DNA from: Desertivirga brevis
GTDB taxonomy: Bacteria > Bacteroidota > Bacteroidia > Sphingobacteriales > Sphingobacteriaceae
Assembly: GCF_017355835.1 (NCBI RefSeq)
Contig: NZ_JAFEWF010000006.1
Coordinates: forward strand, 248,001 to 312,000
Direction of reading: 5' to 3'
Length of the DNA stretch: 64,000 bases
The notes beneath the pieces are model-generated. The model was not told the origin of the DNA. It worked only from the letters and a program-made list of their open reading frames with translations, and did no database searches. A program made the translations under genes and the position numbers. Below, piece by piece: positions 1 to 64,000 of the stretch (positions are counted from its first letter, which is position 1; each line of letters opens with the position of its first letter).

Positions 1-1
1 C

Positions 2-844
2 CTGGGCTCTGTTTATTATCAGAATCCTTATCTGATCAACCCGGCATTAGCTGGCAAGGAAGAAGGTTTTTTTGCTAATGCGGCTTTTCGTCGCCAGTGG
101 TCTAGTATGCCCGGCGCTCCTTCCACCCAGGCGTTAAGTTTTGAGTATGGATCTGGTAAGAAATCAGGGGTAGGGATAAACATGTACAACGATGAAGCGG
201 GTCTTCAAAAGAGAACCCGTGTAAGAGGAACCTATGCTTATCAATTGCCGCTTGATGCAGATGGACAGAAACTAAGTTTCGGTGTATCTGTAGGGTACAG
301 CGATGACCGCCTAATGCAGGAACGACTGAGCTCAAACGTGGATGGTTCTGATCGTTCGATTGCAGGCTACCAGGATCGTGATACGTATTTCGATGGCGAC
401 TTTGGTGCTGCCTACCAGGGCAAAAAGCTGGGACTGGAACTAGCCGTACCTAACCTGAAATTCTTCTTTAAGAAAGATCAGGCAGAGGGAAACATTGCCG
501 ACGAGTCAAAGCTTTACACGGCCGCCAGCTACAAGCTTTACTTTGCTGATGCTTTAGATGGAATGGGTTTGGAGCCGAAAGTGGCTTATCGCCAGATCAA
601 GGGCTTCAAGGATATTGTTGATTTCGGAGCTAATATGACAATTGCAGAAAGCAAGGTGAATGTAATGGCTGTCTATCACAGTACCAGAAGTACCACAATC
701 GGGATGGGTGTTAAATATCAGAAATACCTTGTGATCAGCGGGGTCTTTACTTCTGGGACAGCTGCTATCAGAGACTATACCAACGGGAACTTTGAAATGA
801 ACCTGAGGGTAAGTTTGGACGAAGTATTTAAAGTGAAGAAATAA
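2..844 (+). CDS. PorP/SprF-family outer-membrane protein, 5' end cut by window
   Basis: The frame is open from the first bases of the window, so the start and signal peptide lie upstream. The visible part opens with YYQNPYLINPALAG, the motif that begins the mature part of PorP/SprF proteins, and continues as alternating beta-strand sequence to a basic C-terminus (EVFKVKK). Family members are outer-membrane barrels linked to type IX secretion and gliding, usually about 300 residues, so about 280 are present here. Many copies accompany large secreted repeat proteins, and such a gene may lie upstream. Family assignment is firm; the substrate or partner cannot be told from this window. A terminator follows directly. 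Confidence 0.85.
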   Translation: MGSVYYQNPYLINPALAGKEEGFFANAAFRRQWSSMPGAPSTQALSFEYGSGKKSGVGINMYNDEAGLQKRTRVRGTYAYQLPLDADGQKLSFGVSVGYSDDRLMQERLSSNVDGSDRSIAGYQDRDTYFDGDFGAAYQGKKLGLELAVPNLKFFFKKDQAEGNIADESKLYTAASYKLYFADALDGMGLEPKVAYRQIKGFKDIVDFGANMTIAESKVNVMAVYHSTRSTTIGMGVKYQKYLVISGVFTSGTAAIRDYTNGNFEMNLRVSLDEVFKVKK

Positions 845-871
845 ACTATTATACGAGTATTAGGACTTTTT

Positions 872-903
872 AAAAGCTTCTGCGGTAATGCAGGAGCTTT
901 TTT
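872..903 (+). terminator. Rho-independent terminator after PorP/SprF gene
   Basis: A 12-bp stem with one G-T pair (872-883 with 890-901) and loop GGTAAT is followed by a T run. It sits 28 bases after the stop codon. Confidence 0.9.
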
Positions 904-1048
904 AGTTTTTGCCCGACCGTTTTGAAAATTATTGATTATACAAAGAAAGGATAGCGGAGAAACTTCTGTTTAATATCCGCTTGCATTATATCAACAGAAT
1001 TGGCTTCGGTTTACCATAACAATAACCGATCTTTGAGTTTTTAGCAAC

Positions 1049-1234
1049 ATGAACTGGATTTTAATTAAAGATAGTATGCCTCAACAGGGAGAAGATGTTC
1101 TGCTGTTTGATGGTGGTCAGATTTATTTTGGATATTTTAGTGAAATAGCCAATAAATTTATTGTAGGTGGTGATAAAGTAGCTGTCACAGATTTTACTCA
1201 CTGGATGAAGTTACCAGCTTTTCCCGAGAAGTAA
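1049..1234 (+). CDS. Small DUF551-like protein
   Basis: This 61-residue protein starts with MNWILIKDSMPQQGEDVLLF and ends with FTHWMKLPAFPEK. That layout (W-I-x-[VI]-K-D-x-[ML]-P near the start, a V-L-[LV] strand, and T-H-W-M-x-L-P near the end) is the pattern of DUF551, a short domain common in phage and accessory regions with no known function. The ATG is the only reasonable start. It stands alone, with no co-directional neighbour within 200 bases on either side. The call rests on motif memory only; a function cannot be given. Confidence 0.7.
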   Translation: MNWILIKDSMPQQGEDVLLFDGGQIYFGYFSEIANKFIVGGDKVAVTDFTHWMKLPAFPEK

Positions 1235-1687
1235 CCAAGGCTGAAATTAGTAATCTCCACTGACCCTTAAGTGATCTTTGCTACATAAGGACATGTTTTA
1301 AATCATTTTTTTTCTTGCTGTATTACCGTAAGTTTGAATATGTTTCACAAGCAGTGAAAATTGAATTGTTTAATGAGTCTAAAAGAGGAACTGGAGTTAC
1401 GCCAGTTCCTTGTTTTTCATAGGTATGTGTAGGGCACATATCGTTTTTGGAATACTGCCAAAACTGTACCAAAACTACCTCATCTCCTTGTGGGACCTAG
1501 GCGCCTATTGCTTCTTTGTTAATAAATTCTGCTTAAAATCAAGCCCATAGGGTTTTTATTGCCGTATACTGCAGTATTTGGAAAATCTATTCCCTTGGTT
1601 AGTTTTACGGATCTTCAAAACTTTTACCGTGAAGACTCTTTCTTTTTTTTTCCCGTTAGGGGGAATAAAGGCACGGGGAAGTTTCCA
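1235..1687. other. Intergenic stretch, no convincing gene
   Basis: Apart from the terminator at 1386-1417 I see no coding signal. A 77-codon open frame at 1559-1792 runs into the antisense of the histidine kinase 3' end and has no family character. The far end carries an inverted repeat (1690-1698 with 1703-1711, loop TGAA) that overlaps the kinase stop codon on the minus strand. Confidence 0.5.
1386..1417 (+). terminator. Rho-independent terminator
   Basis: A 9-bp perfect stem, AGGAACTGG with CCAGTTCCT, has a 7-nt loop and is followed by TGTTTTT. It lies 150 bases beyond the DUF551-like gene, its only co-directional upstream partner here. Confidence 0.75.
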
Positions 1688-3151
1688 CTAAAGCCTTCTG
1701 AAGAAGGCTTTAAATTCTGTTCCAATGCCTACTGTCGAGTTAACTTCGATATAGCCTTGATTATGCTCGATCATCCGCTTAACCATGCTTAAGCCGAGAC
1801 CAGATCCAGTGCCTTGATCGGTTAATCTTTTAAAGGGTTGAAAAAGCAGGTTCAAATTCTTCTCCAGGTCTATACCGATCCCATTATCCTTTACGGTAAT
1901 AATGGTATATTCCTTCTCTCTTCTGCTTGTGATTTCTACAGTTAGCGGCACGTCAGGCTTGCGGTATTTGATCGCGTTTGTGATCATGTTGTTCAGGAAG
2001 CTATTGATATGCGCCTTAAAATAGGGCAGATCTGGAGCTCCGGTAAAGTTAGTGCTAATACTTGCTCCAATCTTTTGCAGCAATTCCTGGTGCTCGCCAA
2101 GTACAGAATTGAGGGTGCTTTGAAGATCTACAACTTCTACTTTATCCGATCTTTTTTTCTTTATATCGACCAGTGTATTTAAGCCCTTCAATTGCTCTTT
2201 TAATTTGTCGGACGACTTCTTGATCTGCTGGAGGAGATAAACCTGCTTCTCTTGTGATTTCTCCTTCAGCGCAAGGTCGGTGAGTAAACTGATCGAAGTA
2301 AGTGGGGTTTTAAAATCGTGAGATACCACATTGACGAACTCATCAAGCTCCCGGTTGAGGAATTCCAGTTCTTCCACTTTATTCTTTAACTGATTCTCAA
2401 CCGTGATAGTGCGGGTTACATCGTTTATAAGTAATAAACTGTGGGGTTTATCTTTTTCAAGCAAAAAGGTGGAAATGTTTATTTCCAGGAATTGACCATT
2501 TACTTTGATGATTTCATGAACCGACTCTGATCCTTCTTCCGTTTGCGTTGGATATTCTTCTCCCGGAAAGAGGTCGGCCCAGGTTACCTTGTATCTGAAA
2601 TCCAGTCGTTTGTCGAAAAAACGCTTTGCCTTGATGTTGGCACTTATCACCTTTTTCTCTTTATCGAATACAATAGCGCCGATGGGAGCATTTTCGAGGA
2701 AGATACCTAATGTGTGAAAAGTGGCCTCCTTACTGGCTGCAGCGGGAAAAGAACTTTGCTGCTGAATCTTGCGGAAGCTGGCCCTTTGCTTTGTTCTGCT
2801 TATGCCGCTTTCTAATATGCTTGTTATGTCTTTCCCGAATTGATAAGGGACGACGGTAACATTTTTTCCTACGTTAAAGCCAAATTGAATAGAACGCCTC
2901 GTGTTTTGAATTTGCTCTGGGAATGCCAGAACTACGATCGATATCAGGGGATTTTGTTGATGTGCACGTTGTACCTGCTGTACAGGATTGATAGTTAATG
3001 GGCCTATTAAAAAAAGATCGCCATCTTGAAGCGTATTCTTATGAACATCTGAGTCCAGTTGCAGTACCGGTATAAGCTCAAAAGAATAGGAGGAAATGTC
3101 CTTGAGACTGCCGATCATCTCTCCGAATCCTATATAAAATATCTTACTCAC
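1688..3151 (-). CDS. PAS-domain sensor histidine kinase with N-terminal receiver-like domain
   Basis: The 487-residue protein has no membrane segment. Residues 1-125 fold like a receiver (strand KIFYIGFG, later LFLIG and SIVVLAF), but the acidic pair and phospho-acceptor Asp are not visible, so it reads as a pseudo-receiver. A PAS domain follows (about 145-250), then HisKA with the phosphorylated His in VVSHDFKTPLTS (H278) and a HATPase domain with N box NNMITNAIKYR, DNGIGID and GTGSGLGLSMVKR. The start is GTG at 3151; the first ATG (3118) would cut the first strand. It lies 10 bases after the acyl-CoA dehydrogenase stop and is probably co-transcribed with it. It is soluble, so the signal is likely cytoplasmic. 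The partner regulator is unknown; two receivers lie just downstream on the other strand. Confidence 0.9.
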   Translation of the reverse strand: MSKIFYIGFGEMIGSLKDISSYSFELIPVLQLDSDVHKNTLQDGDLFLIGPLTINPVQQVQRAHQQNPLISIVVLAFPEQIQNTRRSIQFGFNVGKNVTVVPYQFGKDITSILESGISRTKQRASFRKIQQQSSFPAAASKEATFHTLGIFLENAPIGAIVFDKEKKVISANIKAKRFFDKRLDFRYKVTWADLFPGEEYPTQTEEGSESVHEIIKVNGQFLEINISTFLLEKDKPHSLLLINDVTRTITVENQLKNKVEELEFLNRELDEFVNVVSHDFKTPLTSISLLTDLALKEKSQEKQVYLLQQIKKSSDKLKEQLKGLNTLVDIKKKRSDKVEVVDLQSTLNSVLGEHQELLQKIGASISTNFTGAPDLPYFKAHINSFLNNMITNAIKYRKPDVPLTVEITSRREKEYTIITVKDNGIGIDLEKNLNLLFQPFKRLTDQGTGSGLGLSMVKRMIEHNQGYIEVNSTVGIGTEFKAFFRRL

Positions 3152-3161
3152 TGGATCCTGA

Positions 3162-4316
3162 TTAATCTGAGAAAATTGGCTGGTCTAATAATACTCTCCC
3201 GATCCAGGTATAAAGTAGATCAGTTGTAGGGGACATTACATGAGAAGCCCTGGCATCCCTTAACAGCATTCCGAGATAAGAATTGTTTTGGTATCCGAGC
3301 CCTCCAGCCAGTGTCATAGCTTCGTTAACCACATCTACACAGCAATTGGCAACTTCCGCTTTAGCACTTAATATGCTCAACATCGCTTCCTGGGGATTTC
3401 TGTCTCCTAGCTCTGCTGCGTGGTAAACTAGCCGGCGGGTCCGTTCTACATTAGCCCATAAAGTTCCTAAACGATGTTGAAGTAGCGACACATTTGATAA
3501 AGACGTGCCACTGTGTGAATAATAGCGTTTGGAGAGACTCTCTTTAACGTCGGATAAAGCCGCTTCTGCAATTCCAAGGTACGTACCTGCCATGGCCATT
3601 AAGAAATAGGGGGCTACTACATTAAATACATACCATAACTGGTCGCCTTTTTCGCCCAGTATATGACTGCCTGATATGTGAATGTCATTCAGGTGCATTA
3701 ATCTGGATGAATTCCCGCGCATCCCTAGTCCGTCCCAAGGCTTTCCCCATTCAATACCCTGCTGGTCTTTGTCGATCAGCACACAGGAAAATTCGTCCTG
3801 ATCTGCACTGGGACTTGCACCTAAGGTAGAAACAACATAAGAGTCGGCATGCCCTCCATTGGTAACAAATGATTTAGTGCCCGAAACAACAAATTCTTCT
3901 TCGGTAACGGCTATCAGAGCTGTTTGCGGAAAATAAAAATGCGCACCGGTACCGGTTTCGCTTAGAGCGAGTGTTGTGATGTGTTTACCCTCGGCAATAG
4001 GGACGAGGTATTGCTGTTGTTGCCACTCTGTAGCTTTTGCTGCGATCACAGCTGTTCCTACACAATGCATACCGAAACATAGTCCCGCTGAAGAATATGC
4101 TTTGCCAAGCTCCTCACTGACCCTCACAAGGGCAAGAAGTCCCTGGTCTAATCCACCGCAGGAAGCAGGAACAACAAGGCCGGTCAGCTTGCAATCTTTC
4201 AAAGCCTGCATAGTTTCTGATACCCAGGTTCCTGTTGCGTCAGCTTGTACAGCTTCTTTTGAGGCTATCTCTTTGCCGATAGCTGTGGCTTGCCCTATTA
4301 GTGCATCAATTTCCAT
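3162..4316 (-). CDS. Acyl-CoA dehydrogenase family protein
   Basis: This 384-residue flavoprotein oxidises an acyl-CoA at the alpha-beta bond and hands electrons to ETF. Typical elements are LALSETGTGAHF in the middle domain, KSFVTNGGHADSYVV, and the C-terminal LAGGLGYQNNSYLGMLLRDAR where FAD and the active site meet. The length is usual for the family. I chose the ATG at 4316; a longer reading from a TTG at 4343 adds nine residues that fit no family start. No fatty-acid or amino-acid degradation partners adjoin it, only the histidine kinase downstream, so the substrate cannot be named. Confidence 0.85.
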   Translation of the reverse strand: MEIDALIGQATAIGKEIASKEAVQADATGTWVSETMQALKDCKLTGLVVPASCGGLDQGLLALVRVSEELGKAYSSAGLCFGMHCVGTAVIAAKATEWQQQQYLVPIAEGKHITTLALSETGTGAHFYFPQTALIAVTEEEFVVSGTKSFVTNGGHADSYVVSTLGASPSADQDEFSCVLIDKDQQGIEWGKPWDGLGMRGNSSRLMHLNDIHISGSHILGEKGDQLWYVFNVVAPYFLMAMAGTYLGIAEAALSDVKESLSKRYYSHSGTSLSNVSLLQHRLGTLWANVERTRRLVYHAAELGDRNPQEAMLSILSAKAEVANCCVDVVNEAMTLAGGLGYQNNSYLGMLLRDARASHVMSPTTDLLYTWIGRVLLDQPIFSD

Positions 4317-4425
4317 CCTATCATATAAATAGCAAAAATGCAATTTGGTTTCTAATAATTCTCTACCTGAAGGGATCGTGAATTTGATGAGTTAGTGGGA
4401 GTTTTAAAAAAAAATTTAACATTTT

Positions 4426-4456
4426 TTTGGAATTTAATTTTAAGTCCATATATTAG
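4426..4456 (+). promoter_or_regulatory. Bacteroidota-type promoter for small RNA copy 1
   Basis: A TTTG box at 4426-4429, a 19-base spacer and TATATTAG at 4449-4456 fit the Bacteroidota sigma-A pattern (TTTG, TAnnTTTG). The repeated unit starts two bases later. The same layout precedes copy 2 at 12280-12309. Confidence 0.6.
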
Positions 4457-4458
4457 CA

Positions 4459-4521
4459 GTCACAAATAATTGTGATAAGGTTTAGGTTGCCCTGGCGCTC
4501 TCATAGTATCAGGGCTTTTTT
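4459..4521 (+). ncRNA. Candidate small RNA, copy 1 of 2
   Basis: The unit starts with a short inverted repeat (CACAA-ATAA-TTGTG), continues through an unpaired segment GATAAGGTTTAGGTT, and ends in a terminator hairpin (GCCCTG with CAGGGC) followed by a T run. A near-identical unit at 12312-12374 differs at only a few positions, mostly in loops and next to the closing stem, while the linker and the loop segment CTCTCATAG are unchanged. With a promoter directly upstream it looks like a free 60-65-nt transcript. No open frame lies inside. It could instead be a leader, but each copy ends in a terminator well before the next gene. The Rfam Flavo-1 family is one known Bacteroidota RNA to compare; I cannot say whether it matches. 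Confidence 0.7.
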
Positions 4522-4628
4522 ATGCGCTTTGCAATCCCTTTTCTGTCTTTTATTCCATCAAGATATTCAATAATTCACTGCTGTTGTCAATCGTCACCTT
4601 GCTTGTATCATTCTAAAAATCAATTCGG

Positions 4629-4636
4629 TATATTTG
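4629..4636 (+). promoter_or_regulatory. -7 box upstream of first receiver gene
   Basis: TATATTTG matches TAnnTTTG. Transcription from it would start about 4643, so the gene must begin at the ATG at 4655, not at the upstream TTG (4634). The best -33 candidate, TTG at 4603, has a long 23-base spacer. Confidence 0.5.
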
Positions 4637-4654
4637 TGCACACTTAAGAAGAAC

Positions 4655-5071
4655 ATGCCTCAAGTTATACTAATTGATGATGATCTGGAACATCACAGTT
4701 TTGCGGAATCATTAATGAAAACTTACGATTTCTTTGACGATTTCAAATGCTATAATGATTCGAAGGCCGCTATCATTGATCTCGTAGATGCTCATTACGG
4801 TGAGCATAGGCTACCCGACATTATTTTGCTTGAGGTGAATATGCCCGACTTGCACGGTTGGGATTTTTTAGAGATGTTCGAAAATCTGAAGACCTTGCTG
4901 GCGAAGGATATTCCGGTTTTTATCCTTAGTTCTTCCATTGATCCAGAGGATAAGATTAAATCGGAGCACTTTTCAGTGGTAAAGGGATTCTATCAAAAGC
5001 CCTTAACTGCTGCCGTCGTGGAATCAGTAGTTTCGGAAACTCGGAGAGCTAATTTTCTCAAAAGATTATAG
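4655..5071 (+). CDS. Single-domain receiver with Glu at the phospho-acceptor site
   Basis: This 138-residue protein is one CheY-like receiver with no output domain. It begins MPQVILIDDD (acidic pocket D8-D10), and has SSS (the Thr/Ser position) and KGFYQKPLT (conserved Lys). The phospho-acceptor position reads ILLEVNMPD, so residue 60 is Glu (GAG at 4832-4834) where its neighbour 170 bases downstream has Asp in ILLDLIMPD. The two are tandem duplicates alike along their whole length. Glu there can mimic a phosphorylated Asp, so this copy may be locked in an active-like state or act as a decoy; that is inference. The Glu could also simply mark decay, but every other motif is kept. Confidence 0.85.
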   Translation: MPQVILIDDDLEHHSFAESLMKTYDFFDDFKCYNDSKAAIIDLVDAHYGEHRLPDIILLEVNMPDLHGWDFLEMFENLKTLLAKDIPVFILSSSIDPEDKIKSEHFSVVKGFYQKPLTAAVVESVVSETRRANFLKRL

Positions 5072-5112
5072 TTCTTCATGACCCCAAAAGCAGCAGGATT
5101 ACCATCCATTTA

Positions 5113-5170
5113 TTCTATCCTTCATTCCTTCAATCCTTCCTTTCTTCCCTCAATCCTTCCTTCAATTCCC
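5113..5170. repeat. C/T-rich low-complexity spacer
   Basis: Irregular repeats of TCCTTCAAT and CCTTCCTT fill the gap between the two receiver genes. On the other strand they resemble the GATAGAATG/GAAGGA repeats at 42115-42200. Confidence 0.6.
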
Positions 5171-5241
5171 TTCACATCGCTGAAAAAATTTCGCGGCATG
5201 ATTTTTCTAATCGCTAACTTATCTAATCTACTTACGAAAAC

Positions 5242-5652
5242 ATGCCTCAAATCATTCTCATTGATGATGATTCTGCCTATCATCGTCTTGCTAAAAAAAT
5301 GATGAAACGGTATAGCTTTTTTGAAAATGTAAAATGCTATACCCACCCTAAAACCGCTATCGCAGACCTTGTAGACGCTTATTATGGCAGTCACCCTTTG
5401 CCTGCAGTCATCCTGCTTGACCTAATTATGCCTGATGTGGATGGCTGGGACTTCCTTGAAATGTTCGAGAATTTACGAGGGCTGATAGACAAAGATATAC
5501 CCGTTTTTATAATCACTTCTTCTGAGGATCCAATGGACAGGCAGAAAGCAGAACGGTTTTCTGTTGTAAAAGGGTTCTACAATAAGCCTTTATCGCCTGC
5601 CATCCTGGAAGCTATAATAACCGCAACGCGTAGAAATACTTTTCACAAATGA
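5242..5652 (+). CDS. Single-domain response regulator (CheY-like)
   Basis: This 136-residue stand-alone receiver has all catalytic residues: D8-D10 in IILIDDDS, phospho-acceptor D60 in ILLDLIMPDVDGWD, ITSS for the Thr position and KGFYNKPLS for the Lys. Proteins of this type relay phosphate or act by binding a partner. It is the intact twin of the gene at 4655, with the same length, start and C-terminal helix. No kinase is co-directional with it; the soluble kinase at 1688 is the nearest candidate, but orphan receivers are often not paired by position. Confidence 0.9.
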   Translation: MPQIILIDDDSAYHRLAKKMMKRYSFFENVKCYTHPKTAIADLVDAYYGSHPLPAVILLDLIMPDVDGWDFLEMFENLRGLIDKDIPVFIITSSEDPMDRQKAERFSVVKGFYNKPLSPAILEAIITATRRNTFHK

Positions 5653-5709
5653 TCTGGTGTGGAAAATCGGGGATAAGTTTGGAATTATGTAGATAATTCT
5701 CCTTGTGAA

Positions 5710-6723
5710 TTACTCGTCCTCATTTAACTCCTTCATCACTTCAGCAAAAAGTTTGATAGATTTTTTCCGGTCTTCAAGGGCATAGGTAGGGGATACTGCA
5801 ATCAGTTCATTTACCTGTGTTTCTTGTAGGAATTGCCGGATCTGCTTCTTTACCGTCGGTTTGGATCCAAAAAAGGAGTATTTGAGCATTTGAGACAGAA
5901 GAGGGTGCTTTAGCATATCCCTTAGTTCTGCGGTCAATTCTGTTGGTGGCTTTAAGGCTTCCGGAATTCCGGATAATACGCCAACAAACATACGGATCAA
6001 TGTAGTGAAGAGTTGCTCTGCTTCGTGATCTGTATCAGCCACATAAACATTTATGCCTGCTATGGTATAAGGCTCTTGCTGGAATTCAGAAGGTTGGAAC
6101 TCTTCTCGATAGATTTGCAGTGCGCTTAGGAGATGGGTGGAAGCAAAGTGACTTGCAAAAGCATAGGGGAATCCCTTTTTTGCTGCTAAATGCGCACTAT
6201 CGGTGCTCGAGCCAAGGATGTAAAAGGGTACGTCTGTCCCTTCGGCAATTCCGGCCCGTACTTTTGAAAACTGGTTTTCTATAGAAAAATACTCCTGCAA
6301 TTTATCTACTTCCTCGGGAAAGGAATGGGCGGCCTGCATAAAATCCGATCGTATCGCTTGAGAGGTTTGAGGATCTGTACCGGGAGCTCTGCCGAGACCC
6401 AGATCGATGCGGTCAGGATATAAATGGGCTAATGTTCCAAATTGCTCTGCTACAATTAATGGTGAATGATTAGGAAGCATTATACCTCCGGAACCTACCC
6501 GTATCTTCTCTGTATTCTCGGCAATATAGCCTATTAGTATGGAGGGCGCACTACTACCTATATAGCTGGAATTATGATGTTCGGCAAACCAAAAGCGCTT
6601 GTAGTTATTCGATTCGGCTTCTTTCGCTAATTCAAGGGAATTATTAAGTGTTTGCTTGATCGTGCTACTTTGCGGAACAAGGGCAAGCTCTAAAATGGAG
6701 TACGCTATATTTTGTTTGACCAT
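5710..6723 (-). CDS. Luciferase-like flavin monooxygenase (LLM class, YhbW/MsnO8 type)
   Basis: This 337-residue TIM-barrel protein belongs to the group-1 luciferase-like oxidoreductases. Markers are FWFAEHHNSSYIGSSAPSI, IRVGSGGIMLPNHSPL and the DLGLGRAPGTDP segment near residue 110, all part of the FMN pocket in this family. The substrate of most members is unknown. It is a single gene, convergent with the receiver gene and with its own ATG at 6723; no pathway partner is adjacent. Confidence 0.85.
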   Translation of the reverse strand: MVKQNIAYSILELALVPQSSTIKQTLNNSLELAKEAESNNYKRFWFAEHHNSSYIGSSAPSILIGYIAENTEKIRVGSGGIMLPNHSPLIVAEQFGTLAHLYPDRIDLGLGRAPGTDPQTSQAIRSDFMQAAHSFPEEVDKLQEYFSIENQFSKVRAGIAEGTDVPFYILGSSTDSAHLAAKKGFPYAFASHFASTHLLSALQIYREEFQPSEFQQEPYTIAGINVYVADTDHEAEQLFTTLIRMFVGVLSGIPEALKPPTELTAELRDMLKHPLLSQMLKYSFFGSKPTVKKQIRQFLQETQVNELIAVSPTYALEDRKKSIKLFAEVMKELNEDE

Positions 6724-7154
6724 AAGATTTGCGATTTTGCATTTAAACGTGCAAATCTAATCTAAACACCTACCGAAAGCATCAGCGCTAAGTCTGCTTA
6801 TTGCCAGCCTTATGCAAGTTTTAATTGCTTATAACTAATTCGACCAAAAACGGTAGTAGGGTTTACGCTCCAGGTATTTGTTCCTTCAATCCATTATTTG
6901 CCTGCATTGGGCTGTACTTATCAAATATAAATTCCCAAACATGGTGGAAATGCCGTAAATTGTTCTACCTTTAGCAAAACAGCTACCAGCTCTCTTATTA
7001 CCCTAGCGGGAAATACCTCTTCTGATCCGGTACTTCCTGATACTAATTCTGCTTTTATCAGACAAGATTATGAAGGAATAGATTTCCCACGTCCAATCAT
7101 TTCTGAAAGACCAGCCGGTCAGTAAAAGAAAAAACACTAATAAATAATATATCT
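6724..7154. other. Intergenic stretch with a decayed gene end
   Basis: The first 200 bases show nothing I can name. The remainder contains the coding-like remnant at 6931-7125. Confidence 0.4.
6931..7125 (+). pseudogene. Possible 3' remnant of a secreted-protein gene
   Basis: A 64-codon stretch is open from a stop at 6928-6930 to TAA at 7123-7125 without any ATG, GTG or TTG that could start it. It reads like the C-terminus of a secreted Bacteroidota protein (for example LITLAGNTSSDPVLPD, then DYEGIDFPRPIISERPAGQ), with the Ser/Thr-rich strand pattern of beta-helix enzymes. Upstream frames are closed by stops, so the rest of the gene is gone or badly frameshifted. The parent family is a guess. 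Confidence 0.4.
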
Positions 7155-7283
7155 ATGAGTAAAGATAAAGGCGGCAAGAATATTAAAAAACCTGCCAGCA
7201 CAGAGACAAAGAAAGCCGAGTCGGACTACCAATCGGGTAAGAAGTCAAAGGCAGAACCAACAACAGGAATTAAAAAGAAATAA
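7155..7283 (+). CDS. Small lysine-rich protein
   Basis: This 42-residue protein, MSKDKGGKNIKKPAS at the start and TTGIKKK at the end, is about one third Lys and has no hydrophobic stretch. Small basic proteins starting MSKDKGGKN occur in Sphingobacteriaceae as far as I recall, with no known role. The next gene begins one base after its stop if the TTG start is used, so the two may be translated together. Nucleic-acid binding is possible from composition only. Confidence 0.65.
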   Translation: MSKDKGGKNIKKPASTETKKAESDYQSGKKSKAEPTTGIKKK

Positions 7284-7284
7284 A

Positions 7285-7602
7285 TTGACAGAATCAACAG
7301 TAAGATTTCAGGCGCGGATGTATATGTTCGACCTGGATAATTGTGCACAGGAATATTGGTTTAAGGGGCATGAAGGATGGAACCTTTGTTTGGCTTCAAG
7401 TGAACAAAAAGCTGAACTGGAACGCAGGTATCATCCAACTATGTCGGCAAAAGGACTTCCCGAGGATTTGATCCAGCTGTACCGGTTGGTTTCGACCGGA
7501 CTGATTAAAGCTAATCCGAAGGTCATTCCTACAGACCATTCGGAACAAATGTCTCCGGCTCCCGAATTCCTGATTGCCTTTAATCAAAACAGATTAAGGT
7601 AG
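7285..7602 (+). CDS. Hypothetical protein
   Basis: I do not recognise this family. The reading from TTG at 7285 gives 105 residues; ATG at 7318 gives 94. The product is soluble, with a Trp/Cys-containing first half (YWFKGHEGWNLCLAS) and an Arg-rich end, and has no signal peptide. The first half, with a hydrophobic strand and alternating charges, looks like real coding sequence, not noise. It directly follows the small Lys-rich gene, and the frame is also open upstream through that gene, so the true start is uncertain. Confidence 0.55.
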   Translation: MTESTVRFQARMYMFDLDNCAQEYWFKGHEGWNLCLASSEQKAELERRYHPTMSAKGLPEDLIQLYRLVSTGLIKANPKVIPTDHSEQMSPAPEFLIAFNQNRLR

Positions 7603-7691
7603 ATCTTCTCGAGAGAAAAAAGCCATCTTATTGAGGCCTCGAAAAAAATTAAGATACTCAATAAAACGGTTAAACCTTAGGATCAACTTCT

Positions 7692-7835
7692 CTAATTGGA
7701 CGATGGATCACCTTTAGTGTGGCCATCATCCTGCAGAAGGATAGAACGCAGCATATTGATATAACGCTGATTTTCTGATACTCTTTTACTTACAGTAGGA
7801 GGGTCGAGGTTAGCTAGTGCGTATTTAGTAAGCAT
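7692..7835 (-). CDS. Possible small helical protein or gene remnant
   Basis: The minus strand has a 47-codon frame from ATG at 7835 to TAG at 7692. The frame stays open upstream for well over 100 bases (LLEEQKR immediately before the ATG, EEALWASLR before that) but offers no start codon there. The sequence is predicted helical and charged, more protein-like than chance. It may be the 3' part of a larger gene whose 5' end was lost under the plus-strand gene at 7952. Confidence 0.3.
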   Translation of the reverse strand: MLTKYALANLDPPTVSKRVSENQRYINMLRSILLQDDGHTKGDPSSN

Positions 7836-7951
7836 TCTTTTTTGCTCCTCTAATAATCGTAGCGATGCCCATAAGGCTTCCTCCGTTTCTTTGGATTTTT
7901 GATGGAAGAGTGCTTCCGCACCGAAGGCATGACCGGCATGGCAATTTGAGT

Positions 7952-8194
7952 ATGACAGAGTTGCTGAACAACGGAAAGACCTCTGTAAATGGAGAGTTTT
8001 TTCCTGAAGTGGCTAAAAAATATTTAGGTACTGAAAGCTTTTATAGCTTGTCAGGCTTGGAGATGCCGGATGCAATTAATGTTCAGGTTGGGCAAAATAG
8101 CAGTAAGCCCACGATTTTTACCGTTCAATGCTATAGGGATCAAGAAACAAATGAACCTATTTTTACATTGCTCAGTAAACAGAAGACCACTTAG
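7952..8194 (+). CDS. Hypothetical 80-residue protein
   Basis: I do not recognise this family. The second half (INVQVGQN, then TIFTVQCYRD and IFTLLSKQK) alternates like a small beta sheet. I chose ATG at 7952; the longer frame from 7865 adds a Pro/Arg/His-rich segment that is antisense to the open minus-strand frame and not convincing. It has no signal peptide or membrane segment. The neighbours are other small unassigned genes, so context gives no role. Confidence 0.5.
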   Translation: MTELLNNGKTSVNGEFFPEVAKKYLGTESFYSLSGLEMPDAINVQVGQNSSKPTIFTVQCYRDQETNEPIFTLLSKQKTT

Positions 8195-8295
8195 GTACTA
8201 ATACAAACCTTTTGGCATATAACAAGGAGGGTGATTTTAAAGGTTTGAAAGATTCTGAAACAATGCAGGTTGGACAATGTTGAATTCATAACATT

Positions 8296-8481
8296 ATGAT
8301 TAAAGCAGCAAAGAAATTAATTCCGGGACAGAACCTGAGATACGTGGGAAAAGGATTTCCTGGATTTAAAAAAGGGCAACCTTATATGGTCTTTGTAGAA
8401 TATAAGGGCATCCATCAGATGTTGGTAAAGTATAACGACCTTAACATCATTGTAAACAGTTACCATACTGAGCCTTTATAA
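8296..8481 (+). CDS. Small hypothetical protein
   Basis: This 61-residue protein has the shape of a small beta-barrel or SH3-like fold: a basic start, LRYVGKGFPGFKKGQPYMVF, EYKGIHQMLVKYND, and a final strand. Similar short proteins with G-x-P-F/F-P-G-F and EYKGIHQMLV-like segments occur in Sphingobacteriaceae as far as I recall, with no known function. It starts 101 bases after the previous gene. Confidence 0.6.
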   Translation: MIKAAKKLIPGQNLRYVGKGFPGFKKGQPYMVFVEYKGIHQMLVKYNDLNIIVNSYHTEPL

Positions 8482-8554
8482 TCACCAAATAATTATGTAA
8501 ACAAAAAAGGGCTGCACTAGCATGGCACAACCCTCCCTCTAATACCTGATAGAT

Positions 8555-10027
8555 CTATCTTACAACTATCGGAGTCATAGACGTACTGTAGCTGATCGTT
8601 TTATTCGAAAGCTCATTGATGTTTCCGCTAACTACCACGTTGGAAAACGTATTTGTGATCATTCCAAGCCAGGTATATCCTACCTTCCATTGATTGTTAT
8701 TAATGTAAATGTTTTTACTTCCGGCTAATGCCTGGGCACGGATACAGTGACAATTAGTATACACAATGTTATTAGATACTGTAATGTCAGACACTGTGCG
8801 AGTAGCATTATAGGTACCTAGAACGATTGCAGAGGAGTTACCTTTTGATGCGCGGGTATCAACTGTATTGTTCTGGATCTTTATATTGTTCAGATTGTAG
8901 CTTCCGCCTCCTAATTGTATCCCTCCAACATTATCATTCTTGGTTTTAACATTATTGTAAGCAATAGTTACCATCGTTGCATCTTCCTTGAAGCCACCCG
9001 AGATTGCAATGCTTCCTGCTGTGATGGTGTTATAGGTTAAGTTATTATGGGAACCAAAGATCTCCAGACCGCTACGGTGATTTCCTGAACCGCCATTCAT
9101 CACGTTCTTGGTAATGGTTGAATTCATGAAATATCCTGAGATACCGTTTCCACCGCGACCGTTAGGGTCGTTAAAGGTGTTGTTCGAAATAGTTGAATAG
9201 CGAACATAAGCTGCAGCACATTCAATTGCGAATTGAATTCCATTCGTGTTATTGAATGTATTGCCGGAGATATTAACGTTGATGTTATCCTGGCTTTGTA
9301 GCTGGAAACCTGGCGAAGATGCATTTTGCAGTCCCCAGCGAGTGAATTGATTGCCAGTTACTACCACATCTTTGGTGCCTCTTAGCTCTACTAAGCTACG
9401 ACCAGCATCGGTGAATTTACAATTGATCACGCTAAGGCCGGTCACTTGGTAGGCGTTTAACCCTTTTACTGTTAAAGTACCTGCATCGCGGCTTCCTGAG
9501 AAGGATACGTTCTCGAAAGATACAGTTTTAACATTATCTGTTACATACATGGCCACTAACTGGGCTCCTGTATTACCCGCAAAGTTGGCGTTCAATTTGA
9601 TATTCTTGATCTTTACGTTGCTTTTTTGCGTTGGTATTCTGAATACTCTTCTGCCAGCTGTAGAGCCATTGTTCAAGAAGATCTCGGTGCTTTCGCCCTG
9701 ACCCTGAATAGAGGCATTACTAGGAATGATTATCTCGTTAGAGATAAGGAATTTTCCGGCAGGTAAGACCAGGGTTTGTCCCTTGGATGCATAAGAATTA
9801 ACTAAATTCTGTAATGTTGCACGATTATCGGTTGATCCATTCCCATTTAGACCAACGGCATTCGGTGCCAATATTCCTGTGCGGCTGGTAGTAGTACTTG
9901 TTGAAACTGTTGCTACTTTTTCAGTGATTTTGAACTCTTGTTCCTCAGCAGGAGTAAAATTGTCTTTTTTGCAAGCGAAGATGCTTAGGGCTGTAAAGAC
10001 GAAAACCCCTTGATAAAACCTTTTCAT
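8555..10027 (-). CDS. Right-handed beta-helix lipoprotein
   Basis: From ATG at 10027 the 490-residue product starts MKRFYQGVF and has a lipobox LSIFAC with the lipidated Cys at residue 19, followed by KKDN. Two upstream starts (GTG at 10045, ATG at 10039) only lengthen the N-terminus. After a Ser/Thr linker it has the pectate-lyase_3-type opening (GNGSTDNRATLQNLVNSY, then LVLPAGKFLIS) and then many turns rich in N-N-x-F and I-x-N-N-x-[IV], the repeats of parallel beta-helix proteins. Such proteins bind or cleave polysaccharides. No catalytic residue can be fixed by eye and no SusC/D pair is nearby, so the substrate is open. Confidence 0.8.
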   Translation of the reverse strand: MKRFYQGVFVFTALSIFACKKDNFTPAEEQEFKITEKVATVSTSTTTSRTGILAPNAVGLNGNGSTDNRATLQNLVNSYASKGQTLVLPAGKFLISNEIIIPSNASIQGQGESTEIFLNNGSTAGRRVFRIPTQKSNVKIKNIKLNANFAGNTGAQLVAMYVTDNVKTVSFENVSFSGSRDAGTLTVKGLNAYQVTGLSVINCKFTDAGRSLVELRGTKDVVVTGNQFTRWGLQNASSPGFQLQSQDNINVNISGNTFNNTNGIQFAIECAAAYVRYSTISNNTFNDPNGRGGNGISGYFMNSTITKNVMNGGSGNHRSGLEIFGSHNNLTYNTITAGSIAISGGFKEDATMVTIAYNNVKTKNDNVGGIQLGGGSYNLNNIKIQNNTVDTRASKGNSSAIVLGTYNATRTVSDITVSNNIVYTNCHCIRAQALAGSKNIYINNNQWKVGYTWLGMITNTFSNVVVSGNINELSNKTISYSTSMTPIVVR

Positions 10028-10315
10028 AAACAAACTCATAGACACTTGTAGACACCCTTACGCACTTAATTGCAGGACTGTTACAAAATTTTTAATTAAA
10101 GAAAATAGACTCTAAACTCTTTAACTTTTAGAATAATATGTGTGCCAAACTGAGAAGAACACTGCTTGAGAGGCGCCAGAGGCCGTTTTGAGGGATTTGT
10201 TTTACTAGAAGAAAAATTAAAATTGTGGAAACATTCAACAAAGATCGTTGTTTCTTTCGTCTGTTATTTTGAAGAAGGGGGGAGTGGCAATTACATAATT
10301 ATGACATTCGCCCTG

Positions 10316-11830
10316 TTAATTCTTCAGCAGAACATTTGGCAAACCCGCTTTTGCTTTTACAGGAAGCCTGAACCAAAATCTGGCTCCTTCGCCTAATCTA
10401 CTCTCTACCCCGATATCTCCGTGATGGGCTTTAATGATCTCGGAAGAGATATACAAACCCATGCCTAAACCTGAAAAGTTCTGCGAAGTGTTTTCAACAC
10501 GGAAGAATCGTTGAAACAGTAGGGGGATCTTTTCAGCGTCAATGCCTATTCCCTGATCAACCACTGAGATTTCCACCTGATCTTCAATTTGTTCTGCTTT
10601 TATTAGAATGTCTCCTCCGTTCGGTGAATATTTGATGGCATTAGTGAGCAGATTTACCAGCACTTGCTCAAGCCTTACCTTATCACCTTCAATTGCCTGC
10701 GAAAAATCGCCTTCCAGCCTGACCGTTCTATCCTTTTTTTCATAATGGATCTGGTCTATCGCTTCTTCTATCAAACTTTTCAAATAAAATGTGGAGATAT
10801 TTATGAGAAGCTTGCCTGCCTGGATTTTGGTAACATCCAGCAGGTCGTTTACTATCCAGGTTAGTTTTTTGATCTGTCTGTTTGCTATTGCTATAAATGG
10901 TTGTGTTTTCGAACCATCTGCCGATCTGCTTAAATTGTTTTCTACAATTTGCAGGGCCCCTCGAACACTCGTAATAGGTGTTTTGAGTTCGTGCGCTGCG
11001 ATGGTCATAAACTCATCTTTTTTATTCATCAGATCGATGGTGTTAATGAGTTGTTTGCTGTTATTGATATCAGTGATTTGAGAAATGAAAAAATCAGGAC
11101 TGCCATCTTCGTTCCTTACCAGGGAAACTGTAAGCAAGGCCCAGGAAAGAGCCCCATCTTTCCTGATGTAACGTTTTTCCATCTGATAGCTCTTGATTTC
11201 GCCCCCGAGCATCCGTTCAATATTATGCTCATCATCACTTAAATCATCAGGATGAGTGATCTGTTGGAAGCTAAGGTTAAGCAGTTCGGCCTCAGTATAT
11301 CCTAAGAAGTCGAGTACGGCATGATTAACTTTTAGCCATTTCCCTTCTGCAGACACTAAGGCCATTCCTACAGCCGAGAAATTGAAGACGTTCGAAAACT
11401 GCAGTTCAGCTTTCCGCCTTTGTCCCGACACTGTCTCTACATCTTCTGCTGTTCTTAAGTGCAGAAGTTGGGGCATGATCTTATAAAGGGCGTAAACAGT
11501 AAACAAGGAAACGACGCCGGTTATAAACTTTAATAACGCGCTGAAACGGTAAGCGGGCCACCAAAATATTAGGGCATCCATGAGATGTGTTGAGCCACAT
11601 AGCAGGATAAAAGCAATAAACAACCAGATGATCTTGGGAAAAGGTACGTCTTTTCGCCCTGTAACTAGTTTAAATAGAAGAAAGGGAATGGCAAAGTACG
11701 CCGCCCAGATCATTAACTCTGCAACGATGTAAAGCCAGCCATGAAATCCAGTCCACAGTCCGCATCGCCAACGTGCTGGCCAGAACTCAGTGGAAAATAT
11801 ATCCGAAAAAAAATTTAAAACGTCCTGCAT
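10316..11830 (-). CDS. Histidine kinase with ethylene-receptor-like membrane sensor
   Basis: From ATG at 11830 (the longer frame begins at TTG 11911) the protein has 504 residues. Three membrane helices fill about residues 28-130 and match the ethylene-binding domain of plant ETR1 and cyanobacterial homologues: AYFAIP, then AFILLCGSTHLMD. The copper-binding Cys and His are present (C78, H82), as are the Tyr, Ile and Pro matching ETR1 Y32, I35 and P36. The position of ETR1 Asp25 is Glu (E38). A PAS domain (about 135-250), HisKA (AAHELKTPITS) and HATPase (NLLTNAIKYSP, DQGIGID, GLGMGLYISSEI) follow. The kinase core is complete. Ligand binding is inferred from the motif only. The gene stands alone. 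Confidence 0.85.
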   Translation of the reverse strand: MQDVLNFFSDIFSTEFWPARWRCGLWTGFHGWLYIVAELMIWAAYFAIPFLLFKLVTGRKDVPFPKIIWLFIAFILLCGSTHLMDALIFWWPAYRFSALLKFITGVVSLFTVYALYKIMPQLLHLRTAEDVETVSGQRRKAELQFSNVFNFSAVGMALVSAEGKWLKVNHAVLDFLGYTEAELLNLSFQQITHPDDLSDDEHNIERMLGGEIKSYQMEKRYIRKDGALSWALLTVSLVRNEDGSPDFFISQITDINNSKQLINTIDLMNKKDEFMTIAAHELKTPITSVRGALQIVENNLSRSADGSKTQPFIAIANRQIKKLTWIVNDLLDVTKIQAGKLLINISTFYLKSLIEEAIDQIHYEKKDRTVRLEGDFSQAIEGDKVRLEQVLVNLLTNAIKYSPNGGDILIKAEQIEDQVEISVVDQGIGIDAEKIPLLFQRFFRVENTSQNFSGLGMGLYISSEIIKAHHGDIGVESRLGEGARFWFRLPVKAKAGLPNVLLKN

Positions 11831-12279
11831 TGTATAAGGTAGATCCAGCGGATCAAAAATAGTGTAATTAATTCTTAAAAAATTTATTAAATATTGGTCA
11901 AAAATTGCCAACTTCGCCTTTGGATTATTATCCTCCGCCGTAAAATAATTCTATTGGCTTACTGGGATATCAGATAAGAAGCTATAAGGCTCCGCTTTGA
12001 GCCACAATCGATAGGTATTGAAATATAAAGGGCGGATATGGGACCCAACCCTATTTTATTAACGCAATTTTAATACGGAATTAACAGTTCAAATGTTACA
12101 ACATTGAATAAGATTTCGTGATATTTTTCTATGATCCGTGGATTTTTATTTCTCCGCGAGTAAATTTGTAATCCTAGCCGTTCGGGTTCACTTCTCCAAT
12201 CTGTTCTGTCCATCATTTATTCCCTCACTCGTTGTCTCTTCCCTTGCAGTTTATTCTAGTATGTTTTTTCGAATTATTC

Positions 12280-12309
12280 TTTGTTTTTAACTTATACTTT
12301 CTACCTTAG
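12280..12309 (+). promoter_or_regulatory. Bacteroidota-type promoter for small RNA copy 2
   Basis: TTTG at 12280-12283, an 18-base spacer and TACCTTAG at 12302-12309 give the same arrangement as upstream of copy 1, with the RNA unit again starting two bases later. Confidence 0.6.
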
Positions 12310-12311
12310 TG

Positions 12312-12374
12312 GTCACAAAAAATTGTGATAAGGTTTAGGTTGCCCTGCTGCTCTCATAGCTACAGGGCTTTTTA
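12312..12374 (+). ncRNA. Candidate small RNA, copy 2 of 2
   Basis: This is the second copy of the unit at 4459-4521 and has the same length. The first hairpin is CACAA-AAAA-TTGTG, the linker GATAAGGTTTAGGTT is identical, and the terminator stem GCCCTG/CAGGGC with loop core CTCTCATAG is identical; the three bases on either side of the core differ. Sequence upstream and downstream of the promoter-plus-unit block is unrelated to copy 1, so the conserved block is the transcript, not a long duplication. Confidence 0.7.
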
Positions 12375-12643
12375 TTTTAACAGATCTACTAATCAAAAGG
12401 CACTTTTAGTAGCTTCCCCATCAATAGTAATGCTTTCGAATGCTGCGGGATTGCAGGAAAAATTTTCATAAGCATAAGCTTGAGAACGGAGGATGAAAGT
12501 GAATAACAATCATGTGAGAAAATCAACTTTGTCGCAAATACCCCCGCAGATTGTCGAGATTGCTCATTTCCTAATTTGAAAACCCTAAGTACATTTGTAA
12601 AGGCCAGCAGCTTTAGTGTTAACCATTTAGGCTTAATTTACCT

Positions 12644-14074
12644 ATGAAACAGGCAGACATCGATAATCAAGTATTAGTGGCAAAGTCGGGCTCTTCTATT
12701 TGGCAGGACCTCAAAAATGCAGTTATGGGTACGGAAGCTGATTATACCCAAATTGGACTTAAAAAAGCGATCTTTCTTCTGGCTGTACCGATGATCCTTG
12801 AATTGGTCATGGAGTCGACCTTCGCCGTAGTAGATATCTTTTTTGTAAGCCGGCTTGGTGCTTCGGCTGTTGCTACGGTAGGACTTACAGAAACATACCT
12901 CTTTCTGTTATATTCTATTGCTATGGGACTTTCCATGGCCATTACAGCTACCATTGCCAGGCGAGTTGGCGAAAAGAGGGGCGAGGATGCCGCGGTGGCT
13001 GCGGTTCAGTCGGTTTTCCTGGGAATATTAGCTTCGGTACCTTTTGCTTTGGGAGGTATTTTTTATGCTAAAGAGTTGCTTGGTCTAATGGGAGCAGACC
13101 AATGGTCTGTTAACCACGGGTATCGTTATACCCAATGGATGCTTGGCGGGAACATAGTAATAGTGCTACTATTTGTGATTAACGCAATTTATCGTGGAGC
13201 GGGAGATGCTGCTATTGCTATGCGTATTCTTTGGATCTCTAACGGATTAAATATTATTCTTTGTCCCCTGTTGATCTTCGGTTACGGACAAATTCCCGCA
13301 CTAGGTATAGAAGGTGCTGCAATAGCTACTAATATAGGCCGGGGTGTTGGAGTGCTGGTACAGGTCTGGTTGCTGCTGAAGGGAGGAAAGCATATAGCAG
13401 TGAAGCTTTCGCAGGTTCGTTGGCATTTAAAGGTAATGGCTGGCATTTTTCGTACTGCACTTGGGGGTATTGGCCAGATGGTGATTGCAATGACCTCCTG
13501 GATATTTTTGATGAGGATACTTGCAGAAGTAGGAAGTGAAGCGGTGGCGGGTTCCACAATAGCTATGCGAATCATGATGTTTACCATGATGCCTGCCTGG
13601 GGTATGTCGAATGCAGCTACAACGCTTGTAGGGCAGAACCTCGGCGCAGGCAACCCCAACCGGGCAGAATCTGCGGTGTGGAAAACAGGCTTTTATAATA
13701 TGATATTTCTGGTTTGCGTTTCCGTGGTCTATTTCTTTTTCAACCGTTCCCTGATGCAAATCTTTACGGCGGATGAGAATGTAATCAAAGTAGGAGCAGA
13801 GTGGCTGCGCATTCTTTCCTTTTCCTATTTCGTATACGGCTGGTGGATGGTTTCGACCTCGGCTTTCAATGGGTCGGGAGATACACGCACCCCAACACTT
13901 ATTAATCTTGTATTCTTTTGGTTGATACAGATCCCATTGTCTTACGTGTTAGCTATCCACCTCAATCTGGAACAAACCGGGGTTTTCTGGGCCGTGTTTG
14001 TATCTGAAACCTCTGTAGGTATCTTTACCCTATGGTTGTTTAGTCGCGGTGGCTGGAAGAAAACGCAGGTTTAG
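12644..14074 (+). CDS. MATE-family multidrug efflux transporter
   Basis: This 476-residue inner-membrane protein has twelve hydrophobic helices in two similar halves. Typical elements are AVPMILELVMESTFAVVDIF in helix 1, then ATVGLTETYLFLLYSIAMGL, VINAIYRGAGDA between the halves and GSGDTRTPTLINL in the second half. MATE proteins export cationic drugs or metabolites against Na+ or H+. The N-terminal tail before the first helix is about 45 residues, longer than in most bacterial members. The outer-membrane protein gene follows after 170 bases on the same strand. The substrate is not predictable from sequence. Confidence 0.9.
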   Translation: MKQADIDNQVLVAKSGSSIWQDLKNAVMGTEADYTQIGLKKAIFLLAVPMILELVMESTFAVVDIFFVSRLGASAVATVGLTETYLFLLYSIAMGLSMAITATIARRVGEKRGEDAAVAAVQSVFLGILASVPFALGGIFYAKELLGLMGADQWSVNHGYRYTQWMLGGNIVIVLLFVINAIYRGAGDAAIAMRILWISNGLNIILCPLLIFGYGQIPALGIEGAAIATNIGRGVGVLVQVWLLLKGGKHIAVKLSQVRWHLKVMAGIFRTALGGIGQMVIAMTSWIFLMRILAEVGSEAVAGSTIAMRIMMFTMMPAWGMSNAATTLVGQNLGAGNPNRAESAVWKTGFYNMIFLVCVSVVYFFFNRSLMQIFTADENVIKVGAEWLRILSFSYFVYGWWMVSTSAFNGSGDTRTPTLINLVFFWLIQIPLSYVLAIHLNLEQTGVFWAVFVSETSVGIFTLWLFSRGGWKKTQV

Positions 14075-14245
14075 GAATCAATTCATCTGAATTAAAGTCA
14101 TTGGGTTGTAGAATAATTGACCAAAGTATTCGATAAGTTGAAGCTTATGTTTTTGTTTTTTAATATTGCTGCATCAAATTCTGGCGATTGTATAGGGGAT
14201 AAGAGAACATGGTGGCCGGATCAATTGATCAATAATAGGCACATC

Positions 14246-15391
14246 ATGAATCTAAGAAAAGGCTTTTTCCTTCTGATACTTACACTTATCTGCTTTGATT
14301 TACCATCTTCCGCTCAAGAGGAGGATAAACAGCGGTCGTGGTTGGGCCGCCAGGTGAACCGGATGTTCAATGATACAGCATCGGCGGGAGAATCGACCCT
14401 TACCATTTACCCCACAGCGGCCTATGCACCCGAAACTGGAGTAGAGTTGGGAGCATCAGTGCTTAAGTTATTCAGGGCTAAAAAGGATTCCTTGAACCGG
14501 CTGAGCGAACTGCAGGCCTTTGTTTTTGGGACGTTCAATGCTCAGTATGGGCTTTGGCTGGATAATGCTATATATACCGACAAGGATAAATGGTTTTTTC
14601 TTGGAAGAGCCAGGATTCAACGGTTCCCTATGTATTATTATGGTATTGGTCCGACTGCTGTAGGAGACCGCTATGCTGTAGTGGATGCTTTTAATGTGGT
14701 GTTTAAACAGCGGGTTTTGCGTAAGCTGGCAAATAATTTTTTCTTAGGCCCGGAGATGGATTTTCAGAACCTTTCGTCGGTAGAATTCGAGCAGCCAGAT
14801 GTAGCTTTCGACCTCCCTACCGGAAGTAATGGGTATACAAATCTGGGACTAGGAGGGGCCTTGGTCTATGATAACCGGCACAATGTTATGAATGTAAGAA
14901 AAGGGCTTTTTAGTGAGATTTCGTATTTACGTTACTTATCATCATTAGGTAATTCCTTCAACTATAATAATATTAACCTGGATGTTCGTTCTTACAATCC
15001 AGTTGGAAAGAGAAATGTATTGGCTTTCCAGATGATCGGGAATTTCCAAACCGGTAATGTGCCATTCAACCAACTGGCTTTGATGGGTGGAGACATGATG
15101 ATGAGAGGGCTTTACCAGGGAAGGTTTCGCGACAAAAATATGATTGCTATTCAAAGCGAGTTCAGAATGCTTCCTTTCGCTTTTCACAAACGCCTTGGAG
15201 GCTCTATTTTTGCTGGTTCTGCCGTGGTCGGCCCTCGTCCTGATCAACTGTCTCTTAGTAATGCCCAGGTGTCTGGCGGCTTTGGTCTTCGTTATCTACT
15301 GTTCCCTAAAAAAGATATTTACATCCGCCTGGATCTCGGTTTTTCTAAAGATGGAGCAAACTTTTATATCTTTAACGGAGAAGCATTCTAA
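14246..15391 (+). CDS. BamA/TamA-type surface antigen, POTRA-less outer-membrane barrel
   Basis: The product from ATG at 14246 has 381 residues with a signal peptide (MNLRKGFFLLILTLICF, cleavage near SSAQ). A TTG-initiated frame from 14117 would hide that signal, so I rejected it. The mature protein starts with a short linker, then ETGVELGASVLKLF, a first-strand pattern of D15/BamA-like barrels, and contains the family turn GGDMMMRGLYQGRFRDKNM before FGLRYLLFP. No POTRA domains precede the barrel. Proteins of this kind are common in Bacteroidota; whether this one transports anything is unknown. Confidence 0.75.
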   Translation: MNLRKGFFLLILTLICFDLPSSAQEEDKQRSWLGRQVNRMFNDTASAGESTLTIYPTAAYAPETGVELGASVLKLFRAKKDSLNRLSELQAFVFGTFNAQYGLWLDNAIYTDKDKWFFLGRARIQRFPMYYYGIGPTAVGDRYAVVDAFNVVFKQRVLRKLANNFFLGPEMDFQNLSSVEFEQPDVAFDLPTGSNGYTNLGLGGALVYDNRHNVMNVRKGLFSEISYLRYLSSLGNSFNYNNINLDVRSYNPVGKRNVLAFQMIGNFQTGNVPFNQLALMGGDMMMRGLYQGRFRDKNMIAIQSEFRMLPFAFHKRLGGSIFAGSAVVGPRPDQLSLSNAQVSGGFGLRYLLFPKKDIYIRLDLGFSKDGANFYIFNGEAF

Positions 15392-15419
15392 CAATCCCCC
15401 GTTCATTCATGCACTCCTT

Positions 15420-16118
15420 CTAATAGTACAAGCCCTGGGGGCCGAAACAGAACTTTAAGCTAAAAGACGCTACTCCATACATATCTGGAATATTGCTCCA
15501 GGGAGCACCAAAAGATGCATCATTATAGCCATCCATTCCCTCGCCCGCGGTTATATTTAGCTGGTAATTGAGATTGAAAATATATCTGGTGTAGCCCCAT
15601 CTATCAGTAATATTAAAGTTCATGCCTGTATTTAGGGGGAACGTAATATCTGTGCTTGAATTTGTTCCCGGAAATTTCCAGCCGGTACCTGGTTGTATCC
15701 TGACGATCTTATCGTCCTTTATGCTGTTTTTTATTACACCCATTCCTATACCCATGTAAAAATGCCTCATGGCGTGAAGAAAATTGCTGTTTCGGAAGTC
15801 GACGACCTGGCCCAGGTGAATTTTAGTACCAAAGCTTAGTGAGCTGTAATTGTTCTGGAAGAACCTGTGATGCTTGTCTTTTTCCCGGTCGCCTCCGCTA
15901 AGTATTCCTTTTTGAACCTCAAAACCAAGGGATGCAAAAGGTGTGATGAAGAAGTCGAGGGACCCTCCCAGCGTTGGTGCGGGAATTTTTTTAGATAGGT
16001 CGGCAAATGCAGTGTTAACACCAGCGGTTCCCCCTGCGGCCATACGGTAATAATTGTACTGGCTGAAGGTGTGAGTGAAAGAAAGACAAGCAAGAAATAC
16101 GAGTAAACCCCTTTTCAT
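15420..16118 (-). CDS. Outer-membrane beta-barrel protein
   Basis: This 232-residue protein has a signal peptide (MKRGLLVFLACLSFTHTFSQ) and alternating strands rich in Gly, Tyr and Phe: AGGTAGVNTAF, LGGSLDFFITPFASLGFE, ending FSLKFCFGPQGLYY. It fits the small porin-like barrel families of Bacteroidota. It is convergent with the BamA-like gene, with 28 bases between the stops. No function can be assigned. Confidence 0.7.
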   Translation of the reverse strand: MKRGLLVFLACLSFTHTFSQYNYYRMAAGGTAGVNTAFADLSKKIPAPTLGGSLDFFITPFASLGFEVQKGILSGGDREKDKHHRFFQNNYSSLSFGTKIHLGQVVDFRNSNFLHAMRHFYMGIGMGVIKNSIKDDKIVRIQPGTGWKFPGTNSSTDITFPLNTGMNFNITDRWGYTRYIFNLNYQLNITAGEGMDGYNDASFGAPWSNIPDMYGVASFSLKFCFGPQGLYY

Positions 16119-16566
16119 TATTCAATTAATGTGTATTCTGATAAAGTAAAAATGCCTATTGCGATAGGTTTGGGAGTAAATGTACAAGAGTGCCGCCTGC
16201 CTTTAAACTAAAGTGATCACAATCATTAATTGTTCGTTTTTGATCAACTGGGTGCATGATCTTTATCATTTTTTGCGAAATGTATGTGATTCTGCATCTG
16301 TTGAAACTTGGTAGTCTGCTATTGGAGAATCGAAATTAGGGAGCGGATGAGATCCAATGAAACCAAATTATTGCCTTCCAAAAGAAATAAAGCAGATAAC
16401 AAAATGGAAATTATTAAACTGAAAATTTAATAAATAACATAACATTACTATTCCAAAAAAAATCCTTATCATAGTGCTGCTTGTAAATATTGAATAGCCC
16501 CGGAAATAAGTGGGCGTATTGATTGAGGTTTAGAATGGGCGCATCACGCGCTATTAAAAGGGATTT
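16119..16566. other. Divergent intergenic region, nothing recognised
   Basis: AT-rich sequence separates the minus-strand barrel gene from the plus-strand AraC gene. A palindromic AGTGATCAC lies near 16212, and TGATCAA near 16240, possible operator half-sites, but neither is repeated with convincing spacing. I see no RNA or coding signal. Confidence 0.35.
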
Positions 16567-17793
16567 ATGATTTTCTGGAATTTGATTGCAGGTGCTGCAA
16601 ATCTGTTTCTGTTGATTTTCTGCTTTCATCTGTTCTTCTCGAATAGGGGAAACCGGCTCTTTAATCGTCTGTTGATGCTATCCTTCCTGGCCAGGGTAGG
16701 GCAGGATGTTATTTTCATGCTGATCAATTCAAGGATGCTGACAGATTATCCCTACCTGATTAAAATGCTTGCCCCTGTTAGTTTTCTTGCCCCTGCTTGT
16801 TTCTTCCTTTACATTCGATCTTTTGTAAACAGCGAGATCCAATTAAGAAAACAAGACTTCTGGCATTTTGTAATTCCCATATTGATCCTGATTGAAACCA
16901 TTTATACTCTGTTTTTCTCAGGGATCGACTCCCGGATTGTTGCAAGAGAAGCGATGGAGAAGGGACTGTTTTTTACTGAGGTCAAAAATGGATTATTTCC
17001 TGTCTACTATTATTATTTTGGCAGGCATGCCTTGTTTCTTGGATACCTTTTATTGAGTTGGAGGGAGTTTGCCAATTCAGAGATAGTAAAAAGGAGAGAA
17101 GACAAGGAAAGGAAGTGGATGTTCGCAATCCTGATCCCCACCTCTTTGGCCCATATTACTAGTATATCTCTCTTTATTTCGCATTGGGCGTCTGAAATTC
17201 CAATTGTTCACAGCCTGATACCTGTTATTATTACCACGAAATACCTTACACTTCTTGGATTTATAATTTACATGGTCCATCAGCCTTCACTGTTATATAA
17301 CTACCTCTTATTGCGCGGACCGGGCCTTAATTATCCTTTGTCGAACCCCTTTGAAAGGGAAGGACTAGCGGTATCAGAACCAGGCAAGGAAGACCAAGAG
17401 CTATGCGGAGAAAAGGTAATTAGGAAATCCAAGATTTCGGAAGAATATGGGCAGATCTATATTGAAGCAATTTGTACCTATATGGAAAAGGAGAGACCTT
17501 TCCTGAATAGTAACTTTCAGATGCTTGATCTTGCAAAGGACTTGGCTATTCCCTCGCATCATTGTTCTTATGTAATTAATAATGTTTTGGGGAAGAACTT
17601 CCGTGATTGGGTTAACGCCTATCGTGTTCAGTTTTTTATTGATGTTTATCCTTCCAAATCCTCGTCTATGACTGTCGACGGCATTGCGTTTGAATCTGGT
17701 TTTGCCAGTGTTTCTACTTTCTACAGAGCTTTTAAGAAGGAAACTGGATTGATGCCACTGACCTTTTTTAAGGGATCGGAGCAGATTTCTTAA
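16567..17793 (+). CDS. Membrane-anchored AraC-family regulator
   Basis: This 408-residue protein has about seven hydrophobic helices in residues 1-230 (for example FWNLIAGAANLFLLIFCFHL at the start and ISLFISHWASEIPIVHSLIP later), then a charged linker and a C-terminal AraC/XylS DNA-binding domain (about 300-405). The two helix-turn-helix parts are visible: FQMLDLAKDLAIPSHHCSYV and VDGIAFESGFASVSTFYRAF, followed by KKETGLMPLTFFKG. This architecture is frequent in Bacteroidota, and the membrane part probably senses a signal. It has no adjacent target on its own strand except the small zinc-binding-type gene downstream. Confidence 0.85.
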   Translation: MIFWNLIAGAANLFLLIFCFHLFFSNRGNRLFNRLLMLSFLARVGQDVIFMLINSRMLTDYPYLIKMLAPVSFLAPACFFLYIRSFVNSEIQLRKQDFWHFVIPILILIETIYTLFFSGIDSRIVAREAMEKGLFFTEVKNGLFPVYYYYFGRHALFLGYLLLSWREFANSEIVKRREDKERKWMFAILIPTSLAHITSISLFISHWASEIPIVHSLIPVIITTKYLTLLGFIIYMVHQPSLLYNYLLLRGPGLNYPLSNPFEREGLAVSEPGKEDQELCGEKVIRKSKISEEYGQIYIEAICTYMEKERPFLNSNFQMLDLAKDLAIPSHHCSYVINNVLGKNFRDWVNAYRVQFFIDVYPSKSSSMTVDGIAFESGFASVSTFYRAFKKETGLMPLTFFKGSEQIS

Positions 17794-17974
17794 TAATAGA
17801 AATATCTGAATAACTTCCTCTGACCGTTCTCCTGAGCGGTTTTTCTGTTAAAATACTTGCAAAATTAGATAGTGATAGAGCTTCAATCGGCAATTCGGCA
17901 TTATTGAGTAATGGCTTTAGTATTTTTGAATTTCTAATCAAAAAGTATTTTTCTATCGTTTGTAACGCATCCTT

Positions 17975-18136
17975 ATGCCAAAGATCAACCGCTGCAAATT
18001 TGACTTTCACTATTGGAGATATAATCCCGAAGGTAGAATTAGGTTCTGTGACTGTTGCGGCCTTGAGCAGTCGCGTACCCGTAATCTGCTGTTCGGCCGT
18101 TGGATGATAAAACAGAGGAAGATGAAAATGACCTAG
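17975..18136 (+). CDS. Small Cys/His protein with FHxWRY...CxxC motif, possibly frameshifted
   Basis: This 53-residue frame reads MPKINRCKFDFHYWRYNPEG then RIRFCDCCGLEQSR. The pattern F-H-x-W-R-Y-x3-G-x2-R-x-C-x2-C recurs in the 42-residue protein at 22687, and His plus paired Cys suggests zinc binding. At its end the -1 frame continues with an acidic, protein-like tail (DDKTEEDENDLALFQFD... to TAA at 18205-18207), so a single-base change near 18103 may have split a gene of about 77 codons. Alternatively the tail is a separate overlapping frame with a TTG start at 18100. Function unknown. Confidence 0.5.
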   Translation: MPKINRCKFDFHYWRYNPEGRIRFCDCCGLEQSRTRNLLFGRWMIKQRKMKMT

Positions 18137-18207
18137 CTCTTTTCCAGTTTGATCCTAGTCCCGAAGACCTCAAAAAGCTGACGATAGAAGAGCTTATTAG
18201 TTTATAA

Positions 18208-18850
18208 TCCCTTTCAGCAACAGTGGCTGGTATTACCATTTGATTGCATTTCCCTGGCGCCGTATTCCGGCAATAAATTCGATGAACGTAGTCTAAGTGA
18301 GGGATTGATTAGGTTAACAAAGTTACCTCGAATTAACAGAAAGTTCTATTGATTCAAGGTAACATTTCAGGTAGTTGTAGGGGCGCAACTCCTTTTACAA
18401 TGTCATTGAACAAAAATAGTTGTTCTTTGTCTGTGGCTCGCATTGTAATCTTGCTAAAAAAATCTGTTGTTTTATAACAAAAAGGTGCTTAAGAATAAAG
18501 ATAATTAAAAGAACCTATAAAAAGATCTTTTAAGGCGAAAAAAGGTTCTGTCTTCAGATATTCTTTAGTTGTGTAGGTATCAAATGGAAGTGACAATGTG
18601 TTTATGGAAGAAACAGCGAGGTTAATTAATAAAAATGCGAGTGTACTTATTTTATTTGATATTCAAACCTTGGCAGTAAAAGGCTTAACCATGCGTTTTG
18701 CAGTTCATCGTAATTAAGTTTGGCTTTAGCGTAGACCTGGAAATTTACCTGAAGGGAGGTACTTTTACTTAGCACGGGTTCAGAACGAGAAATTGTTTCG
18801 TGTCCTCAGCATGATTTAGTATGTTAGCCATTCAATAACCCTAAATTGAA
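18208..18850. other. Intergenic region upstream of the GH42 gene, nothing recognised
   Basis: The 640 bases are AT-rich, with stops in all frames. I see no terminator, tRNA, repeat unit or clear TAnnTTTG box. It is long for this genome and may hold regulatory sites for the beta-galactosidase gene, but nothing in it supports a specific call. Confidence 0.4.
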
Positions 18851-20989
18851 ATGCTAACCAATCGTTTATTTACCAAGAAGAATATCTTCCTTTCTACCCC
18901 TCTAAAGAAATGCTTTTTAGCTGTTGCTGTTATGGCATTGTTTAATAAACAGGGGGAGGCGCAATCAAATAATTCGTTTTTTAAGGATAAGGATCTGATG
19001 CAGGTGGGTACCTATTACTATCCTGAACAGTGGCCGGAGAGTAATTGGGAAAGGGATATCAAAAAGATGTCGGAGCTTGGATTTGAGTTTACGCATTACG
19101 GAGAGTTTGCATGGGCGGTAATGGAGCCCGAGGAGGGGAAGTATAATTTTGAATGGCTGGATAAGGCAATAAGTCTGGCGGCAAAGTATAAGGTGAAAGT
19201 TGTTCTTTGTACACCTACACCTACGCCTCCGGTATGGCTTACGCAAAAGCATCCGGATATTTTGATGGTGAATTCAGATGGACGTACCATCCAGCACGGA
19301 GCAAGGCAACAGGCTTCGTGGTCATCAAAGAAGTACCGGGAGTATATTGAGAAGATTGTAACGGTTTTAGCTAAGAGATATGGAAACAATCCAAATATAT
19401 GGGGCTGGCAAATTGATAACGAGCCTTCCCATTATGGAAATGAATACGACTATAGTGATAATGCGCAAAAGTCGTTTCGCATCTGGCTAAAGAAGAAATA
19501 TCAGAACATTGATAATTTGAACAAGTCGTGGGGTAATGCTTTCTGGAGCATTTCGTATAATAATTTCGAGCAGATCAGGATTCCGAATGGAAAGGAGCTT
19601 GTTGCTCAGCCTAACCCTCATGCGGTTCTTGACTTCAAACGTTTTACTGCCGACGAGGCAGCGGATTTTGTGCTTTATCAGAAAGACCTTCTGCGTAAGC
19701 ATGTGAAACCTGAACAATGGATCACCACCAATTTGATGCCTACTTATCCGGCTGTTGACCCCCTTCGAATGAAAAGCCTGGATGTTCATAGTTATACCAA
19801 GTATTTGGTGGCCGGTTACGATAATGGGCAGGGGGAGCAGGGTTTCCGCATGGGATCTGCGAGTAGTATTGGCTTTTCTAATGATCTTTTCCGTTCAATC
19901 AATGGTTTGAGTGGGGTAATGGAACTGCAACCGGGGCAAGTAAACTGGGGTTTGTTCAATCCTCAGACTATGCCTGGTGCTGTAAGGATGTGGATGTATC
20001 ATGTCATGGCAGGAGGGAACAAGTTCGTTTGTAATTACCGGTTCCGCCAGCCATTATCTGGAGGGGAGCAATACCACTATGGTATAATGAAAACGGATGG
20101 CGTTACGGTTAGTCGCTCCGGCGATGAATATATTAAAGTGATAAAGGAACTTGAAGTGCTGCGAAAGGCGTATAAGCCAGCAGCTGTTCCGGCCATATTA
20201 AATAAACGCAAGGCCGCGATCCTTTACAGCATTGATAGTCGCTGGGAGATGGACAACCAGCCTCAAACCAATCAATGGAACTATATGGAGCACGTGAACC
20301 GTTATTACAATGGTTTGAAAGCTTTAGGGGCACCCGTTGACGTGATCGATGAAACCAAAGATCTTTCTGCGTATCCTTTTCTTGTAGTACCTGCATTTCA
20401 GTTGTTGGACAACACATTGGTGGAGCGTTGGAAAACTTATGTGCAAAATGGAGGTAACCTGATTATTACGTGCCGCACGGGGCAGAAAGACCGGGAAGGG
20501 CACTTATGGGAAGCTTCGTTTCAGCAACCCATTCTGGAACTGATTGGAGCAAAGGAAATTTATTATGACCATTTACCTGTTTATTTGATGGGGAAAGTAA
20601 GTGCCGGCGATCTTTCTTTTGACTGGAACAACTGGGGAGATATCCTCGACCCTGCGTCTGGTTCCGTATGGGCTAAATATGAAGATCAGTTCTATAATGG
20701 AAAAGCTGCTGTATTGAACAGAAAGGCGGGAAAGGGGACTGTTACTTATATAGGCACTGATACAGACGACGGGAGGCTGGAAAGGGAAATTTTACGGAAA
20801 GTTTATCAGCAGGCGGGAGTTTCAACCTTGAATTTACCGGAAGGTGTCATTGTAGAATACCGAGATGGGTTTTGGTATGGTCTGAACTATTCATCGAAGG
20901 TTCAGCAAATCCCTGTACCGGCAAGCGCAAAGATTATTATAGGTCAGAAGGCTTTGAAGCCAGCTGATGTAGTGGTCTGGCAAGAGTAA
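18851..20989 (+). CDS. GH42 beta-galactosidase, exported
   Basis: This 712-residue enzyme has an N-terminal signal region (LKKCFLAVAVMALFNKQGEAQ) preceded by an unusually long basic tail. The TIM barrel opens with QVGTYYYPEQWPESNWERDI, typical of GH42. The acid/base Glu is in GWQIDNEPSHYG (E191) and the nucleophile Glu in GVMELQPGQVNWG (E358). The trimerisation and C-terminal domains follow to the usual total length. It hydrolyses terminal beta-D-galactosides, here probably from plant galactans or oligosaccharides in the periplasm. No SusC/SusD genes flank it, so it is not in a visible polysaccharide utilisation locus. Confidence 0.9.
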   Translation: MLTNRLFTKKNIFLSTPLKKCFLAVAVMALFNKQGEAQSNNSFFKDKDLMQVGTYYYPEQWPESNWERDIKKMSELGFEFTHYGEFAWAVMEPEEGKYNFEWLDKAISLAAKYKVKVVLCTPTPTPPVWLTQKHPDILMVNSDGRTIQHGARQQASWSSKKYREYIEKIVTVLAKRYGNNPNIWGWQIDNEPSHYGNEYDYSDNAQKSFRIWLKKKYQNIDNLNKSWGNAFWSISYNNFEQIRIPNGKELVAQPNPHAVLDFKRFTADEAADFVLYQKDLLRKHVKPEQWITTNLMPTYPAVDPLRMKSLDVHSYTKYLVAGYDNGQGEQGFRMGSASSIGFSNDLFRSINGLSGVMELQPGQVNWGLFNPQTMPGAVRMWMYHVMAGGNKFVCNYRFRQPLSGGEQYHYGIMKTDGVTVSRSGDEYIKVIKELEVLRKAYKPAAVPAILNKRKAAILYSIDSRWEMDNQPQTNQWNYMEHVNRYYNGLKALGAPVDVIDETKDLSAYPFLVVPAFQLLDNTLVERWKTYVQNGGNLIITCRTGQKDREGHLWEASFQQPILELIGAKEIYYDHLPVYLMGKVSAGDLSFDWNNWGDILDPASGSVWAKYEDQFYNGKAAVLNRKAGKGTVTYIGTDTDDGRLEREILRKVYQQAGVSTLNLPEGVIVEYRDGFWYGLNYSSKVQQIPVPASAKIIIGQKALKPADVVVWQE

Positions 20990-21065
20990 GATTATTTTAG
21001 AGTGGTTATTTGTTAAACTGTAGAATTTATCCGCAATTTAAAAAATAACCGCTCTGAATCCGACC

Positions 21066-21464
21066 TTAAATCCAAAAGTCGTCATCATCTTGAGAATTGT
21101 CGTTGTTCTCTGACTTATGGTCAGGTTCGGCCCAACCACGTAAGTCCTGCGGAAAGTTCAGTTCGAACAATAAGTTTTTTTGTGGTAGTTGCTCGAACGC
21201 CAGGGGAACCTGCGTAGCATGCAAGCCAACTGTAACATTACGATGATATTCCAACGCTATCAGGTACTGAAGGAACTCATCAAATTTTTCGTTCGATAAG
21301 CCCTTCATTATCTTTACGAAAGCATCTTTGACGTCGCCGATAATTTCCGGCGGAACTTCTTTCACACCTTCCTCTGTTACCTTAAGGGAAGTCTCAAGCA
21401 TGTTTTGGGGAGTAGCTTGAGGCACCAGCTGGTTTATTTTGAGAATTATATCTTTTACTTCCAT
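21066..21464 (-). CDS. Hypothetical protein with acidic tail
   Basis: I do not recognise this family. From ATG at 21464 the protein has 132 residues (the longer frame begins at TTG 21506). It is helical in the first half (MEVKDIILKINQLVP, then DVKDAFVKIMKGLSNEKFDEF), has a strand-like middle with FEQLPQKNLLFELNFP, and ends in an Asp/Asn/Gln-rich tail closing FWI. It has no signal peptide. It is divergent from the receiver gene at 21576, with 111 bases between starts. Confidence 0.55.
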   Translation of the reverse strand: MEVKDIILKINQLVPQATPQNMLETSLKVTEEGVKEVPPEIIGDVKDAFVKIMKGLSNEKFDEFLQYLIALEYHRNVTVGLHATQVPLAFEQLPQKNLLFELNFPQDLRGWAEPDHKSENNDNSQDDDDFWI

Positions 21465-21575
21465 CACGTCGTTTCGATAATTTATACCATAATTATGCCA
21501 ACCCAAGAAAGGAAATATGTAAATGTTGTTTTTTTAAAATCAATTCTTTCACTAACTTAATTGCGGTTTAGGTCT

Positions 21576-21938
21576 ATGAGAAAAGTATTGATTGTAGAAA
21601 GTGACGAACAGGAGGCTGCCCATGTTGCAAGACTGCTAACTGAGCTAGGGCATGAGGCTGTGATTTGCTCTGCGGAAAAGGCGCTTGCTATTCTATTTAT
21701 AGAGTTGGAACCTGATATTGTAATTATTTATAGAAAGCTTTTCTTGAAGAACAGGCAGTTATTTATCGCCCAAGAGCGGGATAGGTTGTCGGACGCTTTA
21801 TTGCTTGTTACCTCGGGAGCCTATTTAACCCCGGAAAGGGTGCAGGAATTGGGTGTTGACGGGTTCCTTCACAAACCTTTTGCACTTAAGGAACTGGAAG
21901 AGGTGCTAGGTAAATTTGAGCTTGAAAGGATGAAATAA
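21576..21938 (+). CDS. Degenerate receiver-domain protein
   Basis: From ATG at 21576 the product has 120 residues and a complete receiver outline: KVLIVESDEQEA for strand 1 and the acidic pocket, LLLVTSGAY for the Thr position and DGFLHKPFALKEL for the conserved Lys. The phospho-acceptor position reads DIVIIYRKLF, with Tyr where Asp is needed, and the following Pro and Gly are missing. It therefore cannot be phosphorylated the usual way and may act by binding a partner. An upstream TTG (21561) gives five extra residues that do not belong to the fold. Confidence 0.75.
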   Translation: MRKVLIVESDEQEAAHVARLLTELGHEAVICSAEKALAILFIELEPDIVIIYRKLFLKNRQLFIAQERDRLSDALLLVTSGAYLTPERVQELGVDGFLHKPFALKELEEVLGKFELERMK

Positions 21939-22024
21939 TACAAAGGCTTGTATTGAAGTTGAAACAGAACCGGTTCTGCTACGCATCCTACGTCTGGATC
22001 CTCTTAATAAATATGCCTAAAAAG

Positions 22025-22053
22025 AAAGCCAGCGTTTTTTGAATGCTGGCTTT
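22025..22053. terminator. Bidirectional terminator between convergent genes
   Basis: A 9-bp stem, AAAGCCAGC with GCTGGCTTT, has an 11-nt loop. It sits between the receiver gene (plus) and the secreted-protein gene (minus), with T-rich sequence on both sides. Confidence 0.7.
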
Positions 22054-22070
22054 TATAGTTTAGGAGATTC

Positions 22071-22436
22071 CTATTTGGTGTCCGTAACTCTTTTAAATGT
22101 GTTTTGGATGGTGTAGCTTTTGATTTGGGATTTGACCACTATGGAGTCTGCATACAGCTTTCCTTTAGCCTGAAGAACATTGTTGGATCCAAAGTCTAAT
22201 TTGAAACTGAAGTCATTGCCCTTAATCTGTCCTTCCTGAATGTCAATCTCATCGCCAGTCGCAGCTGTGATCACTCCGGTTAGCTTTTCGCCTTCAGCTT
22301 TGAGGTGATATGTAATTTCTACATCTTCTCCACTCGGAACTTTCACTGTCCCTTTCCACACTCCAGTGAGGTCGCTGACAAAACTCATACACATTGCCGC
22401 CACCACTAATGTCATTGAAATAAACACTTTTTTCAT
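22071..22436 (-). CDS. Small secreted protein
   Basis: This 121-residue protein has a signal peptide (MKKVFISMTLVVAAMCMSF). The mature part reads LTGVWKGTVKVPSG, ITYHLKAEGEKLTGVI, EIDIQEGQIKGNDFSFKLDF and ends in a TFKRV strand. This G-x-W-x-G-T-[IV] opening and repeated strand pattern is seen in many small Bacteroidota periplasmic proteins related to lipocalin-like or DUF2147-like barrels. The role is unknown, and no operon partner is adjacent. Confidence 0.65.
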   Translation of the reverse strand: MKKVFISMTLVVAAMCMSFVSDLTGVWKGTVKVPSGEDVEITYHLKAEGEKLTGVITAATGDEIDIQEGQIKGNDFSFKLDFGSNNVLQAKGKLYADSIVVKSQIKSYTIQNTFKRVTDTK

Positions 22437-22686
22437 CTTCAGAAATTATAAGTTAAAGTTAATGCTAATCTTTTTGATGTCAATATGTTCAGGGCGATTG
22501 TAATGTCAAAAACACATTGTCTATTCATAAATGGTTGTTTTACGGTATATTGCTTTGAAGGTTTGCTATAAGATTAAGTTTGTAGAATTTTAATAAGCAG
22601 TGAGGTTATGCATTAGGCTAATGAAGAGACCTTTTAGTAGAACCCCGCACTTTCAATTTGCGTAAAAAGGATTCAAACGAAATGAT

Positions 22687-22815
22687 ATGATCAGAACGGT
22701 AAAATTGATGCTCTGTAAGGCGGGCTTCCATAAATGGAGGTATAAGAAGGATGGAACTAAAAAGAAATGTTCCAGGTGTTTTAAACGCGTAGCCCTTAAA
22801 CAGGAGAAATTGTAA
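22687..22815 (+). CDS. Small Cys/His zinc-binding-type protein
   Basis: This 42-residue basic protein runs MIRTVKLMLCKAGFHKWRY, then KKDGTKKKCSRCFKRVALKQ. It shares F-H-x-W-R-Y-x3-G-x2-[RK]-x-C-x2-C with the protein at 17975. His with two or three Cys could hold a zinc ion. It is too short to be listed by most gene callers. The stop is 20 bases from the ilvA stop on the other strand. No function is known to me. Confidence 0.55.
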   Translation: MIRTVKLMLCKAGFHKWRYKKDGTKKKCSRCFKRVALKQEKL

Positions 22816-22835
22816 GTTATCCCCTTCATACTTTC

Positions 22836-24083
22836 CTAAACCAAATACTCAAATAGCGTTTGATCTTTATTGATCTCCTTGTAGTCGAAATTTAACGCTT
22901 CCATACGCCCAATTAAAGGTGCATAATCATCGGCATGCTTTAGCTCAATGCCTACCAGTGCAGGTCCGCTTTCTCTATTCGTTTTTTTAATAAATTCAAA
23001 CCGGGTAATATCATCACCAGGGCCAAGGATCTCGTTCACAAATGTTTTAAGGGCCCCAGGCCGCTGAGGGAAGCGGATAACGAAATAATGTTTTAAGCCT
23101 TCATATAACAGGGATAGCTCTTTGATTTCCTGCATCCGTTCGATATCGTTATTCCCTCCACTGATCACGCATACAACCTTCTTTCCTTTAATTTGATCGG
23201 CTACCAAGTCTAATGCAGAAACGGATAAAGCTCCTGCGGGCTCAGCTACGATGGCATCTTCATTATACAGTTTTAATATTGTGGTGCATACCTTCCCCTC
23301 AGGAATCAGGATCATTTTGTCAATCACCTGCTGGCAAATAGGGAAGGTAATGTCCCCGGCCCGTTTTACCGCCGCTCCATCAACAAAACGATTGATTTCG
23401 GCTAGCGTATACGGCTCCTTGTTCTCAAGTGCTTTATGCATGGAAGGGGCACCCTCCGGTTCTACCCCAATTATCCGAATTGACGGGCTAACTTGTTTAA
23501 GGTAAGTTCCTGCTCCTGCTGATAGGCCTCCGCCTCCCACAGGAACAATGATAACCTCAGCCTCCGGCAGGTCCTGGTATATCTCTACCCCTACAGTTCC
23601 CTGGCCTTCAATGATTGCATGATTATCAAAGGGCGGAATAAAGGTCATTCCATTAGCTTCTGTATAGTTTAGCGCTTCCTTAAGACAATCGTCGAAGGTA
23701 TCACCAACGAGAACGATGTCTATCATTCCATCACCATGCATTCTTGTTTGATTAACCTTTTGCCTGGGCGTGATCTCCGGCATAAAGATTACTCCCTTAA
23801 TGCCAAGCTTCCGGCAGGAGAAAGCAACTCCCTGCGCATGGTTGCCTGCGCTCGCACATACTACCCCCTTCTCCAATTGCTCCTTTTTCAGCTGACTGAT
23901 CATGTTATAGGCGCCCCGTAACTTGTAGGAGCGTACCACTTGTAAGTCTTCCCGCTTTAAATAAATATCGCAGTCGTACTTTTCAGAAAGCCGAGCATTA
24001 TGTTCTAAAGGGGTTTTCTTGATTACTTTCTTGAGTCGTAGAAGAGCAGAAACGGGATTTATGTTGGGGAAAGAGTTATTCAT
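22836..24083 (-). CDS. ilvA: Threonine dehydratase (biosynthetic)
   Basis: This 415-residue PLP enzyme makes 2-oxobutanoate from threonine, the first committed step to isoleucine. The PLP lysine is in VRSYKLRGAYNM, the phosphate loop is VGGGGLSAG, and CASAGNHAQGVAFSC is typical. The C-terminal 80 residues (HYFVIRFPQRPGALKTFVNE) form one ACT-like regulatory domain, so this is the short allosteric type. It is the last gene of the branched-chain cluster but is separated from leuB by a terminator, so it is likely transcribed from its own promoter. A leader peptide was looked for upstream and not found. Confidence 0.95.
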   Translation of the reverse strand: MNNSFPNINPVSALLRLKKVIKKTPLEHNARLSEKYDCDIYLKREDLQVVRSYKLRGAYNMISQLKKEQLEKGVVCASAGNHAQGVAFSCRKLGIKGVIFMPEITPRQKVNQTRMHGDGMIDIVLVGDTFDDCLKEALNYTEANGMTFIPPFDNHAIIEGQGTVGVEIYQDLPEAEVIIVPVGGGGLSAGAGTYLKQVSPSIRIIGVEPEGAPSMHKALENKEPYTLAEINRFVDGAAVKRAGDITFPICQQVIDKMILIPEGKVCTTILKLYNEDAIVAEPAGALSVSALDLVADQIKGKKVVCVISGGNNDIERMQEIKELSLLYEGLKHYFVIRFPQRPGALKTFVNEILGPGDDITRFEFIKKTNRESGPALVGIELKHADDYAPLIGRMEALNFDYKEINKDQTLFEYLV

Positions 24084-24267
24084 TAGGCAAATCTAAGTGA
24101 AATGGGATAGAAATAAAGGTGATTGAAGAAGTTTGTCGCTAACGCAGACAGTGGTTGTAACCCTGTTGTAGATTTAATGAAAGGTGTTTGGTGGAAGGTG
24201 GGCGATATTCCCGCAGAAAAGTCGACGGACAGCGTCTTCAACGACTCTCCGTGTGGCTCTTAATAAA

Positions 24268-24300
24268 ATAAAAAAACCGCTACCTGATGTAGGGCAGCGG
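24268..24300 (-). terminator. Rho-independent terminator after leuB
   Basis: On the minus strand an 8-bp stem with one G-T pair, CCGCTGCC with GGTAGCGG, and an 8-nt loop is followed by a T run. It lies 28 bases after the leuB stop. Confidence 0.85.
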
Positions 24301-24327
24301 CTTATTATTATAGGTTGTTCTTTTATC

Positions 24328-25389
24328 CTAGATATTTTTTGCTAACCAGTCACCAACTTCGCTGGTTTTGTAGGCTTTACCTTCTTTACCCGCAAGATCT
24401 TCAGTAACGATACCTTCAGCTAAAGATTTGTTTACAACTTCTCTTATGGCTTCAGCTTCTGCTTTTAAGCCGAAGGCGTCTTCGAACATCATAGCAGCTG
24501 AAAGAACTGTTGCCAGAGGGTTTGCAATGTCTTTACCTGCAGCTTGTGGATAAGAACCGTGGATCGGCTCATAAAGCGAAGTATGTACACCTTTAGATGC
24601 TGATGGCATTAATCCCATAGAACCTGAGATTACAGACGCCTCATCAGTCAGGATATCTCCGAAAAGGTTTTCTGTGATGATCACATCATAGGAACTTGGC
24701 CACTGAACTAAACGCATAGCAACTGCATCTACGAATTCATAAGAAACTTGTACTTCAGGATAGTCTTTCTCCATATTTTGTACAGTTTCTCTCCATAAAC
24801 GAGAGCTTTCCAAAACGTTTGCTTTATCTACACAGCATAATTTTTTGCTACGGGTAAGCGCTAACTCGAAACCTAATTTAGCCAAACGTTGGATCTCTTC
24901 GCGAGTGTACGTACAAGTATCGAAAGCTGTATTGCCATCGTCTTTACGACCTCTTTCGCCGAAGTAGATACCTCCTGTTAGCTCACGTAGAATGATTAAG
25001 TCTGTACCTTCGATTCTTTCTCTTTTTAAAGGAGAGTTATCAATCAAGGAAGGGAAGGTGAAAGTAGGACGTACGTTGGCGAACAATCCAAGTTTTTTAC
25101 GCATTTTCAATAAGCCCTGCTCCGGACGAACTGTTGCCTTAGGGTCATTGTCGTATTTCGGGTGACCGATAGCTCCGAAAAGAACTGCATCAGCAGCTAA
25201 ACAGATTTCGTGAGTTGAATCAGGATAAGGTTCTCCAACTGCATCAATTGCAGCTGCACCAGTTAAACCTTCTGTCCAGCTAACTTCGTGACCGAATTTA
25301 CCTGCTACAGCGTCAACAACTTTAACTGCCTGAGCAATTACTTCAGGACCTATTCCATCTCCTGCTAATAGAGCAATGTTTAGTTTCAT
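24328..25389 (-). CDS. leuB: 3-isopropylmalate dehydrogenase
   Basis: The 353-residue enzyme oxidises and decarboxylates 3-isopropylmalate in leucine synthesis. Visible family residues are the N-terminal LLAGDGIGPEV, RELTGGIYFGERG, the catalytic region CVDKANVLESSRLWR, ENLFGDILTDEAS for the metal site and LYEPIHGSYPQAAGK for NAD. The length is typical. It lies downstream of the citramalate/isopropylmalate synthase paralogue, from which it is separated by a terminator hairpin, so it probably has its own promoter in the intervening 339 bases. Confidence 0.95.
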   Translation of the reverse strand: MKLNIALLAGDGIGPEVIAQAVKVVDAVAGKFGHEVSWTEGLTGAAAIDAVGEPYPDSTHEICLAADAVLFGAIGHPKYDNDPKATVRPEQGLLKMRKKLGLFANVRPTFTFPSLIDNSPLKRERIEGTDLIILRELTGGIYFGERGRKDDGNTAFDTCTYTREEIQRLAKLGFELALTRSKKLCCVDKANVLESSRLWRETVQNMEKDYPEVQVSYEFVDAVAMRLVQWPSSYDVIITENLFGDILTDEASVISGSMGLMPSASKGVHTSLYEPIHGSYPQAAGKDIANPLATVLSAAMMFEDAFGLKAEAEAIREVVNKSLAEGIVTEDLAGKEGKAYKTSEVGDWLAKNI

Positions 25390-25728
25390 CTTTTATATAT
25401 TATGCCTGGCCCTCTAAATCCCAAATGGGAGTACAGATGGCTTAAATTGATTTGCTTGTCTGAGGTGGCTTTTCGTTATCATGGATGTGCTTTCACAAAG
25501 CATTTTCTTAAGCCGCCGCAAAGTTATAAGAATTGCTTAAGGCAACAAAGAACTCGTGAGAACAAATGCAGAATAAGTGGATTTGAGGCAGGAATGCTTG
25601 ATGTCGATGGTAATAAACCCAGATCGCACAAAAAAACCTCTAAGATTTTTAAGCTTAGAGGTTTAATATGTAAGTTATATTTATACGACTCGTAACTCAA
25701 TCGTAAATTTAAAATCGTAACTCGTAAA
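25390..25728. other. Intergenic gap in the leu cluster
   Basis: The gap holds the terminator at 25631-25664 and otherwise no gene. An antisense-type frame at 25402-25695 on the plus strand shows no family character. A promoter for leuB is expected here, but I could not mark one. Confidence 0.5.
25631..25664 (-). terminator. Rho-independent terminator upstream of leuB
   Basis: An 11-bp stem, AAACCTCTAAG with CTTAGAGGTTT, and a 9-nt loop are followed on the minus strand by six Ts. It ends transcription from the synthase gene at 25729. Confidence 0.85.
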
Positions 25729-27243
25729 TCAAATAATGTTCAACATCTTCTGTGTAGCTTTAATTGCACATACCGTTTGATCTGAATCAAGTCCTCTTGT
25801 CTTAAACGTTCTACCCTCATGTTCCCAAGTGATCACAGTTTCGCATAAAGCGTCAGTGCTGCTCCCAGGGGCGATGCGGACGGTATAGTCTGTAAGATTG
25901 GGCAGCTTCAAGCCTTTCTTATGATATACCTTATTCAAGGCTTTCATGAAGGCGTCAAACTGACCATCCCCCTGAGCATTCTCTTCGTATACCTTGCTGT
26001 CAATACAAATAGATAAAGTGGCCGAAGGACGAAGACCTTTAGCATGGGTAAGTACGTAGGATTCAATTTTTACCTTCTCCTCGTACATACTGCTATCGAG
26101 TACGTCAGATATGATATATGGGAGATCTTCTTTCGTAACGATCTCTTTCTTGTCACCTAATTCAATAACCCTTTGCGTTACTTTTTTTATATCCTCGTCA
26201 GAAAGTTTTAAACCCAGCTCCTGAAGGTTCTTTTCAATGTTTGCCTTGCCGGAAGTTTTCCCCAGGGCATACTTCCTTCTTCTGCCAAAGCGTTCAGGCA
26301 GGAGGTCATTGAAATATAAATTCTTTTTATTGTCGCCGTCGGCGTGGATTCCGGCTGTTTGGGTAAAAACATATTCACCCACAATAGGCTTATTTGCGGG
26401 AATTCTTACCCCAGAGAAATTTTCCACCAGCTTGCTAACCTTATAGATAGCTTCTTCCTTGACCGAAATTTCAGCTTCGGGAAGAAAATCATTAATCACA
26501 GCAATAACACTCGCCATCGGCGCATTCCCAGCTCTTTCACCCATTCCATTCACCGTAAGATGCAAGCCATCAATACCTGCCTTTACCGCTTCAAGTACAT
26601 TTCCAGTTGCAAGGTCATAATCATTATGCGCATGGAAGTCGAAATGAATAGCCGGGTACTTTTCTTTCAATGCAGCGATAAAACCAAATGCTTCAGAAGG
26701 GGTCAATACACCTAATGTATCTGGAAGCATGACCCGTTTTACAGGTTGGGAAGAAAGGAAATCAAGGTATTGCCAAACGTACTCAGGCGAGTTACGCATT
26801 CCATTACTCCAATCCTCAAGATATACATTTGTTGATATGCCCAGACTTTGCGCTGCATCGATCACTTTAGAAATGTCGGCAAAGTGCTGCTCCGGGGTCT
26901 TTTTAAGTTGATGAGTAAGATGGTTTAGAGAACCTTTAGTAAGGAGGTTTTGCACTTTTACTCCCGTTTTCTGCATCCAATCAATAGAAACTCCATTATC
27001 AACAAAGGAAAGAATCTCGATGCGGTCTATATACCCATTATCTGTTGCCCATTTGGTAATAGCTTCTACCGCCTGAAACTCTCCCTGCGATACGCGGGCA
27101 GAGGCAACTTCAACACGATCTACTTTCAATTCTTCCAGTAGCAGTTGAGTGATGGTAAGTTTTTCAGAAATAGAAAAAGACACACCAGAGGTTTGCTCGC
27201 CATCACGGAGAGTAGTGTCCATTATTTCAATTTTCTTTCTCAT
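25729..27243 (-). CDS. Citramalate / 2-isopropylmalate synthase paralogue
   Basis: This 504-residue protein has an HMGL-like TIM barrel with the metal and acetyl-CoA motifs TLRDGEQTSGV and HFDFHAHNDYDLA, GMGERAGNAP, and a C-terminal alpha-isopropylmalate-synthase regulatory domain (from about residue 370). It is clearly distinct from leuA at 29840, which reads [11 protein letters not shown]. Two such enzymes in one cluster suggest that this one is the (R)-citramalate synthase feeding isoleucine synthesis from pyruvate, or a second isopropylmalate synthase. With ilvA also present, the cell would have two routes to 2-oxobutanoate. Substrate choice cannot be settled by eye. Confidence 0.8.
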   Translation of the reverse strand: MRKKIEIMDTTLRDGEQTSGVSFSISEKLTITQLLLEELKVDRVEVASARVSQGEFQAVEAITKWATDNGYIDRIEILSFVDNGVSIDWMQKTGVKVQNLLTKGSLNHLTHQLKKTPEQHFADISKVIDAAQSLGISTNVYLEDWSNGMRNSPEYVWQYLDFLSSQPVKRVMLPDTLGVLTPSEAFGFIAALKEKYPAIHFDFHAHNDYDLATGNVLEAVKAGIDGLHLTVNGMGERAGNAPMASVIAVINDFLPEAEISVKEEAIYKVSKLVENFSGVRIPANKPIVGEYVFTQTAGIHADGDNKKNLYFNDLLPERFGRRRKYALGKTSGKANIEKNLQELGLKLSDEDIKKVTQRVIELGDKKEIVTKEDLPYIISDVLDSSMYEEKVKIESYVLTHAKGLRPSATLSICIDSKVYEENAQGDGQFDAFMKALNKVYHKKGLKLPNLTDYTVRIAPGSSTDALCETVITWEHEGRTFKTRGLDSDQTVCAIKATQKMLNII

Positions 27244-27369
27244 TGGATTTTTGTGATTACAAAGATTGAAAGATGATTACACCGAAGTAAGGATGATACA
27301 GATATTAGGTAATTACACACGTACACGGGTTGCAAAGATATTAAAACGAAACACCGATCGAACTAAATC

Positions 27370-27445
27370 AATCGGTGTAATCCTTTATAATCAGTGTAAT
27401 CCTTTTTAGTCGGTGTAATCCCTCCTAATCGGTGTAATCCTAAAA
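27370..27445. repeat. Tandem repeat, 4 x 19 bp
   Basis: Four adjacent 19-bp units start at 27370, 27389, 27408 and 27427. Each has the form AATCGGTGTAATCC plus five bases (copy 2 has A for the first G; copy 3 starts AGTC). The fourth unit abuts the leuD stop. A degenerate inverted copy (GATTACACCGAA) lies near 27274, close to the start of the next gene. Confidence 0.85.
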
Positions 27446-27449
27446 AATA

Positions 27450-28046
27450 TTAGAATGGACGTTCAGCAGCAAACTCCTCGATTTCTCCCTTAATGTTCTG
27501 AAGATAGTCGATATCGTCAAAACCGTTCTGCATGTTGTCCTTTTTGTAAGAGTTAATATCGAAGCTTTCTTTCTCTCCAGTTGCAAGAAGGGTGATTGTT
27601 TGCTCTGGTAAGTTGATCTCTAACTCGGTGTTAGGATCAGCAAAGATAGCAGCGAAGATCTTCTCTAAGAATTCAGGACTAACCTGAACTGGTAATACTC
27701 CAATGTTCAAGCAGTTACCTTTGAAGATATCCGCGAAGAAGCTGGATACTACAGCACGGAATCCATAATCGTATACTGCCCAGGCAGCGTGCTCGCGGGA
27801 TGAACCAGAACCAAAGTTCTTTCCACCTACAAGGATCTTTCCGGTGTAAGTAGAGTTGTTTAATACGAAATCAGCTTTAGGAGTATTATCCGGGTTGTAT
27901 CTCCAGTCACGGAAAAGGTTATCACCAAAACCTTCGCGTTTAGTAGCTTTTAAGAAACGTGCAGGAATGATCTGGTCAGTATCCACATTCTCAATAGGAA
28001 GAGGAACTGCAGTACTTTGTAGTATAGTAAATTTATCGTAAGCCAT
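27450..28046 (-). CDS. leuD: 3-isopropylmalate dehydratase small subunit
   Basis: The 198-residue swivel subunit works with LeuC to isomerise 2- to 3-isopropylmalate. Typical segments are NVDTDQIIPARFLK, GKNFGSGSSREHAAWA and DIFKGNCLNIGVLP. It follows leuC after 190 bases of spacer containing short AAAGGTTA-like repeats. The tandem 19-bp repeat begins right behind its stop codon. It is likely part of the leuACD transcript. Confidence 0.95.
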   Translation of the reverse strand: MAYDKFTILQSTAVPLPIENVDTDQIIPARFLKATKREGFGDNLFRDWRYNPDNTPKADFVLNNSTYTGKILVGGKNFGSGSSREHAAWAVYDYGFRAVVSSFFADIFKGNCLNIGVLPVQVSPEFLEKIFAAIFADPNTELEINLPEQTITLLATGEKESFDINSYKKDNMQNGFDDIDYLQNIKGEIEEFAAERPF

Positions 28047-28236
28047 TTTTATTGAGGTTGTAAAGTGAAAGGTAAAAGGTTAAAGGTTCTTGTTTGATTC
28101 CTTGTAAGAGGTTATCAAACGTTTACTTTAAACTTCTCGCCTTTCAGCTTTTATTAAATATTAGTCTTTAGAGCAAAAGGTAGTATAAAGCAATTGCTTA
28201 TAGCTTTTACCTTTAAACTTTCTCCTTTTACCAGTC

Positions 28237-29655
28237 TTAAGCTAATTCTAAAGTTTGTTCTTCAATTAAAGTTCTAGGATCTGTTACTACTCCTGTAACG
28301 GCAGCAGCAGCTGCAACCAAAGGACTTGCAAGCATTGTTCTTGCACCTGGTCCCTGGCGACCTTCAAAGTTTCTGTTTGAAGTACTTACTGCATACTTCC
28401 CAGCAGGAACTTTATCGTCGTTCATTGCAAGACATGCAGAACATCCTGGCTGACGAAGTTCGAAACCAGATTCTGTTAAGATATCAAGAATTCCTTCTTC
28501 TTTGATTTGCGCTTCAACAATGTGTGATCCTGGTACTAACCAAGCAGTTACATTATCAGCTTTCTTACGGCCTTTAACTACTGATGCAAAAGCTCTGAAG
28601 TCTTCAATACGACCATTTGTACAACTACCTACGAATACATAGTCAACTGGTTTGCCGATCATTGCTTCACCTTCATGGAAACCCATGTAACCTAGAGATT
28701 TCTCGTATGTTGCTTTTCCTCCTTCAACTTCTTCAGCAGTTGGAATAGACTTAGAGATACCCATACCCATACCTGGGTTAGTTCCGTAGGTGATCATTGG
28801 TTCGATGCTGCTTCCATCGAAAGTATATTCCATATCGAATACAGCATCTGCATCAGTTTTCAACGTTTTCCAGTATTCCATTGCTTTATCCCATGCTTCA
28901 CCTTTAGGTGTAAACTCGCGACCAGCTATGTAGTTGAAAGTAGTTTCATCAGGAGCGATCATACCACCGCGTGCACCCATTTCGATACTTAGGTTACAAA
29001 CAGTCATACGACCTTCCATACTCATTTTCTCGAATACTTCTCCCGCGTACTCTACGAAGTAACCAGTAGCTCCGGAAGTGGTCAGTTTAGAGATGATGAA
29101 CAAAGCAACGTCCTTAGGAGTAACACCTTTACCTAAAGAACCTGTGATATTGATCCTCATTTTCTTAGGCTTTGGCTGCATGATACACTGAGAAGTAAGA
29201 ACCATTTCTACTTCAGAGGTACCAATACCGAAAGCGATAGCACCAAAAGCACCATGAGTAGAGGTGTGAGAGTCGCCACATACGATAGTTGCACCTGGAA
29301 GGGTAATACCGTTCTCGGGACCAACAACGTGAACGATACCGTTTTTCTGGTGACCCAATCCCCAGTGGCGGATACCAAACTCATTTGCATTCTCCTCTAA
29401 TTGTTTCAACTGGTTGGCTGAAAGAGGATCTGCTACCGGTAAATGCTGATTAATTGTTGGGGTGTTATGGTCTGCTGTAGCGAACGTACGCTCAGGATAC
29501 AGAACGCTTAATCCTCTGCTTTTCAATCCAAGGAATGCTACCGGACTGGTAACTTCATGAATCAAATGGCGATCAATAAAGAACACATCCGGACCACCTT
29601 CAATCTTACGTACCACATGCGAGTCCCACACCTTGTCAAATAATGTCTTGCTCAT
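28237..29655 (-). CDS. leuC: 3-isopropylmalate dehydratase large subunit
   Basis: The 472-residue aconitase-like subunit carries the [4Fe-4S] cluster. The cluster cysteines are visible in VGSCTNGR and in [11 protein letters not shown]. The N-terminal [14 protein letters not shown] and [14 protein letters not shown] segments form the substrate pocket. The length is normal. A hairpin of 8 bp (29723-29744) lies upstream, between leuA and leuC, without a T run, perhaps affecting message processing. Confidence 0.95.
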
Positions 29656-29839
29656 TTCTACTTTTAGTTTTACTATTTCCTTTAACGACCCTTATTGTAC
29701 AAAGGGTACCTTTATTAAGTCATTTTGAAGCAATTACTTCAAAATTATTTCAATGCTTTATTGTTTAACGACAGACAGCGTTGCAATGTCTGCCTGCGTT
29801 TTCCTGCAACGCGCAGTTGGGGCAGGGGTAGTGCAAGGT

Positions 29840-31351
29840 TTAAACAAACTTGTTCAGCGCATCCAGATACGCGTTAGCCGAAGCTCTGACGATATCGGTA
29901 CTGAATCCATAACCCATGTATGATTTATCTTCGAACATCACACGCATATCTACTTTGCTCACATCATCGCTGCCACCGTGGATCGAATGGATATTAAATT
30001 CCTTAATCTCGATATCTTTCTTCAGGATGTTCAGGATGGCATTGATCGTTGCACTTACGGGACCGTTCCCTGTTGCTTTTGCTGTGTGATCCTCACCATT
30101 GAAATGAAGATTGATCTCCGCTTCAGGTTGCTCCTGATCGCCTGTAGTCACTTTTATTGAATTAATGCTGACACCGTTCTTATAATTAGTTTCGTCGGCA
30201 CCCATTAATTTCAATAAGTCGTCGTCCTTAACCTCTTTCTTCTCATCCGCAAGTTCAAGGAACTTTTGATAAGTATGATCAAGATCGATTTTTTCGATCG
30301 TATACCCTAAACGCTCCAAGTGATGCTTTAACGCCGCACGGCCGCTACGGGCTGTTAATACGATATCAGCCGAGTCAATACCCACATCTTCAGGATTAAT
30401 GATCTCGTAATTTTCACGATGTTTTAAGAAACCATCCTGATGGATACCTGAACTATGAGCAAAAGCATTTTTACCCACAATTGCTTTGTTCGGCTGAACA
30501 GGCATGCGCATCATGCGGCTCACCATTCCGCTTAATCCATATAAATGTTTCGTGTTAATATTGATTAGCTTGTGATAACCCAAAGCTTTATGGGTGTTCA
30601 GGATCATTACAACCTCTTCCAGCGACGTATTTCCTGCACGCTCGCCGATACCATTAATGGTACATTCTACTTGGCGGGCACCATTATGCAGGCCGGCTAT
30701 ACTGTTTGCCGTAGCCAAACCAAGATCATTATGGCAGTGAACAGAGATAATAGCCTGATCTATGTTTTTAACGTTCTCTTTAAGGAATTTGATCTTCTCC
30801 CCGTACTGCTCCGGTAAACAATATCCGTTAGTATCAGGAATGTTAACCACAGTTGCTCCGGCAGCAATTACTGCTTCGATCATCTGCGCCAGGAACACGT
30901 TATCAGCACGACCAGCGTCTTCTGCATAGAATTCAACATCTTCCACAAATTGCTTCGCATACTTCACCGCCTCAACACCACGCTCAAGGATCTTCTCACG
31001 GGTACTGTTAAACTTGTACTGAATATGCATGTCGGAAGAACCAATACCCGTATGGATACGCGGACGTTTAGCAAATTTGAGAGCTTCTGCTGCACAATCA
31101 ATATCCCCTTTATTTGCACGGGTTAGGGCACAAATAATAGGCTCACGAATAGCCTTGGATAATTCAACCACACTTTGAAAATCGCCAGGACTAGAGATAG
31201 GGAAGCCAGCTTCAATAACATCAACTCCGAGTTTCTCCAGCGCCTCAGCGATTATGATCTTTTCAGGAGTTGTTAATTGAGAACCAGGTACCTGCTCGCC
31301 GTCACGCAGCGTAGTATCAAAAATATAAATACGGTTTGGATCGTGTAACAT
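29840..31351 (-). CDS. leuA: 2-isopropylmalate synthase
   Basis: The 503-residue enzyme condenses acetyl-CoA with 2-oxoisovalerate, the entry step to leucine. [14 protein letters not shown] is the substrate loop, [13 protein letters not shown] the metal-binding His pair, [13 protein letters not shown] follows, and a C-terminal regulatory domain (from about residue 380) binds leucine in homologues. It begins 104 bases after the ABC ATPase gene. No Leu-rich leader peptide was found in that gap, so control probably comes from the ilvD leader and from feedback. Confidence 0.95.
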
Positions 31352-31455
31352 CGTTTTTGTTCTGTTGATTTAGTGGTGGAGATGCATTTTCTTTACATAT
31401 TTCTTGTTTCAGTGAATACCATCCCCGGGTATTACTAAACTCTTAAATTCCAATT

Positions 31456-32982
31456 TTAAATTAAACAGCCTTCTTCGATAGTCTCTATGGCTACAACTTT
31501 GCCTTCATTCAGAACTATCCGTTTTTCAAGGCAGGTGGGGAGTGCCGAGGCAAAGTGGCCGACATAAATTATAGTCATGCCATTCACGCTCAATTCATCC
31601 ACCAGCTGATTGAAGTACGCTGTTTGCTGCTGATCTAATCCCTGACAGGGTTCATCCAGGATCAATAGTTCCGGATTTTTGATAATCGTTCTTGCCAGTA
31701 ACACCAGCCGCTGTTTTCCCAGCGGTAGGTTGCTAAGCAAGTCGCTTTTATTTTCTGTCAAATCAAAGAAATCGATCAGTTCATCAACCTTTGCACTTTT
31801 CGAAAAAGGTAATTGCCTGTACAAGCCCACTGAATCATAAAATCCCGAAGCAATACTTTGCCAAACAGTTGATGTTGCATCAAAGTACCAATGAAACTCA
31901 GGAGAAATAATACCTGTATGTTGCTTGATATCCCAGATGCTTTCGCCACTTCCTCTTTTGTTGCCGAACAGATAAAAATTGTTGGCATAAGATTGAGGAT
32001 GGTCGCCGTTTATTAAACTCAGCAGGGTCGATTTCCCTGAACCATTTGGCCCCTGCAACAGCCACTTTTCACCTGCTCTAACTTCCCAGTTTATATTTTT
32101 TAATACCTGCTTTTCTCCATAACTAATGTTCACATCGACCATCCTGACGATCTCATCGGAGGTGTAGGAAGGCCTTTCCTTTAAAAAAACTGGTAATTCT
32201 CTTGATTGTCTTGTACCAGAAGCTGATATTTCTTCCAGTGAATTCAATCTTTTTAATTGCCCCTCAACTATTTCTGCGAAGCAATTTAAGCTCCTGGGGA
32301 GTTCTTTATCATTACAGATCAGGATATAGTGTAATCCTTCGTCTGATAAGTTATCTAGTAAGCTATTTAATTTTGTGCGTGATAAAGCGTCAAGGCCCGT
32401 GTAAGGCTGATCGATGATCAGCAATTGTGGCTTCAACCATAGTGCTTTAATCAACTGTAATTTCTTATGTTCGCCGCTTGATAGTTCAAGCAGTTGCGAA
32501 TTTTGAAGAGCTGAAAAATTCAGAGCCTGCAATAGCTTCTCCAATCCCTCAAACTCTAAGTTTTTTTCTTTGCCGTAGTGCTGCAATTCTGCATTTACGG
32601 TGATGGTTTCGTTTGCTTGTAGGCTTGTATATCGCTGTTGATAGTAGAAGTTGGATAAGCCTTCTATATTTTTAAAGCGGTACCAGCTTTCTACAAATAA
32701 TACTTCAGCCTCTAAAGAGCTTTCTTTATCAAAATCAATTCTTACGTGTCCAGCTGCCTTCTGTAAACCAGCAATCACTTTCGCTAAAGAAGTTTTCCCG
32801 CTTCCGCTCGTTCCCCCCAATAACCAGTTTTCACCTTGTTCAATAGTCCAATTTAAATTGTTCAATACCTGCTTTTGTGCAAACTGAAGATTTAAATCCC
32901 GGATCAAAACAAACGCTTCAGCACTCGCCCGATCTCCTGACGCTAAATCCCCTAACGGAGACTTTGACTTGCTATCGTTCAT
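31456..32982 (-). CDS. Tandem-ATPase ABC protein (ModF/PhrA-like)
   Basis: From ATG at 32982 (a TTG lies at 33006) the 508-residue protein contains two ABC nucleotide-binding domains and no membrane part. Domain 1 has Walker A GTSGSGKTS, a signature-like LSSGEHKKL and a Walker B ending LLIIDQP, with Gln instead of the catalytic Glu. Domain 2 has GPNGSGKST, a divergent signature LPLGKQRL and a normal LLILDEP. That arrangement resembles E. coli ModF/PhrA, whose role is uncertain. It sits between ilvC and leuA on the same strand. Whether it serves the amino acid pathway is unknown; no permease is nearby. The first 20 residues look unrelated to the ABC fold. Confidence 0.75.
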   Translation of the reverse strand: MNDSKSKSPLGDLASGDRASAEAFVLIRDLNLQFAQKQVLNNLNWTIEQGENWLLGGTSGSGKTSLAKVIAGLQKAAGHVRIDFDKESSLEAEVLFVESWYRFKNIEGLSNFYYQQRYTSLQANETITVNAELQHYGKEKNLEFEGLEKLLQALNFSALQNSQLLELSSGEHKKLQLIKALWLKPQLLIIDQPYTGLDALSRTKLNSLLDNLSDEGLHYILICNDKELPRSLNCFAEIVEGQLKRLNSLEEISASGTRQSRELPVFLKERPSYTSDEIVRMVDVNISYGEKQVLKNINWEVRAGEKWLLQGPNGSGKSTLLSLINGDHPQSYANNFYLFGNKRGSGESIWDIKQHTGIISPEFHWYFDATSTVWQSIASGFYDSVGLYRQLPFSKSAKVDELIDFFDLTENKSDLLSNLPLGKQRLVLLARTIIKNPELLILDEPCQGLDQQQTAYFNQLVDELSVNGMTIIYVGHFASALPTCLEKRIVLNEGKVVAIETIEEGCLI

Positions 32983-33025
32983 GTATTGATGGTTATTGTT
33001 TGTCAAAGGAGAATTATCTTATTAT

Positions 33026-33053
33026 AAATCCCTCTCCCAAGAGAGAGGGATTT
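33026..33053. terminator. Hairpin between ilvC and ABC gene
   Basis: An 11-bp perfect stem, AAATCCCTCTC with GAGAGGGATTT, has a 6-nt loop. On the minus strand only a weak T-rich tail follows, so termination may be partial or the hairpin may stabilise the ilv message. Confidence 0.5.
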
Positions 33054-33128
33054 TAAAATTTTGTATTCACGCCTCGCTAGTTTTCCCTTTAAAAGGCCTA
33101 CCCCGATTTAACACCAGGACCTAAATAC

Positions 33129-34610
33129 TTATACCGTCTTAATTGCTTTCATTGCGGTCATTGCTTTACGCAATTTAGTACCCACAATCTCTACCTCATG
33201 ATTACGAAGAGTTTCGTTGATTGCAACTAATTGCTGATTATCAACTGACCCGTCTTTACCTTCATTGAAGTTTTTACCCACTAAGTCAGTGTCAACTTTC
33301 TTCATGAAGTCAGCTAATAAAGGTTTACAAGCCTGATCGAACAAATAACAACCGTACTCTGCAGTATCAGAAATTACACGGTTCATTTCGAACAATTTCT
33401 TACGAGCGATAGTATTCGCGATAAGTGGAGTTTCGTGTAAGGACTCGTAGTAAGCAGATTCAGGTTTGATACCTGCTTCAACCATTGTTTCAAAAGCTAA
33501 TTCAACTCCAGCTCTAACAAAAGCCACCATCAATAAGTAGTTATCAAAGTATTCTTGCTCACCGATTTTTACATCACCTGCAGGAGTTTTTTCAAAAGCA
33601 GTTTCACCTGTTTCAGCTCTCCACTTCAACAAGTTTGCATCACCATTAGCCCAGTCTTCCATCATTGTACGGCTGAATTCACCGCTCATGATATCATCTT
33701 GATGCTTTTGGAACAAAGGACGCATAATGTCTTTTAATTCTTCAGAAACCTCAAAAGCTTTGATCTTAGCAACATTGCTTAAACGATCCATCATACCTGA
33801 TACACCACCATGTTTCAGAGCTTCGGTGATCACTTCAACACCATACTGAACTAATTTAGAAGCGTAACCAGCATCGATACCTTTTTCAACCATTTTGTCG
33901 AAAGAAAGGATAGAACCAGTTTGTAACAAACCACAAAGGATAGTTTGCTCGCCCATCAAATCAGATTTTACTTCAGCTACGAAAGATGAACGTAAAACTC
34001 CGGCACGGTGACCACCAGTACCAACGCAATAAGCTTTAGCCCACTCTAAACCTTTTCCTTCAGGATCGTTTTCAGGGTGAACAGCTATAAGGGTAGGAAC
34101 ACCAAATCCTCTTACATACTCAGAACGCACTTCAGAACCAGGCGATTTAGGAGCCACCATGATCACAGTAATGTCTTTACGGATCTGCATACCTTCTTCA
34201 ACGATGTTGAAACCGTGAGAGTAAGATAACGTAGCTCCTTGTTTCATTAATGGCATTACAGCGTTAATTACAGACGTGTGTTGCTTATCAGGAGTAAGGT
34301 TGATTACCAGGTCGGCAGTTGGAAGTAGTTCTTCGTATGTACCAACGGTGAAATTATTGCTTGTAGCGTTTTTCCATGAATCCCTTTTCTGTTCGATAGC
34401 TTCTTTACGCAATGTATAACTAACATCTAAACCACTATCTCTTAAGTTCAAACCTTGATTTAAACCTTGAGCTCCGCAACCCACGATTACGATTTTCTTT
34501 CCTTTAAGTGCGTTAACACCGTCAGAAAATTCAGAATTGTCCATGAATTCGCATACACCCAGCTGGTTTAATTGTTCCCTAAGGGGTAGTGTATTGAAAT
34601 AATTTGCCAT
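33129..34610 (-). CDS. ilvC: Ketol-acid reductoisomerase (class II)
   Basis: This 493-residue enzyme is the long class II form, as in E. coli; class I has about 330-350 residues. It converts acetolactate or acetohydroxybutyrate to the dihydroxy acids of valine and isoleucine synthesis with NADPH. The nucleotide motif [17 protein letters not shown] is near residue 45, and [12 protein letters not shown] and the C-terminal duplicated knotted domain follow. The gap upstream (34611-34862) holds GAGCT-type repeats and no BCAA-rich leader. Confidence 0.95.
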
Positions 34611-34741
34611 TTTTTATTGCTTGATTTCTATTAATTTTTGTTAAAGTTTTTTGTATTTCCCTTTTCGGTCAGTCACGCGAAGCCTTCAAATGCTTAAGTG
34701 TAAGCGGCTTCATATAAGCGGCGCTAATTTAGTGCAAATAT

Positions 34742-34862
34742 TTAAATTAGAAGGTATGAGCCGGCTATTAGCTGTGAGCTGTTAGTTATCAGCTGTGAGC
34801 TATGAGTTATCAGCCAGCAGGACTAGGCCCATTGCTCAAAGCTCAAAACTCATCGCTCACAA
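34742..34862. repeat. AGCTGTGAGC-type spacer repeats
   Basis: Degenerate direct and inverted copies of AGCTGTGAGCT, TAGTTATCAGC and GCTCAAAGCTC fill the gap upstream of ilvC. Similar sequence occurs upstream of aroF (45815-45850) and near 43345-43365. Such spacers are common in Bacteroidota genomes. Confidence 0.6.
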
Positions 34863-35474
34863 CTACATCGTAAATACTTTGTCAGCGCTGTTCAGATACT
34901 CGTTTTCACTTACTTCCTGACCTGGCTCCAGCTGTTCGAATTCGCGAAGCTTTCTGTTGAATCCTTCACTATCTTTAATAATGGCAATACGAGCACTGCG
35001 AACGAATTCAATGAGACCGTAAGGTTGAAGCTTTTCAATTAGGGCATCAGTTTCGCCGCGGTGGCCAGTAGTTTCAAATACAGTATAATCATGTCTGATC
35101 ACCACTGCACGAGCTCCATTTTCACGAAGAAGACGTTCTACTATAGCTTTCTCTGCAATTTGATCAGTAGGCACTTTATATAAGGCCATTTCCTGCCAGA
35201 TCACATCTTCGTTGCTGTTGTAATACACCTTCAGAACCTCAACCTGCTTTTCGATCTGCCTGCAAACTTTACGAACTACAGCCTCAGTTTCAGTAATTAC
35301 GATATTGAAGCGATGAATACTTTCGATTTCAGAAGGAGAGGTATTTAAACTCTCGATGTTGATCTTTCTTCTGCTGAAGATTATCGCAATACGAGTAAGA
35401 AGACCGATCTGGTTTTCGGTATAAACTGTGATGTTATATTCCTGCTTCTCAGGGTTTGGAATGTAAGCTGTCAT
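34863..35474 (-). CDS. ilvN: Acetolactate synthase small (regulatory) subunit
   Basis: The 203-residue protein begins with an ACT domain (YNITVYTENQIGLLTRIAI, then KINIESLNTSPSE), which senses valine in homologues, and ends in the C-terminal domain that binds the catalytic subunit. It is longer than the about 160 residues usual in E. coli, with an extra Glu-rich end, a length seen in Bacteroidota. It starts 31 bases after the ilvB stop, so the subunits are made together. Confidence 0.95.
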   Translation of the reverse strand: MTAYIPNPEKQEYNITVYTENQIGLLTRIAIIFSRRKINIESLNTSPSEIESIHRFNIVITETEAVVRKVCRQIEKQVEVLKVYYNSNEDVIWQEMALYKVPTDQIAEKAIVERLLRENGARAVVIRHDYTVFETTGHRGETDALIEKLQPYGLIEFVRSARIAIIKDSEGFNRKLREFEQLEPGQEVSENEYLNSADKVFTM

Positions 35475-35505
35475 GATTTGAATTTTTTTGTGTTTAGCTT
35501 TCGGC

Positions 35506-37242
35506 TTATTTCAACCTTATTTCACTCACGCTGCAACCTTGCGGTACCATTGGGAATACGTTATTCTCTTTGGTTACCATTACCTCAAGCAAGAAAGATC
35601 CTTTTACATTCAACATTCTTTCCAAGGCTGGCCTTAAGTCCTCTCTTTTGCTTACGCTGGTACCAGGGATACGGTATCCTTCGGCAACTTTAACGTAGTC
35701 AGGACTAGTGATATTTACGAACGAATAGCGTCTATCATGAAATAATTGCTGCCACTGACGTACCATTCCAAGGAATTGGTTGTTCAGGATTAGGATTTTA
35801 ACGTCCACATCAAATTGCATAATTGTACCTAATTCCTGGATCGTCATCTGAACCCCACCATCACCGATAACAGCGATAACCGGGCGATCGGGAGCTCCAA
35901 ACTTAGCACCGATAGCAGCAGGCAGACTGAATCCCATAGTTCCTAAACCTCCGCTGGTTACGTTGCTGCGTGTTTTGTTCAATTTTGCATAACGGCATGC
36001 CACCATTTGGTGCTGACCAACATCGGTTACAATAACAGCTTCACCGCCAGTAATCTCGTTGATCTGCTGAATAACCTCACCCATGGTCAGCTCTTCGCTA
36101 GTTGGGAAAAGCTCGTCTTTTATTACCTGTTCAACCTCCTGACGGGTAAATTCATTAAACTTCGCCAGCCATTCTGTATGTTGTTTAGATTGAACCAGCT
36201 CTGTCAATAGGGGAAGGGTTTCTTTACAGTCACCCCATACAGGAACAGTAGTCTGAACGTTTTTATCAATTTCTGCAGGATCTATATCTAGATGAATAAC
36301 TTTTGCCTGTTTAGCATACTTATCAAGGCGACCGGTTACACGATCATCGAAGCGCATCCCGATAGCGATCAATACATCGCACTCGTTTGTTAATACATTT
36401 GGCCCGTAGTTTCCGTGCATTCCCAACATCCCAACGTTAAGAGGGTGATCAGAAGGAATTGCACCAGCGCCAAGAATTGTCCAGGCAGAAGGAATACCTG
36501 ATTTTTCAATAAAAGCTGCAAATTCTTTTTCTGCGCTTCCTAAAATCACACCTTGCCCCCAAAGAACAAATGGTTTTTTGGCTTCATTAATAAGCTTTGC
36601 TGCTTCCTCAATGTATTCTTTACGAACGATCGGCTTGGGACGATAGCTACGGATATGATTACAGAAGTTGTATCCTTTGTACTCGAACTTTTGTAGCTGA
36701 GCATTCTTAGTAATATCAATTAAAACCGGGCCAGGTCTTCCTGTTTTCGCGATATAAAAGGCTTTAGCTAAAACCTCAGGAATTTCATTAGCATCAGTAA
36801 CCTGATAATTCCATTTAGTAACCGGAGTAGTAATGTTTATCACGTCGGTTTCCTGGAAAGCATCAGTACCTAGAAGATGCGCAAACACTTGTCCTGTGAT
36901 ACAAACTAGCGGTGTACTATCAATTTGAGCATCCGCTAAACCTGTTATAAGATTTGTTGCACCCGGGCCACTGGTAGCGAAGACAACACCGACACGACCG
37001 GAAGTACGTGCAAATCCCTGCGCTGCATGAATACCACCTTGCTCATGGCGAACCAGGATATGGTTAAGCTTTTCAGTATAATCATATAAGGCATCGTAAA
37101 TAGGCATGATCGCGCCACCTGGATAACCAAAAACGGTCTCCGTACCTTCTGCTATCAGTGCTTCTAATACAGCCTGCGAACCTGTTAGTTCGATGCTTGT
37201 CTTCTGATCTGCAGTTGTTGCTTCCTGTTGTGCTGTCTCCAT
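35506..37242 (-). CDS. ilvB: Acetolactate synthase large (catalytic) subunit
   Basis: The 578-residue thiamine-diphosphate enzyme makes acetolactate or acetohydroxybutyrate. Evidence: FGYPGGAIMPIYDAL with the Glu in LVRHEQGGIHAAQGFA, ATSGPGATN, the FAD region, and the ThDP motif from VIGDGGVQM to LNNQ. The length is typical. It follows ilvD after 186 bases of repeat-rich spacer (ATTTGAGATT-like units at 37251-37320) and is under the same leader control if the transcript continues. Confidence 0.95.
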   Translation of the reverse strand: METAQQEATTADQKTSIELTGSQAVLEALIAEGTETVFGYPGGAIMPIYDALYDYTEKLNHILVRHEQGGIHAAQGFARTSGRVGVVFATSGPGATNLITGLADAQIDSTPLVCITGQVFAHLLGTDAFQETDVINITTPVTKWNYQVTDANEIPEVLAKAFYIAKTGRPGPVLIDITKNAQLQKFEYKGYNFCNHIRSYRPKPIVRKEYIEEAAKLINEAKKPFVLWGQGVILGSAEKEFAAFIEKSGIPSAWTILGAGAIPSDHPLNVGMLGMHGNYGPNVLTNECDVLIAIGMRFDDRVTGRLDKYAKQAKVIHLDIDPAEIDKNVQTTVPVWGDCKETLPLLTELVQSKQHTEWLAKFNEFTRQEVEQVIKDELFPTSEELTMGEVIQQINEITGGEAVIVTDVGQHQMVACRYAKLNKTRSNVTSGGLGTMGFSLPAAIGAKFGAPDRPVIAVIGDGGVQMTIQELGTIMQFDVDVKILILNNQFLGMVRQWQQLFHDRRYSFVNITSPDYVKVAEGYRIPGTSVSKREDLRPALERMLNVKGSFLLEVMVTKENNVFPMVPQGCSVSEIRLK

Positions 37243-37428
37243 TGTTATTAGATTTGAGATTTGAGATATTAGATTAGAGATCTTGCTCGTTACTTCTTGT
37301 ATCTTAAATCAATTGTCTTTTCGTTTTTTAATTTTTATTCCAACTTCTAATGATCGTCATGTTAAGGGCGTTAGTAAAGAGTTCCCCTTTTAGCAAGCCT
37401 ATCCTGATTTTCGCCCGAAGCTAAGGGG

Positions 37429-39141
37429 CTACAAGTCCGTTACGCAACCTTCGGCTGCAGAACTTACCTGTTTGGCATATTTATAAAGCAAACCTTTTTT
37501 AACTTTCAGCTCTGGCTGTGACCATTTAGCTCTTCTTTCTGCAATCACTTCTTCTGAGACTTTTAAAGTCATCAAACGATTAACCGCATCTATCTCAATA
37601 ATGTCATTATCTTGTACTAGTCCTATTAATCCACCGTCGTAAGCTTCCGGTACGATATGTCCTACTACGAAACCATGTGTTCCTCCACTGAAACGCCCAT
37701 CAGTGATAAGAGCAACTGATTTTCCAAGGCCAGCACCAATTAGTGCAGAAGTAGGCTTTAGCATTTCAGGCATTCCCGGACCACCTTTCGGACCTACGTT
37801 ACGGATAACTACAACATCCCCTTTTTGTACACGGCCTGATGATATACCTTCGATCAGTTCTTTTTCACCATCAAAAACACGTGCAGGTCCCTCAAAACGC
37901 TCACCCTCTTTACCTGTGATCTTCGCCACACTACCACCTTCTGCAAGGTTTCCGTAGATGATCTGCAAGTGACCAGTTGCTTTGATCGGACTTTCTTTCG
38001 GAAATACGATCTTTTGAGTTTCGAATTCAAGAGAAGGAACCTCAGCAAGGTTTTCAGCAAGAGTCTTTCCTGTACAGGTTAAGCACTCTCCGTGTAACCA
38101 TCCTTGCTCAAGGCAATATTTCATTACCGCAGGAACTCCACCGATCTTGTGCAGGTCTTCCATCATATACCTACCACTTGGCTTCATATCTACTAATAGA
38201 GGAATACGATTAGAAATAGCCTGGAAGTCATCTTGTGTAAGGTCTACATCTACACTTTTTGCAATAGCAAGGAGATGTAGTACAGCATTAGTTGAACCGC
38301 CAAGAACCATGATCGTAACGATAGCATTTTCAAATGCCTCTTTAGTCATGATGTCTTTTGGCTTGATGTCACGCTCCATAAGAAGACGTATAGCCTTACC
38401 AGCAGCTAAACATTCCTGTTTTTTGTTCTCACTTAATGCTGGGTTAGATGAAGAATAAGGTAAACTCATTCCTAAAGCTTCAATGGCTGCCGCCATTGTG
38501 TTTGCGGTGTAAATACCACCGCAAGCACCGGCGCTCGGGCAAGAGTTTTTTATAATTTCTTTAAAGTCAATTTCGTCAAGCTGACCAGCGATCTTCTTTC
38601 CTAAGGCTTCGAATGCTGAAACGATGTTCAGGTCTTCGCCTTTATAATGTCCGGGAGCAATGGTCCCTCCATACACCATAATAGATGGACGATTTAAACG
38701 GCCCATAGCTATTAAAGATCCAGGCATATTTTTGTCGCAACCAGGAAGAGCAATTAATGAATCATAGTATTGTGCACCACAAACCGCTTCAATTGAATCG
38801 GCAATAACGTCACGACTTACTAAAGAATAACGCATCCCATCTGTGCCGTTACTCATACCGTCACTTACACCAATAGTATTAAAGATCAAACCGACAAGAT
38901 CTTCAGCCCATACACCTTCTTTTACGATCTTAGCAAGATCATTTAAGTGCATATTACAGGTATTACCATCGTAACCCATACTGGCAATTCCCACTTGTGC
39001 TTTTTTCATGTCTTCGTCAGTTAAACCGATCCCGTAAAGCATCGCCTGCGCAGCCGGCTGAGTCGGATCTTGAGTAAGAGTTTTGCTGTAGCGATTAATC
39101 TCATTTACTACTGTTGTGCTTTCTGTGTTATCAGACGCCAT
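37429..39141 (-). CDS. ilvD: Dihydroxy-acid dehydratase
   Basis: The 570-residue iron-sulfur enzyme makes 2-oxoisovalerate and 2-oxo-3-methylvalerate. Cluster cysteines are visible in [15 protein letters not shown] and [17 protein letters not shown], and [17 protein letters not shown] is in the C-terminal domain. It is the first structural gene of the branched-chain cluster. Its ATG lies 56 bases after the T run of an attenuator terminator and about 100 bases after a BCAA-rich leader peptide, so it is the regulated entry point. Confidence 0.95.
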
Positions 39142-39197
39142 GTGGTTTTTTTATTTTTAATGTTGTGGTTTTATCGTCTCAAACAAACCCCGTTTAC

Positions 39198-39260
39198 AAA
39201 AAAAGCGCCTCCGTTTTTGTCGAAGGCGCCTTTGTATTTTTGTTTTACATCACCTTCGAC
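39198..39260 (-). promoter_or_regulatory. Attenuator hairpins of the ilv operon
   Basis: On the minus strand a terminator forms from GCGCCTTCG (39221-39229) and CGGAGGCGC (39205-39213), loop of 7, followed by seven Us (39204-39198). The arm overlaps CGCCTTCGAC, which can instead pair over 10 bases (one G-U) with GTCGAAGGTG at 39251-39260, inside leader codons 31-34. The two pairings exclude each other. A ribosome reaching the leader stop (39245) would cover 39251-39260 and let the terminator form; one stalled at the BCAA codons would leave it free to block termination. The layout is seen in the sequence; the mechanism follows classical ilv/trp attenuation. Confidence 0.85.
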
Positions 39261-39352
39261 TGGACCTCATCCAAGAGCACAATGACAACGTTCACCAAAA
39301 GGAGAACATTGATAATGTTAATGCTAATTATGTGGTTAAATCCTCGGGCCAT
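39245..39352 (-). CDS. ilv operon leader peptide
   Basis: A 35-codon frame starts at ATG 39352. Residues 8-27 are 16 Ile, Val or Leu with only one Ser and three Asn between them (IISINIINVLLLVNVV is the core), the composition of ilv leader peptides in enterobacteria. It ends ten codons later (VQSKVM, TAA), with codons 31-34 forming the antiterminator arm. A promoter-like site precedes it by 34 bases. It is below the usual length cut-off and is overlapped on the other strand by meaningless frames. Confidence 0.85.
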   Translation of the reverse strand: MARGFNHIISINIINVLLLVNVVIVLLDEVQSKVM

Positions 39353-39385
39353 ATTTGTCAAATCCAGGCTTGTTGTTTTGTTTTC

Positions 39386-39416
39386 TCAAGGTAGGAACAA
39401 GAATTTTATTAGTCAA
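39386..39416 (-). promoter_or_regulatory. Promoter of the ilv leader
   Basis: On the minus strand TTG (39416-39414), a 20-base spacer and TACCTTGA (39393-39386) lie just upstream of the leader ATG. The pheA leader has the same box spacing. Confidence 0.45.
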
Positions 39417-39725
39417 TAGGGTAGAGTAATAAAATGCAATTAGAATAAAATTTTATCAATTTAGATTAAGTAGAATATAATTCTGTACATCTTGGATTTG
39501 ATCTTTATTTTATTCTTGATGCATATACCAAAAGCGACTTTGGTATACGGTATGTTTTTGTGTAGATCCAGAGAGGAAAACGAAAATTCTTCGTAAAAAG
39601 CACTTATATAAGGAAAAACCTGTATAAATCTGCTCATTAATGGTAAGGGTTTTCATTTTTTGACTGCGTCCTTTTTGGGGTTCGATTGAAGTGGAACGAG
39701 CAGGAACTCAATAAAAAATACCAAT

Positions 39726-39756
39726 AAAAAAACCGGATAATTTCTTACCCGGTTTT
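39726..39756 (-). terminator. Rho-independent terminator after atpC
   Basis: On the minus strand an AAAACCGG/CCGGTTTT stem with a 12-nt loop is followed by a T run, 23 bases after the atpC stop. Confidence 0.85.
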
Positions 39757-39778
39757 CTACGAATGTCGTTTCGACTTT

Positions 39779-40024
39779 TTATTGTCTTACACCTTCTGCA
39801 AGCAACATTATTTTGTTGTCAAGTACTTCAACCACTCCGCCATGAATGAACATGCTTTCTGATTGTTTGCCTGTGCGGATCGTTACATTACCATCTTCTA
39901 AAATAGAGATGATAGGTGCGTGATTGTTCAATACTTCAAAAGATCCGTTTACTCCTGGTACTGTTACAGAAGTTACATCGCCTTCGAAGATCGTTTTATC
40001 TGGTGTTAATATTTCTAATCTCAT
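39779..40024 (-). CDS. atpC: ATP synthase F1 epsilon subunit
   Basis: The 81-residue protein has only the N-terminal beta-sandwich of epsilon (MRLEILTPDKTIFEGDVTSV, then VPGVNGSFEVLNNHAPIIS). The C-terminal two-helix inhibitory domain of E. coli epsilon (about 139 residues in total) is missing, as usual in Bacteroidota. It follows atpD by 25 bases. The other F1Fo genes are not in the window, which agrees with the split atp arrangement of this phylum. Confidence 0.95.
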   Translation of the reverse strand: MRLEILTPDKTIFEGDVTSVTVPGVNGSFEVLNNHAPIISILEDGNVTIRTGKQSESMFIHGGVVEVLDNKIMLLAEGVRQ

Positions 40025-40049
40025 TGGTGCTTAGATTTGAAATGTGATA

Positions 40050-41582
<1,533 letters not shown>

Positions 41583-41744
41583 TCAGTTAAATAATCACTT
41601 TACGTGACACTCATTTTGGTGCCGCAAAAATACGTTTTAAAAAAGAAAATCAAATGACTGTTTAAAAGATTTTTGAGATGTCAAGAACTTTTTTTAAAAC
41701 CCTTCCAATTTGATGCTGTTACCATTATATAAATAGGAGAAATT

Positions 41745-42053
41745 ATGAACGCGATCAGGATAAAGGATGATTTAAATCACTATACAAGATATGTGGGAGC
41801 CGTTATTTTTCTAATGTTTATCAACCTGACAACATTTGCTCAAAGGGTGAATGCTGAGGACGATGAGAACAGGAGCAATAACAACAAAGCGACAACGGAG
41901 TTTAATTACGATACAAGGGAAACCCCCTGGTATCTGCAACCATGGGTATGGGCACTTGTCGCCGCGGTTGTCATTCTATTTATTGCCTGGGCTACCAAAG
42001 GTAGTATGAAGAGGAATATTGAAAATGATTCAGAAACGGGAACCGCCCACTAG
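41745..42053 (+). CDS. Small membrane protein with WYLQPWVW motif
   Basis: This 102-residue protein has an N-terminal signal-like helix (GAVIFLMFINLTTFAQ), a polar Asn/Asp/Glu-rich segment, then TPWYLQPWVWALVAAVVILFI as the second helix and a short basic/polar tail. The gene at 59613 has the same layout and the motif WYAQPWVWIVG. The ATG follows AGGAG at a good distance, an unusually clear ribosome-binding site for this genome. It is probably an inner-membrane protein with its middle outside or cleaved at TFAQ. Function unknown. Confidence 0.65.
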   Translation: MNAIRIKDDLNHYTRYVGAVIFLMFINLTTFAQRVNAEDDENRSNNNKATTEFNYDTRETPWYLQPWVWALVAAVVILFIAWATKGSMKRNIENDSETGTAH

Positions 42054-42075
42054 AGATAATATTTTTTGAGGTCAT

Positions 42076-42106
42076 AAAGGAGTTTCAGCGATGAGGCTCC
42101 TTTTTT
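42076..42106 (+). terminator. Rho-independent terminator after the small membrane gene
   Basis: A 12-bp stem with two G-T pairs is capped by a GCGA tetraloop (88-91 of this block, 42088-42091) and followed by TTTTTT. It lies 22 bases after the stop codon. Confidence 0.9.
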
Positions 42107-42114
42107 ATTTAAAA

Positions 42115-42200
42115 ATGATAGAATGATAGAATGATAGAATGATAGACGGGCAGAATGATAGAAGGACTGAATGTTAGAAGGATAGAATGTTAGAATGAGT
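42115..42200. repeat. Tandem ATGATAGA repeat
   Basis: Four perfect 8-bp ATGATAGA units (42115-42146) decay into GATAGAAGGACTGAATGTTAGA-like copies to about 42200. Confidence 0.85.
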
Positions 42201-42210
42201 GAACAATGAT

Positions 42211-42249
42211 GTAATAAAGGGAGCCTAATGCTTAGACTCCCTTTATTAC
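42211..42249 (-). terminator. Terminator-like hairpin after aroC
   Basis: A 13-bp stem (GTAATAAAGGGAG with CTCCCTTTATTAC) plus an inner CTAA/TTAG pair overlaps the aroC stop codon. It is symmetrical and could work for both strands; the T-rich end of the stem stands in for a U tract. Confidence 0.7.
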
Positions 42250-43340
42250 TATAAATATGCGTTTTGTCTTAAGTAATGATCAGCAATAGTCAGTGCTGCC
42301 ATTGCTTCGACAATTGCTACTGCGCGAGGTACTACACAAGGGTCATGACGCCCCTTACCTTTAATCTCGGCTGCGTCTCCTTCCTTATTAACCGTATTTT
42401 GGTTGTGCATGATAGTTGCTACAGGCTTAAAGGCTACCCGGAATGTAATGTCCATGCCGTTCGCGATTCCACCCTGGATACCACCTGAGAAATTTGTAAG
42501 TGTGCTCACAGGTTTTCCATTTGAAGAAGGTTGAAAGATATCATTATGTTCAGAGCCTCTCATCTCAGACCCTTCAAAGCCGGAACCGTACTCGAAACCG
42601 TGAACAGCATTGATACTTAGCATGGCTTTCCCAAGATCTGCATGAAGCTTGTCAAACACCGGCTCTCCTAAACCGACAGGACAGTTACGGATAATGCATG
42701 AAACCTTTCCACCAACTGTATCGCCAGCTTTACGAACAGAATCAATAAACTCTATCATTTCATGAGCTGTTGCGGGGTCTGCACACCGAGCAATATTGCT
42801 TTCACGGATATCAAGTAGCTCATTTAAATCAGAAGGATCAATATTTGGGGCAGTTATAGTCCCAACTGAAGATACATGAGCGAAAACTTCTACTCCTTTT
42901 TGTTTTAGGAACAGCTTCGCTATCGCACCAGCCGCTACACGTGCTGCAGTTTCCCTGGCTGACGAACGACCGCCACCCCGGTGATCTCTTATTCCATATT
43001 TCGACTGATAGGTATAGTCGGCGTGGGAGGGGCGGAAAATATCTTTGTTATGATCATAGTCCTTGGACTTTTGATCTTCATTAGGAATAACCAATGCAAT
43101 AGGGGTGCCCGTGCTTTTTCCTTCAAAGATTCCGGAAAGGATCTGTGCAGTGTCACTTTCTTTTCTTTGAGTAGTTATCTTGGATTGACCAGGCTTGCGT
43201 TTATCCAGTTCACTTTGAATAAATTCAAGGTCAAGTTCAACATTAGGAGGGCAACCATCAATGATTACTCCTATTGCTGCCCCGTGCGATTCCCCGAATG
43301 TTGTGATGCGGAACAATTGTCCGAATGAGTTACCTGCCAT
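42249..43340 (-). CDS. aroC: Chorismate synthase
   Basis: From ATG at 43340 (a TTG frame goes to 43409) the 363-residue enzyme removes phosphate from EPSP to give chorismate, using reduced FMN. Signature segments are [39 protein letters not shown] and, near the end, [20 protein letters not shown]. It is the last gene of the pheA-aroF-aroA-aroC unit, 78 bases after aroA. The early start proposed by the longer frame adds 23 residues that precede the conserved [16 protein letters not shown] opening. Confidence 0.95.
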
Positions 43341-43418
43341 TTGTGAAATGTGAGTTGTGAGTGTCACAAAATTCAAAACGCGAAACAGGTGTCCCGTTTC
43401 ACGTCTCAAATTTCTTGA

Positions 43419-44669
43419 CTAGTATTTAAATCCAGCTTTTTTAAGATCCTCCCAGAATGATGGGTAAGATTTGCCCACCACTGCCGGCTCCTCAATTTCA
43501 AGCTGTTTTATTTTTAAAGCCAAAGGTGCAAAAGCCATTGCCATCCTATGGTCTTCATAAGTTTTGACTGTAATCTTATCAGGGAAATGAAGGCCTGCAC
43601 AATCTAAATGATAATGTTCGTTCTCTTCATTTAACTTTACCCCAATCTTAGCAAGCTCATTTTGAAGAGCAGCAATGCGATCAGTTTCCTTGATCTTTAA
43701 TGTTTCAAGTCCGGTAAAAGTAGCATTATGCCCTAGTACCGCACTAACCACAATCACCGTCTGAGCAAGATCAGGGCAATCTTTCAAATCAAAAAAGTTT
43801 CCCTTAATCTCGCTGGTGGTTTTGCTTAACTCCAATCCTTCAGGAGTAAATCGTGTAGTGATACCGAAGCTTTCCATGATCTGACAGATCCGGCTATCTC
43901 CCTGTAAACTGTTCTCCTTCAAATATGGAAGTGAAATAGAGCTTTCTTCAGATAAAGCTACGATGGAGTACCAGTAGGAAGCTGCACTCCAGTCTGGTTC
44001 AATTGTAATTGCTGAAGATTTAAACTCTTGAGCAGGGATAGAAATAATCGAACCGTCCCACTGATGAGAAATTCCTGCTTCAGCCAGCATGGCCAGTGTC
44101 ATTTCTACATAGGGCCGGGAGGTTAATTCACCGTCAATAGTCAGTTCGAGGCCCTGAGAAAGGGAAGGTGCTACCAATAATAATGCGGTAATAAATTGAG
44201 AACTGATGTTCCCTTTTATGCTGATCTTATGTGTCTTTTGTTCGAACGAAGGTTGGAACTTTAAAGGTGGGTAACCTTCTTTTTCAACATACTCTATTTC
44301 TGCTCCAAGACTGCGAAGTGCATCTACCAGGATGCCTATCGGACGTTGTTTCATCCTTTCGGTTCCAGTGATCACAACTTCCTGACCCGTGGTTGCAAAA
44401 TAAGCGGTAAGAAAACGCATTGCTGTACCAGCAGGACCGATATCTACTGTAGGAATTCCTGAAGCAACGGCGTTGGTCCTTCTGGCCTCCAGAATAGAAT
44501 TCAGGGTTACTGTATCATCAGCAGAGGAAAGGTTTTTTACTTCCACCTTTCCTTTGCTTAATGCGTTTAATATCAAGGCCCTGTTGCTCTCACTTTTTGA
44601 ACCCGTAAGATACGTGGTGCAAAAAGTGTTCTTTTCGGGCTTTGAAAGTATTAACACAGGATGACTCAT
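43419..44669 (-). CDS. aroA: 3-phosphoshikimate 1-carboxyvinyltransferase (EPSP synthase)
   Basis: The 416-residue enzyme joins PEP to shikimate 3-phosphate. Motifs are TGSKSESNRALILNALS, GPAGTAMRFLTAY and LKIKETDRIAALQNELAK. It starts one base after the aroF stop, so the two are tightly coupled. The GTAMR segment differs from the glyphosate-sensitive class I pattern (LGNAGTAMR) only upstream, here VDIGPAGTAMRFLTA, as in other Bacteroidota. Confidence 0.95.
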   Translation of the reverse strand: MSHPVLILSKPEKNTFCTTYLTGSKSESNRALILNALSKGKVEVKNLSSADDTVTLNSILEARRTNAVASGIPTVDIGPAGTAMRFLTAYFATTGQEVVITGTERMKQRPIGILVDALRSLGAEIEYVEKEGYPPLKFQPSFEQKTHKISIKGNISSQFITALLLVAPSLSQGLELTIDGELTSRPYVEMTLAMLAEAGISHQWDGSIISIPAQEFKSSAITIEPDWSAASYWYSIVALSEESSISLPYLKENSLQGDSRICQIMESFGITTRFTPEGLELSKTTSEIKGNFFDLKDCPDLAQTVIVVSAVLGHNATFTGLETLKIKETDRIAALQNELAKIGVKLNEENEHYHLDCAGLHFPDKITVKTYEDHRMAMAFAPLALKIKQLEIEEPAVVGKSYPSFWEDLKKAGFKY

Positions 44670-44670
44670 G

Positions 44671-45774
44671 TTATTCTACTACAGTTTTATCGTTCATGAT
44701 CGCAGTTTGTTTCTTAATAGACTCGCCGTGGATCAATTCTAATAATTTTGTAGTAAACTCTTCGTCCAGATTAAGTGCTTTTGCGAAACTGGCACGTTTT
44801 TCTAACACTTCGTCCCAACGGTTAAGCTGTAGGATAGTGATATCGTTATCTCTTTTGTACTCACCGATCTTCTCAACAATTTTCATTCTTTCAGCAAGTT
44901 TCTGAATGATTTGGTCATCAAGTTTGTCGATTTGCTTACGAAGCTCAGCTAATTTATCAGATACAGCAGGGTTTTTAGCTTCAGGTGTACGAACTGTTAA
45001 ATGATCGATAAGATCAGATAAAGCAGCCGGAGTTACTTGTTGTTTAGCGTCAGTCCATGCAACAGATGGATCGATGTGAGATTCGATCATCAAACCGTTC
45101 ATCTCTAAGTCTAACGCTTTTTGAGAGATGTAAGGGATTAACTCACGGTTACCACAAATGTGACTTGGATCGCAGATAACTGGTAAGTGAGGAATTAATG
45201 ATTTTAATTGTATAGTAATTTCCCACATTGGCTCGTTACGGAAAGATGATTTCTCGAAAGATGAGAATCCGCGGGAAATAGCAGCTAATTTAGTGATACC
45301 AGCTCCATTGAAACGCTCTAATGCACCAACCCAAAGCTGAAGATCAGGGTTAACAGGATTTTTAACCATTACAGGAATGTCAACACCTTTTAAAGCATCA
45401 GCAATTTCCTGAACAGTGAAAGGGTTTACCGTTGAACGTGCTCCAACCCAAAGGATATCAACACCTGCAGCTAATGCTTCTTCTACGTGTTTTGCATTCG
45501 CCACTTCAACTGTTACAGGTAATCCTGTTTCTGCTTTAGCTTTCTTTAACCACTCTAAACCGATGCTTCCAATACCTTCAAATTCTCCCGGACGGGTACG
45601 AGGCTTCCAGATACCAGCACGTAAAACAGAGATCTTCCCTGTATCGGCTAATAAACGTGCAGTTGATAATAGTTGCTCTTCGGTTTCAGCACTACAAGGG
45701 CCTGCAATTACAAGCGGCTGGTGCTTTGGTGTTAACCATGCGCTTAATGGTTCTATGTTCAAATTCAGTTTCAT
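44671..45774 (-). CDS. DAHP synthase fused to chorismate mutase
   Basis: The 367-residue fusion combines a type I (KDO8P-like) DAHP synthase (residues 1-265; GPCSAETEEQLL, LRAGIWKPRTRPGEFEG, DPSHICGNRELIP) with a C-terminal AroQ chorismate mutase (about 275-360; LRKQIDKLDDQIIQKLAERM, then IGEYKRDNDI). It thus acts at the start of the shikimate pathway and at the branch to Phe/Tyr. The mutase part also often confers feedback control on the synthase. It follows pheA after 78 bases. Confidence 0.95.
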   Translation of the reverse strand: MKLNLNIEPLSAWLTPKHQPLVIAGPCSAETEEQLLSTARLLADTGKISVLRAGIWKPRTRPGEFEGIGSIGLEWLKKAKAETGLPVTVEVANAKHVEEALAAGVDILWVGARSTVNPFTVQEIADALKGVDIPVMVKNPVNPDLQLWVGALERFNGAGITKLAAISRGFSSFEKSSFRNEPMWEITIQLKSLIPHLPVICDPSHICGNRELIPYISQKALDLEMNGLMIESHIDPSVAWTDAKQQVTPAALSDLIDHLTVRTPEAKNPAVSDKLAELRKQIDKLDDQIIQKLAERMKIVEKIGEYKRDNDITILQLNRWDEVLEKRASFAKALNLDEEFTTKLLELIHGESIKKQTAIMNDKTVVE

Positions 45775-45852
45775 ACTATCTAATAATTTAAAAATTTAAA
45801 AATCTCTGTTGTCTGGTTTTAGTTGTGAGCTGTCAGCTCATAGCTCAAATCT

Positions 45853-46683
45853 TTACACCTCGTCGTTCTTAAGATACTCTCCTAGAATCGTGAAATTAAT
45901 CGTATATCTAAGTACTTTGCGCAAGGCCTCCTCATACTTCTTATGATCCTGCCACTCAATATCCACATAGAAGTTGTATTGATTCCTTTTTCCCAAAACC
46001 GGCATCGATTGTATTTTACTGAGGTTAATTTCGTTTTCAGCAAACGCATCCAATACCCTTACTAGCGAACCTACTTCATCTGATACCTGAAAGGAAAAGG
46101 ATGCCTTATTCGCTTTTTCTATTTGAATATCTTTATTATCGGTAAGGATAAGAAAGCGGGTGTAATTTTTTTTATTTGTTTCAATACGGCGTTCCATTAC
46201 CTGAAGCCCGTACATCTCTGAAGCTAACTTATTGGCAATTGCTGCTGTGTCTGTTAACTGTTCATCACGTATCCGTTTTGCACAGGCAGCAGTGTCAGTG
46301 CTTTCAACGATATTCAGATGAGCGTGCTCATTGAAGAAGTCATCGCATTGACGAATGGCGATAGGGTGGGATTCGACACGTTTGATCTGATCAAACGTAA
46401 CACCTGGAAGTGCTAACAGATGAAGCTGAATATGAAGATAAACTTCACCAACGATAGTGAACTGGTAGTCGCGAAGAAGTGTGTAGTTAGGAAGAAGACT
46501 ACCTGCAATTGAATTCTCGATTGCCATCACTACAAAATCCGCCTCTTTCCTTTTCAGTACCTCACATGTGTGTTTGAACGAATTGCATTCAACCGTCTCG
46601 ATGTCATTACCAAAAAATTTTAATGCGGCTTCTTCGTGAAATGATGCCTTGATCCCCTGTATGGCTACTCTTTTCTTCTCCAT
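45853..46683 (-). CDS. pheA: Prephenate dehydratase
   Basis: The 276-residue enzyme turns prephenate into phenylpyruvate. It has the periplasmic-binding-like catalytic domain (VAIQGIKASFHEEAALKFF, ENSIAGSLLPNY, TDTAACAKRI) and a C-terminal ACT domain (ASFSFQVSDEVGSLVRVLDA) that binds Phe in homologues. No chorismate mutase is fused here; that domain is on the next gene. The start codon is only 7 bases after an attenuator U tract, and an aromatic-rich leader precedes it. No tyrA or aminotransferase gene accompanies the unit. Confidence 0.95.
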   Translation of the reverse strand: MEKKRVAIQGIKASFHEEAALKFFGNDIETVECNSFKHTCEVLKRKEADFVVMAIENSIAGSLLPNYTLLRDYQFTIVGEVYLHIQLHLLALPGVTFDQIKRVESHPIAIRQCDDFFNEHAHLNIVESTDTAACAKRIRDEQLTDTAAIANKLASEMYGLQVMERRIETNKKNYTRFLILTDNKDIQIEKANKASFSFQVSDEVGSLVRVLDAFAENEINLSKIQSMPVLGKRNQYNFYVDIEWQDHKKYEEALRKVLRYTINFTILGEYLKNDEV

Positions 46684-46690
46684 TTAGCTT

Positions 46691-46763
46691 AAAAAAAAAG
46701 TCCCGGCTGTTGGGCCGGGACTTTGTATATGAGTTCTTTTAGTCAAAACATATTAGTCCCGGC
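46691..46763 (-). promoter_or_regulatory. Attenuator hairpins of the pheA operon
   Basis: On the minus strand an 11-bp terminator stem (AAAGTCCCGGC with GCCGGGACTTT, loop of 6, 46724-46697) is followed by nine Us ending 7 bases before the pheA ATG. An extra copy of the 3' arm, GCCGGGAC, lies at 46763-46756, two bases after the leader stop, and can pair perfectly over 8 bases with the 5' arm GTCCCGGC. A ribosome at the leader stop would mask it and allow termination; one stalled at the aromatic codons would let the antiterminator form. The pairing is seen; the regulation is inferred from the classical model. Confidence 0.9.
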
Positions 46764-46765
46764 TT

Positions 46766-46816
46766 TTACCTAAAGTAGTAAAAGTAACCGAACCAATATG
46801 TAGTGTTGTTTTGCAT
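46766..46816 (-). CDS. pheA operon leader peptide
   Basis: The 16-codon frame is MQNNTTYWFGYFYYFR. Residues 7-15 hold four Tyr, three Phe and one Trp, broken only by Gly. It starts 16 bases downstream of a TACTTTTG box and stops just before the antiterminator arm. Known phe leader peptides in enterobacteria have the same kind of Phe run. The extra Tyr and Trp codons fit an operon that also makes chorismate for all three aromatic amino acids. Confidence 0.85.
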   Translation of the reverse strand: MQNNTTYWFGYFYYFR

Positions 46817-46832
46817 TTCTTTTTCGTTGTGC

Positions 46833-46863
46833 CAAAAGTAAATGTTTGATTTTGAATTGGCAA
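46833..46863 (-). promoter_or_regulatory. Promoter of the pheA leader
   Basis: On the minus strand TTG (46863-46861), a 20-base spacer and TACTTTTG (46840-46833) match the Bacteroidota consensus. It begins just after the pabB stop, so this is an internal promoter separating two operons. Confidence 0.6.
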
Positions 46864-46883
46864 GGAGAAAATGAAAAAATGTT

Positions 46884-48152
46884 CTAGGCGAGGGCTTTTA
46901 TAATAGCCTCTGCTTTTAGTAGACATTCTTCGTATTCTTTTAAAGGCTCGGATGCATAGGTTATTGCGCTTCCAACCTGGAATGAAAGGTATTGTGTACT
47001 CGAGTTATAGAGAATAGTACGTATAACAACGTTAAAGTCAAAATCGCCATTGGGTGCAAAATAGCCAACAGCCCCCGAGTACGTTCCCCTCTTACTTTTT
47101 TCAAGTGCCTCTATTAGTTCCATTGCCCGCAATTTAGGGGCTCCGGTCATAGAGCCCATAGGAAAAGCTGCTTTGATAATTTCAGCGTTATTTAATGAAG
47201 GATCTGCTTCAGATATAATGGTAGAGATCATCTGGTGGACTTGCCTGAAGCTGTAAATTCCAAAGAGTTCTTCGACTTTCACACTCCCAGGCCTCGAACA
47301 CTTAGTAAGATCATTCCTAACGAGATCCACGATCATCACGTTTTCAGATTGCTCCTTCTGGTTATTCCTAAGAGCGATTTTCAGGCGCAAGTCTTCTTTT
47401 TCATCAACGCTCCTTTTTGCAGTTCCCTTGATAGGTTGAGAGACCAGCTTACCGCCACGGCGACAAATAAATCTTTCAGGAGAAGCAGACAAAATATAAT
47501 TGCCTTCGAATTTAAAGAAGCAGGAGAAAGGGGTAGGGGAGATAGTATTCAGCTTTTGAAAGGTCTTTAAGGGATGAATCATCTGGCCTTCTGCATAGAA
47601 TTCCTGGCAGAGGTTCATCTCATAGATGTCGCCCCTTAGGATATGTTCCCTTACTTTTTCAACCGTCTGGTAATATTCGCTGAAATCAAAACGGCTTTTT
47701 ATTTCGATAGAAATTGCCTCACATGGTTCTTCCTTTATTATCTGCGAGTTAATTAACCTAAAAACTTCGTCTTCTTCAGTCGACTCCAAATAGCAAGTAT
47801 TTTTCTGTATGCGTATAAGATGCAATGGCTTGAAAAAAAACAGGTCCGGAAAGTGAACCTTATCTGGATTGTTCGATGTCAGAGATTCAACGTCGTTTTT
47901 TAGATCGTAGCCCAGAAAGCCAATTGACCATTCGCCAGGGGTAATAAAGGAGTTTAGTTGCGCAAATGAATTTTCAGCAGAGGATCTCAGTTCTTTTCCT
48001 GAACCAGCTGCTATAAGAAGATCAAAGGACGAATATGGATCCTGGTAGGAGTTGGAGTCAAAATAACAGGCTGTTTCAAATGAAACAGCCCATTGTAATG
48101 CTTTTTGTTTAAATATTATGAGTTCTTCCGGAGAAAGAGTAATGGTTTTCAT
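46884..48152 (-). CDS. pabB: Aminodeoxychorismate synthase component I
   Basis: The 422-residue enzyme belongs to the chorismate-binding family (TrpE, PabB, MenF). The C-terminal part has ILRGDIYEMNLCQEF, ASPERFICRRGGKL, QPIKGTAKR and AFPMGSMTGAPKLRAMELIE. It is shorter than typical TrpE (about 460-520). PIKGT is the signature of PabB-type covalent catalysis, while TrpE commonly has PIAGT, so folate (p-aminobenzoate) synthesis is favoured. It follows purA after 17 bases; a class IV aminotransferase that might be PabC is at 58687. Confidence 0.85.
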   Translation of the reverse strand: MKTITLSPEELIIFKQKALQWAVSFETACYFDSNSYQDPYSSFDLLIAAGSGKELRSSAENSFAQLNSFITPGEWSIGFLGYDLKNDVESLTSNNPDKVHFPDLFFFKPLHLIRIQKNTCYLESTEEDEVFRLINSQIIKEEPCEAISIEIKSRFDFSEYYQTVEKVREHILRGDIYEMNLCQEFYAEGQMIHPLKTFQKLNTISPTPFSCFFKFEGNYILSASPERFICRRGGKLVSQPIKGTAKRSVDEKEDLRLKIALRNNQKEQSENVMIVDLVRNDLTKCSRPGSVKVEELFGIYSFRQVHQMISTIISEADPSLNNAEIIKAAFPMGSMTGAPKLRAMELIEALEKSKRGTYSGAVGYFAPNGDFDFNVVIRTILYNSSTQYLSFQVGSAITYASEPLKEYEECLLKAEAIIKALA

Positions 48153-48169
48153 AGCCGGAAAAGGAAACT

Positions 48170-49444
48170 CTAGTTCAATACTAAAGTTTGCACACGGTCA
48201 GGTCCTACTGAAAGATATTTCACAGGGACACCAACGTGTTTTTCAATGTATTGCACGTAAGCAGCTAATCTTTCAGGAATTTCGCCGATGGTCTTAATTC
48301 CTGTTAAATCTTCATTCCATCCGTCAATTTCTTCGTAGATAGGCTTGGCTTCTACAGAACAGATATCGTAAGGCATGTAGTCGATTTTCTCGCCATTGTA
48401 TTCGTAATGGGTACAAGCATAGATCTTTTCAAATCCGCTCAATACATCCGCTTTAGTCATAACCAATTCGGTAACGCCATTGATCATGATAGCGTACTTT
48501 AAAGCAGGGATATCGATCCAACCCGTACGACGTGCACGACCAGTAGTAGCACCGAATTCGTGACCGATACGGCGTAATTCTTCTCCAACTTCATTGTCCA
48601 GCTCAGTAGGGAAAGGGCCACCACCAACACGTGTACAATATGCCTTGAAAATACCTATAACCGCACCGATCTTATTTGGGGCAATACCTAAACCTGTGCA
48701 TGCACCAGCTGTTGTAGTGTTGGATGACGTAACGAAGGGATAAGAGCCGAAATCAACATCTAATAAAGTACCTTGTGCACCTTCTGCTAATACGGTTTTG
48801 CCTTCACGTAAATATTGATTCACCAGATGTTCACTGTCCACCTGAGGGATCCCTCTTAAATATTCGATAGCATCAAAGAATGCTGCTTCTTTTTCTGAAA
48901 AATCAGGTACTTCACCGTAATGCTCCAGAATCGACTTATGTTTGTTCACCAGCTTGTCGTACTTCTCTTTGAAGTTAGCAAGCATGATATCGCCAACACG
49001 TAAACCATTGCGCCCTGTCTTATCCATATAAGTTGGACCAATTCCTTTTAAGGTAGAACCAATTTTGCCTTCACCCATTTTGCTTTCCGATGCAGCATCA
49101 AGCAATTGGTGTGTTGGAAGGATTAGGTGGGCTTTACGAGCAATAACCAATTTTCCTTCAGCAACCGGATCAAAACCGCTTTTCTTTAGATTCTCAAGCT
49201 CTCTTCTGAGGATAATAGGATCAATAACAACACCACCACCGATCAGGTTCATGGTTTTTTCGTTAAAAATTCCTGAGGGAATAGTGTTCAGAACATATTT
49301 CTGATTGTCAAATTCCAATGTATGTCCGGCATTCGGGCCGCCCTGGAATCTTGCAATAAGATCATATTTAGGGCTTAAAACGTCAACGATTTTGCCTTTA
49401 CCTTCGTCTCCCCACTGGAGCCCTAAGAGTACATCAACAGCCAT
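48170..49444 (-). CDS. purA: Adenylosuccinate synthetase
   Basis: The 424-residue enzyme links aspartate to IMP with GTP on the way to AMP. The GTP loop GLQWGDEGKGKIVDVLS, the flap FQGGPNAGHTLEF and the signature IGSTLKGIGPTYMDK are present, and TGRARRTGWIDI and the C-terminal SVGPDRVQTL are typical. It lies 19 bases after fur and 17 before pabB, so fur-purA-pabB is likely one transcript, an unusual but simple housekeeping grouping. Confidence 0.95.
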   Translation of the reverse strand: MAVDVLLGLQWGDEGKGKIVDVLSPKYDLIARFQGGPNAGHTLEFDNQKYVLNTIPSGIFNEKTMNLIGGGVVIDPIILRRELENLKKSGFDPVAEGKLVIARKAHLILPTHQLLDAASESKMGEGKIGSTLKGIGPTYMDKTGRNGLRVGDIMLANFKEKYDKLVNKHKSILEHYGEVPDFSEKEAAFFDAIEYLRGIPQVDSEHLVNQYLREGKTVLAEGAQGTLLDVDFGSYPFVTSSNTTTAGACTGLGIAPNKIGAVIGIFKAYCTRVGGGPFPTELDNEVGEELRRIGHEFGATTGRARRTGWIDIPALKYAIMINGVTELVMTKADVLSGFEKIYACTHYEYNGEKIDYMPYDICSVEAKPIYEEIDGWNEDLTGIKTIGEIPERLAAYVQYIEKHVGVPVKYLSVGPDRVQTLVLN

Positions 49445-49463
49445 TAATTTATTTATAAGGGTA

Positions 49464-49937
49464 TTAATTTTTTACGTAAGATTCGCAATAGCCTTCTTTC
49501 AGCTTCCCGCAGTTACCATAAAGGTTGAGAGAGTGATGTTTTATGTCAAACTTCAAAAGATCTCCCATCATACTTTGTATTTGTCCAACACGTGGATCGC
49601 AAAATTCAACTACTTTACCGCAGTCGATGCAAATAATATGGTCGTGTTGTTTGTATCCATAAGATTTCTCGAATTGGGCCATGTTTTTTCCAAACTGATG
49701 TTTGGTCACAAGATCACATGCTACTAATAGTTCGAGAGTATTGTAAACAGTTGCCCTGCTTACGCGGTACTTTTTATTTTTCATGTGGATATACAATGAT
49801 TCCACATCAAAGTGATCTGTTCTTGAATAGATTTCTTCAAGTATAGCAAAACGTTCGGGTGTTTTCCTAAGGTTTTTATTTTCAAGGTAAGCCTCAAAAA
49901 TCTTTTTAACCATTGCTATAGTTTCTTCTACGGGCAT
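49464..49937 (-). CDS. Fur-family metal-responsive repressor
   Basis: The 157-residue protein has the Fur winged helix ([34 protein letters not shown]) and the metal half with [15 protein letters not shown] and [16 protein letters not shown]. The Cys pattern (C-x2-C, then a single C near the end) fits a structural zinc plus a regulatory site. Whether it responds to iron, zinc, manganese or peroxide (PerR) is not clear; several Bacteroidota members sense iron. It is spaced 108 bases from spoT upstream. Confidence 0.85.
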
Positions 49938-50045
49938 AAACGGTGCTTAACAGCTTCCAAAGTTATCCAAAAAAATAGGAATATATCAAAAAAGATGAAT
50001 TAGGTTTTGAACATTGCAAAACCTAATTCCAACACTATTAAATTA

Positions 50046-52277
50046 TTAAGATGCTTTATGCATGCTTGCAGATTCTGATTCGAATCTTGTAACGGAGGTA
50101 ACTCCCCGCACCTGACGTAGTTTTTTGATCAGGTTTTCGAGATGTTGGGTGTCGTTTACGTATACCATAATTGAACCCTCGAAAATACCTTCATCACTAT
50201 CTACGGTAATTGAACGCATGTTTACCTTAAAATCGTTTGATATTACCGTAGTGATCTTATTTATAAGACCCACTTCATCAATTCCCGTAATACGTAAGCC
50301 AGTCAAAAATGCGAGCTCTTTTTGTGAAGTCCACTTTGCTTTAACTACCCTGTATCCATAGTTCGCCATTAGTTTAGTCGCATTAGGGCAGTTCGTTCTG
50401 TGGATCTTAATTCCGTCGTTAATGGTTATGAAGCCAAAAACATCATCTCCGGGAATAGGATTGCAACAGCTCGAAAGTTTATAGTCGATCTTCTGGAGGT
50501 CTTCGCCGATCAATAAGGTATCACTGTCTTTGGTTTTAACCTTATTCATGATGCCTTCCAGCTGAGCCGCCTCAATGGTTTTTGGACTGTTCTGCTCTAC
50601 CGTGCGTTCAGAGGTCTGGAATTCCTTAAGATCCTTGAGGTCGATTTTTCCCAGCGCGACGTTATAGAAAAGGTCGAGGGTGTTCTGGAATTTAAAGTAG
50701 AAAGCGATTTTGTGGATATTGTCAGAATTGTAGGTGATCTTGAGTGATTTAAGCTTACGCTCAAGTATTTCCTTTCCTTCCTCAGCCACCCTTCGTTTTT
50801 CTTCTTTAAGGCTCGACTTGATCTTTGATTTTGCTTTTGCAGTAACTACAAAGTTAAGCCAGTCTTCTTTCGGAGTCTGCTTGCTAGAGGTGATGATCTC
50901 TACCTGGTCCCCGTTTTGTAATTTATGTGATAGGGGTACAAGTTTATGATTCACTTTAGCTCCTATACATCGGGCGCCAAGATCAGAGTGGATTTCGAAA
51001 GCAAAGTCTAAGGCTGTAGCATCAGTTGGAAGTTGCATTAAAGCTCCCTTCGGCGTGAAAATGAATATCTCATCCGAGAATAAGTTCATTTTGAAGTCGT
51101 CAAGGAAATCAAGCGCATTCGAATCAGGATTTTTTAACATTTCCCGCACCTTTTGGATCCATTGGTCTAATCCGCTGTCAGAAGAAGATTCCTTATACTT
51201 CCAATGAGCTGCAAAGCCTTTCTCAGCAATTTCGTTCATCCTTTGTGTACGGATCTGCACTTCTACCCATTGTCCTTTCGGGCCCATCACGGTCGTATGG
51301 AGCGATTCATAGCCATTACCCTTAGGCGAGGATATCCAATCTCTTAACCGGTCAGGGTTAGGGCGATATAGATCAGTTACAATAGAATAAGCCTTCCAGC
51401 AATCTGCTTTTTCATTCTCCAGCTTACTGTCAAGGATTATACGGATAGCGAAAAGATCATACACTTCCTCGAAAGGAATCCCCTTCTTACGCATCTTATT
51501 CCAGATAGAATGGATCGACTTAGGTCTTCCATAAACTTCAGCCTTTAGTTCCTGGTCATGAAGGATCTCACGAATAGGCTCGACAAAGGTCTTTATGTAA
51601 AGCTCCCTCTCTGCCTTTTTCTCATTCAGTTTCCTTGCAATGAATTTATAAGTTTCAGACTCCATGTATTTCATGGAGAGATCTTCCAATTCAGATTTTA
51701 TAGCATAAAGCCCCAAGCGGTGCGCAAGGGGAGCATATAAATAAACAGTTTCAGAAGAAATCTTCAACTGCTTATCGCGAGGCATAAACTCCATGGTTCG
51801 CATGTTATGGAGCCTGTCTGCTAATTTTATCAGGATCACCCTTACATCATCTGCCAGGGTAAGTAGCATTTTTCTAAAATTCTCGGCCTGAAGGGAGCTG
51901 TTATAATCAAAAACTCCCGAAATTTTTGTAAGGCCGTCAATAATGCGGGCCACTTTTTTTCCAAACTCCCGCTCAAGATCTTCAAGGGTGATGGCGGTAT
52001 CTTCAACAACATCGTGAAGCAATGCACAAACGATAGAAGTTGTACCAAGGCCAATCTCCTCAGCAGCAATTTGGGCTACAGCGATCGGATGGTAAATATA
52101 GGGCTCGCCGGATTTGCGGCGCATATCTTTATGACTGTCCAAAGCCATGTTGAAAGCCTGACGAATAAGGCGTTTGTCGCCTTTCTGCAAAGTAGCTTTA
52201 CTTGCTTTCAAAAGGGCTCGGTAGCGTTTAAGGATTTCCTTCTTTTCAGCTTCCAGATCTATCACTAATTCCTTCAT
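50046..52277 (-). CDS. Bifunctional (p)ppGpp synthetase/hydrolase RelA/SpoT
   Basis: From ATG at 52277 the protein has 743 residues. In order: HD hydrolase (YIYHPIAVAQIAAEE, ALLHDVVEDTAITLED, so the HD pair is intact), synthetase (YDLFAIRIILDSK, SPKGNGYESLHTTVMG), TGS (FIFTPKGALMQLPTDATALD), a zinc-finger-like CCNPIPGDDVFGF region and a C-terminal ACT domain. It makes and degrades the stringent alarmone and is probably the only long Rel in the genome, as in other Bacteroidota. Its gene starts 214 bases from the divergent DUF4294 gene. Confidence 0.95.
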   Translation of the reverse strand: MKELVIDLEAEKKEILKRYRALLKASKATLQKGDKRLIRQAFNMALDSHKDMRRKSGEPYIYHPIAVAQIAAEEIGLGTTSIVCALLHDVVEDTAITLEDLEREFGKKVARIIDGLTKISGVFDYNSSLQAENFRKMLLTLADDVRVILIKLADRLHNMRTMEFMPRDKQLKISSETVYLYAPLAHRLGLYAIKSELEDLSMKYMESETYKFIARKLNEKKAERELYIKTFVEPIREILHDQELKAEVYGRPKSIHSIWNKMRKKGIPFEEVYDLFAIRIILDSKLENEKADCWKAYSIVTDLYRPNPDRLRDWISSPKGNGYESLHTTVMGPKGQWVEVQIRTQRMNEIAEKGFAAHWKYKESSSDSGLDQWIQKVREMLKNPDSNALDFLDDFKMNLFSDEIFIFTPKGALMQLPTDATALDFAFEIHSDLGARCIGAKVNHKLVPLSHKLQNGDQVEIITSSKQTPKEDWLNFVVTAKAKSKIKSSLKEEKRRVAEEGKEILERKLKSLKITYNSDNIHKIAFYFKFQNTLDLFYNVALGKIDLKDLKEFQTSERTVEQNSPKTIEAAQLEGIMNKVKTKDSDTLLIGEDLQKIDYKLSSCCNPIPGDDVFGFITINDGIKIHRTNCPNATKLMANYGYRVVKAKWTSQKELAFLTGLRITGIDEVGLINKITTVISNDFKVNMRSITVDSDEGIFEGSIMVYVNDTQHLENLIKKLRQVRGVTSVTRFESESASMHKAS

Positions 52278-52491
52278 ATTCAATTTTTAAGTCTTTGTCA
52301 AAAAATACAAAGACCTATAATTTTCTTAATCTTTTAGGGTTACTATTCCGTATATTGGAATATTAATTATAAACGAACCCCTGGTGCCAAAGTACAAAAA
52401 AATTATTCAAACCAATGTGCTCAGACCTTCTGCTCGTTTTGCTAATTAACAATATTCAGTTATCAAGGTGTATTTTTGTTCTTTCTAAAAT

Positions 52492-53112
52492 ATGAAAAAA
52501 AATCTGTTACTAACCGTTTTTTCATTGTTTTTGACCTTCTCGTTATATGCGCAGTTTGATCCGAAGGCGAAGGGAGAAAACGATACGATCAGAGTTGCTA
52601 TAACCAGAACTGACGATGGGGAAGTAATGCCATGGATCGTACTTCGCGAGGTACCTATTCGCGCTTTCAGAACATACCCTAATGCTGACGCAAGGATGAA
52701 ATTTAACAGGTTGCGCTATAATGTACTGAAAGTTATGCCTTATGCTGTTTTTGCAAGGGAGAGGTATAGAAGATTAAACGAACAATTAGCCATAACGCCA
52801 AATAAAAGAGAACAAAGACGCCTGGTAAAAGCCTGTGAAAAAGAAATAAAGGATATGTTTAATCGAGAGGTTAAGAATATGTCGATAAGTCAGGGTGAAA
52901 TCCTGATCAAGCTTATAGACAGGGAAACCGGCCGCACAACATATGAGCTGGTAAAGGATTTAAAAGGCGGATTAACTGCTTTCTTTTATCAATCTGTAGG
53001 AAGCGTTTTTGGTCACAATCTGAAACAGCGCTACGATCCTCAGCAGGAAATGCAGATAGAAAGTATTCTTCAATCTGCAGGGTATTACGGATCTCCGACA
53101 GCCAGGCTGTAA
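52492..53112 (+). CDS. DUF4294 family protein
   Basis: This 206-residue protein has a signal peptide (MKKNLLLTVFSLFLTFSLYAQ). The mature part has GEVMPWIVLREVPIRAFRTYP, then YNVLKVMPYAVFARERYRRL and a helical, basic end with LIKLIDRETGRTTYELVK. These are the features of DUF4294, found almost only in Bacteroidota and often near bshB1. It is followed by bshB1 with a hairpin between, so the two may be partly coupled. Function unknown. Confidence 0.85.
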   Translation: MKKNLLLTVFSLFLTFSLYAQFDPKAKGENDTIRVAITRTDDGEVMPWIVLREVPIRAFRTYPNADARMKFNRLRYNVLKVMPYAVFARERYRRLNEQLAITPNKREQRRLVKACEKEIKDMFNREVKNMSISQGEILIKLIDRETGRTTYELVKDLKGGLTAFFYQSVGSVFGHNLKQRYDPQQEMQIESILQSAGYYGSPTARL

Positions 53113-53159
53113 TCATTTTATTTTCATGACAAAGCAGGAGCGATCTTTGCTTATGTTTG

Positions 53160-53191
53160 ATCCTTGATTAGCGAACAGTCAAGGATTTTTT
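53160..53191 (+). terminator. Hairpin with T run just before bshB1
   Basis: An 8-bp stem (ATCCTTGA with TCAAGGAT, loop of 11) is followed by TTTTTT and lies only 7 bases before the bshB1 ATG. It may end DUF4294 transcription or act as a leader terminator. A 13-codon frame (53127-53168, MTKQERSLLMFDP) ends inside its left arm. Confidence 0.7.
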
Positions 53192-53197
53192 ATTTAC

Positions 53198-53920
53198 ATG
53201 AAATTAGATATTCTCGTTTTTGCTGCTCATCCTGATGATGCAGAGCTGGCATGTGCCGGTACTATTTTAAAGTATAAGGCAGAAGGAAAGAAAGTTGGCA
53301 TAATTGATCTTACCAGAGGGGAGCTTGGTACAAGAGGTTCGGCGGAATTAAGAAAGGAAGAAGCCGCAGTTGCTGCCGAAATACTAGGCCTAGATGTTCG
53401 CGAGAACCTGGGCATGCGCGATGGGTTTTTCAGGAACGATGAGGAACATCAGATCCAGATTATTGAGAAGATCCGACAGTACCAACCGGAGATCATTCTG
53501 GCTAATGCGATACATGATCGCCACCCCGACCACGGCAGGGCAGGAGCCTTGTTAACCGACGCAAGTTTTTTATCAGGACTGCCTAAAATTCAAACGTTCT
53601 TTAACGGTAAAAGTCAGGAAGCATGGCGCCCCCGTCTTTTCCTTCAATTTATTCAAGACGCCTATATAGAGCCTGACATTATTATCGATGTATCTGAATT
53701 TTGGGACGATAAAGTCAAATCGATTCAGGCATATAGATCCCAGTTCTTCAGTTCTGATTACGACAAGGATGAACAGCAAACGTACATTTCCAGTCCTCAG
53801 TTTATGAAGGTTGTTGAAGGCCGCGCAAGAGAACTCGGAAAGCACATAGGCGCAGGTTTCGCTGAAGGGTATACATCCAAGAAGCTGTTGGGCGTAAATG
53901 ATCTGTTTAATTTAAGATAG
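53198..53920 (+). CDS. bshB1: Bacillithiol biosynthesis deacetylase BshB1
   Basis: This 240-residue zinc-dependent deacetylase removes acetyl from GlcNAc-malate in bacillithiol synthesis. It has AAHPDDAELACAGTI (metal ligands), RGELGTRGSAELRKEEAA and the catalytic AIHDRHPDHGRAG. The C-terminal half reads DVSEFWDDKVKSIQAYRSQF. It is the BshB1 subtype by overall pattern. The other bsh genes are elsewhere. Its 3' end overlaps that of the convergent lat gene by 9 bases. Confidence 0.9.
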   Translation: MKLDILVFAAHPDDAELACAGTILKYKAEGKKVGIIDLTRGELGTRGSAELRKEEAAVAAEILGLDVRENLGMRDGFFRNDEEHQIQIIEKIRQYQPEIILANAIHDRHPDHGRAGALLTDASFLSGLPKIQTFFNGKSQEAWRPRLFLQFIQDAYIEPDIIIDVSEFWDDKVKSIQAYRSQFFSSDYDKDEQQTYISSPQFMKVVEGRARELGKHIGAGFAEGYTSKKLLGVNDLFNLR

Positions 53921-55237
53921 TATTTTCCTCATCACTTCTATTCCTGCGTCAATATCTTCTTCCTTGATAATAAGGGCAGGGCGAAATCGAATGGAAGAAG
54001 TGCCGCAGCCAATGAACATGGTATTGTTTTCTAAACCTTTGCGGATAAATTTATCCCGTTGGATCTTATCAGGAAAATCAAAGGCGGTTAGCAATCCATG
54101 TCCTCTTATATTACTGATCAATTGAACGTCCTGTGCTATTTCATGCAGCTTCTGTTGAAGATATGAACCCGTTTTTGCTGCATTTTCTACCAATCTGTCT
54201 TTTGCTATGATCTTCAGGATTTGGGAGGAACGAACCATGTCTACAAGGTTACCCCCCCAGGTCGAGTTAAGACGTGATGGAACATTGAAAACATTATGCT
54301 CGATCTCATCAACTTTCCGGGAGACAAGGATTCCACAAACCTGCATTTTTTTACCGAAGGCAATAATATCAGGGCGGGCCTTCTCTCCAAAGTGCTCGTG
54401 ACACCAGAACTTTCCTGTTAAACCTACACCTGTTTGTACCTCATCGTAGATCAGGAAGCATTCGTTTTCATCAGCAAGAAGACGCACCTGTTCAAGGAAT
54501 TCTTTTCTGACGTGATTGTCTCCTCCTTCCGCCTGTACGGGTTCAATAATAATAGCGCATATGTCGTCTTTATTCTCTGCAAAGGCTTGCTTGATCTGTG
54601 CAATAGCTTTCTCTTCCCGCTCTAGTAGCTCAGCAAGGTTATTTTCGTTTAAAGGAAAATGAATAGATGGAGTACTTATACGTGGCCAGTCGAACTTGGC
54701 AAACCATTTAGTCTTGTCTGGATGTGTATTGGTCAGGCTTAATGTATAGCCGGTTCTGCCATGGAAGGCATGTTCAAAATGTATTACCTTAAATCCTTTC
54801 TCCTCAGTATATCCCTTTCGGAAGTTCTTCTGTACTTTCCAATCCATCGCAGTTTTAAGAGCATTCTCGATGGCTAATCCACCGCCAGCAATAAAAAAAG
54901 CATGAGGAAGGTAATCCGGGATTCCTACACTTGCAAATGTTTGCACAAACTCCGCATACTGTTGGGTGTATATATCTGAGTTGGACGGATTTGCCAGCGC
55001 AGCAAGCATTAGATTTTTCTTAAATTCTTCATCATTCAGCATATCCGGATGGTTATATCCTAATGGAACAGATGCAAAACAGGTGAAGAAGTCGAGTAGA
55101 CTGCGTTCGTATTTCGAGTCGTACATGTAAACTCCCTGGCTTTTCTCAATGTCATAGATCAAGTCGTATCCATCGGCAAGGATATGTTTACCAAGTACTT
55201 TATGAACGTCTTGCGGAGGAATATTTAGCTGGTACAT
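53912..55237 (-). CDS. lat: L-lysine 6-transaminase
   Basis: This 441-residue class III PLP aminotransferase transfers the epsilon-amino group of lysine to 2-oxoglutarate. The PLP lysine is in IIAFGKKMQVCGIL, with FIAGGGLAIENALKTA, FHGRTGYTLSLTN and YDEVQTGVGLTGKFW as supporting motifs. It begins MYQLNIPPQDVHKVLGKHIL, matching known LAT proteins. The step leads to piperideine-6-carboxylate and aminoadipate, so it serves lysine breakdown. Neighbours do not supply the next enzyme. The 9-base convergent overlap with bshB1 is clear. Confidence 0.9.
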   Translation of the reverse strand: MYQLNIPPQDVHKVLGKHILADGYDLIYDIEKSQGVYMYDSKYERSLLDFFTCFASVPLGYNHPDMLNDEEFKKNLMLAALANPSNSDIYTQQYAEFVQTFASVGIPDYLPHAFFIAGGGLAIENALKTAMDWKVQKNFRKGYTEEKGFKVIHFEHAFHGRTGYTLSLTNTHPDKTKWFAKFDWPRISTPSIHFPLNENNLAELLEREEKAIAQIKQAFAENKDDICAIIIEPVQAEGGDNHVRKEFLEQVRLLADENECFLIYDEVQTGVGLTGKFWCHEHFGEKARPDIIAFGKKMQVCGILVSRKVDEIEHNVFNVPSRLNSTWGGNLVDMVRSSQILKIIAKDRLVENAAKTGSYLQQKLHEIAQDVQLISNIRGHGLLTAFDFPDKIQRDKFIRKGLENNTMFIGCGTSSIRFRPALIIKEEDIDAGIEVMRKILS

Positions 55238-55289
55238 AATTCCGTTTTAAGCAAATGTAGAGAATCAAACAGAAGAAAGAACCACTACT

Positions 55290-56180
55290 TTAAAATTTAA
55301 ATTTCTCTTTCATTCCCAGGATCCCAAATAGTCCCCCGGTATGAATTGCCAGAATTTTACTTCCAGCCTTTATTTCCCCTTTCGTGATTAGGTCAGTAAG
55401 AGCAAACAGCATTTTTCCTGTATAAACTGGCTCTATCATAATGCCTGTTTTGGTAGTGAAAGTCTTTACGAATTCAATCAGTTCAGGGTTTGTTTTCGCA
55501 TAGCCCCCGAAGTGATAGTTGTCGTGAAATTCGAAATCTTGGTCTTCTAACATCAGATTGCGGATATCTGTCTTAAGAAAATCAGCTCCCTTAAGTACGG
55601 GTACCACATGTACCATTGCAGGATGTTTATACGTTAAAGTGCCGTTTATTAAACCAGCAGCAGTAGTGCCTGTTCCGGCTGCAATAAAAATATGGTTGTA
55701 AGTACCCCTTAGTTCACGAATAATTTCAGAGCAGCCTTCAGCTGCTTCCCGACCTGCACCTCCTTCGTCAACAAAAAAAGCAGCTTTGTCATTTCCGAAG
55801 TACTTTTCGAAGAGGGCTTCCTTTTCGCGATAATCTTCCCGATCAGTGAAAATAAGGTTCATGCCGAACATCCGGCAGAAAAAGAGAATATCACTTGAAA
55901 CCTCTTCTCCCCTTACAAAAGCTGTGCTTTTAAATCGGAATTTTGCAGCCGCACATGCAGTAGCGAGGAGATGATTTGACCAGACACCTCCAAAGGTGAC
56001 AAGATGTGCCTTTTCTTCTTTGTTGGCTTTTATCAAGTTATATTTCAGCTTACGCCATTTATTTCCAGAGATAAACGGGTGGATCAGATCATCACGTTTT
56101 AACGTTAACTGAATATCGTGTATTTCGATTTCTGGAAGTATAATCTTCTCCTCTGGACTGTAAATATCGAACTGGAACAT
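55290..56180 (-). CDS. D-cysteine desulfhydrase-like PLP enzyme (ACC deaminase family)
   Basis: This 296-residue fold type II PLP protein has the lysine in SGNKWRKLKYNL and GGVWSNHLLATACAAA. It belongs to the ACC deaminase/D-cysteine desulfhydrase family. The two discriminating positions reported for the family (E295 and L322 of ACC deaminase) read Thr in EPVYTGKML and Thr in AIHTGGLFG, as in D-cysteine desulfhydrases and not in ACC deaminase. So conversion of D-cysteine to pyruvate, sulfide and ammonia is more likely than ACC breakdown. It is somewhat shorter than either reference type (about 330). Confidence 0.8.
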   Translation of the reverse strand: MFQFDIYSPEEKIILPEIEIHDIQLTLKRDDLIHPFISGNKWRKLKYNLIKANKEEKAHLVTFGGVWSNHLLATACAAAKFRFKSTAFVRGEEVSSDILFFCRMFGMNLIFTDREDYREKEALFEKYFGNDKAAFFVDEGGAGREAAEGCSEIIRELRGTYNHIFIAAGTGTTAAGLINGTLTYKHPAMVHVVPVLKGADFLKTDIRNLMLEDQDFEFHDNYHFGGYAKTNPELIEFVKTFTTKTGIMIEPVYTGKMLFALTDLITKGEIKAGSKILAIHTGGLFGILGMKEKFKF

Positions 56181-56188
56181 CTGGAAAC

Positions 56189-56215
56189 AAAAAAAGCTCC
56201 TTTTGGGGAGCTTTT
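56189..56215 (-). terminator. Rho-independent terminator after DUF6588 gene
   Basis: On the minus strand a 9-bp stem, AAAAGCTCC with GGAGCTTTT, and a 6-nt loop are followed by a run of Ts. It is 24 bases past the DUF6588 stop. Confidence 0.9.
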
Positions 56216-56239
56216 AAAATATAAATTAACCTTAAATTG

Positions 56240-57319
56240 TTATTTGCCGAAACCTAAGCCAAGACCTAAGTTTACATAATTGTAGGCACCTAGTGTGTAT
56301 GAACCATAAACACGGAACAATAGCAAATTAACTGTTAAACCTGCACTTGCTTTGAAGTTATTAATGTATTTCTCGTTAATGCTAACAGGATCTTTGACTG
56401 TTGAATAACTAACCACACCGGCTGTCGATGTTCCAGTGTATCCCGACGCATATTCATATGTACCTTTAATGCCCGCATCTGTAGTAGAAGTTTGATAACC
56501 TACAGCTACAAATGGAACAAATAGTAAGAACTTTTTTGAAAGAATAGCCTCAGCATTAATTCCCGAGAATTTAGCTTCAATTCTCTGGTCGTCTGGTGCG
56601 TTTCCGAAACGATCTTTAACCTCCAGATCGTAGCTGTATTTGAACTGGCTCCACCCTAGAGCTACTGCAAGATCGAAAGGAACTAATTTGTTAACTTTTT
56701 TAGATGCAAACCTTAGAGGCTGGAATTTAATACCACCGCCGATCATACTAAATTCGCCGAAATCTGGAGGGGCAATTGGAGGTAAGTATCTGACGGTCGC
56801 TTCAAATCCTTTAACCAAACCAATACTAGCCTGTAGTTGAGGTGCAGGTATTGCAGATTGAGTAGGATTTATACCTTGTGGTAGATTAATCGTTACATTC
56901 TGAGTGCCATTTTTTAGAGGTTGTCCATTTTCATTTAAAACTATCATTGTAGGACCTTGCATTTCTTCCCCTGCGATAGTAGGTGCCATAACTTTGTTTG
57001 GATCTGCTGGTCTTAGCCTTTTTAGGCCTAGTGTTGACACATCAAATGATTTGTCTTTACCTGGTATAATAGCACCAGTTACACCAGCTCTGAATTCAAA
57101 TTTACCAAGTTGTTTAACACTACCTGTGTTGGTCCATCCAGAATTCAAGCCTAAACCAACACCTTTAAAAAATGGGTTTAAATAAGCTTTAGTTAAAGCT
57201 GTAGCGTCTTCAGGCGAACCTGCGATTAATTTTCCGATCTCCTCTTGAGCATTCGAGGACGTAGAAAAAGCCATACTGCTTACTAAAAGCAGGGCACTAA
57301 CTTTAGTAGAAAGTTTCAT
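56240..57319 (-). CDS. DUF6588 family outer-membrane protein
   Basis: From ATG at 57319 the product has 359 residues and a signal peptide (MKLSTKVSALLLVSSMAFS, cleavage near SNAQ). The opening of the mature part, DATALTKAYLNPFFKGVGLG then NSGWTNTG, and the later IGGGIKFQPLRF and YTLGAYNYVNLGLGLGFGK fit DUF6588, a Bacteroidota family predicted to be a beta barrel. No function is known for the family. A TTG three bases upstream of the ATG gives one extra residue. Confidence 0.75.
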   Translation of the reverse strand: MKLSTKVSALLLVSSMAFSTSSNAQEEIGKLIAGSPEDATALTKAYLNPFFKGVGLGLNSGWTNTGSVKQLGKFEFRAGVTGAIIPGKDKSFDVSTLGLKRLRPADPNKVMAPTIAGEEMQGPTMIVLNENGQPLKNGTQNVTINLPQGINPTQSAIPAPQLQASIGLVKGFEATVRYLPPIAPPDFGEFSMIGGGIKFQPLRFASKKVNKLVPFDLAVALGWSQFKYSYDLEVKDRFGNAPDDQRIEAKFSGINAEAILSKKFLLFVPFVAVGYQTSTTDAGIKGTYEYASGYTGTSTAGVVSYSTVKDPVSINEKYINNFKASAGLTVNLLLFRVYGSYTLGAYNYVNLGLGLGFGK

Positions 57320-57521
57320 CAAATTAATTTACTTTAATGGTATATATTATAATGTTTAGCCTCTCACCCAGGCTTTTAAGTTACATGATGCTCACGTAAT
57401 ACTATTTCATTTTGGCGCCATAAAGGTCTTAAAAAAAAGTCAAAACAAAAATACCTAGTTGTTGGTATTCTGACTTTTCTATTCTTCCTTGTTTATAATT
57501 CCTAAAGTTTAATTTTGTGGC

Positions 57522-58565
57522 ATGTCAGAACAGATGGAATTCCTTGAGCCTGAAGAACAGGATTTGTATGAGCATTTGAGGCTTGTGGTCGATAAGGGCC
57601 AGTCCTTACTTCGTATTGATAAGTTCCTTATGCACAAGGTTGAGAATGCTTCGAGGAACAGGATTCAAAATGCAATTGAGGCTGGAAGTGTTCTGGTGAA
57701 CGAAAAGCCGGTTAAGTCTAGTTATAAGGTTAAACCGCTTGATGTCATCTCGGTGGTATTACCGCACCCGCCCCGGGATACAGAGGTTTATCCTGAAAAT
57801 ATCCCTTTAGATATTATGTATGAAGATGACGATGTACTGGTACTAAATAAGCCTGCAGGATTAGTGGTTCATCCTGGCTATAATAATTACACCGGAACTC
57901 TGGTAAATGGCCTTGTGTACCATTTTCAACAATTGCCGCAGTTGCCTGGAAATGATGGCCGGCCTGGCCTGGTACACCGTATAGATAAAGATACCTCTGG
58001 CTTGTTGCTAATCAGTAAAAATGAAAGGTCTATGGCTTACCTGGCAAAGCAGTTTTTTGATCATAGTATCGCAAGAAAATATAATGCAATGGTTTGGGGC
58101 GACCTGTCTGAGGATGGAACGGTAACCGGGTATATTGGCAGGAGTATGCGTGATAGAAGAGTAATGGATGTTTATGACGATGAAGACAAAGGGAAATGGT
58201 CTGTTACGCATTATAAGGTGCTCGAAAGATTTGGCTACGTCACTTTGATCGAGTGCCAGCTGGAAACCGGACGAACGCATCAGATACGTGCACATATGCA
58301 GCACATTGGTCATCCTTTATTCAATGATTCAACTTATGGAGGAGATAAGATCTTGAAAGGTACGGTGTTCAGTAAATACAGGCAGTTTATTGACAACTGC
58401 TTTGAAATTATTCCCCGGCAAGCTTTGCATGCGCGCTCCCTGGGCTTTTTGCATCCCACGACCCGTCAGTTCATACATTTCGAGTCTGATCTGCCTGCTG
58501 ATTTTCAGGCTGTATTAGCGAAGTGGCGGGCCTATACAGCTGCAAATAAACAGGAACAGGGATAA
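57522..58565 (+). CDS. RluA-family pseudouridine synthase (RluD-like)
   Basis: This 347-residue enzyme isomerises uridines, most likely in 23S rRNA. An S4 domain (LRIDKFLMHKVENASRNRIQ) leads into the catalytic domain with the Asp in GLVHRIDKDTSGLLLISKN; KPAGLVVHPG, and ETGRTHQIRAHMQHIGHPLF are further signatures. Residue spacing and the presence of S4 point to the RluD/RluC type. The C-terminus is about 20 residues longer than in E. coli RluD. It is transcribed with, or just upstream of, the class IV aminotransferase. Confidence 0.9.
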   Translation: MSEQMEFLEPEEQDLYEHLRLVVDKGQSLLRIDKFLMHKVENASRNRIQNAIEAGSVLVNEKPVKSSYKVKPLDVISVVLPHPPRDTEVYPENIPLDIMYEDDDVLVLNKPAGLVVHPGYNNYTGTLVNGLVYHFQQLPQLPGNDGRPGLVHRIDKDTSGLLLISKNERSMAYLAKQFFDHSIARKYNAMVWGDLSEDGTVTGYIGRSMRDRRVMDVYDDEDKGKWSVTHYKVLERFGYVTLIECQLETGRTHQIRAHMQHIGHPLFNDSTYGGDKILKGTVFSKYRQFIDNCFEIIPRQALHARSLGFLHPTTRQFIHFESDLPADFQAVLAKWRAYTAANKQEQG

Positions 58566-58686
58566 AATGCACCGCTAATAAATGATTATTTATAAAGCCA
58601 TTAACATCATATTATTTAATTTTACGGCTCGCCGGGTTAACAGAGGTATTAGAAAAAGGTCTATTACCCGAACTGGCAGGTAGACT

Positions 58687-59532
58687 ATGAATTTTATCAA
58701 TTACAACGGAAATATTTACCCTGCCGATCAGGCTGTCCTGACTATCTCCAATAGAAGCTTCAGATATGGCGATGGATTATTTGAATCCATGAGGGTTATT
58801 AAGGGAGAGCTTGCCTTCGCCGAATTACATGCAGAACGTTTACAGAAGGGCCTGAATGCGTTGAAGTTTGAGGGCTCCCCTATTTTGGATGCTGATTTCC
58901 TGAGATCGAAAACAACGGAACTTCTCAAAAGAAATCAATATGGTGAAAATGCTCGTGTGCGTATAACCGTCTACAGAGATGGAGATGGATTATATAGTCC
59001 CGAGAGTAATCGTTTTGCTTACGCAATCGAAATGACGAAGTCTAATGAAGCTTACTTTCTTCATAATGCCCGTGGTTTAATTGTCGACGTTTATCAGGAA
59101 GTAACCAAGCCAGTCAATTTTCTTTCTAATCATAAAACCTGTAATTCTCTACCATTTGTGATGGCCGGCTTGTACCGCAAGCAGCACTCGTTAGATGAAG
59201 TTTTCATTCTGAATCAGTATGGTTTTTTATGCGAGGCTATGAGCTCAAACGTATTTGTATATTATGACAAGCAAATATATACACCTGCCTTAAGCGAAGG
59301 TTGTATAGCTGGCGTTATGCGTTCCGTAGTAATGGATATTGCTGAAGGAATGGGAATGCCGGTTATTGAAGCTCAAATCAACCCAGATATTCTAAACGCC
59401 GCAGATGAAGTTTTCTTAACTAATGCCTCGCGGGGTATCCAGTGGGTAATGGGTTTTAATAATAAGCGATACTTCAACAAGCTGTCCAAAGAGTTCTTAG
59501 ACACTCTTAATGCTCGTATTTGGCAAGGGTAA
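58687..59532 (+). CDS. Class IV aminotransferase (PabC/IlvE/DAAT type)
   Basis: The 281-residue PLP protein begins FINYNGNIYPADQAVLTISN and has RYGDGLFESMRVIKGELAF, the Lys in SNHKTCNSLPFV, and ILNQYGFLCEAMSSNVFVYY. This family contains branched-chain aminotransferase, D-amino acid aminotransferase and 4-amino-4-deoxychorismate lyase. The length (about 280) fits all three. The genome needs a PabC partner for PabB and an IlvE for the ilv cluster, and neither is otherwise present in the window, so both options remain. Confidence 0.8.
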   Translation: MNFINYNGNIYPADQAVLTISNRSFRYGDGLFESMRVIKGELAFAELHAERLQKGLNALKFEGSPILDADFLRSKTTELLKRNQYGENARVRITVYRDGDGLYSPESNRFAYAIEMTKSNEAYFLHNARGLIVDVYQEVTKPVNFLSNHKTCNSLPFVMAGLYRKQHSLDEVFILNQYGFLCEAMSSNVFVYYDKQIYTPALSEGCIAGVMRSVVMDIAEGMGMPVIEAQINPDILNAADEVFLTNASRGIQWVMGFNNKRYFNKLSKEFLDTLNARIWQG

Positions 59533-59612
59533 TTTATATTTTGAATCTAATTACGTGTTGTTTCTACTGGCATGTTTATTGTTTTCATAGGTATAAATAC
59601 TTGTGAAAATTT

Positions 59613-59864
59613 ATGCCTATGAAAACTTTGAAAAGACTAAGTAAAGCCGGGCTTTGGATGAAGGCCTTACTAATAACCATAAATATATTATTTGGTGGGG
59701 GAGAAACTGCCTACGCCCAAACAACAGTACCTGATAGGGTAGATGTAAACATTAATACCAATGCCGATGGCTGGTACGCTCAACCCTGGGTATGGATTGT
59801 AGGAGTAGCACTATTTATAATTGTAGTTATTGCTATTACACGAAGCGGAAGCAGGGAGTTTTAA
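59613..59864 (+). CDS. Small membrane protein with WYAQPWVW motif
   Basis: This 83-residue protein has an N-terminal signal-like helix (AGLWMKALLITINILFGG, then TAYAQ), a short polar middle (DVNINTNADG), and WYAQPWVWIVGVALFIIVV as a membrane helix with a basic end. It is a paralogue of the protein at 41745: same layout, same W-Y-x-Q-P-W-V-W motif. A second ATG (59619) is also possible. It stands alone, with about 80 and 107 bases to its neighbours. Function unknown. Confidence 0.6.
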   Translation: MPMKTLKRLSKAGLWMKALLITINILFGGGETAYAQTTVPDRVDVNINTNADGWYAQPWVWIVGVALFIIVVIAITRSGSREF

Positions 59865-59971
59865 TCTCTCTGCAAAAGAATTAGTTTCAGGTCTCTATGC
59901 AATAAGTCTGAAACTGCTTCTTCTTTAGGGGAGCATTGTTGATATTTGAAGAGTTTAACCTCGCAAGATAA

Positions 59972-60886
59972 ATGAAAACAGTGCTCATCACAGGTAGTAA
60001 CGGACTGCTTGGACAAAAGTTAATCACTATCGCCCGTTCCTTTGAAATTTTAAACCTTGTCGCCACCTCAAAGGGACACAATCGCTATCCTTTTTCCGAA
60101 GGATACACCTATGCTGAGATGGATATTTCCGACGCTTCTGCAATTGAAGAAATCGTTTCCTTTTACAAACCTGATATTATTATTAACACTGCCGCAATTA
60201 CCAATGTAGATATTTGCCATGTAGAAAGGGTACTTTGCCGGGAGATTAACGTGGAAGCTGTTAGAAAGCTGGTTGCTGTTTGTGAACAAAAACAAATTCA
60301 TCTCATTCATTTATCTACAGATTTTGTGTTTAATGGTAATGATGGACCATATGCTGAAGATGCCCGGCCTGATCCCATTAGCTACTATGGAGAGAGTAAA
60401 TTTGACGCCGAAAATTTGGTTAAGGAATCTCCATGCATGTGGACCATTATTCGCACTGTTCTAGTTTATGGTATCACTGAAAATATGAGCCGTTCAAATA
60501 TTGTGCTGTGGGTGAAATCTTCTCTTGAGAATGGTACTCCAATAAGAGTGGTTAATGACCAATGGAGAACACCTACCTTAGCTGAAGACCTTGCTTTAGG
60601 GTGCTTGCTTGCTGCAGAAAAGGGGGCACAAGGTGTGTATCATATTTCTGGTAAAGATATGTTGAGTGTCTTTGGAATAGCCGAAAGAGTGGCTGATTTT
60701 TGGGGCCTTGATAAATCGCTTATCGTCCCGGTTTCCTCTCAATCGCTGAATCAAGAAGCGAAAAGACCATTGAAAACCGGTTTTATCCTTGATAAAGCTA
60801 TTAGGGAGCTTGGCTATTCTCCACGAGGATTAGAGGAAGGTCTTAGCCTCATGGACGATCAATTAAAAGGGTTATGTATTAAATAA
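59972..60886 (+). CDS. SDR-family sugar-nucleotide reductase (RmlD-like)
   Basis: The 304-residue protein has the Rossmann motif VLITGSNGLLGQKLI, a VDICHVERVLCREINVEAVR helix typical of RmlD, STDFVFNGNDGPYAEDARPD, and the catalytic YxxxK in SYYGESKFDAE. In rhamnose synthesis RmlD reduces dTDP-4-dehydrorhamnose; this family also contains methionine adenosyltransferase-like and other reductases. No rmlA, rmlB or rmlC gene is nearby. The specific substrate is therefore open. Confidence 0.75.
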   Translation: MKTVLITGSNGLLGQKLITIARSFEILNLVATSKGHNRYPFSEGYTYAEMDISDASAIEEIVSFYKPDIIINTAAITNVDICHVERVLCREINVEAVRKLVAVCEQKQIHLIHLSTDFVFNGNDGPYAEDARPDPISYYGESKFDAENLVKESPCMWTIIRTVLVYGITENMSRSNIVLWVKSSLENGTPIRVVNDQWRTPTLAEDLALGCLLAAEKGAQGVYHISGKDMLSVFGIAERVADFWGLDKSLIVPVSSQSLNQEAKRPLKTGFILDKAIRELGYSPRGLEEGLSLMDDQLKGLCIK

Positions 60887-60983
60887 CTTTTTATGAATCG
60901 ATTTTTTGCAAGTTTATGAAGATAAACTGTAGTTTTATGAATTACCTTGTATATGAAAATTCAAGTACATAAATCTAGTCATA

Positions 60984-61967
60984 ATGGATAATACATCTTT
61001 ATTGTTAACAGTGGTTGGAGCTGTAATAGCTCTGTTTATATTCTTATACGTTCTTCCTGTGAACCTCTGGTTTACGGCCCAGCTTTCCGGCGTGCGCGTT
61101 AGCCTTCTGAATTTATTTTTAATGCGCTTAAGGAAAGTGTCACCTTCGCTTGTTGTCAATGCGATGATCACTTCAACAAAAGCCGGTTTAAATATCACTT
61201 CAAATGATATTGAAACACACTTTCTCGCCGGAGGGAATGTGAATAGTGTAATAAAAGCCTTAATTTCTGCCGACAAAGCAAATATTCCTCTGAATTTCAA
61301 ATTGGCAACTGCAATCGACCTGGCAGGACGCGATGTGTTCGATGCAGTGCAGTTATCCGTAAATCCACGTGTAATAAATACGCCTCCCGTAGCGGCTGTA
61401 GCGAAAGACGGAATTCAATTAGTAGCTAAGGCAAGAGTAACCGTAAGGGCAAATATCAACCAACTAGTGGGTGGAGCCGGTGAGGAAACCATTTTAGCTC
61501 GGGTAGGAGAAGGTATTGTTACTACGATCGGTTCCTCTACAAGTCATAAGCAAGTATTGGAAAATCCTGATCGCATATCGAAGGTGGTTCTTGACAAAGG
61601 GCTCGATAGCGGTACCGCTTTTGAAATACTATCCATCGATATTGCTGATATCGATATTGGTGATAATATCGGTGCTAAACTTCAGGCAGACCAGGCAGAA
61701 GCAGATCTGAAAGTTGCTAATGCAAGGGCTGAAGAGCGGAGGGCAATGGCTGTAGCTTCAGAGCAGGAAATGCGGGCAAAAGCGCAGGAAGCAAGGGCAA
61801 AAGTGATTGAGGCAGAGGCTCAATTGCCATTAGCAATGGCAGAAGCTTTCCGTTCAGGAAATTTGGGTATAATGGATTATTACAAGATGGAGAACCTCAA
61901 GTCTGACACGGAAATGAGGGATTCAATAGCTAAACCTGGAACAGGAAAAGGTAGACCGGGAAGTTAA
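60984..61967 (+). CDS. floA: Flotillin-like protein FloA
   Basis: This 327-residue membrane-associated scaffold of lipid microdomains has an N-terminal membrane helix ([20 protein letters not shown]), the SPFH-type domain ([20 protein letters not shown]), then [20 protein letters not shown] and a long Ala/Glu-rich coiled coil ([20 protein letters not shown]). The length and layout match FloA (YqfA), not FloT (about 500). It usually pairs with a NfeD-type gene, which is not seen next to it here; upstream lies the RmlD-like gene. Confidence 0.9.
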
Positions 61968-62180
61968 TATCGAAAAAGGTAAACGAGGACAGCCGGTGAG
62001 GCTGTTCCCGACGTTTTGCTGCGGAGCTACCGAGATTAAAGGCTTTCATAGAGCGGCTTTCTGCTTGTTTTACTAAAAATAATGTATTTTTTTTTCTTTG
62101 TTTTTCAGTTACTTAGCTTTAGGATTAGGCTTGGAGTTTAAAAAAACTTAAAAAGAATTTCATTCTTACAAAACAAGCGC

Positions 62181-62188
62181 TATCTTTG
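62181..62188 (+). promoter_or_regulatory. -7 box of the tRNA-Arg gene
   Basis: TATCTTTG is an exact TAnnTTTG match, 17 bases upstream of the tRNA 5' end. No clear -33 box was marked. Confidence 0.7.
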
Positions 62189-62205
62189 CAGCACAATAAA
62201 CAAAC

Positions 62206-62279
62206 GGACTTGTAGCTCAATTGGATAGAGCATCTGACTACGGATCAGAAGGTTAGGGGTTCGACTCCCTTCAAGTCCA
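62206..62279 (+). tRNA. tRNA-Arg (ACG)
   Basis: The 74-nt cloverleaf closes fully: acceptor GGACTTG with CAAGTCC and discriminator A, D stem GCTC/GAGC, anticodon stem TCTGA/TCAGA with loop CTACGGA (anticodon ACG), and T stem AGGGG/CCCTT with loop TTCGACT. ACG is expected to be edited to ICG by TadA and to read CGU, CGC and CGA. CCA is not encoded. It has its own promoter box and terminator. Confidence 0.97.
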
Positions 62280-62289
62280 CAAATAAATG

Positions 62290-62323
62290 AAAGCCTTTTC
62301 GTCCAGTATCGGAAAGGCTTTTT
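62290..62323 (+). terminator. Rho-independent terminator after tRNA-Arg
   Basis: A 12-bp stem with one G-T pair, AAAGCCTTTTCG with CGGAAAGGCTTT, and an 8-nt loop are followed by Ts. It lies 10 bases past the tRNA. Confidence 0.9.
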
Positions 62324-62354
62324 AATTTTAAATCAATTTCGAATAACAATCTGA

Positions 62355-62927
62355 ATGCTTAATCTAGTGTTATTTGGCCCTCCGGGTGCCGGCAAGGGAA
62401 CTCAATCCCAGAAGCTTATTGAAAAATACCAGCTTGTACACCTTTCAACAGGAGATATCTTAAGGAATGAAATCGCAAATGGAACAGAACTTGGACTTGA
62501 AGCTAAAAAGCTGATGGATCAAGGAGTTTTAGTTCCGGATGAAGTTGTTATTGGCATGATCAGCAATAAGCTTGATGCTAATAAAGACGCAAAAGGATTT
62601 ATTTTCGATGGGTTCCCGAGAACAGTTGCACAAGCGGAAGCTTTAGATGTACTTTTGAAATCAAAAGATACAGCTATCTCTGGAATGGTTGCCCTTGAAG
62701 TGAACGACCAGGAACTTGAGAAACGTCTCTTGTTACGTGGTAAAGATTCAGGTCGTCCTGATGATGCAAACCCGGAAATCATTCGCAAGCGTATTGAGGA
62801 GTATAACACGAAAACCGCTCCTGTAGCTAACTTTTACAAATCCCAGGGTAAATATGTAAGTATTAATGGAATTGGCGACATTGAAGGTATCTTCAGTGAA
62901 TTAACGAAAGTTATCGATTCTTTTTAA
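62355..62927 (+). CDS. adk: Adenylate kinase
   Basis: The 190-residue enzyme interconverts ATP, ADP and AMP. The P-loop is FGPPGAGKGTQSQ, followed by HLSTGDILRNEIANG (AMP site) and IFDGFPRTVAQAEAL. The lid (RGKDSGRPDDANPEII) is the short type without zinc cysteines. It follows the tRNA terminator by about 30 bases and precedes obgE. Confidence 0.97.
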   Translation: MLNLVLFGPPGAGKGTQSQKLIEKYQLVHLSTGDILRNEIANGTELGLEAKKLMDQGVLVPDEVVIGMISNKLDANKDAKGFIFDGFPRTVAQAEALDVLLKSKDTAISGMVALEVNDQELEKRLLLRGKDSGRPDDANPEIIRKRIEEYNTKTAPVANFYKSQGKYVSINGIGDIEGIFSELTKVIDSF

Positions 62928-63125
62928 TAATTACTCAACAGATATTTAGCGGATACGAAGTGAACCTTCTATCCGCTATTTTTGTGAAAGCGCAAAACTT
63001 TCATGCCAGTTGTAAACTTTTACTCAAGCGGATTTTTGTATCCAAAACAATAGGTATTACTTAATAAGTATCAGGTAAAGGCTAAAAACTAATAACAGTA
63101 CTAAATCTCCTCCAAAGGCTTAAAG

Positions 63126-64000
63126 ATGTCGCAAGGTTCAAATTTCGTTGATTATGTAAAGATCTGTTGTCGTTCAGGACACGGAGGCTCTGGTTCTGCT
63201 CATTTACACCGTGATAAGCATACAGCTAAAGGTGGTCCTGACGGTGGTGATGGTGGCCGTGGTGGGCATATCATACTAAAGGGAAGTACGCATATCTGGA
63301 CTCTGCTTCATTTAAAGTATAGGAAGCATGTTATTGCAGAAAATGGAGAATCAGGGGGAAGTGCCTTAAGGACGGGGAAAAATGGCAAAGATGAAATTCT
63401 TGAAGTTCCGCTGGGTACTATCGCAAAGAATGCGGAAACTGGAGAGGTGCTTTTTGAGATCACACAGGATGGAGAAACCAAAGTTTTAACCGCAGGAGGA
63501 AGAGGAGGACAGGGAAACTGGCATTTTAAAACCCCTACCTTGCAAACACCCCGCTTTGCACAACCTGGCGAGGCCGGTAAGGAGGAGTGGATAGTTTTAG
63601 AGCTTAAGGTATTGGCGGATGTTGGTTTAGTTGGTTTTCCAAATGCTGGTAAGTCAACTTTACTATCTGTGATGTCGGCAGCTAAGCCAGAAATCGGTGA
63701 CTATCCCTTTACTACTATTGTCCCAAATCTCGGAATCGTATCCTATCGTAGTAATCGTTCTTTTGTCATGGCCGATATACCTGGTATAATTGAAGGGGCA
63801 TCAAAAGGAAAAGGACTGGGACTGCGTTTCCTCCGGCATATTGAACGGAACTCTGTACTTCTTTTTCTGGTGCCTGCAGATACTAGCAGAAGTATTAAGG
63901 AAGAATATGAGATCCTTCTGCACGAGCTGGAGGAATATAACCCAGAGTTGATGCATAAGCCAAGGGTACTGGCTGTAAGCAAATCGGATCTTTTGGATGA
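63126..64000 (+). CDS. obgE: GTPase Obg, 3' end cut by window
   Basis: The frame starts at ATG 63126 ([20 protein letters not shown]) and runs open to the window end; 291 codons are present of about 330-340. The Gly-rich Obg fold ([29 protein letters not shown]) precedes the G domain with G1 [11 protein letters not shown], the PFTT switch, and [19 protein letters not shown] for G3. The G4 motif is SKSD near the cut end. It works in ribosome assembly and stress response. Confidence 0.95.

Follow-up and report, generated by a model that had tools for sequence, protein, structure and literature searches.

Directly before pheA, on the minus strand of a 64,000-nucleotide stretch of the Desertivirga brevis genome (the window), lies what is very probably a classical ribosome-mediated transcription attenuator of the pheA operon, which most likely limits the making of the pathway to times when phenylalanine or tyrosine is scarce at the ribosome. 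The sequence features of a trp/phe-type ribosome-mediated attenuator are present at this site: control codons in a leader, a terminator, an exclusive and conserved 2:3 pairing, a 1:2 pairing over the control codons and a cognate gene behind them. Conservation, covariation and comparison with shuffled sequences lend strong support to the original prediction of a leader-peptide attenuator in which the sequence GCCGGGAC competes for the terminator's 5' arm. The 1:2 hairpin, absent from that prediction, completes the classical 1:2 / 2:3 / 3:4 switch.

Layout of the element

Read along the minus strand from 46863 to 46683, the element comprises a promoter, a leader reading frame, a first copy of GCCGGGAC, a terminator built as GTCCCGGC...GCCGGGAC, and the start of pheA. 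The leader ORF, MQNNTTYWFGYFYYFR, occupies 46766..46816 with its stop included (ATG at 46816, TAA at 46768-46766) and has 16 codons; codons 7-15 hold eight aromatic residues in nine codons. These aromatic codons form, as RNA, region 1 (46763..46801), whose outer 5' arm (46801-46788) and inner hairpin (46784-46763) are drawn from the MFE fold and from pair counts. Region 2 (46749..46763) opens with the first GCCGGGAC (46763-46756), which starts two bases past the leader stop, and continues with TAATATG (46755-46749); its partner is either region 1 or region 3. Region 3, the 5' arm of the terminator (46714..46731), consists of CATAT (46731-46727) and GTCCCGGC (46721-46714), and the core of region 4, the 3' arm, is the second GCCGGGAC (46700..46707).

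The intrinsic terminator formed by 3:4 spans 46691..46724 at about -19 kcal/mol. Its stem, AAAGTCCCGGC/GCCGGGACTTT, has 11 bp (46724-46697), and its run of nine Ts, three of them inside the stem, ends at 46691, seven bases from the pheA ATG at 46683. Direct reading agrees exactly with what had been predicted in coordinates, leader length, aromatic content, the GCCGGGAC repeat, stem, U-run and the gap to pheA.

Genes of the operon

All genes named in this section lie on the minus strand. The first, pheA (45853..46683), encodes a prephenate dehydratase of 276 aa (NF008865, E 3.9e-58, 196.8 bits, below the curated cut-off of 219). Behind it lies a gene for a DAHP synthase fused to chorismate mutase (44671..45774), which scores below cut-off with both matching models (NF006421, 176.6 bits against 335; TIGR01803, 54.1 bits against 73.35). 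There follow aroA, encoding EPSP synthase (43419..44669; TIGR01356, above cut-off), and aroC, encoding chorismate synthase (42249..43409; NF003793 and TIGR00033, both above cut-off). As listed, aroC opens with TTG, and since the model match begins only at residue 33-34, the true start is probably further in. The attenuator very probably controls pheA and the DAHP synthase/chorismate mutase gene, and probably aroA and aroC as well. Upstream of the attenuator stands a pabB/trpE-like gene (46884-48152), which scores just below the TIGR00553 cut-off.

Conservation among close relatives

A single scan yielded 90 loci that encode a relative of pheA, of which the best 80 were kept (L001-L080); they come mostly from Pedobacter, with others from Desertivirga, Arcticibacter, Mucilaginibacter and MAGs, and together with the window they make up 81 loci. 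The nearest relative found is Desertivirga arenae, with a pheA 97% identical. A leader was located by script in 79 of the 80 relatives and by reading in the last (L075), giving 80 of 80, and the script found the terminator in every one. The order of leader, terminator, pheA and DAHP synthase gene is likewise kept in all 80, the last of these lying downstream of pheA on the same strand throughout. Among the outcomes that the original prediction had named as counting against it were related genomes in which the leader frame is lost while the hairpin stays; all 81 loci keep both.

The aromatic run is equally persistent, with eight aromatic residues in nine leader codons in 67 of the 81 loci and seven in 14. 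Translation initiation in Bacteroidota is largely independent of Shine-Dalgarno sites. The leader opens with GTG in one locus and with TTG in seven, and those starts are less sure.

This arrangement of leader and terminator is far beyond chance. Among the ORFs of 6-40 codons on either strand of the window, no other reaches seven aromatics in nine codons and two reach six; when pheA upstream regions were shuffled with dinucleotides preserved (n=1,180), 1.9% reached at least six of nine and 0.2% reached seven. The energy of the 2:3 duplex in the window, -19.0 kcal/mol, was matched by none of 200 shuffles.

The place where the leader ends takes two forms. In the window and L001-L006 the stop precedes region 2, whose end is just reached by a ribosome positioned on the stop codon; in the window, a 12-nt reach from the first base of the stop codon, the E. 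coli figure, ends exactly at 46756. In most Pedobacter the frame passes through region 2 (...SKSRD* or ...SKSRG*, with AGCCGGGAC encoding SRD) and stops right behind it. With either stop position, a ribosome finishing the leader sits on region 2.

Promoter

A promoter does stand upstream, as had been predicted from a consensus match, but it is of the Bacteroidota TAnnTTTG type rather than that of E. coli sigma-70, for which a scan gave no site at the expected place. It extends over 46833..46863 on the minus strand, with TTG at 46863-46861, a 20-nt spacer and TACTTTTG at 46840-46833, matching the consensus TAnnTTTG. Sites of this type number four in the window on both strands together, the attenuator's own included. 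TAnnTTTG occurs in the 75 nt that precede the leader start in 75 of the 81 loci, 70 of which also have TTG 17-22 nt before it; of random 75-mers drawn from the window, 3.5% contain TAnnTTTG. In a section of the work on Flavobacterium psychrophilum, TAnnTTTG is given as the -7 box of sigma-A (PMC9723704).

Pairing and covariation

Pair counts were taken from an alignment (A1) of 30 representatives of the 81 loci with less than 90% identity. The 1:2 hairpin is part of the MFE structure in all 30, at -14.1 to -24.5 kcal/mol; the window leader, cut before region 3, folds at -22.9. In all 30 folds the partners of the aromatic codons of region 1 are AGTAAGAG or a similar sequence and CCGGGACTAATATG. 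Region 2 is common to 1:2 and 2:3. In the window, 2:3 joins GCCGGGACTAATATG to CATATACAAAGTCCCGGC, and the downstream part of region 2, TAATATG, can pair with CATATT in region 1 and, in many of the loci, with CATAT or TGTAT ahead of region 3.

Strong covariation is seen for 3:4, fair covariation for 2:3 and modest covariation for 1:2, and several of the 2:3 and 1:2 measures do not exceed their controls. For 3:4, 96.4% of cells are paired and six of the 11 pairs have changed on both sides, and neither value was reached in any of 500 shuffles. For 2:3, 82.8% of cells are paired (reached by 0 of 500 shuffles), and for 1:2, 88.0% (5 of 500), with the three outer pairs of 1:2 formed in only 37-53% of sequences; when the arms were slid by 1-3 columns, 21-66% of cells were paired. 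The further pair types seen in 2:3 show no excess over shuffled alignments, 420 of 500 of which reach them, and the 17 cells of 2:3 changed on both sides compare with 18 and 20 in two slid versions. In 1:2, six pairs have changed on both sides, a number that 82 of 500 shuffles also attain and that slid versions equal, and the corresponding count of cells was 13 against up to 12 in controls. The clearest case of covariation is in L078-L080, where regions 2, 3 and 4 are altered together (GCCAGGAC / GTCCTGGC / GCCAGGAC). In L012, region 2 is likely the segment CTGGG, as judged by eye. Across this first set, the complementarity of region 2 lies beyond 95% of shuffles in 80 of the 81 loci.

Ribosome position and proposed mechanism

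In E. coli, the ribosome covers RNA to 12 nt past the first base of the codon in the A site. We modelled ribosome positions by masking the RNA up to that point, the E. coli figure being taken over unchanged. With a ribosome on the stop codon and region 4 not yet made, 2:3 is lost in 78 of the 81 loci; the exceptions are the window, L001 and L003, and what is left in the window is a residual match of -1.8 kcal/mol that does not involve region 2. With a ribosome on the aromatic codons, on average 99.4% of the aromatic codons of a leader leave 2:3 available in this model.

When no ribosome is present and the RNA ends ahead of region 4, 2:3 is the preferred pairing in all 81 loci, so that a 1:2 default rests on the order of folding. 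The full free transcript prefers the terminator in all 81, by a mean of 13.5 kcal/mol (17.9 in the window). Even with a ribosome at codon 11 the terminator is still favoured in 79 of 81, with a mean advantage of 4.3 kcal/mol and 5.1 in the window; as the terminator is favoured at equilibrium in this state too, the switch must be kinetic.

The sequence itself shows the promoter element, the leader, three helices that are able to fold and the conservation of all of these. From the layout and the folds we infer a course of events, including stalling, pausing and a kinetic choice between helices, that would lead to termination or to readthrough. Transcription would start just behind TAnnTTTG, some 10-13 nt before the leader ATG. 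When tRNA-Phe and tRNA-Tyr are charged, the ribosome would run to the stop codon and cover region 2, leaving 3:4 to form the terminator. When Phe or Tyr is short, it would stall within codons 7-15 and cover region 1; region 2, set free, would pair with region 3 as soon as this is made, the terminator would be blocked, and RNA polymerase would read into pheA. If no ribosome is present, 1:2 would form first and sequester region 2, making termination the default.

The mixture of all three aromatic residues in the window leader had been taken to read total aromatic supply. The comparison does not support this: Phe and Tyr occur in every leader, both in the 81 loci and in 42 leaders from the wider phylum (described below), and Trp in only 25 of the 81 and 17 of the 42. 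By a pattern count, the single Trp codon of the window is a Tyr codon in 53 of the 81 loci. The attenuator thus most likely senses Phe and Tyr, and we would expect that a shortage of either should be enough for the response.

Distribution across Bacteroidota

We drew 198 genomes from the phylum and found a pheA match in 172, from which 60 upstream regions were taken: those of the 58 matches ranking highest after Desertivirga arenae, and two from further down. A leader with six or more aromatics in nine codons is present in 42 of the 60, with the order of residues free. All 42 fall among the 45 best-scoring matches (L081-L125, at least 189 bits, a line set after the result was known). In the other three of these 45 (L093, L102 and L111), pheA lies directly behind aroA with no leader between them, and the aroA product is 49-51% identical to that of the window; any such control of these operons must therefore sit further upstream. 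None of the 15 lower-scoring upstream regions has a leader (L134 gave only 101 bases), making 18 of the 60 without one.

Of the 42 loci with leaders, 39 were testable for pairing, three having been dropped because the script found no terminator. Region 2 complementarity lies beyond 95% of shuffles in 30 of the 39; nine have no significant 2:3 complementarity, L105 least of all. Twenty further upstream regions from two families, chosen with paired units in mind, all have a leader with at least six of nine aromatics and a terminator. A covariance model built from A1 matches all 151 genomes of the order, 139 of them at 60 bits or above, with some overlap, as some of these genomes contributed rows of A1. 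The 30 best hits are all in loci holding pheA; the E-values of this model are rough, a single genome giving as many as 15 hits and the window itself five weak ones, and only top hits are trusted.

Relatives belonging to three or more families of the phylum retain the attenuator. We consider it likely that the element in the window is the local version of an old and widespread Bacteroidota Phe/Tyr attenuator whose logic has been kept while its sequence has been almost entirely turned over, and which in at least two families stands as two same-sense gates in series.

Tandem units and leaders for other amino acids

Eight relatives, from two other families, have two Phe/Tyr-rich leaders in series before pheA, each with its own terminator. 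In the family of G170, where 14 of the 16 members with a pheA match were examined, there are three, L107, L125 and L203; in the family of G041, where 10 of 13 were examined, there are five, L109, L213, L215, L216 and L217. The first terminator of L125 was identified by eye only, the second leader of L109 has six of nine aromatics, and the units extend up to 450 bases upstream of pheA. Two same-sense units before pheA are a more surprising observation than the single unit of the window. If true, two such gates in series would sharpen the response, and the two families with paired units provide a natural test of the second gate's contribution.

Leaders of the same build stand before other genes. 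Secondary hits of the covariance model (L175-L179; 56-57 bits, five genomes) lie before an aspartate kinase gene, with Thr/Ile leaders such as MNFNTSIITTIIITTGINQRG and a terminator; the best NCBIfam match of the L176 gene is PRK09436, aspartate kinase/homoserine dehydrogenase (a partial protein). Thr/Ile leaders with a terminator precede the same aspartate kinase gene, thrA, in three of three genomes near the window (L192-L194), and in Desertivirga arenae a Val/Ile-rich leader, MKLTVANINLSVVAIIAVVVAVVRLWRED, with a terminator precedes an aminotransferase-like gene on the reverse strand (L187). This swap of codons along with the gene is the best evidence from sequence alone that the reading of codons, and not a particular peptide, is what counts.

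We also looked for a second copy of the leader in Desertivirga arenae. A pattern search gave six matches, including the pheA leader itself; four of the remaining five were inspected by eye and did not resemble attenuators. The covariance model gave 12 hits in this genome, one of them at pheA; of eight others viewed by eye, seven were ordinary-looking terminators or unclear, and one was the Val/Ile leader.

Alternative explanations

The alternative that survives best is arrest by the nascent peptide, in which TYWFGYFYY itself would stall the ribosome, perhaps with Phe or Tyr as a ligand, and lack of charged tRNA would play no part. In most of the 81 loci the leader core T-Y-[YW]-F-G-Y-F-Y is strikingly constant; however, the same nucleotides form region 1, which can account for the constancy. 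We rank peptide arrest low because the order of residues is free outside the close relatives, the spacing of F and Y being free as well, and leaders made of other amino acids before thrA and the aminotransferase-like gene also speak against it. Taken together, these points leave it very unlikely.

A leader RNA that binds a metabolite or a protein, and so switches the terminator in the manner of a riboswitch, a T-box or a TRAP-like system, would also be structured and have mutually exclusive helices, as is seen here. Against this, no Rfam family reaches its threshold. The best of 20 weak hits is Phe_leader itself (RF01859, 30.6 bits, E 0.0061), below its gathering score of 55 bits, so that the element is not a member of that family as drawn, and the 20 hits, taken up to an E of 10, include no T-box model. 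Conservation is, moreover, poor in the linker that joins regions 2 and 3 while the reading frame is kept, and we hold a binding RNA to be even less probable than peptide arrest.

Just as improbable is that translation of the leader acts on translation of pheA, by reinitiation or by freeing of the start region, and not on termination. The T-run ends only seven bases from the ATG, and short leader-gene distances are reported to peak at 11-14 bp in Bacteroidetes in a section of PMC4833913. In the window, however, 82 nt separate the leader stop from the ATG, and in the single-unit loci of L081-L125 the distance from the end of the hairpin to the pheA match varies between 12 and 128 nt.

A plain terminator of the upstream pabB homologue, accompanied by a chance ORF and with the pheA promoter elsewhere, would suit the position of the hairpin between two genes on one strand but is scarcely tenable, as a relative of the pabB-like gene is in the flank of only one of the 80 loci (L001) whereas leader and hairpin are in all 80, as the seven bases between T-run and ATG are too few for a promoter, and as both the region 2 complementarity and the aromatic run stand above shuffles.

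Comparison with known systems

Ribosome-mediated attenuation, the reading we prefer, is a textbook principle. The closest likeness is to pheA/pheL of E. coli, whose attenuator also has an aromatic, Phe-rich leader ORF, the 1:2, 2:3 and 3:4 helices and a terminator before pheA. The window differs in that its leader mixes Phe and Tyr, in the type of promoter, and in that its pheA is not fused to chorismate mutase and has a DAHP synthase/chorismate mutase gene behind it.

Within the phylum, a section of the study of Flavobacterium psychrophilum describes a structured 5' element ahead of pheA that also occurs in other genera of Flavobacteriaceae, and "strong clues" for leader-peptide attenuation before amino-acid operons (PMC9723704). 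This element shares gene and phylum with ours and belongs to another family, and that section gives neither leader sequence nor helices. In Bacteroides thetaiotaomicron, also of this phylum, small ORFs in long 5' UTRs are described in part of PMC7366714 as "reminiscent" of attenuating leader peptides; the gene named there is one for a hypothetical protein, not pheA, and no helices are given in that part. The thr- and ilv-type leaders that we see in Sphingobacteriales have the same build of matching codons and a terminator, with other amino acids and other genes. The two leaders of mgtCBR in Salmonella sense different signals, whereas both leaders in each of the eight tandem relatives are rich in Phe and Tyr; the window has one unit. 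As in the tandem relatives, mgtCBR has two leader ORFs in series before one operon (PMC3641672). PMC2965389 makes no mention of Bacteroid, pheA or phenylalanine. Among the papers that our literature search reached, none describes the pheA element in Sphingobacteriales or its helices.

Classical attenuation works only if RNA polymerase is closely followed by the leading ribosome. These leaders thus make transcription-translation coupling in Bacteroidota directly testable, and if the attenuator works as drawn, the leading ribosome and the polymerase must keep pace in this phylum. The kind of mechanism is known and has already been hinted at for Flavobacterium pheA; the Sphingobacteriales element with its four regions is a new addition, a complete attenuator backed by comparison across relatives, from a phylum in which the papers found do no more than hint at the mechanism.
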